Shown here piece after piece: positions 1 to 40,870 of a stretch of 40,870 nt of DNA (its first letter is position 1; each line of letters starts with the position of its first letter). The notes below the pieces were generated by a model, which was not told the origin of the DNA, ran no database searches, and was given only the letters and a program-made list of their open reading frames with translations. Location: the IMG/VR virus record IMGVR_UViG_3300006076_000292, positions 1-40,870 of that record; one strand, written 5' to 3'. Source of the DNA: a virus. The position numbers were made by a program, and so were the translations under genes.

Positions 1-765
1 AATAGATTCATTTTAAAATTTCCATTCTTAATAGATTCATTTGATGAAATTTGGGAAAAATATGAAAAATTACCTGATTTCAAAATTAATGAAAATTGGT
101 TTGAAAATATTCCTGGCATTCAAGAATATGATTATAAAGAAGAACTACATTATGTATTAAGATTAGTTTCACAATTTTTTATAACAAAAACATTTGAAGC
201 AATGAAGATTGATTTAGATGATCCAAATGTTAAAGAAGATCTTGAACAAGGAAATATTGGAACTCCTGGAAGATTAAGCAAAATGTGGATAGGTTCATGT
301 ATTCATGATGATAGAGAGTTAATGGGTGGTAGATTTCATGACCCAGTTAGACTTGCAACATTTCCAAATACATCAGATAAAATATTACCTATTATCAAAG
401 AAGTTGATTTAATGGCTGTTTGTAGTCATCATTTAGCTCCATTTGGAACATTAGTTGGTAATAATACAAAAGTTATTATTTCATATATTCCTGATAAATT
501 TGTATTAGGGATTTCTAAACTACAAAGAGTTGTAAGATATATTGCACAAAGAGGTTGGTTACAAGAAGATTTAACAAAAGCAATTTATGATGAATTGTGT
601 AAAGTTGCACAAACTGAATCAATTTATGTTAAATTAAAAAATATTGAACACACTTGTGAAAAATATCGTGGAGCTATGACTCAAAGTCAAGGATTTACTA
701 CTGAATATTATGGTGGTGAATTTGATATTGATAGTAACTTGCTTAAATCAGTGAGAAATTATTAA
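1..765 (+). CDS. folE: GTP cyclohydrolase I (FolE), 5' end outside window
   Basis: This enzyme opens GTP to 7,8-dihydroneopterin triphosphate, the first step of both folate and 7-deazaguanine synthesis. The reading frame is open from base 1 and has no ATG, GTG or TTG before the methionine codon at 202. That ATG has no convincing ribosome binding site, so the true start lies upstream and at least 254 residues are coded. Numbered from the Met at 202: TPGR at 21-24, zinc ligands C74 and H77 in CSHHLAP, GISKL at 103-107, and the third zinc ligand C152 in EHTCEKYRG. These are hallmark FolE motifs. About 87 residues precede TPGR against about 50 in ordinary FolE, so there is an N-terminal extension or fusion. 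The stop overlaps the next start (TAATG). With queD, queE and queC in the same window, a role in base modification is more likely than folate supply. Confidence 0.93.
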   Translation, partial: NRFILKFPFLIDSFDEIWEKYEKLPDFKINENWFENIPGIQEYDYKEELHYVLRLVSQFFITKTFEAMKIDLDDPNVKEDLEQGNIGTPGRLSKMWIGSCIHDDRELMGGRFHDPVRLATFPNTSDKILPIIKEVDLMAVCSHHLAPFGTLVGNNTKVIISYIPDKFVLGISKLQRVVRYIAQRGWLQEDLTKAIYDELCKVAQTESIYVKLKNIEHTCEKYRGAMTQSQGFTTEYYGGEFDIDSNLLKSVRNY

Positions 766-1469
766 TGGAAGTACAAGTTATAGGCGGTAATGGAGCATTT
801 GATTATGATAATTCAAGTTTTATAATTTATCTTAATGATAATAAATTAAAACTTTTATTTGATTGCGGACCAAATGCTTTTCATTATATAAAAGAAAATG
901 ATTTAGATATTAGAGATGTTTATATATCGCATACACATTTTGATCATATAGGTGGATTAGAGCAATTGATTTTTTATAATTACTTTATGAAAGGTAATAT
1001 AACTAGAATTTATTGTGCAGATGAAGTTAAAGAAGAACTTGAAAAAATTTTAGATATTAATCGAATTTATGATAATGGAGAATTAGTTGAAAAAGATCTG
1101 TATTTATTCTCTGATTTATCTAAACATTTATCTGTATCAAAATGTTATACTTGTGAATTTATTAAAGGTAATCATGTAGCAAAACCTAATTATGGATTAC
1201 TGATTAAAGCAAATATTAAAGCTTTATTTATTTCAGGTGACACAAAAGCTTGTGATAATATTAAACATAGAATAAATAGTATTAAAAAAGAAGGTTATAA
1301 ATTAACAGTTTTTCATGATTATAGTGAATGGGATAATCCATATAAAAATATTCATTGCTGTGAATCAGATTTTGAATATTACTATAGAGAAATAACTGAT
1401 GTAAAATGGTACAAGTATCATAATAATGGATTCAATAAAGAATATAAAAACAAAAAAATACAAATTTAA
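765..1469 (+). CDS. Metallo-beta-lactamase-fold hydrolase
   Basis: A 234-residue MBL-fold protein. The metal motif HTHFDH is at residues 56-61 (H56, H58, D60, H61). It is followed by GNH (third motif), SGDT (bridging Asp) and a late His in NIHCCESD, so all five motif positions of a two-metal site are present. The size and the simple core resemble RNase Z-, PhnP- or other small phosphodiesterase-type members. There is no signal peptide, so it is cytoplasmic. It is translationally coupled to folE (TAATG overlap), which suggests a role in nucleotide or pterin metabolism, but the substrate cannot be read from the sequence. It could also act as a nuclease or a cyclic-nucleotide phosphodiesterase. 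Confidence 0.85.
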   Translation: MEVQVIGGNGAFDYDNSSFIIYLNDNKLKLLFDCGPNAFHYIKENDLDIRDVYISHTHFDHIGGLEQLIFYNYFMKGNITRIYCADEVKEELEKILDINRIYDNGELVEKDLYLFSDLSKHLSVSKCYTCEFIKGNHVAKPNYGLLIKANIKALFISGDTKACDNIKHRINSIKKEGYKLTVFHDYSEWDNPYKNIHCCESDFEYYYREITDVKWYKYHNNGFNKEYKNKKIQI

Positions 1470-1481
1470 AAGGAAACGAAA

Positions 1482-1865
1482 ATGGCAAAAAAAGTAAATG
1501 AAATTAAATTAACAGGTGTATTATCAGAACAACAAGTAACTCCTACATTCAAAAAACAAGTGTTACTTATCGATTCAAAAGATATGAAAGACAACCAATG
1601 GAAACAAGGTAGTTTTGAAGTTTATATTAAACAAGATATTATGCAACAAAGTGGTATTAATATTGGTGATACTGTAGTTATTACAGGTTGGCTTACATTT
1701 AATTTCTGGAATGGTAATTCATTCCCTAAAGTAATTGTAACAGAAGTTGCAAGATTTGAAGATAATCAACAACCACAATATCAAAATAATAATCAAAATC
1801 AACAATATCAAAATAATAATCAAGGTAATAATATTCCTATTAGTGATGAATCAATTCCATTCTAA
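1482..1865 (+). CDS. SSB-like OB-fold single-stranded DNA binding protein
   Basis: A 127-residue protein. Residues about 5-95 look like a small OB fold of the DUF3127 type: an alternating beta pattern with a WKQGSFEV strand and a later NGNSFPKVIVTEV strand. It is followed by a Gln/Asn/Tyr-rich linker with a short internal repeat (QYQNNN twice), then an acidic tip ending DESIPF. Bacterial SSB proteins end in a similar acidic IPF tip that recruits replication and repair partners. The same layout here strongly suggests an ssDNA-binding protein with a protein-docking tail. The ATG at 1482 has AAAGGA upstream. A strong terminator follows the gene at once, so it ends the folE-MBL-SSB unit. Confidence 0.8.
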   Translation: MAKKVNEIKLTGVLSEQQVTPTFKKQVLLIDSKDMKDNQWKQGSFEVYIKQDIMQQSGINIGDTVVITGWLTFNFWNGNSFPKVIVTEVARFEDNQQPQYQNNNQNQQYQNNNQGNNIPISDESIPF

Positions 1866-1905
1866 TAATAAAAGTCAGATTAATTTCTGGCTTTATTATT
1901 TTTTT
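1864..1905 (+). terminator. Rho-independent terminator after SSB-like gene
   Basis: The arms AAAGTCAGA and TCTGGCTTT (one G-U pair) flank a six-base loop, with extra A-T pairs at the base. A T-rich run (TTATTATTTTTTT) follows. It closes the folE-MBL-SSB transcript. Confidence 0.8.
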
Positions 1906-1936
1906 GTGTGAATAACAACATATAAAAGGAAATTGA

Positions 1937-2503
1937 ATGATTTTAACAAGAGATACAAAAGTATATAGATTAGAAACATTAATGCTTGCACATATGAATA
2001 AAGAAATGCCTTTTTCATTTTTGAATAAGTTCCATGAGAAATTAAATTTTAATTCAATATCTTCTAATCAATATTTTAGAAGTACATATAAATTAGTAAA
2101 CATAAGTGATGTTAAAGTAAATGATTATATTATAGTTCCTAATATAGTTAATAATATTGTTTATTATAAATATTCACAAGTTATTAATATTAATACTGAA
2201 AAAAGAATTTCTAAACAAAATTTTTATGATTTAATTCTTAAAACTGCAAGTGATAAAAATTTTGTAATTAATGACATTAATCAAGATTTGAAATTTTTAA
2301 CAAGAACAACAACAAATTTTACTTATTTATGTGGACAACATATACCACCTTATACACACTTGGTACATAATGGTGGATTTTATTTATTTAATCAAATAAA
2401 ACATAAATCAGAAACAAAAGATTTTAGAGCTGTGGAAATCAGTGGTAATTTTCTCGATGGTATAATAATTATGAAAAATCAAAATACATTATTTGTAAAA
2501 TAA
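1937..2503 (+). CDS. Hypothetical protein, 188 aa
   Basis: No family is recognised. The start at 1937 has AAAGGA eight bases upstream. The protein is rich in Asn, Ile and Lys, with a central stretch that looks like a small beta barrel (VKVNDYIIVPNIV at about 60-72) and a C-terminal part containing THLVHNGG. The combination of a V-x-D-Y-I-x-V-P strand and a late HN recalls Hint/intein-type folds, but the N-terminal Cys or Ser block of those families is not seen, so no such function is assigned. It starts the next unit after the SSB terminator and lies nine bases before the next gene. Confidence 0.65.
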   Translation: MILTRDTKVYRLETLMLAHMNKEMPFSFLNKFHEKLNFNSISSNQYFRSTYKLVNISDVKVNDYIIVPNIVNNIVYYKYSQVININTEKRISKQNFYDLILKTASDKNFVINDINQDLKFLTRTTTNFTYLCGQHIPPYTHLVHNGGFYLFNQIKHKSETKDFRAVEISGNFLDGIIIMKNQNTLFVK

Positions 2504-2512
2504 AGGATATAT

Positions 2513-2773
2513 ATGTTGGTAATACGAAATAGTTTATACACAACAACAGTTGAAATCAGAAAACTTAAAGTAAAAGTTATTTTAAAAATTGAACATACTG
2601 TCACTAATGCAACATATAATAATGATGGTGAATATAAAGTAATTATTCAAAATATATTATATTTATCAGATGATAAACCTACTAAAGATGAAATTTATTC
2701 AACAATAATGGAATATTTTGAAAATTATAAATCAAATTTTATTGCAGTTAGTGTTAAAGAATTCTCTATTTAA
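2513..2773 (+). CDS. Hypothetical protein, 86 aa
   Basis: A small protein with a predicted beta-rich N-terminal half and a C-terminal helix-strand segment. AAAGGA precedes the ATG at 2513. No known motif is visible. It sits between the 188-aa unknown and the HU-like gene with short gaps on both sides (9 and 13 bases), so it is probably co-transcribed with both. Confidence 0.65.
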   Translation: MLVIRNSLYTTTVEIRKLKVKVILKIEHTVTNATYNNDGEYKVIIQNILYLSDDKPTKDEIYSTIMEYFENYKSNFIAVSVKEFSI

Positions 2774-2786
2774 AGGAGTATTATAA

Positions 2787-3236
2787 ATGGATATAATAAA
2801 AATGTTCATTAACAAAGTTAGTGAAGAAATAATAAAGCAAAAAGAAACTAGTGAATCTAATATAGAAACGAATAAAATTAAATCAGTAACAAATATTGAT
2901 ACAAATCAAATTGACATTAAAGGAGACATAATGAGTAAAGTAAAACTCAATGATGTAGTATTAAAAGTATTGGAGGAAAATCCAGAATTAGAAATTAGCA
3001 AAGATGCAGCTCTTACATTAAGTAAAGTTCTTTTTGAAAAAATTCTTGATGAAGTAGCAAATGGAACTGCTGTTAATATTTACAAATTTGGTACATTTGA
3101 ACCAAGATTCCAAAAAGGAAGAGAAGGTTTCAACAATGCAATTAAGAAACCATTCAAATGTGAAGATAAATATGTTCCTAAATTTGAAGCAAGTGATGTA
3201 TTCAAAGCAAAAGTTGCAGAAACTTGTGGTAAATAA
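2787..3236 (+). CDS. HU/IHF-family DNA-binding protein with two in-frame starts
   Basis: The C-terminal 101 residues follow the HU/IHF plan: two helices (KLNDVVLKVLEENPEL, then a second helix ending FEKILDEVANG), the beta turn (VNIYKFGTFEPRFQKGREG), a DNA-contacting arm containing NAIKKPFK, and a final helix. This fits a histone-like DNA-bending protein that packs or shapes phage DNA. The frame opens at ATG 2787 (AAAGGAG upstream) and adds 48 residues of low-complexity, charged, Asn/Ile/Lys-rich sequence. A second ATG at 2931 lies exactly where the HU fold begins and has its own strong site (AAAGGAGACATA). Two protein forms, 149 and 101 aa, are therefore likely. A terminator follows. Confidence 0.85.
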   Translation: MDIIKMFINKVSEEIIKQKETSESNIETNKIKSVTNIDTNQIDIKGDIMSKVKLNDVVLKVLEENPELEISKDAALTLSKVLFEKILDEVANGTAVNIYKFGTFEPRFQKGREGFNNAIKKPFKCEDKYVPKFEASDVFKAKVAETCGK

Positions 3237-3239
3237 TTA

Positions 3240-3285
3240 AAATAAGACGATTAATTTCGTCTTATTTATTTTTTATTTTATTTTT
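3240..3285 (+). terminator. Rho-independent terminator after HU-like gene
   Basis: A perfect 11-base-pair stem, AAATAAGACGA (3240-3250) with TCGTCTTATTT (3257-3267), has a six-base loop and is followed by long T-rich tracts. Confidence 0.88.
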
Positions 3286-3300
3286 AGTGATACCAGTTTC

Positions 3301-3340
3301 TCACATAAATAATGAAAAGATTAATAAAGTATTTAATCTT
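3301..3340 (+). promoter_or_regulatory. TCACATAAATAAT promoter-like box plus 5' hairpin
   Basis: TCACATAAATAAT lies at 3301-3313 in the gap after a terminator. The same 13-mer stands before queC, the Mre11 gene and the gene at 35771. CATAAATA differs by one base from the T4 late promoter box TATAAATA. Just downstream, AAGATTAA (3317-3324) and TTAATCTT (3333-3340) form an eight-pair hairpin that would lie near the 5' end of the transcript. Promoter function is inferred from position and recurrence. Confidence 0.65.
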
Positions 3341-3364
3341 GAATTTTATTTAGAAGGAGCTATT

Positions 3365-3400
3365 ATGAAATACTCAATAAATATTTTAAATGAGCTGTAG
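3365..3400 (+). CDS. Short leader peptide, 11 aa
   Basis: A complete tiny reading frame (MKYSINILNEL, stop TAG) has the best ribosome binding site in this gap (AAGGAG at 3354-3359, five bases before the ATG). It ends two bases before the ATG of the next gene at 3403, which has no good site of its own. The arrangement suggests translational coupling: ribosomes load on the leader and re-initiate at 3403. The peptide itself may have no function. Confidence 0.5.
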   Translation: MKYSINILNEL

Positions 3401-3402
3401 TC

Positions 3403-4248
3403 ATGAATATAACAGCAGATGATATAAAGTTTGTAAATATTGATAAATTTCAATATGTTGATTATCAAATTTCATTACCTACTCATTATAATAAACATGA
3501 TATTATTGTTAATTCATACAAGTATGATATTAAATCACATGCATTGAATTTCTTAATTTATAAGATTAAAAATCGTGAATTATTGTTTACTATTAATGAT
3601 GAGTATAATGAAACTATGTTACTAAGTCATCTTATAACATTATCACATGATGAAGCTAAAAAAATATATACAAAGTTATCAGGATTATTAGTGAGAGAAG
3701 ATAAAAGGTATTATGATGAGTTATTAAAGAGCTCTGTTAAAACAATGGAAGATTTAATAAACTTGAATATGAAAATGGGATTAACAGACATTAAAATATT
3801 AAAAGTATTTGTTGATGAATTTATTGTTGATAAACCTTTACTCATTAAGAACATACCAAATCAATTCATATATAATTTTGATGAATCTAAATTTATAATG
3901 TTTATTAAATCATTAGATTTAGTAAAGAAGCAAATGTATATTTATGATGATAAATTAGAAATTAATCTTGACTTTTATTATAAAGATGCAAACTTGTTAA
4001 CTGATTTAACAGAGTTATTAACTTCAAGTGATTTTTATGATAAAATAGATTATTTCACATCTGATTTAATTCATAATAGATATGATTATAAAAAACTTGT
4101 TATGTTAGATGATAATAAACCATTCATTTATTATGATGGAGTTAAAATTCCATTTATTGATTCACAAATGTATAAATATGATACAAATTATTATTATAAC
4201 ATATATAAAGATATTGCAAGTAATATTGTACTTGCTAAAACATATTAA
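3403..4248 (+). CDS. Hypothetical protein, 281 aa
   Basis: No family is recognised. The protein is acidic to neutral and rich in Tyr, Asp, Ile and Lys, with mixed helix and strand and no membrane segment or signal. Its start follows the 11-aa leader by two bases, so expression probably depends on that leader. It lies in the unit that begins at the promoter-like box at 3301 and ends with queD, 10 bases before the next gene. The context links it loosely to the queD unit. Confidence 0.6.
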   Translation: MNITADDIKFVNIDKFQYVDYQISLPTHYNKHDIIVNSYKYDIKSHALNFLIYKIKNRELLFTINDEYNETMLLSHLITLSHDEAKKIYTKLSGLLVREDKRYYDELLKSSVKTMEDLINLNMKMGLTDIKILKVFVDEFIVDKPLLIKNIPNQFIYNFDESKFIMFIKSLDLVKKQMYIYDDKLEINLDFYYKDANLLTDLTELLTSSDFYDKIDYFTSDLIHNRYDYKKLVMLDDNKPFIYYDGVKIPFIDSQMYKYDTNYYYNIYKDIASNIVLAKTY

Positions 4249-4258
4249 AGGAGAAGTA

Positions 4259-4756
4259 ATGTTTAGAATGATTAAAGACTATTTAAGTAGTTTTATTTAC
4301 CCACCAAGTAAAGTATATTCAGTAACAATATCTGATATTGTTGAAACAGGAATCTTTATTGATGGTCGATTTAGTGGAGGCTCTTTAAGAGTTAGTGTTA
4401 CATTAGATAAAGTTGTTGATACTATTGATAGAACTGAAATAAGTAATGTAATTGATACATTAGATCATTGTACAGTTTCAAATTGTATTGATATGTGTGA
4501 AGGAAGTGATAGACATTATTATGTAGATCTTAATGAAGAATCAAATATTTATAAATCTGATAATGATATTCTTGAATATTCTATTATTGCTGGTATTATT
4601 TATACAGTAACTAGTGAATATTTAAAAGATTCTATTAGTAATATAACTATTACATCATTTGATGAGAAATTATCAGTATCATTTTCACGAGAAGATTTAC
4701 TCAATTTATTCTCATTAATTGAAACTTTAAAAGTAGGAGACAATTATGTTGATTAG
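4259..4756 (+). CDS. Hypothetical protein, 165 aa
   Basis: The start at 4259 is chosen because AAAGGAG stands seven bases upstream. The frame is open further back to an ATG at 4109, but that would lie inside the preceding gene and has no binding site. The product is beta-rich with many Asp, Ser, Thr and Ile residues. It has regular alternation around VYSVTISDIV and LRVSVTLDKVV and a Cys-containing stretch (DHCTVSNCIDMC, about 79-90). It overlaps the queD-like start by 11 bases. No known motif is seen. It lacks the HxH zinc site of the neighbouring QueD family, so it is not a second copy. Confidence 0.65.
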   Translation: MFRMIKDYLSSFIYPPSKVYSVTISDIVETGIFIDGRFSGGSLRVSVTLDKVVDTIDRTEISNVIDTLDHCTVSNCIDMCEGSDRHYYVDLNEESNIYKSDNDILEYSIIAGIIYTVTSEYLKDSISNITITSFDEKLSVSFSREDLLNLFSLIETLKVGDNYVD

Positions 4757-5363
4757 AAAGAAATTTATTATAAATAGTAGTACACATATTGTAAAAAATT
4801 GTAGTAGTAATAGATGTAAATATTCATACCATTCACATTCTCCAGTAGTAGAAGTGTTTATAGAAGGTCAAGGATTAGATAATGCAGAAATGCTTGTTGA
4901 TTTTGGTTTATTAACACCATATAAAGAATTCTTGAAAATATTTAATAAGACATTAATGATTTGGTCAAAAGACCATGATACAATAACATATTCCCAAAAA
5001 TATGCAAATTATTGTAATAAGGATACAACAAACATAAGATACTGTGTGCTACCGTTTAATCCAAGTGCTGAAAGGTTAGCATTATATTATCATTATATAT
5101 TTGATAAAATTCTTAAACATACAAAATTTAAAAATGGAGAATCATTACCATTAAAGATTTCTAAAGTTTATTATCACGAAACTAAATCAGGTAAAGCAGT
5201 TTCTGAATATTCTGAAATGCTTGAATATTCAAATGAATTTACTGATGTTATTTTAAGTGATGGTATAAAAGAAAGTAACATTAATAAAAATGTTATTGAC
5301 TTAGTGTTAGGTTCAGAATCAGTTGAATTTGAAAACCCTAATGTTATGTTGCAAATAAAATAA
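4746..5363 (+). CDS. queD: 6-carboxytetrahydropterin synthase-like (QueD family)
   Basis: QueD turns dihydroneopterin triphosphate into 6-carboxytetrahydropterin, the second step toward preQ0. Family marks are in order: zinc ligands H14, H29 and H31 (the last two as YHSHSP, in place of the usual HGH), a Cys at 24 upstream of the pair, MLVDFGLL (about 50-57) matching the conserved V-D-F strand, SKDHDT with the D-H pair, NPSAERLA in the place of the PT-x-E-N helix, and VYYHETKSGKA for the last strand with the conserved Glu. At 205 aa it is longer than bacterial QueD (about 120), with an insert after the D-H motif and a C-terminal tail. The Cys-to-His spacing is five rather than four, so activity is probable but not certain. 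It is the last gene of its unit. Confidence 0.8.
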   Translation: MLIRKKFIINSSTHIVKNCSSNRCKYSYHSHSPVVEVFIEGQGLDNAEMLVDFGLLTPYKEFLKIFNKTLMIWSKDHDTITYSQKYANYCNKDTTNIRYCVLPFNPSAERLALYYHYIFDKILKHTKFKNGESLPLKISKVYYHETKSGKAVSEYSEMLEYSNEFTDVILSDGIKESNINKNVIDLVLGSESVEFENPNVMLQIK

Positions 5364-5368
5364 AGTAT

Positions 5369-5420
5369 AAGTGAAGTACATAATCGTACTTCACTTTTTA
5401 TTTTTTATTTTTTATTTTTT
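5369..5420 (+). terminator. Terminator between convergent queD and topoisomerase genes
   Basis: A perfect 11-base-pair stem, AAGTGAAGTAC (5369-5379) with GTACTTCACTT (5386-5396), is followed by repeated TTTTTTA tracts on the + strand. The opposite strand has a weaker T-rich flank, so it may also stop transcription of the minus-strand topoisomerase gene. Confidence 0.88.
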
Positions 5421-7071
5421 AAAAATATTTGGTATAGTGTGTTAGTTTTCCTTTAATAGGAGTGTTGTCATATAATGCAGGCCAAGCAGGATATGTATCA
5501 GGAATATTATCCATTCCTTCATCTAAACTAACTATTTGTTGTATTTTCTTATTCATTTTTAAATTACAAGTTTCAAAATATTGTTTTATAATATTAGGGT
5601 CAATATAATTTTTTAATGCTGTTTCACCAGTAATTTTATTACCAGAATAATGACCTAATTCTTTACCTACATCTAATAATACTTGTTGTAAATATTTTAA
5701 TTTTTCAGTATCTGATTTCATGTTTTTACAAGGTTGAGAACTTATTAGTTTATCATATGCAAGTTTTGTTCCTTTTATAGTTCTAAATTTGTGTATTGTA
5801 ATTGGTAACTTTAATCTATTTCTAACATATAGGTTTATTTGTTCAGGAGTAATAGAAAATAATCTTTCATTATCTTTTCTTTTTGATTTTAAAGCACAAA
5901 CGATTTTCATCACTTTCTTATCATGTATTGTGTGTACATGTTTAACTCCTGCTTTACCTACATAATCAAATGTTACTCCATTATTAAGACATTTGACATC
6001 TTTTGCTAAAATTGTAAGCAATCCGTATGTAGGTTCTCCATTAGTTTCGTTACCTTTTGTACCAATTCTCATTCCAGTATGATAAACTATTTCTACTGCT
6101 GCACCATATTGTGCCTTAGTTATATCATTTGAATTTAAATCTTTAAGCCATATTTTTCTTGCAGGTTCTAGTTTAGCAATGGCATCATAAACTGCACTAA
6201 ATTTGTGTTTAGTTGCTTGTTTTTTATAACGTTCACTATAACAGAATTGCCAAGTTGCACCACCAATAACCATATATTTTAGAATATATGCATTATCATC
6301 TTCTTTATTATAGCTTTTATTATATTGTATCATAACTCTATATATAGCTAACTTACAATTTAATTTTATTGTTTTAAAAGCATATAAGTTAAAATTTAAA
6401 TCTAAATAAATATCTTTAGAAACTTGATCATGAAATAAAGGAGGCAACCCTACTGCTTTCATTCTTTCTGCTATTTCTGTAGTAGGTAACATATGTGAAC
6501 CTGTTTTTAAAATAGTTTGTTGGATAAATGTTTTTGCTTGACTGACAAGTTGATTAAATATTGTTGAATATTTTGAATATAGATCAGGTTCTTTTTCTTG
6601 CATTTTTTTGGCATCTTTTAATGATAATACAAAATTAAAATTTTCATTAGCATTTGGTTCATATTTTTTAACAATAGCTCTTAATATTTTTACATCATTA
6701 GATAATGAATTACTATTTAGTTTATTAACAGACCCTAATACTTCAGCTGCTTTTTTCTTTATTTCAGAATAAAGTCCAATAACTTTAGTCCATTTATCTT
6801 TCGATGGGTCTTTTAAGTAACCTCTTATTGCAGTTAAACAATCAAGAATTCTATAATCAATATCATCTTTTCTAACTTGTTTTTGCACATCTTTTATAAT
6901 ATTATCTAGATTATTATAATTGAATGCTCCATCAATTTTAATTTTTTTAAATTTTTTAATTATATCATTATGTTTTATTTTTTCTTTCACAGAACATACT
7001 TTATCATGAATACATATTTCAGCAATGATTATAGTTTCAAGTTTAATTAACTCATTTTCTATTATTTTCAT
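5419..7071 (-). CDS. Type IB DNA topoisomerase
   Basis: This enzyme relaxes supercoils through a 3'-phosphotyrosine nick. The C-terminal half matches the poxvirus/bacterial TopIB catalytic domain. R335 lies in HTGMRIG and is followed by PTYGLLTI, K373 is in YVGKAGVKH, R430 is in HKFRTIKGTKLA, H474 is in LGHYSG, and the nucleophile Y489 is in ALKNYIDP, so all five catalytic positions are present. The N-terminal 200 residues are helical and not recognised. At 550 aa it is larger than the roughly 310-350 aa viral and bacterial enzymes. The spacing to the 3' neighbour is filled by a shared terminator. It is one of only two minus-strand genes here. A GAACATTTCATAAAGG leader precedes its ATG. The tyrosine recombinase fold is related, but the PTYGLLTI and K-loop pattern favours TopIB. 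Confidence 0.88.
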   Translation of the reverse strand: MKIIENELIKLETIIIAEICIHDKVCSVKEKIKHNDIIKKFKKIKIDGAFNYNNLDNIIKDVQKQVRKDDIDYRILDCLTAIRGYLKDPSKDKWTKVIGLYSEIKKKAAEVLGSVNKLNSNSLSNDVKILRAIVKKYEPNANENFNFVLSLKDAKKMQEKEPDLYSKYSTIFNQLVSQAKTFIQQTILKTGSHMLPTTEIAERMKAVGLPPLFHDQVSKDIYLDLNFNLYAFKTIKLNCKLAIYRVMIQYNKSYNKEDDNAYILKYMVIGGATWQFCYSERYKKQATKHKFSAVYDAIAKLEPARKIWLKDLNSNDITKAQYGAAVEIVYHTGMRIGTKGNETNGEPTYGLLTILAKDVKCLNNGVTFDYVGKAGVKHVHTIHDKKVMKIVCALKSKRKDNERLFSITPEQINLYVRNRLKLPITIHKFRTIKGTKLAYDKLISSQPCKNMKSDTEKLKYLQQVLLDVGKELGHYSGNKITGETALKNYIDPNIIKQYFETCNLKMNKKIQQIVSLDEGMDNIPDTYPAWPALYDNTPIKGKLTHYTKYF

Positions 7072-7077
7072 TATATA

Positions 7078-7093
7078 CCTTTATGAAATGTTC
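7078..7093 (-). promoter_or_regulatory. GAACATTTCATAAAGG leader motif before topoisomerase
   Basis: Read on the minus strand, this 16-mer ends in the AAAGG ribosome binding site seven bases before the topoisomerase ATG. It is identical over 16 bases to 36549-36564 and over 15 bases to 22930-22944, both also just before start codons. The conservation extends beyond what a ribosome site needs. Confidence 0.55.
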
Positions 7094-7131
7094 GTATTGA
7101 TGTAGTTAACAATATTCAAAAAAGGATTAGT

Positions 7132-7620
7132 ATGTCAGAAACTATTATGAATCTTACATTAGATAGATTAAAAGGACATGAAGGTTTTAGTGATAAACCA
7201 TATATAGATACACTTAGAAAAAAATCACCAGATAGATTTGGTATTCCTAAATCTGTAATGGATTTATTTACTAAATATTTTGATAAATTAAAAGTTACAT
7301 TTGGTTATGGGTTTACTTATTTATCAAGAGAAGAAGCAGATTCTGTTTTATTAATTAGATTAAAAAATCTATATGACAATATATTACCAAAAATAATTAA
7401 AACTATTCACGAGCATCCGTCAGAAATACAAAGTGTATTTTTAGAAATGCTTTATCAATTAGGAGAAGGAACATTAAGAAAATTTAAAAATACAATAAGA
7501 TATTTAGATTTGAAAGATTATAATAATGTTGCTAAAGAAATGCTTGATAGTAGATGGGCAAAAATACAAACACCATCAAGAGCAAAATCACTTGCTAAAA
7601 TAGTTGAATCTTTCGCATAA
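7132..7620 (+). CDS. T4-type lysozyme / endolysin (GH24)
   Basis: A muramidase that cuts peptidoglycan. E17 (GHEG) and D26 (PYID) are nine residues apart, as E11 and D20 are in T4 lysozyme. The third catalytic residue, T56 (VTFGYG), follows. The C-terminal SRWAKIQTPSRAKS (140-153) matches the T4 SRW...QTP.RAK signature closely. At 162 aa it has the T4 enzyme's length. About 24 extra residues lie between the catalytic Asp and Thr, so some of the C-terminal lobe must be shorter. There is no signal peptide or membrane segment, so export would need a holin or it may act in the virion. It is transcribed away from the divergent topoisomerase gene. AAAAGGA precedes the ATG. Confidence 0.9.
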   Translation: MSETIMNLTLDRLKGHEGFSDKPYIDTLRKKSPDRFGIPKSVMDLFTKYFDKLKVTFGYGFTYLSREEADSVLLIRLKNLYDNILPKIIKTIHEHPSEIQSVFLEMLYQLGEGTLRKFKNTIRYLDLKDYNNVAKEMLDSRWAKIQTPSRAKSLAKIVESFA

Positions 7621-7635
7621 TATCACATCTATAAA

Positions 7636-7689
7636 TTTCATATAAATAATCACGTATCATTAAACAGTATTTATTCAATTTATGTGAAA
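7636..7689 (+). promoter_or_regulatory. TATAAATA promoter-like box inside an inverted repeat
   Basis: TTTCATATAAATAAT (7636-7650) holds an exact TATAAATA and the shared ATAAATAAT core. Its first 12 bases are complementary, with one G-T pair, to ATTTATGTGAAA at 7678-7689, so the box is one arm of a 54-base inverted repeat. The right arm read on the minus strand is TTTCACATAAAT, itself like the box. It lies 65 bases before the next start codon. Confidence 0.6.
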
Positions 7690-7714
7690 TTTCAAATAAA
7701 AGGAGAAATTGAAA

Positions 7715-8422
7715 ATGAAACAAAAAAATTCAAATGTGAATAAATCACAAAAGCAAACAGTAAATAATGGTATGAGATTAACAAATACATTAAATAGACT
7801 CACAGAAATTTGTGATAATTATTTTAAAGATGTAAAATATGTTAAAGAGAACAGCAATAAATATATTATCCAAGATAATAGAGAGCAAGATCTTATAACT
7901 ATAAATATTGCAAAAAATAATTATTATGAATATGAATTATCTCAAAAATTCATTAAAGGTTTTTTAGCAGCAAACTTTATTTCTATGGGTGATCAAAGTA
8001 ATGTACTTATGTTTAAAAAATACAGACCAGGTATCGCTAATCAAATTCTTGCAGAAGTTAATGGTAATGAATATTTATGTAATCCTATAAACTATAGAAA
8101 TGAATTGCATAATCATTATCAATTAGCTATTGATTCTTTAAGTGTAATAGCAATGTATTTTAAAGTAGTCACTTTACCTATTATTGATATTAATGATGCA
8201 AAGGCTACAACTAAGCAAATAACTGCGCTAATATTTACTACAACTAATAAAGAATATGCAATTCAAGTTAACAATGTTAATGATAAAGCAATTCAAGGAT
8301 TAATTGTTAAAACTTTATTGAAAGATATGAAACAAAGTGCAGACCTTGGTTCATTACTAAAAGATATGGAAAATAGCTTAGATTTTGAAAGTCAAGGAAT
8401 TCCTTCATCATTTCTTGGTTAA
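7715..8422 (+). CDS. Hypothetical protein, 235 aa
   Basis: No family is recognised. The ATG at 7715 is chosen: AGGAG at 7701-7705 is well spaced for it, while the TTG six bases earlier is too close. The N-terminal 20 residues are Lys/Asn/Gln-rich and likely disordered. A mixed alpha/beta body follows, then a C-terminal helix pair (LLKDMKQSADLGSLLKDMEN). There is no membrane segment. It is driven by its own TATAAATA-type box and followed by the sigma70-like promoter of the beta' gene, so it is probably expressed at a different time from the polymerase. Confidence 0.65.
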   Translation: MKQKNSNVNKSQKQTVNNGMRLTNTLNRLTEICDNYFKDVKYVKENSNKYIIQDNREQDLITINIAKNNYYEYELSQKFIKGFLAANFISMGDQSNVLMFKKYRPGIANQILAEVNGNEYLCNPINYRNELHNHYQLAIDSLSVIAMYFKVVTLPIIDINDAKATTKQITALIFTTTNKEYAIQVNNVNDKAIQGLIVKTLLKDMKQSADLGSLLKDMENSLDFESQGIPSSFLG

Positions 8423-8437
8423 ATTTAACAAATATTA

Positions 8438-8466
8438 TTGATATACACACAAAAATATATTATAAT
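8438..8466 (+). promoter_or_regulatory. Sigma70-like promoter for phage RNA polymerase beta' gene
   Basis: TTGATA (8438-8443), a 17-base spacer and TATAAT (8461-8466) make a near-consensus bacterial housekeeping promoter. It lies 31 bases before the beta' start codon, with AAGGAG between. It is the best such promoter noticed in the window and suggests host RNA polymerase transcribes the phage polymerase gene. Confidence 0.78.
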
Positions 8467-8497
8467 ATGTTTTTAGAAAATTAAATAAGGAGCTGTT

Positions 8498-11425
8498 ATG
8501 AATGAGAACATACAGGATGAACAATATTGTTGCGTTACTGAGTCCAAGTTATATGATAAAGAGAGTTTTATGGAATTTGGATTATTCAGTGAACAAATTT
8601 TTGGTCCATTGAGAGATTATACTTGTCAATGTGGTACAATGAAACAAAATGGAGAAAGATGTCAAATATGTGGAGTTAGATACATTAAATCAGAAGCGAG
8701 AGATCATACATATTCAGTTATCAAACTACCATTCAGAATTATTGCCCCTCAATTATTTCATATCTTATGCAAAATTGATACAACAATCGCAAAAGAATTA
8801 GAATCATATAAATTAGATATTCAAAAAGTTTATGATTTAGTTGATTCAATTAAATCAGATTCATATGATTCTACATCACAAAATGTAATTATTGCAAAAG
8901 GAATTATTAATCAATTTCCAGAATATGCAGATATGCGAGAAATTTTAGTAATACCACCTAACTTAAGACCTGTATCAGGTTCTGCTAAAAAATACTTAGC
9001 TGATAGTATTAATGATTCATATCAATCTATTCTTGAACAAGTTAATGAATATAATAATTCAGTTGTTAAAAATAATTATCACGTAATGATTACTCAAAAG
9101 ATCATTTATCAAAATTTATATTTAACAGAAATTATAAATAAACTTTCAGGAAAACAAGGTTTAATCAGACAATATATGTTAGGTAAGAGAGTTGATTTTA
9201 GTGGTAGAACTGTTATTGTTCCTGATGTTACGTTACCAAATGATGTTATTAGATTACCTTATAAAATTATTGCAAAAATATTTGAACCTTATATCATTAA
9301 TAAGTATTCAAATGTGATACAAGCATATAATGATTTAAATAAATTTAATAAAAGTGGTGAACTTACATCTGACCTTAAGAAAATAATTAATCAAATTTGT
9401 ATTAATGATAAAATTCCAGTTCTTATTAACAGACAACCTACATTACATAGAATGTCTATGAGAGGTTATTATCCAATCCCTACAGAATCTAATTCAGTAC
9501 ATATCCCTATAATTATTACTGATGGATTTAATGCAGATTTTGATGGTGACCAAATGGCAATTTATGCTCCACTTATTGCAGAAGAGATTGAAGAGTATAT
9601 GACTAAATTTATTAATCATAGAAATCAAATACAACACGGTGTATTGAAATTTATGTCAATTACACAATTTGCATATGGTGTATATATAATGACTAAAGAT
9701 AATCCTGTTGAAAAGCCAAGAGTTTCAATTAATGGTAATGAACCTAATAGTATTATTGAAGAATTATTCTTTGAAAAAGGTTATGATTATTCAGAATCTA
9801 TTAAAGTTATTCTTGATGAAAATACAGAATACATTACTACATTTGGTAGATACTTTTTATCTATTTATCTTGATACACTTATAACATATCCTTTAAATAA
9901 ATCTAAATTCAATGACATTATAACTAAAAAATTAATGAGAATTTTAGATAATAGATCATTATGCTATGATGATTTAAAACCTGTTGATAACTTATTAACA
10001 AAACATTTAGCTGATATTTCGCCTACAATTTCATTAAGAACTGTATGTGATATTTATCAAAATAAAGAGTTTACAAATACTCTTGATAAATTAAGAAATA
10101 CAAAATCAAATTCTAAATACAAAGAATATGAGAAAGAATTATTAGGTATTGTCAATAATTCACCTGAAACAGAAAATATAATGAATATTATTAAATCTGG
10201 TGCAAAAGGTGGTATTAGTTCTGTTAAGCAATTAGTTATATCAAAAGGTTATGTAGTTGATGTTATGGGAAATAAAGTTCCTCATTACATTAATGGGTCA
10301 CTAGTAGAAGGTTTATCATTTAAGGATATGTATGTAATGTCTCACGGTGCAAGAAAAGGATCATTAGATAGATCAGTAAATACAGCATCTACTGGTTACT
10401 TAATGAGAAAGATTATTTTTGCAATCCAAGATGTAGAATATGATCATTCAAATGAAGATTGTGGTGCAGAACCTATTCTAAACATTACACTAACTGAAGA
10501 TAATTACTATGCTTATATTTATAAATGGTTTATTGTTGCTGGTTCAGAAGATAAAGAACTTATCAAATTAACTCTAGATAATTATACTGAGTATTTAGAT
10601 AAAGAATTAATATTCAGAACTCACATTAACTGTAAATCAGAAAAAGTTTGTCAAAAATGTTATGGTCATTATAACAATATATTTAATTCAAAATATGTTG
10701 GTATTATTGGTGCACAAGCATTAGGTGAAAGAGTTACACAATTAACAATGAGAACATTCCATACAGGTGGTACTGTATCAGATATTAGGGAGGAAATTGA
10801 CCCTCAATATTTCTCACATGTTGATGATGATTACTTCAACTTAACAGCACTTGAAATCGAAGACATTGATGACTTGGAATATGAAGTAGGTAATGAATTG
10901 ACTCATAATATTTACATTACATTAGAAGATGGTGTTGAATTAATGATTCCTAAATCAGCAATTATGAATGTTAAAATCAAACCAAAATCTAAAATAACAA
11001 AAGGAACAAAAATATTCTCATTATCTGGAGGAGCAAGTTCAGTTATTAACTTATTAGATTTGGTAATGACAAACATTGAACATCCTGATAAAAATGTAAA
11101 ATCTTGGAGAGAATTATATGATATTTTATTCAAAGCATTTTATGAAACAGAAGGGATTATATCTACTCACTTGGAAACATTAATATCAAATATGTTAAGA
11201 AATCCAGATACAAATGAGTTAGCAAGAATTAGTCCTGATGGAATTGATAATTATTATATTCTTTCTATTAAGAAAATTCCAATCTTAAGAAGAATATTAA
11301 CAATGGGTTATCAAGGATTCCATAATAACTTATTGAAATCATTAGCAACATTTAAAGATAATAAAGAATCAAGTATTCTTGAGAAAGTTATCTTAGGTGT
11401 TACAAAACAAAGTTTAGGAATTTAA
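8498..11425 (+). CDS. Phage multisubunit RNA polymerase beta' subunit, undivided
   Basis: The catalytic large subunit of a bacterial-type RNA polymerase. Seen in order: an N-terminal zinc ribbon (C43, C45, C55, C58), KQGLIRQYMLGKRVDFSGRT (219-238), PVLINRQPTLHR (307-318), the Mg-binding NADFDGD loop (D347, D349, D351), a trigger-loop helix around GARKGSLDRSVNTASTGYL (617-635), the second zinc site (C655, C712, C718, C721) and the QLTMRTFHTGG bridge (748-758). All hallmark blocks are on one chain of 975 aa. E. coli beta' has 1407, and the difference is loss of lineage inserts and surface domains. In phiKZ-like and AR9-like phages beta' is usually in two pieces, so this intact form is notable. 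A sigma70-like promoter precedes it and the beta N-terminal gene follows. Confidence 0.96.
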   Translation: MNENIQDEQYCCVTESKLYDKESFMEFGLFSEQIFGPLRDYTCQCGTMKQNGERCQICGVRYIKSEARDHTYSVIKLPFRIIAPQLFHILCKIDTTIAKELESYKLDIQKVYDLVDSIKSDSYDSTSQNVIIAKGIINQFPEYADMREILVIPPNLRPVSGSAKKYLADSINDSYQSILEQVNEYNNSVVKNNYHVMITQKIIYQNLYLTEIINKLSGKQGLIRQYMLGKRVDFSGRTVIVPDVTLPNDVIRLPYKIIAKIFEPYIINKYSNVIQAYNDLNKFNKSGELTSDLKKIINQICINDKIPVLINRQPTLHRMSMRGYYPIPTESNSVHIPIIITDGFNADFDGDQMAIYAPLIAEEIEEYMTKFINHRNQIQHGVLKFMSITQFAYGVYIMTKDNPVEKPRVSINGNEPNSIIEELFFEKGYDYSESIKVILDENTEYITTFGRYFLSIYLDTLITYPLNKSKFNDIITKKLMRILDNRSLCYDDLKPVDNLLTKHLADISPTISLRTVCDIYQNKEFTNTLDKLRNTKSNSKYKEYEKELLGIVNNSPETENIMNIIKSGAKGGISSVKQLVISKGYVVDVMGNKVPHYINGSLVEGLSFKDMYVMSHGARKGSLDRSVNTASTGYLMRKIIFAIQDVEYDHSNEDCGAEPILNITLTEDNYYAYIYKWFIVAGSEDKELIKLTLDNYTEYLDKELIFRTHINCKSEKVCQKCYGHYNNIFNSKYVGIIGAQALGERVTQLTMRTFHTGGTVSDIREEIDPQYFSHVDDDYFNLTALEIEDIDDLEYEVGNELTHNIYITLEDGVELMIPKSAIMNVKIKPKSKITKGTKIFSLSGGASSVINLLDLVMTNIEHPDKNVKSWRELYDILFKAFYETEGIISTHLETLISNMLRNPDTNELARISPDGIDNYYILSIKKIPILRRILTMGYQGFHNNLLKSLATFKDNKESSILEKVILGVTKQSLGI

Positions 11426-11432
11426 TTCCTAA
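11414..11432 (+). other. Hairpin across the beta' stop codon
   Basis: TTAGGAAT and ATTCCTAA form a perfect eight-pair stem with a three-base loop spanning the stop codon. No T run follows, so it is not a standard terminator. It may protect or separate the beta' and beta-N messages. Confidence 0.4.
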
Positions 11433-11462
11433 GCGACCACATTATTTAAACAGGAGGATCAG

Positions 11463-12674
11463 ATGAATAAAATTTTCGTATCGCATAATGAACCAATTAC
11501 ATCACTTGAATGGAGAAGAAATAATGTTCAATATTTACTTGACAATTATATTCCATTTTTGATAAATAAATTGAAAACAGATAAAACTGATGTTAAAGAC
11601 ATTAAATTAGAAGAGTTAACAGGTCAATATAGTACAGAAGGATTTAGTTATAAGAATTTAAAATTATTAAGCTTTATTCTTGTTACTAATAGAGGTGAAT
11701 TTGAAATTAAAGTAAAATTACCTGTTCCATCAGATGATGATATATTCACTATTAATAGAAAACATTATATTCTTGTAAATATTTTGTATGATAATATCTA
11801 TTATATTTTGAATAGAACTATTAACTCAGTAACATTTAGAATCACATATGAAGGTCTTTGGTTTCAATTTAAAGGTTCACAATCTAAATCACAAGTAGGT
11901 GTTCCGTTAGTTAATGTTTTATACACATTAGATACATTAGATTATTGGTTCAGTAATTATGAAGTATCTACTGAAAAAATAGAAGGTAAAGAATGTATTG
12001 AAATTGGAGAATCAGGTGAATGGTTTTGTTATGAAAAAGATGAAGCAAGAGAAACTGAATTTTCTGAAGGATATGATTTACTTAAACGATCATTTATTCA
12101 TATTAAGAAATGGAACTTATTAGAAAAGAATAAGGAAAAATTACTTGATAAAGTTACTTCACATAATCCATTTGAATATTCATTAGAATATGAATTCTTA
12201 CTAGGTCATAATGATTTAGGAAGATTATATAATGAAATGATTGAAAAATATCAAGAAAAATATTTACATTTAGAAGATGAAATTCATATTGATTTTAAAA
12301 GAGTAGGTTATTACAATACATTACTGATTCCTTTTGAAAGAAGAATTCAAACATTACTTGGATTATTTAAAAGAGCAAAGAATGCAGATATTGCTTGGCA
12401 TCAAAAAATGCCTAATAACTTATTAACAAAAGATGCAAAAGTTAATAAATATTTACAATATTTAGAATTAAAAAATCCTTTTGAAGAAATAGGAATTAAA
12501 ACTAAATTAGTAACACCATTAACTAATGTGCCTAAGTATATGAGAAAAACAATGAATTCAGGATATGGTCAAATATGTCCATTAGATACACCTGATAGTA
12601 AAAATATTGGAGTAGTGCAACATTTAGCTGTCACATCTAATATTGATAACAAAGGGTATTTTATTTCTCAATAA
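11463..12674 (+). CDS. Phage RNA polymerase beta subunit, N-terminal part
   Basis: The N-terminal piece of a split beta subunit, 403 aa. The clearest block is near the end: KYMRKTMNSGYGQICPLDTP then DSKNIGVVQHLAV, which matches the bacterial R.....SHYGR.CP.ETPEGPNIGL region that lines the active-site channel. The upstream part, with an LLGLFKRAKN-like helix and beta segments, corresponds to the lobe and protrusion, with weak similarity only. The chain stops shortly after, at GYFISQ, about where E. coli beta is near residue 590. The rest of beta is coded 4.3 kb downstream. AGGAGG precedes the ATG. It is presumably co-transcribed with beta'. Confidence 0.9.
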   Translation: MNKIFVSHNEPITSLEWRRNNVQYLLDNYIPFLINKLKTDKTDVKDIKLEELTGQYSTEGFSYKNLKLLSFILVTNRGEFEIKVKLPVPSDDDIFTINRKHYILVNILYDNIYYILNRTINSVTFRITYEGLWFQFKGSQSKSQVGVPLVNVLYTLDTLDYWFSNYEVSTEKIEGKECIEIGESGEWFCYEKDEARETEFSEGYDLLKRSFIHIKKWNLLEKNKEKLLDKVTSHNPFEYSLEYEFLLGHNDLGRLYNEMIEKYQEKYLHLEDEIHIDFKRVGYYNTLLIPFERRIQTLLGLFKRAKNADIAWHQKMPNNLLTKDAKVNKYLQYLELKNPFEEIGIKTKLVTPLTNVPKYMRKTMNSGYGQICPLDTPDSKNIGVVQHLAVTSNIDNKGYFISQ

Positions 12675-12679
12675 AGTAT

Positions 12680-12693
12680 CTTATATAAATAAT
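12680..12693 (+). promoter_or_regulatory. TATAAATA promoter-like box before queE
   Basis: CTTATATAAATAAT contains an exact TATAAATA at 12684-12691 and the shared ATAAATAAT core. It lies just after the beta-N stop codon and 137 bases before queE, leaving room for a long structured leader. Confidence 0.6.
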
Positions 12694-12737
12694 TAAGAAA
12701 TAAGTGTTGTATATTAACTATTTATAACATTTATTGA

Positions 12738-12808
12738 TTATAAGGTATTGTGCTAACTACCTATAAAGAATTATTCTTTATAAAGACTCTTAATTGAGTC
12801 ATAGCATA
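12738..12808 (+). promoter_or_regulatory. Structured mRNA leader of queE, candidate riboregulator
   Basis: Stem 1 is TTATAAGGTA (12738-12747) with TACCTATAA (12758-12766), one bulged A. Stem 2 is a perfect nine-pair hairpin, TATAAAGAA (12762-12770) with TTCTTTATA (12774-12782). It shares bases 12762-12766 with stem 1, so the two compete. Stem 3 is GACTC/GAGTC (12785-12800). The loop of stem 1 (TGTGCTA, 12749-12755) can pair over seven bases with TAGCATA (12802-12808), close to the ribosome site, as a pseudoknot. Such alternative folds are typical of ligand- or protein-controlled leaders. It does not match the known preQ1 class I motif in an obvious way. Confidence 0.5.
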
Positions 12809-12830
12809 ATGATATTAATAGGAGAATAAT

Positions 12831-13592
12831 ATGATTCCAGTTGTCGAAAAATTTCTATCCATTCAAGGGGAAGGAAGAAGAGTTGGTCACCCATCAGTAT
12901 TTCTTAGACTTGGAGGATGTAATTTGCGATGCCAAGGATTTGGCGTAGGTTACGATGTAAATGGTGAAGCTAAAAAAGGTTGTGATTCTTGGTTCGGTGT
13001 TGATCCTGGATTTAGAAAAAATTGGTCAATTTACACTCAATTTAATGAGCTTGTACATGACTTAGATACAATAGGATTAAACATTGATAAATCAGAAAAA
13101 CCTGATTTAGTTATCACTGGTGGAGAACCTACAATACATTGGAATAATCCTGAATTCCAAAAATTGCTTGTTTATTATATTAGTAGACAAGTTAATATTA
13201 CAATTGAATCAAATGCATCATTAAATCTTAATTTTACAAAACCATATCAAAAGAATATCGCGTTTAGTATGTCTGTAAAATTAAGTAACTCTGGAGAACC
13301 TGAACATAAAAGAATTAATATAGATGCAATAACTAATATATTAGAAAATGCACCATCTAGTTATTTTAAATTTGTAGTTGATAAAGCAAATGGTAGTCAA
13401 ATAATGGATGAAATTAATTCAATACTGGATCAAGTGCCTTATTACGCTGATGTATTCTTAATGCCATTAGGTGATACTAAAGAAAAAGTACAAGAGAATG
13501 CAGAGTATGTGGCTAACGAATGTGTGAAATATAATTTTATATATTCTCCAAGAGAACATATTAATATCTGGGATAATAAACAAGGGGTTTAA
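12831..13592 (+). CDS. queE: 7-carboxy-7-deazaguanine synthase (QueE), radical SAM
   Basis: QueE converts 6-carboxytetrahydropterin to 7-carboxy-7-deazaguanine with S-adenosylmethionine and a 4Fe-4S cluster. The N-terminus is typical: VEKFLSIQGEG (5-15), GHPSVFLRLGGCNLRC (19-34), and later a GGEPT motif for SAM binding. The cluster cysteines are C30, C34 and C51, a CX3CX16C spacing in place of the radical SAM standard CX3CX2C, with FGVGYDV... between and GCDSWF after. Non-standard cluster spacing is known in QueE enzymes. The fold is otherwise complete at 253 aa. It stands between the two beta-subunit genes, behind a structured leader, with its own terminator overlapping the stop. Confidence 0.92.
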   Translation: MIPVVEKFLSIQGEGRRVGHPSVFLRLGGCNLRCQGFGVGYDVNGEAKKGCDSWFGVDPGFRKNWSIYTQFNELVHDLDTIGLNIDKSEKPDLVITGGEPTIHWNNPEFQKLLVYYISRQVNITIESNASLNLNFTKPYQKNIAFSMSVKLSNSGEPEHKRINIDAITNILENAPSSYFKFVVDKANGSQIMDEINSILDQVPYYADVFLMPLGDTKEKVQENAEYVANECVKYNFIYSPREHINIWDNKQGV

Positions 13593-13608
13593 CTCTTGTT
13601 TATTTTTT
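13574..13608 (+). terminator. Terminator overlapping the queE stop
   Basis: AATAAACAAG and CTTGTTTATT form a 10-pair stem, extendable by G-U/G-C pairs, followed by TTTTTT. The stem starts inside the last queE codons. Confidence 0.85.
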
Positions 13609-13659
13609 GAATACAAAGTTTATTAACATTATTGTTAAATAGATACAAGGAGAAACAAA

Positions 13660-15066
13660 ATGTGTCAAATTATTGCGTTAAAGATTAAAGATGTTAATGT
13701 TGAAGAATTTGTAAAAAACAATAAGAATGATCTTAGAAGTGATTTACATGAGAAAGGTGGTGAAGGTTATTCATTCTTTTATCAACCTTTGAATAAAGCA
13801 CCTATCATTACAAAAGGTTATAACTTTAAGAAAGTTTATTACAAGTTCTTAGCTCAACTTAAGAAATTAAGTATTGACGGGTCATATGGAACACTTGTGT
13901 TATTCAGTAGACAAGTTCCTGAAATGGAAAACTCACGAGTAAACTTACCACCATATTATAATGAAGAAATGGGAATGTACTTCTTTGTTCACGGTACAAT
14001 TTATAATGATAAAGAATTAGCAAAAGAATATAATGCTGATATTTCTGTTGATTCTGAAATTTTATCATATATTCCTGATACAACTAATAATGTAATTGAA
14101 TCAGTTTTAAAACCACTAAAAGGATTATTCACAATTATTGGTGTTGGTTATGGTAATAAAATTGTTGCAGTTAATAATGGAATGGGATTATGGAGATCAC
14201 AGTTACATAATGATTTAACTCATAGTGCTGTTTATAAGATGACTCCTACAAACAGACCATACTTTAAATATGGAACTTATATTAAACCGTATAAAACAGA
14301 TTTAACTACAACTGACCAATTAGTAATTAGTTATAGTGGTGGAGTTGATGTAACATTAAGTGCTTATTATACTATTGATAAATGGTTAAATTCAAATGAA
14401 TTCAATCCAGAAGTACAATCACTAATTACATTGGTTTACTTTAGATACAATACATTAGCAGAGGAAAAGGAGCTTGATGCATTAAATAAATTTAAGAGAT
14501 ATATTATTAAACTTTTAGGTATTAGAGACATTACTAATGTTAGTGTTAGAACTAAAGTATTAAATTATGCTCCAATATATAGAGGATTTAATGGTCATTC
14601 AAAATTAACTCAAGTTGATTCAACAGGTGATGCTAATGAAAGTGAATCTAACATTGCATATGTCCCTTTTAGAAACTTAATATTTGCAACAAGATTGGCT
14701 CATTTTATTCAAGATAATCCTTATACTAATTTGAAATACAAAAAGAAAATTGTATTTGGTTTAAATTTATCTGAAGGTCAAGTATTTGGTGATAATAATC
14801 AAGCTTGGTTAGATAATGTAAATAATACATTACAATTATCAGGTAAATATTTCGATAGAACTATTGAAGTAGTTTCACCATTTGTGAATAAAACTAAAAC
14901 AAATATGTTTAAGCAATTCATCAGTGAATTTGGATTAAAAAGATTTAATGAATTATTAGATATTTCATTCAGTTGCTATTATCCAAAAGAAGATGGAACT
15001 TCATGCGGTGAATGTGGTTCATGCATATTGAGAGAGAAAGCAGTTAATATAGCAATTAAAAATTAA
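13660..15066 (+). CDS. Glutamine amidotransferase-QueC fusion (Gat-QueC)
   Basis: A 468-aa two-domain protein. Residues 1-200 are a class II (Ntn) glutamine amidotransferase with nucleophile C2 right after Met1, a LFSRQVPE segment and FVHGTIYND (109-117). Residues 220-468 are QueC-like: PP-loop SGGVDV (226-231), YVPFRN (334-339), and a zinc site C439, C449, C452, C455. Gat-QueC fusions are known in Crenarchaeota, where they make archaeosine, and in some phages with 7-deazaguanine DNA. The likely job is to use glutamine ammonia to amidate a preQ0- or CDG-type base, giving an amide or amidine product (inference). The PP-loop ends in Val where QueC has Ser. A stand-alone QueC is coded nearby, so this domain is free to have changed chemistry. 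Confidence 0.88.
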   Translation: MCQIIALKIKDVNVEEFVKNNKNDLRSDLHEKGGEGYSFFYQPLNKAPIITKGYNFKKVYYKFLAQLKKLSIDGSYGTLVLFSRQVPEMENSRVNLPPYYNEEMGMYFFVHGTIYNDKELAKEYNADISVDSEILSYIPDTTNNVIESVLKPLKGLFTIIGVGYGNKIVAVNNGMGLWRSQLHNDLTHSAVYKMTPTNRPYFKYGTYIKPYKTDLTTTDQLVISYSGGVDVTLSAYYTIDKWLNSNEFNPEVQSLITLVYFRYNTLAEEKELDALNKFKRYIIKLLGIRDITNVSVRTKVLNYAPIYRGFNGHSKLTQVDSTGDANESESNIAYVPFRNLIFATRLAHFIQDNPYTNLKYKKKIVFGLNLSEGQVFGDNNQAWLDNVNNTLQLSGKYFDRTIEVVSPFVNKTKTNMFKQFISEFGLKRFNELLDISFSCYYPKEDGTSCGECGSCILREKAVNIAIKN

Positions 15067-15071
15067 CAGTT

Positions 15072-15110
15072 ATACCTATCTACTATTAATGTAGGTAGGT
15101 ATTATTTATT
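15072..15110 (+). terminator. Hairpin terminator after Gat-QueC gene
   Basis: ATACCTATCTAC and GTAGGTAGGTAT pair over 12 bases (one G-U) around a seven-base loop. The 3' tract is ATTATTTATTTC, a weak T run, so termination may be partial. Confidence 0.65.
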
Positions 15111-15157
15111 TCAAAATTATTATTGAATCAATAATAAAACTTATAAAGGAAAATACA

Positions 15158-15763
15158 ATGAGATACTTTGATGATGTTAAAATAGGTGATGAAGTATTTG
15201 ACTTTGCTCACGGTTGGGGTAAAGTAATAATGAGTTCTGAAGTTGGTATAGGTGTTGTGTTTAGTGATAATAAAAAAGTATTTAATTATGATTATAATGG
15301 TGTATTATTTGATGCAAAAAATCAAACATTATTCTGGGACGAAATTAAATTTAACTTTCCTAAACAAAAAGGCATTGTGCTTGAAAAAGGTGAAATATTA
15401 ATTGATGTTTTTATGAATGATGTAGTTGATCTTGAAATATATGAAGATGATTCAGAAATGATAAACATTGCTACTACAAATGGATTTACCAGGAATGATG
15501 AATTAGTTGCAACAAATGCATTAGAAAGTATTAAAAAATATACAAGATTATTAAACTTAAGAGATCAAGAATGTGAAGATAGTTGTGATTATTATCATGA
15601 TGATAATACTGAAGATTATTATATTTTCTATGATTATGATAAACAAAAATATGACTATAAATATGATTTCAAAAATAATAATTTTATGAATATTATGTTT
15701 AAGACTGAAGATGATGCAAAAGAGATTTGTGATATACTTAACAAGAAGAAATTTATCTTATAA
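15158..15763 (+). CDS. Hypothetical phage protein, 201 aa
   Basis: The N-terminal 70 residues (VKIGDEVFDFAHGWGKVI, then a VVFSDNKKVFNYDYNG strand, and LFWDEIKF) look like a small SH3-like beta domain. I recall this domain from many phage hypothetical proteins, but that recall is not verified here. The C-terminal half is acidic and very Tyr/Asp-rich (DYYHDDNTEDYYIFYDYDK), ending with a short FKTEDDAKEICDIL helix. No catalytic motif is visible. It sits between the Gat-QueC and queC genes, inside the modification cassette, with AAAGGA before the start. A role in that pathway is possible by position only. Confidence 0.65.
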   Translation: MRYFDDVKIGDEVFDFAHGWGKVIMSSEVGIGVVFSDNKKVFNYDYNGVLFDAKNQTLFWDEIKFNFPKQKGIVLEKGEILIDVFMNDVVDLEIYEDDSEMINIATTNGFTRNDELVATNALESIKKYTRLLNLRDQECEDSCDYYHDDNTEDYYIFYDYDKQKYDYKYDFKNNNFMNIMFKTEDDAKEICDILNKKKFIL

Positions 15764-15779
15764 AGTGCGTTATGTATTT

Positions 15780-15826
15780 TCACATAAATAATAAGGAATT
15801 AAGGTTTAGTATTCTTAGTTCCTTAT
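15780..15826 (+). promoter_or_regulatory. TCACATAAATAAT box and 5' hairpin before queC
   Basis: TCACATAAATAAT is at 15780-15792. ATAAGGAATTAAG (15791-15803) pairs with CTTAGTTCCTTAT (15814-15826) over 13 bases with one G-U, directly downstream. The box matches three other sites exactly. The hairpin would lie at or near the transcript's 5' end, 20 bases before the queC start. Confidence 0.68.
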
Positions 15827-15845
15827 CACAGTTTGAAGGATTAGT

Positions 15846-16589
15846 ATGAAAAATTTAGGAATTGTATCTGTTAGTGGTGGAATAGATTCAGCAACTGTTG
15901 CTTGTGAGGTTTTAGAAAAAGGTTATGATTTAGTAATCGTTAATTTCGAATATAATCAAAAGCATAAAGTTGAACTTGTAGCATTTGATAGAATTCATAA
16001 GTGGCTTGAAGAAAAGTATAATACAAAGATACCTGTACATAAAATAAATTTAGTTCCTCTATTAAATAGTTTCATAGGAATATGGGAAGATTTACGAGAT
16101 TCTAAAGAAATAACAAATTATACAGATCATCAATATTATACACCATCAAGAAATTTATTGTTTTCTGTTATTAGTTCTGTTATTGGCGAGATTATAGGTT
16201 TCTCTAAGCAATATGACAAGATCTATGTTGGTCTTGGTATTCATACACATTCAAAAGAAGCCTATGGAGAACATAAAGACTATTGGGATATAACACCAGC
16301 ATTTTATGAAGCTCTTAATAATGTATTCAAACTTAATGATGTAAAAGATGTAAGATTATTTGCACCATTCGTTGATAAAACAAAAGGTGAATTAATTAAA
16401 AGAGCATTAGAATTACAAATTCCATATCATAAAACTTGGACATGTTATAATCCAAATACAATTGAATCAAATGATAAAGTTATTTACACACCTTGTAATG
16501 AGTGTGAAGCTTGTAAGGAGAGAGAACTTGCAGGAAAAAATATAGGTGTTGCTGATATTAATGATTATGAAGTTGTGATAGAAAAATAA
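15846..16589 (+). CDS. queC: 7-cyano-7-deazaguanine (preQ0) synthase QueC
   Basis: QueC uses ATP and ammonia to turn 7-carboxy-7-deazaguanine into preQ0 through an amide intermediate. The protein has the full PP-loop SGGIDS (10-15), YTPSRN (98-103), the HTHSKEAYGEHKDYWD segment (133-148) that follows QueC's substrate region, and the zinc cysteines C200, C217, C220 and C223 with TWTC before and ECEACKERE after. Its 247 aa is near the usual 220-240. All key residues are intact, unlike the PP-loop of the fusion two genes upstream. It has its own promoter-like box. It faces the minus-strand gene at 16611-16862 across a terminator. Confidence 0.95.
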   Translation: MKNLGIVSVSGGIDSATVACEVLEKGYDLVIVNFEYNQKHKVELVAFDRIHKWLEEKYNTKIPVHKINLVPLLNSFIGIWEDLRDSKEITNYTDHQYYTPSRNLLFSVISSVIGEIIGFSKQYDKIYVGLGIHTHSKEAYGEHKDYWDITPAFYEALNNVFKLNDVKDVRLFAPFVDKTKGELIKRALELQIPYHKTWTCYNPNTIESNDKVIYTPCNECEACKERELAGKNIGVADINDYEVVIEK

Positions 16590-16594
16590 AAAAA

Positions 16595-16627
16595 ATAAAC
16601 CAGAAGAGAATTACTCTCCTGGTTTAT
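16595..16627 (-). terminator. Terminator of the minus-strand exported-protein gene
   Basis: The outer stem AAACCAG/CTGGTTT with flanking A-T pairs, one mismatch, and the inner stem AGAG/CTCT form one hairpin. On the minus strand it is followed by TTTATTTTTTTTATTTTT, so it works mainly for the minus-strand gene. It also sits at the end of queC. Confidence 0.75.
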
Positions 16628-16862
16628 ACACATCACAATTTCTGGCACTCCACTGGTGCCCATTAATCGTACCGTAGTACACAACACCAGTGGAAGTTTC
16701 AATAATCCCATCAGGGATTACATCTTTTGTGCCAGATCTAAAATGACACTCAAGATGCAATTCACCTGATTGGAATTTAGCCATATATTTGTGAGTATTA
16801 TATTGGCTAATTCCAAAGATTATTGCCAGAATTGTGAATAAAAGTATCATCACTTTTTTCAT
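16611..16862 (-). CDS. Small exported or membrane-anchored protein, 83 aa
   Basis: Residues 1-19 (Lys-Lys then a hydrophobic run, VMILLFTILAIIFGI) form a signal anchor or signal peptide. About 60 polar residues follow with two cysteines, C39 and C76, that could form a disulfide outside the cytoplasm. There is no lipobox. The gene is on the minus strand inside a + strand region, has AAGGAG before its ATG and its own terminator. It is clearly richer in G+C than its neighbours, including a GC-rich inverted repeat (CCACTGGTG/CACCAGTGG, 16650-16693). This is the pattern of a recently gained single-gene cassette. Such genes often alter the host envelope or block superinfection, but no family is recognised. 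Confidence 0.7.
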   Translation of the reverse strand: MKKVMILLFTILAIIFGISQYNTHKYMAKFQSGELHLECHFRSGTKDVIPDGIIETSTGVVYYGTINGHQWSARNCDVYKPGE

Positions 16863-16888
16863 TCACAACTCCTTATTTGAATTTAAAT

Positions 16889-16908
16889 GATTTATATCTA
16901 AATAAATC
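16889..16908. promoter_or_regulatory. Palindromic AT box between divergent genes
   Basis: GATTTAT and ATAAATC flank six bases. Read on the minus strand it holds TATAAATC, near the TATAAATA box. On the + strand it holds TCTAAATAAAT. It lies 26 bases before the minus-strand gene and 55 before the beta C-terminal gene and may serve both directions. Confidence 0.4.
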
Positions 16909-16963
16909 GTTTAATTTAATTAAGAAAGTAACACAATATTGAAACAAATAAAAGGAGACTAAA

Positions 16964-18661
16964 ATGATTTCACCAGTATTATCAATTATGCCACTTATCC
17001 AAAGCACAGATGGAAATAGGATTGCAATGAGTAAATCTCATCATATTCAAAGTCAAATGTTATCACAAGATGGAGTTAATATTTCATCAGAGATTCCTCT
17101 TATTAGAACACAGTTTAGTGATATATTCAGTAAATCATCAAAGTTCTTTATTAAGAGAGCATCTAATGATGGAGTTGTTAAAATGATAGATAACTTAATT
17201 ATTGTTGAATATGTTAGTGGTGAAATGGACATCATTGAAAAACAACCATTTTATAACATTGTAGTTAATAATAATCAAGAGGTTAAGAAAAATCAAATTA
17301 TTATGATTCATAAATCATATTCTCCTGATTTAATTATCAGATATGGTGTTCATATGAATGCTATGTTTGGAAGACTTAAAAATACATTTGAAGATGCTAT
17401 TGTAGTTAGTGAATCAGGTGCGAAGAAACTTACATCTTATATGATTGAAGTAATGGATATTCCTATCAATAAAAAAGTATTTGATGTTAATTATGCCAAA
17501 ATAGAAGAAGGAGTTCTTTCTGAAGGTGATTGGTTAGTTAAAGAATATAAGAAACCAATTACATTATTGAGTTCACCATCTTATGTTCATTATGCTAAAC
17601 ACGATATGGAAATTATTAGTATCATTACACAAGTATTTGATCCTAAAATTAAAATATCAAAAAATACAACTGATTTTATGAATAGACATTCTGTTGATAC
17701 AGAAATGGAAAATGTTCAGAAAGTAGTTGATCCTAAAAATGTAACAAGAGTTAAAAAATCAATTATGGTAAATGATAATGATTCAGTTGCAGTAATGAGA
17801 ATAACTTATAAAAGATTAATTCCATTAGAACCAGGTGATAAACTTGTTAATAGATATGGTAATAAAGGTGTAGTTAGTAAAATAATTTCTGATGAAGAAA
17901 TGAAAAAAGAATTTCCTTATCAAGATGAATTACCAAGCTATAATCCTGAAATTGTATTTAATGCATTAGGTGTTCATACAAGAATGAATCCTTCTCAATT
18001 AGGAGAATTACAATTGAATTATATTTTGAAATATATAATTCCTCAATACATTAGAACACTTAAACTTAGAAGAAAATCAAACTATGAAATTCTAGAGTTT
18101 GTTACAAAAAATATTCATTTTAGATTATCAGAAAATTATGGTTTGAAAATATTAGATACAATTAAGAAATTATCAGATCAACAATTAGATATCATAATAC
18201 AAGATATTCTTGTTAATGGATTACAAATTGAATTACCTGTGTTTGGTGAACAATATCTACTAAAGATTTATGACATTATTAAAACATTAGCACCTAAATA
18301 CTTTGATCAAATAGATACATTTGGATTTGGTGTATTCTATGTTATGAAACTAGAACATATGGTAGAAAAGAAAGTTAATGCTGTTTCTACTTCTAAATAT
18401 AGTGCTAAGTTTCAACCAATTGATGGTCAAAGAGTAGGGGAAATGGAAACTTGGAATCTTATTTCATATGACGCACCAAATACATTATATTCAATGCAGA
18501 AAATAAAATCTGATGAACCTCATAGTAAAGCTATTGCTTATGAGAAAATAGTTAATCACGGAACAGCACATATGATAGATATTGATGATTCAGATGCAAC
18601 AGCTAAAAGATTAGTTGAATCATTGCTTAAAATTGTAGATATCGATATTTCAAAAGTATAA
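16964..18661 (+). CDS. Phage RNA polymerase beta subunit, C-terminal part
   Basis: The C-terminal piece of split beta, 565 aa. It begins within the block matching E. coli near residue 650: SIMPLIQSTDGNRIAMSKSH (7-26) corresponds to SLIPFLEHDDANRALMG. Next come DAIVVSESG (144-152), the catalytic-lysine segment GDKLVNRYGNKGVV (291-304, with K293 and K301), NALGVHTRMNPSQLGE (333-348), and the clamp-contacting GFGVFYVMKLEHMVEKKV (454-471) and GQRVGEMETWNL (488-499). All active-site parts are present. About 60 residues of the bacterial chain between the two phage pieces have no counterpart here. AAAGGAG precedes the ATG. The C-terminal tail is longer than the beta' anchor requires. Confidence 0.95.
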   Translation: MISPVLSIMPLIQSTDGNRIAMSKSHHIQSQMLSQDGVNISSEIPLIRTQFSDIFSKSSKFFIKRASNDGVVKMIDNLIIVEYVSGEMDIIEKQPFYNIVVNNNQEVKKNQIIMIHKSYSPDLIIRYGVHMNAMFGRLKNTFEDAIVVSESGAKKLTSYMIEVMDIPINKKVFDVNYAKIEEGVLSEGDWLVKEYKKPITLLSSPSYVHYAKHDMEIISIITQVFDPKIKISKNTTDFMNRHSVDTEMENVQKVVDPKNVTRVKKSIMVNDNDSVAVMRITYKRLIPLEPGDKLVNRYGNKGVVSKIISDEEMKKEFPYQDELPSYNPEIVFNALGVHTRMNPSQLGELQLNYILKYIIPQYIRTLKLRRKSNYEILEFVTKNIHFRLSENYGLKILDTIKKLSDQQLDIIIQDILVNGLQIELPVFGEQYLLKIYDIIKTLAPKYFDQIDTFGFGVFYVMKLEHMVEKKVNAVSTSKYSAKFQPIDGQRVGEMETWNLISYDAPNTLYSMQKIKSDEPHSKAIAYEKIVNHGTAHMIDIDDSDATAKRLVESLLKIVDIDISKV

Positions 18662-18665
18662 TAAT

Positions 18666-18722
18666 ACTATATAAATAATTGTGAAATTTATTCAAAATAA
18701 ACTAATTCATTCACAATTATTT
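18666..18722 (+). promoter_or_regulatory. TATAAATA box overlapping a long hairpin
   Basis: ACTATATAAATAAT (18666-18679) has an exact TATAAATA. AAATAATTGTGAA (18673-18685) is perfectly complementary over 13 bases to TTCACAATTATTT (18710-18722). The box and the stem overlap, and the stem ends 24 bases before the start codon at 18747. Confidence 0.6.
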
Positions 18723-18746
18723 TTATTTTCATTAAAAGGAGAATTA

Positions 18747-19550
18747 ATGGGAGCTAAAGTTAGAATTACATATAATGATGTAGATGAATTTGCACAAATT
18801 ATTGCTAATGATTTGAAGAAATTAGATAATTATGATTTAATGGCATTTTATAGAGGTGGGTTACCATTAGGTGTTAAAATTTCAAATGTTTTAGATAAAA
18901 ACTTAACAGGTATTTTATTACAAACAAGAGATCAAATTAGAAAACCTCTATGTTTATTTACTCATAAAATAGAATCAAAAACATTAGTTGTAGTAGAAGA
19001 CATTATTGATAGCGGTAAAACTATTGTAAAATTTCTTACAGAACTTAAGAAAAATTATGATATTGATAAAGTATATATTTATACGTTAGTTGAAAATACT
19101 GATACTACAAAAAATATGGATGTATTAAATCTTAATTTTGATGTTGAAGTTAAATCATTGATTAAATATTTTCCTGATACATGGTATGTATTTCCTTGGG
19201 AAATTATTAATGCTAACCAAGCAGAACCAGTATCTGATCTTGTTAGATCAATGGAAGAAACATTCTCAAATTGCTTACATATTGCAGCAAAGAAAAATTC
19301 AGATTATAACGCAGGTACTAACCCATTGGATAATTTTATGAATGTTGAGAAACTTAATATTGCTACAGCAGAACAAGGAATATTAGTTAGATTATCTGAT
19401 AAACTTAGTAGATTAATTTCTTTATCTAAACCTGATAAAGTTCAACAAGTAAAAGATGAAAGTATTATGGATACTATTGATGATGCAATCAATTATATGG
19501 CATTACTAAAAGAAGTTATTAAATACAAAAAAGGTCAAACTAATGAATAA
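18747..19550 (+). CDS. Phosphoribosyltransferase fused to a DUF1599-like domain
   Basis: A 267-aa fusion. Residues 1-155 are a type I PRTase: YRGGLPLG (35-42), the PRPP loop VVVEDIIDSGKT (81-92) and a late VFPWEI (148-153), as in xanthine/hypoxanthine-type enzymes that add ribose-5-phosphate to a base. Residues 165-262 match DUF1599: KKNSDY (182-187), LVRLSDKLSRL (213-223) and DESIMDTIDDAINYMALL (237-254), an all-helical, MazG-like layout with acidic metal-binding positions. To my knowledge DUF1599 is also listed as a nucleotide-modification-associated domain. The start at 18747 follows AAAAGGAG. A GTG at 18681 in frame is rejected. Likely role (inference): making or policing nucleotides of a modified purine, given the 7-deazaguanine genes. 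Confidence 0.82.
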   Translation: MGAKVRITYNDVDEFAQIIANDLKKLDNYDLMAFYRGGLPLGVKISNVLDKNLTGILLQTRDQIRKPLCLFTHKIESKTLVVVEDIIDSGKTIVKFLTELKKNYDIDKVYIYTLVENTDTTKNMDVLNLNFDVEVKSLIKYFPDTWYVFPWEIINANQAEPVSDLVRSMEETFSNCLHIAAKKNSDYNAGTNPLDNFMNVEKLNIATAEQGILVRLSDKLSRLISLSKPDKVQQVKDESIMDTIDDAINYMALLKEVIKYKKGQTNE

Positions 19551-19770
19551 TACACAAGATAGAATCAATGAATATAAAAGAAAGCTAGAAACTTTACAAA
19601 AAGAAAAACAACAAACAGAAGTAGAATTACAAGTATTAGAAAAAGAACTTGCACAAGCAAAAGATAAATTAAAAGAATTAGGTGTTAATATCGATGAATC
19701 AGACCCACAAGAGCTTGTTGCTAAGATTAATAAATCAATAGATGATTTAGAATCAAAAATAAACGATTAA
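19543..19770 (+). CDS. Small coiled-coil protein, 75 aa
   Basis: The first 50 residues are a continuous heptad-like helix rich in Lys, Glu, Gln and Leu (RKLETLQKEKQQTEVELQVL and on). A short second helix follows. It overlaps the previous gene by eight bases, so translation is coupled to the PRTase-DUF1599 fusion. It is probably an oligomeric partner or scaffold. No enzyme motif is seen. Confidence 0.7.
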   Translation: MNNTQDRINEYKRKLETLQKEKQQTEVELQVLEKELAQAKDKLKELGVNIDESDPQELVAKINKSIDDLESKIND

Positions 19771-19780
19771 TAATTTTAAG

Positions 19781-19818
19781 AATAAGGGATACATAGTTAT
19801 CTCTTATTTTTTATTTTT
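19781..19818 (+). terminator. Rho-independent terminator
   Basis: AATAAGGGATA (19781-19791) pairs with TATCTCTTATT (19798-19808) over 11 bases with one G-U, followed by TTTTATTTTT. It closes the PRTase/coiled-coil unit. Confidence 0.87.
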
Positions 19819-19841
19819 AACAAATACTAAAAGGATAAATT

Positions 19842-20441
19842 ATGAATAAACCAGGATTTGTTTCAGGTGATGGTTGTATCATTCTTATAAATAAAGTTGG
19901 AGATTTTATAGGTAGACTTGATGTACCTGAATATTTCAAACAATATTTACTTGCTATAAAAGATGTGAAGTTTATTGATTTCAAATATTCTAAAGAAGAA
20001 ATATTTCTTACTTTTAGATCACCTATTAATACACATAATATACATTTTATTAATAATGAAAATGTTGATTGTGAATTAACTGATAAGTCAATAAAATTAA
20101 GTTTAAAATCAAGTAAAAAAGAAAGTGTTGTAACTCCAGAAGTTAGCAAACCTGAACCTACAACTAACGAACCAGAAGTTGAAGATGATGATAAAGAACC
20201 TGAGCCTACTAAAGAAATTGGAGAAGTTGAAGATGATAATGTTATTGAACTTAATTTAACTCAAAAATTAAGAAATGTTGCTCCTGGAGTATACAAAGTT
20301 AATTTTAATGAAGATAAATTCCAATGGGCAATGGCATATACTAAAGATAATAAAAGAGTATCAATTAAAGAACCTGGTAAAGTATGGGATTTTAAAGCTG
20401 GTATTAAAACAATAACACCTATAAGTAACAAGAAAAAATAA
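19842..20441 (+). CDS. Hypothetical protein with acidic linker, 199 aa
   Basis: Two small folded parts are joined by an acidic, Pro/Glu/Asp-rich linker. The N-terminal domain (1-90) starts MNKPGFVSGDGCIILI and is beta-rich. The linker covers about 95-140 (repeats of PEPT, EVEDDD). The C-terminal domain (about 145-199) includes APGVYKVNF and FQWAMAYTKDNKR. No family is recognised. Its place next to a flap endonuclease and Mre11/Rad50 genes, and the acidic linker, would suit an accessory factor of replication or recombination, but this is only context. AAAAGGA precedes the start. Confidence 0.65.
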   Translation: MNKPGFVSGDGCIILINKVGDFIGRLDVPEYFKQYLLAIKDVKFIDFKYSKEEIFLTFRSPINTHNIHFINNENVDCELTDKSIKLSLKSSKKESVVTPEVSKPEPTTNEPEVEDDDKEPEPTKEIGEVEDDNVIELNLTQKLRNVAPGVYKVNFNEDKFQWAMAYTKDNKRVSIKEPGKVWDFKAGIKTITPISNKKK

Positions 20442-20462
20442 TCTTGTTGCTTATTATTTTTT
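20421..20462 (+). terminator. Terminator overlapping the end of the 199-aa gene
   Basis: ATAAGTAACAAG and CTTGTTGCTTAT pair over 12 bases with one G-U around a 10-base loop. TATTTTTTT follows. The stem lies partly in the coding end. Confidence 0.82.
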
Positions 20463-20475
20463 TAAAGGATAATAA

Positions 20476-21804
20476 GTGATTAAATTTACAATGACACCAC
20501 ATAAGTATGCTCTAGATGAAATTACTCAAAGAGCAGAATCATTAAATAAAGAAAAAGTTAGATTATTTATTGATTTAAGAAATTCAATTCCAGTATTTTT
20601 TGATGAGAATGCAACTAAAATTCTATTAAAAGATCCTAAACTATCAATATTACAATTTGTAGAATCAGTAATTAGTTTTATGGATTATATTACTCACGTT
20701 ATTAATTCAGAAGTAGAATTTGTATTTTTCTATGAAAAAGGAAGATCAGAATATCATAAAGCATTGAATAAAGAATACAAAGCACATAGAGGTGGATCAT
20801 ATTTGATATTATCTCCTGATGAAGTAGAACAAGCTAAAGATTTAAATATTAAATGCTTTGATGCATTGTATTCTATGTTTAGTGAATTTACAGGAGTTAG
20901 TGTTTATAAATTAAATTATTTTGAAGCAGACTTTATACCACATTATATTATAAACAATGTTGATAAAGATAATGATAACATTACTAAATATCTTAATGTT
21001 ATTTTATCAAATGATAAAGATATGTTCCAAAGTATTGCTAAAGATGGTTCTACAATATGCCTTAAAAAGGAATATAGAAAGAAACAAACTACAATTGTAG
21101 ATTTTGATAATATGTATATAGAACTTATTAAAGATAAAGAAGCTACTATTGATAGTGATAAAAATTTTATTGCTGATATCTTATCTGCATCAGGTGATGA
21201 AGCTGATGGTGTTAAAGGTATAAAAGGTGTTGGTTATAAAACAGCATTTAAAATATTTAAAGAACTTAATTTAAGAATAACAGAAATCTTTGAGAAATAT
21301 GAAACAGTAGAAGCATTATTTGAAGAACATAATGAATTACCTACTAGAACTAAAACAGCAATTAAGAAATTATATGATAATACTGATCAATTAGATATAA
21401 ATTTAAAACAAGTTGATTATGATATTATTAAAGAGAATATTCCATTTAAAACGAGAAAAGGTATTCTTGAAGTTTATGAGAATTCACATAAAGATACGAT
21501 TGGTAATATTGAATCAATAGTAGATGATATGCTATTATTTGAATCTGATTATTCAGGTGTATTAACATATTTATTTAGAAACAAAACTAACTTTTCTGAA
21601 CTTATCGATTTATACGAAAGTAAGAAAGGTAATAAATCTAGTGTTTTTGATAATAGAAGTTCAAATTATAATAATAATTTTGCTACATCTAACGCAACTG
21701 ATTCTGTATTATTTGGTCAATCAAATATTAAATCAAATGGCACAACTGATTCTGTATTGTTTAGTCAATCAAATATTGATCCAAATTTAGCAGCACTTCT
21801 ATAA
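20476..21804 (+). CDS. 5'-3' exonuclease / flap endonuclease (FEN, PIN fold)
   Basis: A structure-specific nuclease that removes RNA primers and 5' flaps at the phage fork, like T4 RNase H or T5 D15. It shows the acidic LFIDLRN start (30-36, D33), NKEYKAHR (YKxxR arch motif), FEADFIPHYI (E-A-D), ILSNDKDMFQ and the helix-hairpin-helix SGDEADGVKGIKGVGYKTA. The 442-aa chain is longer than typical phage FENs (about 300). The tail carries two copies of TDSVLF(G/S)QSNI, residues 408-418 and 424-434, in a low-complexity Asn/Ser stretch that may dock partners. The start is GTG at 20476 with AAAGG at 20464-20468. An ATG 15 bases later is the alternative. Confidence 0.88.
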   Translation: MIKFTMTPHKYALDEITQRAESLNKEKVRLFIDLRNSIPVFFDENATKILLKDPKLSILQFVESVISFMDYITHVINSEVEFVFFYEKGRSEYHKALNKEYKAHRGGSYLILSPDEVEQAKDLNIKCFDALYSMFSEFTGVSVYKLNYFEADFIPHYIINNVDKDNDNITKYLNVILSNDKDMFQSIAKDGSTICLKKEYRKKQTTIVDFDNMYIELIKDKEATIDSDKNFIADILSASGDEADGVKGIKGVGYKTAFKIFKELNLRITEIFEKYETVEALFEEHNELPTRTKTAIKKLYDNTDQLDINLKQVDYDIIKENIPFKTRKGILEVYENSHKDTIGNIESIVDDMLLFESDYSGVLTYLFRNKTNFSELIDLYESKKGNKSSVFDNRSSNYNNNFATSNATDSVLFGQSNIKSNGTTDSVLFSQSNIDPNLAALL

Positions 21805-21820
21805 GGAGTGCTGTTTTTAG
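21790..21820 (+). terminator. Terminator after flap endonuclease
   Basis: CAGCACTT and GAGTGCTG pair over eight bases (one G-U) across the stop codon, followed by TTTTTAGTTTTT. Confidence 0.8.
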
Positions 21821-21824
21821 TTTT

Positions 21825-21837
21825 TCACATAAATAAT
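21825..21837 (+). promoter_or_regulatory. TCACATAAATAAT promoter-like box before Mre11 gene
   Basis: An exact copy of the 13-mer stands directly after a terminator and 27 bases before the Mre11-like start codon. Unlike most other copies it has no clear hairpin downstream. Confidence 0.65.
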
Positions 21838-21863
21838 AATGTATCAAATAAAAGGAGTTACAA

Positions 21864-22925
21864 ATGAAATTTGCAGTTATTAAAGATCCACATTTTAGAT
21901 TTGGATTTACTAATAGTATCAGAAGAAACTATGATGGTGATTTAGTTAATAAAATTAATCAATTGATTCAAATATTGAAAGATAATAATGTTGAGTATTT
22001 ATTAATACCTGGAGATATCTTCGATGAGAGTTATGGTAACAAGTGGAGATTCCAAGCTTATCAAATGAATAAAGAAATACTAAAAGAAATCAGTAATGCA
22101 GGAATTAAGATTTTATCAATACCAGGAAATCATGATTATTTTGATGGTTATGAAGATTCATCAAGAAAAACTATCGTTGGTGATAAAGAAGCATCGAAAT
22201 ATACAAAGCCTATTACTATAACACAATACACAGTGTATGGTAAAATAACAAGTGATGATGATAATATTATTGAAGATGTTGCTTTTAAAACAGGTGATAA
22301 AGTTAATAATTATCAAATAATTGAAAGAACGTTAATTACTGGTGTTCGTTATAGATCAGATCTTAGTATAGTTACAGAAGAATTAAATGAAATCCATAAA
22401 CTTATTAATGAGTTAAAAAATAATAATTCAATCGATGAAGCAGTAGTTATGTTACATCAGAATGTCACACCTGGTGAAGTAAAACATATTACAGAATTTA
22501 CATATGATCAATTAGCAAATGATTATCCTAATGTTGATTATTTCTTATTAGGGCACTATCATGTAGGATATGAACCTACTAAAGTTAATAATACTTGGTT
22601 TATTAATCCTTATAATTTCACAAGAGTGAATCGTAATTATGAAGTAAGATTAAATGAACATACACCAGAAGTTGTAATAGTATCTGATAAAGATAATGTT
22701 GAGAATATTAAATTAAAAGTTAAATCATTTGATGAAGCATTTATTCCTGAATATATCAGTTTCATGAAAATTACAAATGAAGAATTAAAGAAAGATTCAC
22801 TTGATTTATCACTAGATGAAAATTTAATGAAAGACGATGAAATTATAGCAAAAGTTGCACAAGAGCATAAGTTTGATACAAAGGTAATTGATTATGTTAT
22901 TAATAAGATGAATTCGGTTAAATAA
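21864..22925 (+). CDS. Mre11/SbcD/T4 gp47-type nuclease
   Basis: A metallophosphoesterase nuclease that works with a Rad50-type ATPase in end processing and recombination-dependent replication. Metal-site residues are D8 and H10 (KDPHF), D51 (PGDIFDE), N89/H90 (GNHD), H198 (LHQN) and H231/H233 (GHYH), which is the complete Mre11 set. Its length of 353 aa is close to T4 gp47 (339). Residues about 110-160 form a beta-rich insert between the GNHD and the next conserved block. AAAAGGAG precedes the start. The Rad50-like gene lies one gene downstream, separated by an unknown 414-aa gene. Confidence 0.92.
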   Translation: MKFAVIKDPHFRFGFTNSIRRNYDGDLVNKINQLIQILKDNNVEYLLIPGDIFDESYGNKWRFQAYQMNKEILKEISNAGIKILSIPGNHDYFDGYEDSSRKTIVGDKEASKYTKPITITQYTVYGKITSDDDNIIEDVAFKTGDKVNNYQIIERTLITGVRYRSDLSIVTEELNEIHKLINELKNNNSIDEAVVMLHQNVTPGEVKHITEFTYDQLANDYPNVDYFLLGHYHVGYEPTKVNNTWFINPYNFTRVNRNYEVRLNEHTPEVVIVSDKDNVENIKLKVKSFDEAFIPEYISFMKITNEELKKDSLDLSLDENLMKDDEIIAKVAQEHKFDTKVIDYVINKMNSVK

Positions 22926-22929
22926 ATGA

Positions 22930-22944
22930 AACATTTCATAAAGG
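22930..22944 (+). promoter_or_regulatory. AACATTTCATAAAGG leader motif
   Basis: A fifteen-base match to the leaders of the topoisomerase gene (minus strand) and the gene at 36573. It ends in the AAAGG ribosome site, six bases before the GTG start at 22951. Confidence 0.5.
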
Positions 22945-22950
22945 ATTATT

Positions 22951-24195
22951 GTGAAAGATGATTTACAATTTAAAATGAATACAGGTGAACATATAGATGA
23001 ATCTGATTTCATGAATTCAAACTATTTTGAATATCAATTTATATTATCAGGTAGAAATGTTGAAATTAGAAAATTTATACAATATTTATCATCAATATTA
23101 GAATATCCTATTATTGGTGCAAGATATAATGGTGAATATGTTCATGAATCAATAAGAGAAGCAAATAATCAAAAAGTAATATTTGATATGAATCTTGAAA
23201 TGATGAATTCAAATCAGAAAGGAATTCATAAATATTTAGATATTAGAGATTGTAGTTTTTCAGGTAATGATTCAATATATTCATTACAAATAAAAACATA
23301 TTTACCAATACAAACTGAAGCATATAACTTATTAAAAGGTTATGTTAATTATAATGTTCGATTAAAACAAGTTCAAGCTGATTATAGTATACTTAAAACT
23401 AAAAGATTTCAAATTTATAATTTTCAACAAATGCGATTCTTTACAGCATCGCCAAAAAGCCCATTTATATTAAATAATCCTCACACATATTTTTCATCTG
23501 ATTATGGTATTCCAGGAGAAAAAGACAGATATGGTAAAGTAAAAACCAGTAATATATTCGGTATTAAAGATACTTGGGTTTTAGAAAGAGTTGAATCAAA
23601 TGAAACACAAAGTATTAAAGTACATTCAGTTAAATTGCTAAAAATGTCTTATGATGCCGAACACTATAAGGATTATGGTGAAGCATATTATAATAAAGTC
23701 CCTATACTTGATGGTACATGTTTTGATGAAATTGCAAATCGTGTAAGATCATATGTAGATCCTATGAAATCACAATTTAATATATTTAAATTCTATCATG
23801 GTAAAACATTAACAAATACAATGGAGCTTGCAATGTTTAAAGCAATTGATGATATTTGTGGTTATACAAGAGGACTTGCAGGTTCTGGAAAATGTTTCAG
23901 TAGTTTAACTGAAAATGTTGTAAATAGATATGGGTATATTTTTCTTGAATTAATTATAAACACATTCAATTATGTTAAACCAAATATTAGTCATAGAGGA
24001 ATAGATATTAGATGTATGACTGTTGATTACCCTGCATATTATATCTTTTTAACACACAAAGATTATGTATCAGCAAATTCACAAAGGATATTCTATTATA
24101 TTGTAAGTCAAGGAATATATAATTTAACATATAACTTCTTTAGAGAATATATAAGTTATTATCGTGCAGGATTACCATTAATACACAATAGATAA
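22951..24195 (+). CDS. Hypothetical protein, 414 aa, between Mre11 and Rad50 genes
   Basis: No family is recognised. It starts with GTG at 22951 (AAAGG six bases before). The chain is rich in Tyr, Phe, Asn and Ile. The middle (about 170-260) has beta segments. The C-terminal third (about 285-414) is helical and contains CGYTRGLAGSGKCFSS, which looks slightly like a P-loop but lacks the GxxxxGK[ST] spacing. There is no signal or membrane segment. Its place between the Mre11 and Rad50 genes suggests a partner in the same repair complex or a displaced regulatory domain, but this is context only. Confidence 0.65.
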   Translation: MKDDLQFKMNTGEHIDESDFMNSNYFEYQFILSGRNVEIRKFIQYLSSILEYPIIGARYNGEYVHESIREANNQKVIFDMNLEMMNSNQKGIHKYLDIRDCSFSGNDSIYSLQIKTYLPIQTEAYNLLKGYVNYNVRLKQVQADYSILKTKRFQIYNFQQMRFFTASPKSPFILNNPHTYFSSDYGIPGEKDRYGKVKTSNIFGIKDTWVLERVESNETQSIKVHSVKLLKMSYDAEHYKDYGEAYYNKVPILDGTCFDEIANRVRSYVDPMKSQFNIFKFYHGKTLTNTMELAMFKAIDDICGYTRGLAGSGKCFSSLTENVVNRYGYIFLELIINTFNYVKPNISHRGIDIRCMTVDYPAYYIFLTHKDYVSANSQRIFYYIVSQGIYNLTYNFFREYISYYRAGLPLIHNR

Positions 24196-24216
24196 AAACA
24201 TAAATTAGGAGAAAAA

Positions 24217-26226
24217 ATGAGAAATATTATTTATAATTTATTAATTGAAGTAACTAATATGAATACAGCAATTAATCAATTAAAAGTTATGAAAGAAGAA
24301 AAAGAGGAATTAGAATCAAAAGTAGAATTAATAACAGATGCAGATAAATTAACTAAATTAGCAAAATCATATAAAATTGAATCAAGAAAACAATTTATTC
24401 TTAATGTTATTAATCAAGCATTACATGTAGTATTCACAGATAATTATAAGATAGATATTATTATTGATGAAAGTAAAACATCAACTAGATATAATATTGT
24501 TTATAAACTTGTATTATTTAAGAATAATGTAGAAATTGCATCTAATGCTGATTTATACACTACTACTGGTGGTGGAGTTATAACTATTATTTCATTTATT
24601 ATGAAAATAATCTTAGGTTATATTAATACTGGTAATAAATTCTTTATATTAGATGAAGTATTTTCACAAGTATCTGAAAAATACAGACCGGGTATTGCTC
24701 GATTACTTAGAATATTATGTGATAAATATGATTTTACATTCTTCATTATCTCACATGATAAACTAGAACAAGAAGATGTTGATGTTGTTTATCACGCATC
24801 ATTAGGATTTGATGAAGATAATATTCCATTATTAAATATAAAAAGAGAATACAGTAAATATAAATTTGATAAAGATTATTATGCTGTTGAAATAGAAAAC
24901 TTTCAATCTATTAAGAAAGAAACAATATTCATAAAAGGCGTTACTGTTGTATATGGTGATAGTGATTCAGGTAAAAGTGCAATACAAAGAGCTATTAGTT
25001 CAATTATCTTAAATGATTTCATTCCTAAGTCATATCCAAGATGGAGAAAGAAAGGTTCTAAAAAGATAAACACTAGAATTAAATTCATAAAAGATACTAA
25101 TTCTAATAAAGAATTTATTGAATTAAATTATAAAGATGTTGTTAAGTACAATACTCATACAGGAGAAGAATTTACTGGAAAGAAATTAGCATCAGAAAAT
25201 ATAAATACAATACTTGAATCATTTGGATTTGCTAAAATTAATACAAATAATTTAACAAATGATCTTAAAGAACAAGTATCACGAATTTATATTACTACAC
25301 AATATGATAAATTATTTCTACCTGAAGAAAGAAATGGTGTTGAAAAAATACTTACAATATTATTTGAATCACAAATATATAATGATGTTAGTTCTATGAT
25401 CAATGGTGAAATATTAGAAATTAATAAGAGTTTAAAAGATATTCATTATAAATATGATGAATTATCACAATATGTGATTAAACAGAAAATAAAAGTATTG
25501 AAATTATCTAGAGATTCTGTTATTAAAGTATCTGAAATTACTGACTCATTACAACAATATCGAGATACGATTAGTAAAATAGATGATAAGATTGTGAATA
25601 TAAAAGAAGTAATCTATAATCTAGAGAAAATAAAACAAATTGCTATATTAAGTGATGTTAAATTAAGTTTAAATTTGAAAAAAATAAAATTATATGATCT
25701 TGATGATAAAGTCAAACTTGTTAATGACATCATTAGTAAATATAATGTAATTAAATTAGTAGATGGTGTTCAAGAAACTAAAGAATCAATTACAAATCAT
25801 GTTAATAAATTAGATACAATTAATAATAAACTACAAGTTGCTAATGATCTAATATTATTAACTAAAGTTAAGAAACAATACTCACTTAAAAATAAAATGC
25901 AAAAATCAAATGATAATATTAAAGTAGTTCAATTAAGTATCATAAGAGAAACTATTAATAATTATGAATATATGAAAAATAGAAAAGTAGAATTAACTAC
26001 AAAACTTAATAACATTACTAATACAATAAGTAATATAAATGATGTTATTAATGATATGAATAAATTACAGGATATTAAAAATAATGTCTTAATAGTAATA
26101 GATAAGATGGATAAGTTAGAAAAATATAAAGATAAACTATCACAAATAAATGATAGTATTGGTAAATTACCTGATGAAATAGGAATACACATATGTCCTA
26201 CTTGTAATGGTAATGGTTATGTTTAA
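24217..26226 (+). CDS. Rad50/gp46-type ATPase with permuted lobes
   Basis: An SMC/Rad50-family ATPase, partner of Mre11. The motif order is unusual. The C-terminal-lobe parts come first: TTTGGG (115-120, signature place), Walker B FFILDE (142-147) and H-loop H180 in IISHD. The N-terminal-lobe parts come second: VEIENFQSI (224-232), Walker A GDSDSGKS (247-254) and Q-loop-like TTQYD (360-364). A coiled coil from about 390 runs to the end and stops at CPTC (660-663), like the Rad50 zinc hook. In normal Rad50 the order is Walker A, coil, hook, coil, Walker B. Here the chain seems cut near the hook and rejoined at the ATPase heads, keeping only a short coil (about 15-45) before the first lobe. AGGAG precedes the ATG. 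A strong terminator follows. Confidence 0.85.
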   Translation: MRNIIYNLLIEVTNMNTAINQLKVMKEEKEELESKVELITDADKLTKLAKSYKIESRKQFILNVINQALHVVFTDNYKIDIIIDESKTSTRYNIVYKLVLFKNNVEIASNADLYTTTGGGVITIISFIMKIILGYINTGNKFFILDEVFSQVSEKYRPGIARLLRILCDKYDFTFFIISHDKLEQEDVDVVYHASLGFDEDNIPLLNIKREYSKYKFDKDYYAVEIENFQSIKKETIFIKGVTVVYGDSDSGKSAIQRAISSIILNDFIPKSYPRWRKKGSKKINTRIKFIKDTNSNKEFIELNYKDVVKYNTHTGEEFTGKKLASENINTILESFGFAKINTNNLTNDLKEQVSRIYITTQYDKLFLPEERNGVEKILTILFESQIYNDVSSMINGEILEINKSLKDIHYKYDELSQYVIKQKIKVLKLSRDSVIKVSEITDSLQQYRDTISKIDDKIVNIKEVIYNLEKIKQIAILSDVKLSLNLKKIKLYDLDDKVKLVNDIISKYNVIKLVDGVQETKESITNHVNKLDTINNKLQVANDLILLTKVKKQYSLKNKMQKSNDNIKVVQLSIIRETINNYEYMKNRKVELTTKLNNITNTISNINDVINDMNKLQDIKNNVLIVIDKMDKLEKYKDKLSQINDSIGKLPDEIGIHICPTCNGNGYV

Positions 26227-26260
26227 TAATAGAGTGTCAAAACGGCACTCTATTATTTTT
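26225..26260 (+). terminator. Strong rho-independent terminator after Rad50-like gene
   Basis: A 14-pair stem, AATAATAGAGTGTC with GGCACTCTATTATT (one G-U) and a five-base loop, is followed by a long T run. It marks the border between DNA-metabolism and virion genes. Confidence 0.92.
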
Positions 26261-26300
26261 TTTGTTTTTGTTAATTTAACAAGTCCAAAAAGGATTTAAT

Positions 26301-29300
26301 ATGGATCATAAATCATCGATAATGAATATAATTAAACAAGCAATGTCATATTGTATGAATGCTCCTTTTTATACTGATGAAGAATTAACTAATATGGTTG
26401 ATAATTATGTAAAACAATTTCCTACACTGAATGAATCAGATAGAAATGCTTTATTAAATAATGTATTAACTACTAAGAGGAAACTAATAACATCAAGTGA
26501 TTTTACAGTAAAAATAATGGAGGAACATCAAAATAAAGAGATTGGTCCACACATCGTAACTGAAAAATTTAATCTTATTATTGCAGATAATATATATAAT
26601 AATACAGTATTATTAAATCTTGATCAATTAAGTGCATTATATGATAGTCTTGCAGGAGATTATCTTACTACAGTATTATATAAATCAGTTATGAATAATT
26701 TATCAAAAAAATTTAATGATTATAATATGAGTAAATTGAAAAAATTACTAATGTTATTCACTGGTATTGGTGTTTATTCAACAGAACCGTTGAATAATAT
26801 TAAAAGAGTATCTATAGCGAATATGATCAATATTCTTGATGAATTATTAGACATTAATATTCCAAGTATTCATCAATTATATAATATGATATTAGATAAA
26901 ATAAATTTAAGTACAGAAAAACAAATAAAATTACATGATATTTTATCAGAGTATAATATTATTAATAGTGACCAGTATGAAGATCTTAGTAATAATATTA
27001 TTGATGAATTACAATTAGAATGTAATGATGAAGTTATGTTACGTAAATTAGTAAATTCTAAAAATATATGGGTTAAAGAAAATACTATTACTAACATAAC
27101 ATATTTATTAGAAGATTTAACAGAAAAAGAATTAATGCACACTAAAGAATTATTAGAAGATGGTGATATCACATCTATCGTAGCAAATTCATTATTATTA
27201 GCAGTAGGTACAAAGAATAATGCTTATATTATACTAGATTATTATATAGAAAAATGTACAGATAGTGCAATCAATAATGAATTGGAACATTCTGATAGTG
27301 AATTAGTTAACTTATTATTAGAAATAATCCCAACTGATAAAAATAATTATAATGACATACAAACAACATCTATTTTTTATAAGAATTTTATGAAAGATTA
27401 TTTAACAAAATATTATAAACATTCAGATGAGCATATTATTAAAACAATCATTAGAATTATAGAATATAATACATTTAAATCAGTATTAGCAGATTCTGTT
27501 ACTAAAGGAGAATATGAAGATTATATTAGATTAACTTTATATAAAAGCATAAGTGATTTAGGTAAAAAATTTATAGCTGATAAACCAGAAATTATTAATA
27601 AGATTATTGAACGAATTAAACAAATAACTACACAGAATGCAATAAATAAATATCAACGTGAATTTGAAAGTGCAACTCTCAATAATGAAGAAATTGATGA
27701 GACTATCGTTAACATTGCAAATGTTACTATTATTGATAATCAAAATGTAACGATTACTGAAATATTATCAACAAACTATAACGAAACATTCAATGATTCT
27801 GTTAATGATTTAAAAGATAAATTAAAAAATAATGAAATTACAAGTGCTGAATTCAATGTACAGTATTTAAAATTAACAAAAAATTTACAAAGGGATTTAA
27901 CTAATCAAAGAAAAATTGTTGATACATTACAAGAAGTATCAAGAAATATTAATAATAATCCTGATAATTATCCTTTAATAGATAATATTCTTGATCGAAT
28001 AAAAATGCAAATTCAAGATTTATTAAGAAAAATAAATAATGATGAAAATCTTGAAATAAAGTCTAGTGCTTCAATAGGTGATACAAAATACACAGCTGAT
28101 GATGTCATAAATACATATGAAGGATTATTAACAACAAATGTAGTTGATACAAACAGTGATGATGATATTAATAAACTTATGAATTCATCTATAGTTGATC
28201 ATAAAAATCCAATGTACACAATAACAGCTAACTTAAATAAAACATTAGTAACGCATAATGATTTACTTACTATAAAAATGGGTAATAAATTATATACAAA
28301 AAATGTAACAACTAATTTATCTGTTGCTGATTTAAGTACATTATTTCCAGATATTATAAATATTATTAATAATACTATTGTATTTACAAATAAAGAATCA
28401 ATTGATAAGCCTATTATAATTACAGCAAATGATACATTAAATATACCAGGTACTGCAACATTATCTATAATAGATAAAGTACCAACTAAAAAAATAATTT
28501 CAAAAAAATCTTCTGTTCCTCAAAGTAATTTACTTATAAATAATAATGATAGCCCTATTATTAATGATGGTAGTGATAGTGCTGATATTAATGTGACAAT
28601 AGATAATGTTACAAAAACAATAACAGTAGATACATCTGATACAGTATGTTCATTTAATAATAAATTACAAGATTTATTTCCTGGACAAGTAGAAATAACT
28701 GATACAGGGTTAGTATTTGCATCAAATAATGTTGATATTCAAAGTGATACTCCTATTAATGTATCAAATGATGTTACAGAATTACCTGATAAAACTATAG
28801 GAATTGATAATCCAATTAGCACAACATCAGTAGATGTAAATCCTGATGATACATTATCAACATCAGGTAGTGTTTCAGGCGATGCTACTGTAACAATAGA
28901 TGGTAATGATGTAAAAGTTCCTATCAATGATGCAGTAACAACAGAAGATATGTTATCACAAATATCAGATTATTTTCAAAATAATCCACAATATGGGCTA
29001 TCAGTATCACTCGATTCAGGAAAATTATCATTTGATTCAAATAATGGTAATAATAATATTAAAATAACACCACCCGATACTGCTGATAATGTAGGTCCGA
29101 TAGATGCAGATCTTGATACACTTAATGTTGCAATTGGTAATACATCAAATACAAATATTACTACTGATCCTGTAAGTGATAATTTATTAAATAATCCATT
29201 TAAAGCAGCAAGAAATAATGATATTTTAAATGCAGTTGATAATTTATTAAATAATAGTGGTGATAAAGCAACTGAAGACCCTGCTTCTCTTGAAAAGGGT

Positions 29301-30413
29301 TTAAGTGGATTAAAACCAATAGGTGTACAAGTTAATGATGATGCACTTAATACTATTAGTAAATTATCTAGTGGTGTGGAATATTTAGACACAAAAGATT
29401 CAGAATCTGACCCTGATGTTGTTCCTACTATTGATCCAGTTAATTATGTAACTCCAATACCAAAATCAAAAAGAAGAAAAAATGGAGTTAATCCTAATAG
29501 TTCAGGATTAACTAATAATATTGATATTGGAACTGATACTAATATGTTGGCTTCTCATTTAAAAGTTGTAGGTGCTGGTAACATTGATTCACCAGGTTCA
29601 GGAGGAACTAATATAAAGTTGAAGCATAATAATTCATTATTACCTGCATATAATTCAATACAAAGTAAATTAGACGCAATAAATAATAAATTTGAAAATG
29701 CTAAAAATTCAAAAATTGGAGAACCTCTATACAAGTTATTAACTGGACATGATATTAAATATACATATAATAAACAGATAGTTTTACAGGGTAGAGATAT
29801 TAAATCACCAAAAGAATATATTGATGGATATGCAGCAAGAGCAATTAATAGTATTCACAAATATAGTAATAAATTGAAAAGTAATATGAGTGCGTGGTTT
29901 GAAGCAAGAATGAAAATTTTAAGAAAATTTAATGAATTTCTTGATAGAATATTAGGTCGTACATTTGGTAAATTATCATTTGGTGTAGCACACTTAGGTA
30001 TTTCAATGTCAGTATTAACTAAATCAAGTGGGATGTCTCGATTAATTTGTCATCCACCTACATTATCTCAAATACTTGGAATGATTAGAGATGCATTATC
30101 AAGAGTAATGCATTCAACAATGGGTGAACTAGATTCAATAGCGACATTAATTATGTCATTAATCAAAAATTTAATTTCAATGATAATAGGTATGTTACAA
30201 AAAATAAAACAAATTATTATGAGAATGATAAATATGCTTAGAACATTATTAAATTCTGCAAAAAGTATAGTCATTGATGTAATAAAATCAATAACAATGT
30301 CTCTTGGTGCTAATGCTTGTGAGATTATTGTAGGATTAATGTCAGTAATACGACTTATTATGAAAATAATACAAATAATAAAAGCAATAGCAAGTATGAT
30401 TAGATTTTTCTAA
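26301..30413 (+). CDS. Large virion/baseplate-associated protein, 1370 aa
   Basis: No single family is recognised. The N-terminal 620 residues are mostly helical. Three related beta-rich modules of about 60-70 residues follow, near 653, 760 and 860. Each opens with a strand like (L)TIKMG or (V)TIDN/TIDG and then a short helix ending at a phenylalanine-rich spot, then (G)LVF/LSFDSN. Residues about 1050-1065 are basic (KSKRRKNG). The last 140 residues are strongly amphipathic to hydrophobic helices (MSLIKNLISMIIGMLQKI and similar). The PAAR spike gene follows 26 bases downstream, so a hub, spike-carrier or tail-delivery role is likely by context. A tape measure role is less likely given the modules. 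Confidence 0.6.
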   Translation: MDHKSSIMNIIKQAMSYCMNAPFYTDEELTNMVDNYVKQFPTLNESDRNALLNNVLTTKRKLITSSDFTVKIMEEHQNKEIGPHIVTEKFNLIIADNIYNNTVLLNLDQLSALYDSLAGDYLTTVLYKSVMNNLSKKFNDYNMSKLKKLLMLFTGIGVYSTEPLNNIKRVSIANMINILDELLDINIPSIHQLYNMILDKINLSTEKQIKLHDILSEYNIINSDQYEDLSNNIIDELQLECNDEVMLRKLVNSKNIWVKENTITNITYLLEDLTEKELMHTKELLEDGDITSIVANSLLLAVGTKNNAYIILDYYIEKCTDSAINNELEHSDSELVNLLLEIIPTDKNNYNDIQTTSIFYKNFMKDYLTKYYKHSDEHIIKTIIRIIEYNTFKSVLADSVTKGEYEDYIRLTLYKSISDLGKKFIADKPEIINKIIERIKQITTQNAINKYQREFESATLNNEEIDETIVNIANVTIIDNQNVTITEILSTNYNETFNDSVNDLKDKLKNNEITSAEFNVQYLKLTKNLQRDLTNQRKIVDTLQEVSRNINNNPDNYPLIDNILDRIKMQIQDLLRKINNDENLEIKSSASIGDTKYTADDVINTYEGLLTTNVVDTNSDDDINKLMNSSIVDHKNPMYTITANLNKTLVTHNDLLTIKMGNKLYTKNVTTNLSVADLSTLFPDIINIINNTIVFTNKESIDKPIIITANDTLNIPGTATLSIIDKVPTKKIISKKSSVPQSNLLINNNDSPIINDGSDSADINVTIDNVTKTITVDTSDTVCSFNNKLQDLFPGQVEITDTGLVFASNNVDIQSDTPINVSNDVTELPDKTIGIDNPISTTSVDVNPDDTLSTSGSVSGDATVTIDGNDVKVPINDAVTTEDMLSQISDYFQNNPQYGLSVSLDSGKLSFDSNNGNNNIKITPPDTADNVGPIDADLDTLNVAIGNTSNTNITTDPVSDNLLNNPFKAARNNDILNAVDNLLNNSGDKATEDPASLEKGLSGLKPIGVQVNDDALNTISKLSSGVEYLDTKDSESDPDVVPTIDPVNYVTPIPKSKRRKNGVNPNSSGLTNNIDIGTDTNMLASHLKVVGAGNIDSPGSGGTNIKLKHNNSLLPAYNSIQSKLDAINNKFENAKNSKIGEPLYKLLTGHDIKYTYNKQIVLQGRDIKSPKEYIDGYAARAINSIHKYSNKLKSNMSAWFEARMKILRKFNEFLDRILGRTFGKLSFGVAHLGISMSVLTKSSGMSRLICHPPTLSQILGMIRDALSRVMHSTMGELDSIATLIMSLIKNLISMIIGMLQKIKQIIMRMINMLRTLLNSAKSIVIDVIKSITMSLGANACEIIVGLMSVIRLIMKIIQIIKAIASMIRFF

Positions 30414-30438
30414 AATAAAATTTTTTAAAAGGTATAAA

Positions 30439-30732
30439 ATGGTAACAGCATTAAATAGAATTACTGATATTGGAATCGGTGGTTGTGCAGAAGTAACAGT
30501 ACAAATAACAGGATCACCCGATACAATAACTGAATATTTACAACAAGCAAGATTACTTGATCTACACGCATGGGTTTGTTCTCCATGTGGTGCTGGAATT
30601 GGTCCTAATCTTATGGGATCAACTACAGTATTTGATAATAATTTGAATATTCATAGAATTATGGATTTACAATTAGGTTGTACAATAGCAGTTGTTGTAA
30701 CTGGAGCAGCGAAAACATATAGTGGAACATAA
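30439..30732 (+). CDS. PAAR-domain spike tip protein
   Basis: PAAR proteins form the sharp cone at the end of the tail spike (T4 gp5.4, type VI secretion). The 97-aa chain shows the paired PAAR layout: LNRITDIGIGGCAEVTVQIT at the start and GSTTVFDNNLNIHRIMDLQL, then GC, at 59-81, matching the G-S-x-T-V-x-x-N-x-x-x-x-R-x-x-D repeat. Cys and His residues (C16, H33, C37, C40, H71, C80) may bind the usual metal ion. It lies between two large structural genes with AAAAGG before the start. A middle insert (TGSPDTITEYLQQARLLDLH) is longer than in the smallest PAAR proteins. Confidence 0.8.
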   Translation: MVTALNRITDIGIGGCAEVTVQITGSPDTITEYLQQARLLDLHAWVCSPCGAGIGPNLMGSTTVFDNNLNIHRIMDLQLGCTIAVVVTGAAKTYSGT

Positions 30733-30749
30733 ATAAAAAGGAGAGTATC

Positions 30750-33700
30750 ATGGATGCAGTAAATATTATTTTAAATAATACTGAAAAAAATCAAGAGAAT
30801 GACCAAATAGATAATAATGTAGATAATCAATCAACATCAGAAAAATCAAATAATTCTGATGTTGGTTCAAATATCTCTAGTGATTCTGACGAAACACCGC
30901 CAGAAGAATATTCACCTACATATGTAAATAAAGTAGGTGATGACGAAATTGATTCAATTAGAGATAAGATGACTAATGTTAGTAGTCTATTAATAGTAAA
31001 TAGAGATGTTATTAGAAGTGATTATGGATTTGAAATACATAATACAATGCTTGATATAATGGCAGATACTGCTCAAAAATTAACTAGATTTAAATTTCAA
31101 AATCAAAATATATTCAATTTAAATTTTATACAAAATAATAATTTGAAATTTAACATTATTCCTAAATTAACAAAAGATCCTGTAACATACGATGTAGCAA
31201 GAGCAGAAAATATGCCTACATTTAATACAACATTACCAAAGTTGAATAAAATTGATTTTGATGAGTTAAATAAACTAATTATAAAAGCTAATAAATCTAT
31301 TTCTAAAATAGATTCTAAAAGTTTTTTAACTATATCAAATGATATCATTGCTCAATTAACAAATGGTGTTAGAAAAATTAGAGATATTAATTTATTTATT
31401 GATAATTTTGGAGCTAATGATGCAACAAATATTTTAACAGATTCAGACAGAACTAATTATCTTAATATATTTAATTATGAGACAAATATGGTTACAATTT
31501 CAAATCAATATAATATTCTTGAACTAATGGATATTATCATACCATTAAGTGAAGCTATTAGAATAGATAGTGATATTATTCAATCTACAGAAGATTTTTA
31601 TACAACAAAATTATATAAATCTACATATAAAATGCTTCATAATTTTGAAGAATTTAATAAACTACCTCAATCAATAAAAGACATTTATTCAAAATTAAAT
31701 AATTCAGATATATATAGCAAAGATGTAGTTGATATAACTTTCCCATTATATTCATTTAATACATTTAGTGATATAATAAAATATATTTCTAATGGATTAG
31801 GAATTTTAAGTATTAAAAAATCAAATACAAGATCAGTAATTGATTTTAATAATTTGAAACAAAATATACTTAATATATTTAATAATATTGACATTAATAA
31901 TATTAAAACAAAAGTAAATAAAATCATAGCATTATTTGATGATGATATTTTATCAACAAAACAACAAGTAGGTATTCTTATACAAAAATTAGACGCAAAT
32001 AATTTAGGTATTGATCCTGAATTTTATAATATTTTAAAATTACTTGTAGATTTGAAAGATTTATATGATGATGGAATTGATGCATTTAATAAATTAAGCA
32101 TAGGGTCATCTGTAATAATGCAATATATGACAATTGCAACAACATTAATAAAAGTACAAAGTTCTATGACTAAAATTAATAACATATTAGATAAAATTCA
32201 AACAAACCCTAATTTGATTACAAGTTTAAATAGTGCAATAGAAGAAATACATGGTTATAAAGGATATCTTGAAATAGCATATCATGAATTACTTACATTA
32301 AATACATCAATACAACCAGTTTCTGATCAATTTAGTGATCTTGATAATTTTATTAAATTAATTGATGTTGTTAAAGAATTACGAGATAATTTTGATAAAA
32401 TTGATAAAAAATATCCATTCAATATTAATAAATTAGATATTTTGATTAATGATTATAAGTACATTAAAACACTTAAACTTATGAGTGAACATTATTCAGA
32501 ATTTGTTGAAAATATATTCAAAGTTCCTCCAATATTAACATCACTAATACAAGATATTATTGATCTTTATAATCTTGTATATAATTATCAATTTGGTATT
32601 ATTGGTTATAATAATATGTATATAGATGCTGAGTATGTTGATTTTATAGAATTTGAAAACTTAATTGGATTTTTACAAACATCAAAAAGAATCCCAAATT
32701 TTATTCATCAAAATTTTGAAATCACAAACGATGAATTAGATAAAGCATCTACTGATTTACATGATTATATTAATAATCTATATGCTACAAAAATAATACC
32801 TATTGGAATTAGAATAGGAGTTACATTACCTGATAATTCAATAGAGCTTACTGATCATGATATTGCTCAATTAGAAGCAAAAATGAAAGAATATGATGAT
32901 ATTAGAAATGTAAAATCACTAATTAAATTATTAAATATTAAAAATAGCTTTAAACCATTAGCAGGTATTACAGTGGATATAGATACTGATAAAATTAATA
33001 GAAAAATTAATCTTATTAATTATGCTGTTGATAATTCAGGAAGATATACTGAATATGATTTAAAAAATAGATTATATTTTTGTGAAGAATATAAGCTTGA
33101 AATTGCAGAAATTACTAATAATATGATTGCTAAATCATTTTCTCAAGATATAAATACTGCATATTTGATAACACCACCTAATATATTATTACAAGACAAC
33201 TTGTATTCTTTAATAGATTATTATGATATATTTGGAGATAATTGTGCAAGTGCAATATACTTTATGGATAAAATATATAAGCAATTTAATGATGTAGAAG
33301 TATTTGTAAAAAATATTTTAATGAGTCCTGATTTAACAGTGCATGGAAATACTGTTAGTTTTTCATTTGACGATGATACTTTATTAGAAATGAAAATTTA
33401 TATTTCAGGATTATTAACAGGTGAAAAGGATTTTGATAAAGTTTATAATAATGTTATGTATTTCTTCAATAATATTATTGATATTATAAAAGAAACTAAA
33501 TTTGCTATTGATTTAGCAAAATCTGTTAAAAATGATAAAAAATCACATGAACATTTTGATGTGAAATTTAAAAATATAGATATTGTATCTAATGTTGATT
33601 TAGAAAGAAATGATTCAGCTATTTCTTCATATCATAAATTAGCAGTTGATCAAATAACTAGAGAATTAATAGAATCTTCAGGATCATCTGTTTATGATAC

Positions 33701-35132
33701 TACTGCGATTATTGATAAATTAGATGCATTACATAAAAATGCTTATGAAATACAAACTGATTTATCACGAACAATCAGTGCAGAATCATTTAATGCAAGA
33801 ACAAAGATAATTGGTTACCACAATACAGATGCTATTGCAAAACAGATGAATAAGCTAAGTATAAAAACATTAGATGAGTTTGTTACTTATAGTAATATTA
33901 ATCTTGGTAAAACTGCAGTAAGTCCACTTGAACCAATAAAATATAAAATATTCCATCTTTATACATATATGGGTCGTGGTGAAAGTGAATATCCATTTGC
34001 ATCAAACGGTGTTTATTATAATAGAATTAAAAAAATATCATCAAAACATGCAGTATATCCTACTAATTATAATGTAACATTAGATGATAATAGTGTTGTT
34101 CAATTATATAAAATATATGATATTACTGAAATTGTATTTTATGGAGTATCTGCTACATTAATAGGTTATGGTTATTTAGATACTGAAAGTAATACTTTTA
34201 AATACACTAAGAATTTACCATTTGAATTAAATCTATATGATAGTAAGTACAAAGAAAAAGAATTAAGCAGCACTTGTTATTCAATAGGCTACGGTAATAT
34301 TTCAAATGTGGTAAATGGGTTAGAAGCATTTACTTATAATAATACAACACTATTAGGATTATGTGATGGTGAAGGTAATGCATATGTTAGAAATAATGAT
34401 TCGCTAGATACATTAGATGTAACAAATAATGGTAAAATTGGAATTGCTAAATATTTTACGATTGAAGAATTAGCTTCATATAGATTTGGTAATTATTTTG
34501 GAATTAATAATGAAAGTTATGCAAGTTATGTATTCAAAACAAAAGATGCATTTGATAATGAATTTGATGTTATATTTAAAAATGGTATTTATCAAGTAGA
34601 TGATGATAATAACTATTATGCAAGTAATATTTTCAACATATATGGAAATTCTGTGGATACTTCACATACATTTAGTGTAACATTAGCAAATGGACATAAA
34701 GTATCTGTTAATAGAATTAGATTTTTGAATTATTTATTACCTGATTATTTCTTAGTAGCGAAAAGTGAATTTATTAGTGATTTATATATTCTTATAACAC
34801 CTAATCAATTAAGTCCGGTAGAGCCATTATATCAACAATCACATATAGAGCCTGATAAAAATTCATATAAACTTAAAGAGTTATTAGAATTAAATTATTA
34901 TCCTATTCCAGTGATTAGTTCAATATCTAGATATTCAAATTTATATTATACACAAGAAATAATTGCAAGAAATAATAAAACTTATAATAAAGTATATAAT
35001 AAAAACGGAGAGTATGTAGGATTTACTAATGGTTATGATATTGTATTTGACACAAAAATACAATGTAATAATACAGCACCTATATACAATAATAAAATAG
35101 AGTATGTTTTTACAACTGAAACAAATTTATAA
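30750..35132 (+). CDS. Large structural protein, 1460 aa, probably baseplate or tail
   Basis: No family is recognised. Residues 1-60 are a disordered, Asn/Ser/Asp/Glu-rich tail. Residues about 70-1040 are mainly helical with long Ile/Asn/Asp/Lys-rich segments. Residues about 1080-1440 turn beta-rich (HLYTYMGRGESEYPF, VTLDDNSVVQLYKIYDITEI, VSATLIGYGYLD), as in receptor-facing or wedge proteins. There is no signal or membrane segment. In T4 the PAAR gene is followed by the wedge genes 6 and 7, so a wedge-like role is one option. A tail-fibre or adsorption role is another. AAAGGAG precedes the ATG. Confidence 0.6.
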   Translation: MDAVNIILNNTEKNQENDQIDNNVDNQSTSEKSNNSDVGSNISSDSDETPPEEYSPTYVNKVGDDEIDSIRDKMTNVSSLLIVNRDVIRSDYGFEIHNTMLDIMADTAQKLTRFKFQNQNIFNLNFIQNNNLKFNIIPKLTKDPVTYDVARAENMPTFNTTLPKLNKIDFDELNKLIIKANKSISKIDSKSFLTISNDIIAQLTNGVRKIRDINLFIDNFGANDATNILTDSDRTNYLNIFNYETNMVTISNQYNILELMDIIIPLSEAIRIDSDIIQSTEDFYTTKLYKSTYKMLHNFEEFNKLPQSIKDIYSKLNNSDIYSKDVVDITFPLYSFNTFSDIIKYISNGLGILSIKKSNTRSVIDFNNLKQNILNIFNNIDINNIKTKVNKIIALFDDDILSTKQQVGILIQKLDANNLGIDPEFYNILKLLVDLKDLYDDGIDAFNKLSIGSSVIMQYMTIATTLIKVQSSMTKINNILDKIQTNPNLITSLNSAIEEIHGYKGYLEIAYHELLTLNTSIQPVSDQFSDLDNFIKLIDVVKELRDNFDKIDKKYPFNINKLDILINDYKYIKTLKLMSEHYSEFVENIFKVPPILTSLIQDIIDLYNLVYNYQFGIIGYNNMYIDAEYVDFIEFENLIGFLQTSKRIPNFIHQNFEITNDELDKASTDLHDYINNLYATKIIPIGIRIGVTLPDNSIELTDHDIAQLEAKMKEYDDIRNVKSLIKLLNIKNSFKPLAGITVDIDTDKINRKINLINYAVDNSGRYTEYDLKNRLYFCEEYKLEIAEITNNMIAKSFSQDINTAYLITPPNILLQDNLYSLIDYYDIFGDNCASAIYFMDKIYKQFNDVEVFVKNILMSPDLTVHGNTVSFSFDDDTLLEMKIYISGLLTGEKDFDKVYNNVMYFFNNIIDIIKETKFAIDLAKSVKNDKKSHEHFDVKFKNIDIVSNVDLERNDSAISSYHKLAVDQITRELIESSGSSVYDTTAIIDKLDALHKNAYEIQTDLSRTISAESFNARTKIIGYHNTDAIAKQMNKLSIKTLDEFVTYSNINLGKTAVSPLEPIKYKIFHLYTYMGRGESEYPFASNGVYYNRIKKISSKHAVYPTNYNVTLDDNSVVQLYKIYDITEIVFYGVSATLIGYGYLDTESNTFKYTKNLPFELNLYDSKYKEKELSSTCYSIGYGNISNVVNGLEAFTYNNTTLLGLCDGEGNAYVRNNDSLDTLDVTNNGKIGIAKYFTIEELASYRFGNYFGINNESYASYVFKTKDAFDNEFDVIFKNGIYQVDDDNNYYASNIFNIYGNSVDTSHTFSVTLANGHKVSVNRIRFLNYLLPDYFLVAKSEFISDLYILITPNQLSPVEPLYQQSHIEPDKNSYKLKELLELNYYPIPVISSISRYSNLYYTQEIIARNNKTYNKVYNKNGEYVGFTNGYDIVFDTKIQCNNTAPIYNNKIEYVFTTETNL

Positions 35133-35143
35133 AAAGGAATAAT

Positions 35144-35689
35144 ATGAGTAGTACAATACCTCAATTTACAGCACCGACACAAGATAATATAGGATTTGCA
35201 AGAGCAAGAACACAACACCCACAATCAAAAGCATTTTTATTAGCACAAGTAGAACCTGATACAGATGTTATTATTAAAATGAATGAAGAAGAATTTGCGT
35301 CAGAATTATATGTAATTGATATGGTAGATCAAATACCTGCACATTTACCAGAAAGAATTAAATCAGAAATAAAGGAATTCTTAACAGAAAATAAAATGGA
35401 TGATAGAGATGGAGATGTATGTATCATCTCTCCATTCATTGATGTATTTAGAGGATTTATTGTAGAAATATTTGATAGAGCAGTTGGTGAAAAGGTAGTA
35501 GATGGTTTAATTAATAATGGTTTTGATGGTGTTATTAAAGGATTAATTTTTAAAGATTTATCAACACCTAATAGATCATATCACATTGATTCAGAATTAG
35601 ATGCTCACGATAGAAGAGAAAAAAGATTAAACGAGGAAGCTATGAAACAAGCAATAGATAAAGCGAGAATCATCAACAAAATGTGGTGA
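35144..35689 (+). CDS. Hypothetical virion-region protein, 181 aa
   Basis: No family is recognised. The first 25 residues are Thr/Gln/Ala-rich and likely disordered. The core has helices around PERIKSEIKEFLTEN and a hydrophobic FIDVFRGFIVEIFDRAVG segment, and the end is a charged helix (DRREKRLNEEAMKQAIDKAR). AAAAGGA precedes the start, 11 bases after the 1460-aa gene, so it is co-transcribed with it. It ends in TGA, one of few here. The next promoter-like box begins eight bases later. Confidence 0.65.
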   Translation: MSSTIPQFTAPTQDNIGFARARTQHPQSKAFLLAQVEPDTDVIIKMNEEEFASELYVIDMVDQIPAHLPERIKSEIKEFLTENKMDDRDGDVCIISPFIDVFRGFIVEIFDRAVGEKVVDGLINNGFDGVIKGLIFKDLSTPNRSYHIDSELDAHDRREKRLNEEAMKQAIDKARIINKMW

Positions 35690-35696
35690 AAAATTC

Positions 35697-35735
35697 TCAC
35701 ATAAATAATAACGAGTTCTAACAGGAAGGACTCGT
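35697..35735 (+). promoter_or_regulatory. TCACATAAATAAT box and 5' hairpin before gene at 35771
   Basis: TCACATAAATAAT is at 35697-35709. Immediately after, ACGAGTTC (35711-35718) pairs with GGACTCGT (35728-35735) over eight bases with one G-U. The same box-plus-hairpin layout occurs at 3301 and 15780 with unrelated stem sequence. Confidence 0.68.
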
Positions 35736-35770
35736 TTATATTGATTCAATTAATTCACAAGGAGGAACAA

Positions 35771-36490
35771 ATGTTGTTCTATAAAACTGAAGACGGAAAA
35801 GTAGGTATGTTCGGGAGAGAAAAAGCAAGTGTTAATTTGAAAGGAAATATTTTCACAGCAAGTGAAACATTTCTTGCAAGATCAGCTGATTACTTGATAA
35901 TAGAGAAACAATCTAAAAAATCAACAAATATAATCTTCGACGGAAGAAAATATATGCTTGTTGATAAACAAGAGAATGATAAAATTGCAACACTTCTAGA
36001 AGGTAAAAAAGATGAAGGTCTTAATTATGATTTACTAAAAGTAATAGTAAGTCTTAAAGAAATGAAACTAGTATATTCACTGATTAATCTTGATTTTGAT
36101 GATTTACAATCAATGATCAATTATGATGAAGAATATAATTCATCAAGAAATAAAAAATTCATCCCTGGATTAAATATCTATAATCTAGAAATAGAGAAAA
36201 ATACACTATTTGTTGGCCAACAAATATTATCATTAAGAACAAAATTATATGAAAGTGCAAGTGATGCAGAAAAGAATCATATAATCTTCGGAATTAAAAA
36301 TCCAGTAATCTGGTTATCTTACGATATAAAGACTAAAAGAGTTATGTGTGGAGCACTTCAATACAGAAAAGGACTACATACTAGAGAATTTGATATGATG
36401 GTTTATAACTTAAACTTGTTGAATAAGTTTAAATTAACTAATGATAAAATCAAGTTTGCAACTCTTATGAGAGATAACGGGTTGCTTTAA
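35771..36490 (+). CDS. Hypothetical protein, 239 aa
   Basis: No family is recognised. The ATG at 35771 follows GGAGG by five bases. The TTG at 35741 in the same frame is rejected because this site is far better. The chain begins with beta strands (MLFYKTEDGKVGMFGREK) and has a central helical part around LLKVIVSLKEMKLVYSLINL and a C-terminal region with IWLSYDIKTKRVMCGALQYR. Its own promoter-like box and terminator make it a single-gene unit inside the virion region, so it may be regulatory or assembly-related rather than structural. Confidence 0.65.
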   Translation: MLFYKTEDGKVGMFGREKASVNLKGNIFTASETFLARSADYLIIEKQSKKSTNIIFDGRKYMLVDKQENDKIATLLEGKKDEGLNYDLLKVIVSLKEMKLVYSLINLDFDDLQSMINYDEEYNSSRNKKFIPGLNIYNLEIEKNTLFVGQQILSLRTKLYESASDAEKNHIIFGIKNPVIWLSYDIKTKRVMCGALQYRKGLHTREFDMMVYNLNLLNKFKLTNDKIKFATLMRDNGLL

Positions 36491-36496
36491 TTTTAA

Positions 36497-36542
36497 ATGA
36501 GGAGTCATGCTTATGTATGGCTTCTCATATTTTTTTATTTTT
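36497..36542 (+). terminator. Rho-independent terminator
   Basis: ATGAGGAGTCAT pairs with ATGGCTTCTCAT over 12 bases with two G-U pairs and an eight-base loop, followed by ATTTTTTTATTTTTT. Confidence 0.88.
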
Positions 36543-36548
36543 TAAACT

Positions 36549-36564
36549 GAACATTTCATAAAGG
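36549..36564 (+). promoter_or_regulatory. GAACATTTCATAAAGG leader motif before gene at 36573
   Basis: Identical over 16 bases to the topoisomerase leader (7078-7093, minus strand). It ends in AAAGG, eight bases before the ATG, and follows a terminator by only a few bases, so any promoter for this unit must lie in or near it. Confidence 0.55.
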
Positions 36565-36572
36565 TATGTGTT

Positions 36573-37001
36573 ATGTTATATGTACTATATAATCAAGATA
36601 TTTTTTATAATAAAATTAAATCAAAAAATAAAATTGTTAAAAAATATGAACTCAATTTATTTCAACAAAAAATAATTGAATGTTTAGAGAAACATCACAC
36701 TAGTAATGAATTATATAATTGTATAAATGATCATAAAATGATTTTATTAAATAATATAGCTATTAAATCAATATTATCAACTAATGAAATATCAGATGTT
36801 GATTCTATGATTAATATTATTCGACAAAATTTAAGTAAATACATTGTTTCTAAATATGCTAATATAGATCAAGATTATTATCTACTATTAGATCACGGTG
36901 CTGAAATGATGAATTATACAAAATATAATAACGTTAAAGAATTCAAAGAGAAGACAAAATTAAATACAATTAGAAAAAGAAGGCAAATTTCATGGAAATA
37001 G
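36573..37001 (+). CDS. Hypothetical protein, 142 aa
   Basis: No family is recognised. The protein is basic, Lys/Asn/Ile-rich and mostly helical, with a very basic end (NTIRKRRQISWK). It starts the last transcription unit of the window, directly after a terminator and the 16-base leader motif. Its stop lies inside the next gene (10-base overlap), so the two are translationally coupled. By position it could be an assembly or baseplate protein. Confidence 0.65.
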   Translation: MLYVLYNQDIFYNKIKSKNKIVKKYELNLFQQKIIECLEKHHTSNELYNCINDHKMILLNNIAIKSILSTNEISDVDSMINIIRQNLSKYIVSKYANIDQDYYLLLDHGAEMMNYTKYNNVKEFKEKTKLNTIRKRRQISWK

Positions 37002-37633
37002 TTGTTTTTAAATCTGATGATACTTATATAAGATCATCAATAGCACAAAATATAACAAAAAGAGAAAGAAGTACTGTAACTAGAACATCTGATAGTAATT
37101 ATGGATTTAGGGCTATTGATACTGGTGGATTAGGATACTCATTAAAATGTACTGTATTTTCAAAATTTGATGGACATTTTGATTTCAATACAGCTATTAA
37201 ATCGAGAGCATATAATGCATATAATGATATTGTTATTGATTGTTCATTTATGGTTGTTAATTCAGAAATAGATGATGATTCTAATTATGAATATTATGAA
37301 TTATTTACAACATTGAGTGCACCATTTTCTGAAGTAAATATATTACCAAATTTATCATATGATAATAAGCCATATGATGTATTTACATTACTAGTTAATA
37401 AACTAAAAGATGTTAATATAGATAAGATCAATCCTGATACATATTTCTTTAATTATATTTTACCAAATTCAGGATTTACAGAAATTTTATATGATTGTTC
37501 ACCAACTTTAACAAAAGTAACATTTAAATCAACAATACAATTACAATCATTATTGAATTATATAACAGATGATGTAATGTATATTTCAAAATCATCAGCA
37601 ATTCAATTATATGAAGTTCTTAAAAAAGTTTAA
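36992..37633 (+). CDS. Hypothetical structural protein, 213 aa
   Basis: No family is recognised. The chain is beta-rich, with segments such as DTGGLGYSLKCTVFSKF and IVIDCSFMVVN. It lacks a signal peptide and cysteine pairs. It overlaps the previous gene by 10 bases and is followed 11 bases later by the next gene in the same unit. It is probably a small baseplate or tail protein, from context only. Confidence 0.62.
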   Translation: MEIVVFKSDDTYIRSSIAQNITKRERSTVTRTSDSNYGFRAIDTGGLGYSLKCTVFSKFDGHFDFNTAIKSRAYNAYNDIVIDCSFMVVNSEIDDDSNYEYYELFTTLSAPFSEVNILPNLSYDNKPYDVFTLLVNKLKDVNIDKINPDTYFFNYILPNSGFTEILYDCSPTLTKVTFKSTIQLQSLLNYITDDVMYISKSSAIQLYEVLKKV

Positions 37634-37644
37634 AAGGATAAATA

Positions 37645-38673
37645 ATGGTAATAAGACCAATGATAAAATTAAAATTACCTTCATATTTCACACATCAACA
37701 ATTTAATATTAAATTAAATAATAGGGTAATTACAACAATGTCTGTTGAATCACAGCAAACAATAAAACGATTAACAATGTTATCATTACATGTGAATTTT
37801 GATGAATCATTAGAAAGGTCATATGCATCACATGGATCAGTTACTAGCGATTTATATGTTGAAAAAGATTTACACATTTATATTTCAAATGATGGTGGTC
37901 GTGCTTATACTGTAGATAGCTATGATTATTTTGTTGAAGTTCAAGGGACAGGTAAGAAAATATTAAATGTTGATATTGAAATTAGTGAAGGTCCAACTAC
38001 ATACGCTGAAGATATTGATTATATTGATCCAGTTTTAATGTTTTATAGAAAAATACTACCTTATGATAAATATGAAGTATATGGCGTATTCGAAAAAACA
38101 TTATCTAGTTTAGGCACAATTGATAGAATAACGTATGATACAGTTAGTAAAGAATATAGATTATATTCTAGAAGCGGTATTATTATAAATTATAATGTAT
38201 TACCACTAGTGAATCCCACAAAAGTAAATATTGAAGGTACTCAATACACGAATCCACCTACTGCTATTTGGATTCTTGATAAATATAATATTGATGATTT
38301 AATTTGGATGAATAAAATAGAAATACATAAAATTGAAATTGACCCTGATTTATATGGTACATTTTCTGATTGGATTTTTGATATGAATCAACAAAAAATA
38401 GATATAAATTCAGTTTATATTAGTGTTAAATCAATAAATAAAAGAATATATTTTGATTTCGAACATTTCACATATCTTAATCCAAATGAATTAATATATT
38501 CATATTCAACAGATATAATTTCAACAATACAATTTCCATTCAGGACAGTGTATTTAAAAGCAGATAAACAATATACATTAACAGAACTAGTAATAAATTA
38601 TTCTGATAAAGATAAAACATATACTAGTGATCTCAAGTTAACAGGTTATTTTATAACTGATTCAAAAGTATAA
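37645..38673 (+). CDS. Hypothetical structural protein, 342 aa
   Basis: No family is recognised. It is beta-rich throughout (YVEKDLHIYISNDGGRAYTV, YDYFVEVQGTGKKILNVDIE), as expected of a virion protein, with no membrane segment. AAAAGGA precedes the start at 37645. The start region GATAAATAATGG resembles the ATAAATAAT core by chance, because it contains the start codon. Its neighbours are beta-rich proteins of similar type, so they may form one baseplate or tail sub-assembly. Confidence 0.62.
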   Translation: MVIRPMIKLKLPSYFTHQQFNIKLNNRVITTMSVESQQTIKRLTMLSLHVNFDESLERSYASHGSVTSDLYVEKDLHIYISNDGGRAYTVDSYDYFVEVQGTGKKILNVDIEISEGPTTYAEDIDYIDPVLMFYRKILPYDKYEVYGVFEKTLSSLGTIDRITYDTVSKEYRLYSRSGIIINYNVLPLVNPTKVNIEGTQYTNPPTAIWILDKYNIDDLIWMNKIEIHKIEIDPDLYGTFSDWIFDMNQQKIDINSVYISVKSINKRIYFDFEHFTYLNPNELIYSYSTDIISTIQFPFRTVYLKADKQYTLTELVINYSDKDKTYTSDLKLTGYFITDSKV

Positions 38674-38682
38674 AGGATTAAT

Positions 38683-39147
38683 ATGAGGGCATATAGACAA
38701 AAGTATCCAGGGTTAGATGAATATAAATATATTCAAGATCCAACATATACAGTACCTAATAAAGAATTTAAATTAGTTCCATTAGGTGATAATTTATCAA
38801 ATGATGATATTTATAATGTAGAAATCAAAGCACCTGACGATAATTTTAAACTGGTAGTTTATGAAACAAGACTACATGATAGATGGGAATTATGGCTTAC
38901 AATGCGTGCAGATTACAAGAACTATTTCACATTTCTTGTAAGAAATAGTAAAATAAATGAAGCAACATTTTTAACAGAAACAACACATAGGCCTGAATTT
39001 CATGTAGTAACAAATAAAACCACATTAGTATCAAGTATAAGAATATATGATTCAAAACTAGATCGAAGATTTATTAAACAAACATGTATTGTTGATTTTA
39101 ATGAAAAAACATTAATGTATCTACAACCTATGATTAGGAGTAATTAA
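38683..39147 (+). CDS. Hypothetical structural protein, 154 aa
   Basis: No family is recognised. It has a Tyr/Pro-rich N-terminus (MRAYRQKYPGLDEYKYIQDP) then a beta-rich core with RWELWLTMRADYKNYFTFLV. AAAGGA precedes the start. The stop overlaps the next start as TAATG, so translation is coupled. Confidence 0.62.
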   Translation: MRAYRQKYPGLDEYKYIQDPTYTVPNKEFKLVPLGDNLSNDDIYNVEIKAPDDNFKLVVYETRLHDRWELWLTMRADYKNYFTFLVRNSKINEATFLTETTHRPEFHVVTNKTTLVSSIRIYDSKLDRRFIKQTCIVDFNEKTLMYLQPMIRSN

Positions 39148-39566
39148 TGACAATTAATAATATTACAAAAATTACAGTTACAAAAACAGATCCTAAGAGA
39201 ATAACAGGTACTGTTGTATTGACAGTAAATTATAATGATAATGAACAATATGAAATTGATTTTAGAAATGATCCAATTACAATAGACACATTAGTTATAT
39301 TTTTTGGTTATTATTTTGTATTAGATAGAACTGGTTATTTAGATTCATTCTATCGATTAGTTGATGAATGTGAATTAATAGTGAATCACGAGACATATAG
39401 AGAGTTCACAGTTCAAGAGAGATTATCAAAAACAAATTTTACTAAATGTTATAAAACCGAAACATACGAAACATTAAAACATCATATAGAAATTGATTGG
39501 GATAAATTTGATGTTAATAAGATTATCAATTATGAATTAGTTTATATTGATGATGAAAAACCATAA
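39147..39566 (+). CDS. Hypothetical structural protein, 139 aa
   Basis: No family is recognised. The chain is beta-rich at the N-terminus (ITKITVTKTDPKRITGTVVL) with a shorter helical end. AGGAG lies seven bases before the ATG, inside the previous gene, whose stop overlaps the start. It is followed by three copies of a TAAAAAA unit before the hub-like gene. Confidence 0.62.
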   Translation: MTINNITKITVTKTDPKRITGTVVLTVNYNDNEQYEIDFRNDPITIDTLVIFFGYYFVLDRTGYLDSFYRLVDECELIVNHETYREFTVQERLSKTNFTKCYKTETYETLKHHIEIDWDKFDVNKIINYELVYIDDEKP

Positions 39567-39584
39567 AAAATAAAAAATAAAAAA
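39564..39584 (+). repeat. Three tandem TAAAAAA units
   Basis: The stop codon of the 139-aa gene opens three exact copies of TAAAAAA, followed by TAAGGA, the ribosome site of the next gene. The complementary TTTTTTA unit repeats at 5397-5420. It is low-complexity sequence prone to slippage. Confidence 0.6.
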
Positions 39585-39596
39585 TAAGGAAAGCTC

Positions 39597-40805
39597 ATGA
39601 AAACTTCAAGTTTTATGTCACCGAGAATATTAGTACACACAAATAGCACTACAACAGATATTACAGATAGTGTTGATGATATTTATGTACAATTATCACA
39701 GGAATCTCCATTTCAAACGATTAAGATTAAGATTAAAATGAATACTTTAAAAATTTTAGAAAATCATATAGGATTCTTTAAAGAGAAATATTCAATCTAT
39801 CTTGAAATATTTGATATTGATAGAGGTGGTGTTCAAGATACATTTAAAATAATAAATGCTTCACCAATAGATTATCCTGATTTAGATATTTCCGAATTAA
39901 GTAAAACTTTAAGAAATAATCCAGGTAAAAGTGCAGGTGGTGCAAATGTTAAAAATGCTGAATTTACAGTTATTTTAATTAATCAATATACTGAAGCAGC
40001 AGGAGTTATGTATTCATATGTATGGGAGAAGAAAGTTAAATTCGGAGATGTATGGAAAAAATTAACTAGTAAATTAAGCCCTTGGTTTGAAAAAGATAAA
40101 CCATATTTACCAAGTACTTCATTCTATCCACATTATTTTGTTCCATATGAAAGACTGTATAATATATTACCATCAGTAATGCTCGATGGTTATATTAAAC
40201 CTAAAGATGGAATGGGTGCATTTTTTATCCTTGAACAAGGTTATGCTGTTTATAATATGAAAGGCGCCAAAAATAGGAAACGTATTCGTACAACTATTTA
40301 TCCAACCCGTGCATCTTTACAGCACTTTAAAGATATATTTGTAACCGGATTTGAAATTATCAGAAACCCATCTCTTAAATTTGAATTTGGTACAAATGTT
40401 CAAACATTAAGTAGTAATCAATGGATGGGTGGATTTAAAATAAATGATAGAGCTATTGATTACAAAAATAAAGAGGAAATTTTGTTTAAAGGTGTATTTG
40501 ATAATACACAAGGTACAGCTATGAGATTCTATAAACCTGATAAAAATCTAGATGATAAAATGGTTATTACATCAATGCATAATATCTTTAGACAAATGAA
40601 TAAAGTAAAAATTACAATAAATAGATGGAATAATTTTAACATATTCATACCATTGAGACATTTATGGGATCTTAAATTTTCATCAGATGTGTTAAAAGCA
40701 TACAGTGGTGTTTATTATGTACAAGGATATGAAATTAGAGTAACAAGAGCTAAACAGGAATTTATTCCTGAAGTTAAATTAGATTTACGAATATTTAACA
40801 TCTAA
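39597..40805 (+). CDS. Probable tail hub protein (gp27/gpD-like)
   Basis: A 402-aa protein whose layout recalls tail hub proteins: an N-terminal beta domain (ITDSVDDIYVQLSQ, then FQTIKIKIKM) that describes a response to loading, a middle helix-rich part (FGDVWKKLTSKLSPWF, ERLYNILPSVML), and a C-terminal beta domain ending YYVQGYEIRVTRA then EVKLDLRIFNI, where hub proteins carry the barrel that tops the spike. Similarity is by pattern only; no diagnostic motif exists. The PAAR gene 9 kb upstream supports a baseplate cluster. AAGGAAAG precedes the start. Confidence 0.5.
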   Translation: MKTSSFMSPRILVHTNSTTTDITDSVDDIYVQLSQESPFQTIKIKIKMNTLKILENHIGFFKEKYSIYLEIFDIDRGGVQDTFKIINASPIDYPDLDISELSKTLRNNPGKSAGGANVKNAEFTVILINQYTEAAGVMYSYVWEKKVKFGDVWKKLTSKLSPWFEKDKPYLPSTSFYPHYFVPYERLYNILPSVMLDGYIKPKDGMGAFFILEQGYAVYNMKGAKNRKRIRTTIYPTRASLQHFKDIFVTGFEIIRNPSLKFEFGTNVQTLSSNQWMGGFKINDRAIDYKNKEEILFKGVFDNTQGTAMRFYKPDKNLDDKMVITSMHNIFRQMNKVKITINRWNNFNIFIPLRHLWDLKFSSDVLKAYSGVYYVQGYEIRVTRAKQEFIPEVKLDLRIFNI

Positions 40806-40831
40806 AAAGAAGTGAGTAAGGAGAACTTATT

Positions 40832-40870
40832 ATGAATTTTTTCAAAATTTTGTATTATTCATTGAAAATG
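40832..40870 (+). CDS. Start of next gene (partial, 13 codons)
   Basis: An ATG at 40832 with AAGGAG 8 bases upstream opens a frame (MNFFKILYYSLKM) that runs off the window. The good ribosome site and the tight spacing to the previous gene support a real gene. Confidence 0.55.
   Translation, partial: MNFFKILYYSLKM

Follow-up and report, generated by a model that had tools for sequence, protein, structure and literature searches.

The usual textbook picture of a Rad50 or SMC protein is of a single chain that has to leave the head, turn at the hook and come back. The canonical Rad50/SbcC proteins, which include T4 gp46 and SPN3US gp186 (PMC5105663), carry a Walker A lobe, a coil, a second coil and a Walker B lobe in that order within one chain, and in T4 gp46 and gp47 prepare DNA ends (PMC5105663, PMC3175470). 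Fusions of Mre11 to Rad50 have also been described, in Mimivirus (R555) and in Bacillus phage 0305phi8-36, and in the latter the P-loop segment was reported as not observed (PMC3175470).

The protein considered here is encoded by the IMG/VR virus record IMGVR_UViG_3300006076_000292, which was analysed in its entirety (40,870 bases; hereafter the window) and is probably a genome fragment. It has in common with canonical Rad50/SbcC the two ABC lobes, the Q-loop, the signature, Walker B, a coil with a CxxC motif and an Mre11 partner; in contrast to them, however, the chain opens with the Walker B lobe, passes directly into the other lobe and ends at the CxxC. The Mre11::Rad50 fusions likewise join genes of the Mre11-Rad50 set, but the partners differ and the order of the lobes is not swapped. 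With a split module of phage genes that we term N-M-S-C, as found in Bacillus phage vB_BboS-125, the window shares both lobes, an N part ending in CxxC, Mre11 and the small protein S, but that module has an N gene followed by a distinct C gene, whereas in the window and in five relatives (L194-L198) C is fused ahead of N. We consider it highly probable that this C::N gene is a tail-to-head fusion of the C and N genes of the split module, and that its product still acts in a phage Mre11-Rad50 complex. Our searches of the open-access literature turned up neither a split nor a permuted phage Rad50, in keeping with the remark in the preliminary description that no phage Rad50 of such a form is well described.

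A Rad50 protein with its lobes in swapped order

The C::N gene is a single open frame encoding 669 residues (24217..26223, stop codon 26224-26226; all coordinates of window features are on the + strand). It starts with ATG behind a ribosome-binding site seen in the sequence (AGGAG, 24207..24211), and directly 3' of it stands a hairpin with a T-run (26231..26265), likewise seen by inspection, unscored by any tool and likely a terminator; because this element adjoins the gene, we take the CPTC end of the protein to be the true gene end. The C-lobe (residues 1-215, 24217..24861), assigned by HMM and by structure match, begins with a coil stub and continues with the ABC signature region TTGGG (residues 116-120, 24562..24576), Walker B FILDE (143-147, 24643..24657) and the H-loop His180 (in SHD 179-181, 24754..24756). 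The N-lobe starts at about residue 222 (24880..25386) and holds the motif NFQS (228-231), Walker A GDSDSGKS (247-254, 24955..24978) and the Q-loop Gln362 (in ITTQYD 359-364, 25300..25302), a residue that is invariant in two N-lobe alignments (A9 and A11). Some 270 residues of coil lie between the N-lobe and the CPTC motif, with a helical/coil region predicted, at low confidence, from the AlphaFold secondary structure at residues 375-648 (25339..26160). CPTC itself (660-663, 26194..26205) sits within a C-terminal CxxCxGxG, ten residues from the chain end. Relative to canonical Rad50 the motifs are reversed, running signature, Walker B, H-loop, and only then Walker A, Q-loop and terminal CxxC.

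Profiles built from stand-alone phage proteins, with the window left out, matched the two halves in just this order (C-lobe HMM, residues 2-199, E 2e-21; N-lobe HMM, residues 222-527, E 3e-14), confirming that the protein carries homologues of the Rad50 N-lobe and C-lobe in swapped order. No second Walker A lies before residue 115, a region in which the preliminary description had allowed for one, and no stretch of the protein other than GDSDSGKS fits G-x4-GK[ST]; the coordinates and motifs given in that description, including the terminal CPTC, are correct. Its identification of the protein as Rad50 is likewise borne out by the two gene families to which the halves belong, each of which matches the corresponding part of archaeal Rad50. 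In the PDB, the profile of the split N family matches the N-terminal chain (3qkr_A, 5e-11) and that of the split C family the C-terminal chain (3qkr_B, 3.6e-11), the best matches being chains A and B, respectively, of P. furiosus Rad50, and the two families match opposite ends (N-terminal and C-terminal) of NCBIfam Rad50 models. Among the PHROGs, residues 10-183 match phrog_15167 ('ATPase', 211 aa; 2.6e-11) and residues 223-267 match phrog_16465 ('exonuclease', 491 aa; 5e-5), which are two distinct gene families. The only PDB sequence match of the C::N protein itself was an enolase, which we rejected as a chance match to the coil.

For structure prediction, AlphaFold was run on a 36-row alignment (A7), picked before folding from 640 sub-sampled alignments scored on the registration of known motifs. 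This model has a mean pLDDT of 64, with the C-lobe at about 85; the model of the N-half was weak (63). Model residues 29-212 align with the C-terminal part of P. furiosus Rad50 (9a9j_B, Z 9.5, 165 residues, 4.0 A; 1f2u_B 738-882, Z 8.4). SMC heads score just below Rad50 for this lobe, so that the fold alone does not tell the two apart. The P. furiosus Rad50 head was solved as two chains, and entries 1f2t and 1f2u list A and B separately; a covalent coil between the lobes is therefore dispensable for the Rad50 fold, and it is plausible that the directly joined lobes fold as one continuous head, as the preliminary description proposed.

Permuted relatives and a split Rad50 module in phages

The search for homologues of the same order that the preliminary description called for was productive. 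Five more swapped proteins, of 604, 660, 685, 677 and 638 aa, are encoded on the metagenomic phage contigs L194-L198, respectively, each with a C-lobe, an N-lobe and then a CxxC near its end in an uninterrupted frame. They came from the third of our alignment-based N-lobe scans of viral contigs, the 160 loci of the first two having shown the swapped order in the window alone, and only alignment-based N-lobe queries brought them to the surface. No relatives emerged when single proteins (the window's C::N protein, its Mre11 and an RNA-polymerase fragment) served as queries against viral contigs and phages, and a DNA pattern running from Walker B through the H-loop to GxSDSGKS found, in its GATGAR version, one true split locus (L010) and no fusions; the relatives escaped such patterns because their Walker A reads GPNNSGKS. 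Six matches to the GACGAR version were discarded as copies of one helicase read in a chance frame.

The relatives show 26-31% identity to the window protein across the full alignment and 33-36% across the part aligned by BLAST. They derive from three metagenome accessions, and since the proteins of L195-L197 are 76-78% identical to one another, we count about three clearly distinct lineages (the window; L194/L198; L195-L197). Across all six proteins, GGG 118-120, D146-E147, G247, S251-GKS254, Q362, C660, C663, G665 and G667 are invariant. Of the six, the window protein alone has the H-loop His; the five relatives have Gln at this position, which may mean a departure from the usual catalytic mechanism. 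From the H-loop residue to Walker A the spacing is 66-75 residues in every one of the six, and the window gene has no in-frame start codon between residues 196 and 232, which together indicate that the lobes are directly joined. The relatives' records contained no second C match and no convincing second N match.

These relatives also bear on the possibility, raised in the preliminary description, that a sequencing or assembly error had rearranged an ordinary Rad50 gene. The window is indeed a metagenomic virus contig; however, five homologues at 26-31% identity share the swapped order on other, independent contigs, which excludes chance and misassembly, and the frame runs uninterrupted through a linker of conserved length. 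In addition, overall and third-position GC are similar in all segments, which disfavours a chimera. For the family, then, an assembly artefact is refuted, and we give this explanation almost no credence.

A widespread and apparently undescribed split-Rad50 module exists in phages alongside these fused genes. It comprises N (N-lobe and coil with CxxC near its end, ~300-450 aa), M (Mre11), S (a coil protein, ~77 aa) and C (C-lobe, ~205 aa). Alignment-based scans of viral contigs returned 80 + 80 + 80 loci with some overlap between them. In all 116 loci where N and C are separate genes, the two share a strand and N comes first; as some contigs overlap, these loci are not all independent. Of the N ORFs that reach 280 aa, 223 of 229 have a CxxC within the last 40 residues, so outside the fused clade chains as a rule end at the hook motif. 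In vB_BboS-125, for example, gp32 is an N-lobe and coil ending ...GGICPLCEQTHKGGGC, gp34 is a small coil protein and gp35, immediately behind it, is a C-lobe only; they belong to PHROGs 16465 ('exonuclease'), 18563 (unknown) and 15167 ('ATPase'). Because the N product here already ends at CxxC, this phage suggests a split Rad50 and not a rearranged ordinary one. In some large phages N and C are far apart, and in one of them C lies upstream of N.

Another member of the module, L174, combines an M::N fusion with separate S and C genes; we take it to be Bacillus phage 0305phi8-36, recognised by its matching Mre11/Rad50 fusion. Its separate C-lobe gene (L174:6304-7011, E 3e-39) corresponds to the P-loop segment missing from that fusion. 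Other loci showed peculiarities of their own. L092, a short contig assigned to a Ferroglobus (archaeal) MAG, has a split N gene with Mre11 and is perhaps an archaeal virus; at L164:3992-5378 a gap divides the N gene into two ORFs, perhaps through an intron or an inserted gene; and the phosphoesterase domain of one 700-aa Mre11 ORF (L130:5224-7323) seems to be interrupted in frame by an intein-like insertion (CFPPETPVLD to VHNC).

Probable origin of the C::N gene

The six permuted proteins group together (support 0.999) in the C-lobe tree as well as in the N-lobe tree, in a clade that adjoins or nests within the split genes of large phages, with support at the next node of 0.87 for C and 0.78 for N. 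The two trees agree on this neighbourhood. Branches are long, the window's being ~2.3 substitutions per site, and the exact sister group is uncertain for that reason.

The preliminary description called the protein a circularly permuted Rad50. The swapped order has held up, but a permutation of an intact gene is not what the data favour. Such a permutation, in which a single-chain Rad50 gene was duplicated in tandem and lost its outer halves independently of the split family, would lead to an identical final architecture, for lobes, coil and CxxC are present under either route. However, both halves of the window protein have stand-alone phage N and C genes as their nearest relatives, and the C::N protein matched neither the canonical phage SbcC family phrog_77 nor the NCBIfam Rad50 models. 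The split N proteins, moreover, already end at the hook motif, and the permuted clade nests among the split genes of large phages. We therefore regard permutation of an intact gene as improbable, and gene fusion within the split-Rad50 lineage as the better description of the origin. Since N and C can be far apart and variable in order in large phages, a C-then-N order could have arisen there by rearrangement and then fused.

Under gene fusion, a C gene would have been joined in frame upstream of an N gene whose product already ended in CxxC. The resulting chain would hold the full set of ABC motifs, with Walker A and the Q-loop supplied by the N-lobe and the signature, Walker B and the H-loop by the C-lobe. 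Judged by their motifs, the two halves appear to make up a normal ABC head in content, and the covalent route alone would differ.

Mre11, S and a proposed mechanism

The window encodes an Mre11/SbcD-like nuclease of 353 aa (21864..22922; Pfam Metallophos 2.6e-13, M HMM 8e-18) with all five phosphoesterase motifs (DPH, GDxFD, GNHD, LHQN and GHYH). Its gene lies upstream of C::N, as it does in L194 and L198; it is not adjacent in L195-L197, and in records G008 and G009 it is ~13-14 kb away from C::N. Between the two genes the window has a 414-aa ORF (22951-24195) without a Pfam or PHROG match; in L194 and L198 its place is taken by an ORF of ~104 aa that looks unrelated.

These neighbours matter for a further reading, namely that the protein is a divergent ABC/SMC-like ATPase with a function other than that of Rad50 (for example in DNA compaction, or in defence or counter-defence), and that Mre11 is nearby by chance or for another pathway. 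Very low identity to any named protein, the Gln in place of the H-loop His in the relatives and the non-adjacent Mre11 in L195-L197 all lean that way. Nevertheless, all permuted-Rad50 records but one, a 35-kb fragment, encode an Mre11 homologue (five of six), which is also a regular neighbour in the split module, and the C profile scores Rad50 above SMC or ABC transporters. We consider a non-Rad50 function improbable, and the fused chain is most likely the ATPase of a phage Mre11-Rad50 complex for DNA-end processing.

A candidate S protein of 75 aa, a small coil protein, is encoded at 19543..19767. It matches an HMM of 89 S proteins, from which the window was excluded, at E 8e-6, with the next window ORF at 0.13; our first model gave it 0.03, and the E of 4.8e-18 obtained with an alignment that includes the window sequence is not independent. 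G006 and G010 likewise encode S-like proteins, of 76 and 82 aa, at a distance of ~12 kb from C::N. The three smaller permuted-Rad50 records yielded none, but there absence proves little. We considered whether S and the C stub together form the full return strand of the coil, and found the idea unsupported: across 74 loci, N length covaries neither with S length (rho 0.05) nor with the length N-terminal to the C-lobe (rho 0.05), which disfavours it. S has probably been kept as a subunit of the complex. It may bind a segment of fixed length, and in the permuted Rad50 it could pair at the coil end, which the preliminary description took to be free.

The rest of the window offers some further observations. 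Multisubunit RNA polymerase genes lie at 8498-11425, 11463-12674 and 16964-18661; the beta-prime gene matches phage RNA polymerase genes, and the other two look like pieces of beta split by other genes. Similar genes are present in G006 and G010, the two larger of the relatives' records, and an RNA polymerase match in the latter (G010:C1:107414-108319) contains two in-frame TAG codons, possibly an intron or stop recoding. ORFs recognised by eye as FolE-, QueE- and QueC-like (202-765, 12831-13592 and 15846-16589, respectively) suggest a putative 7-deazaguanine pathway of DNA modification.

By analogy with Rad50, ATP would dimerise two C::N heads, and the dimer would associate with the product of the upstream Mre11 gene, gating its nuclease. 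Such a complex may process DNA ends for the recombination-dependent replication of the phage. At the other end of the molecule, the terminal CxxCxGxG probably supplies half of a zinc site, and the CxxC at the coil end probably joins, via zinc, to its counterpart in another molecule. It is tempting to speculate, though we would sooner bet against it than for it, that the phage Rad50 coil is built from separate polypeptides, and that the permuted head is a single-chain ABC unit whose open-ended coil is closed and opened by S and the terminal zinc site. If so, ring closure would be an assembly step and not a built-in property of the chain.

The split module explains why widespread phage genes have been annotated piecemeal, as 'exonuclease', 'ATPase' or 'hypothetical', and the 0305phi8-36 lobe that its Mre11/Rad50 fusion was reported to lack is now located. 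The permuted Rad50 has no return connection and its lobes are joined in reverse, yet the residues of the ATPase and the hook are conserved in six phage proteins. This natural separation of parts raises the question of whether a continuous coil is needed to couple ATP hydrolysis to the nuclease. A protein believed to be bound to a fixed layout can be split and rejoined, and about 100 other phage loci keep its genes separate.
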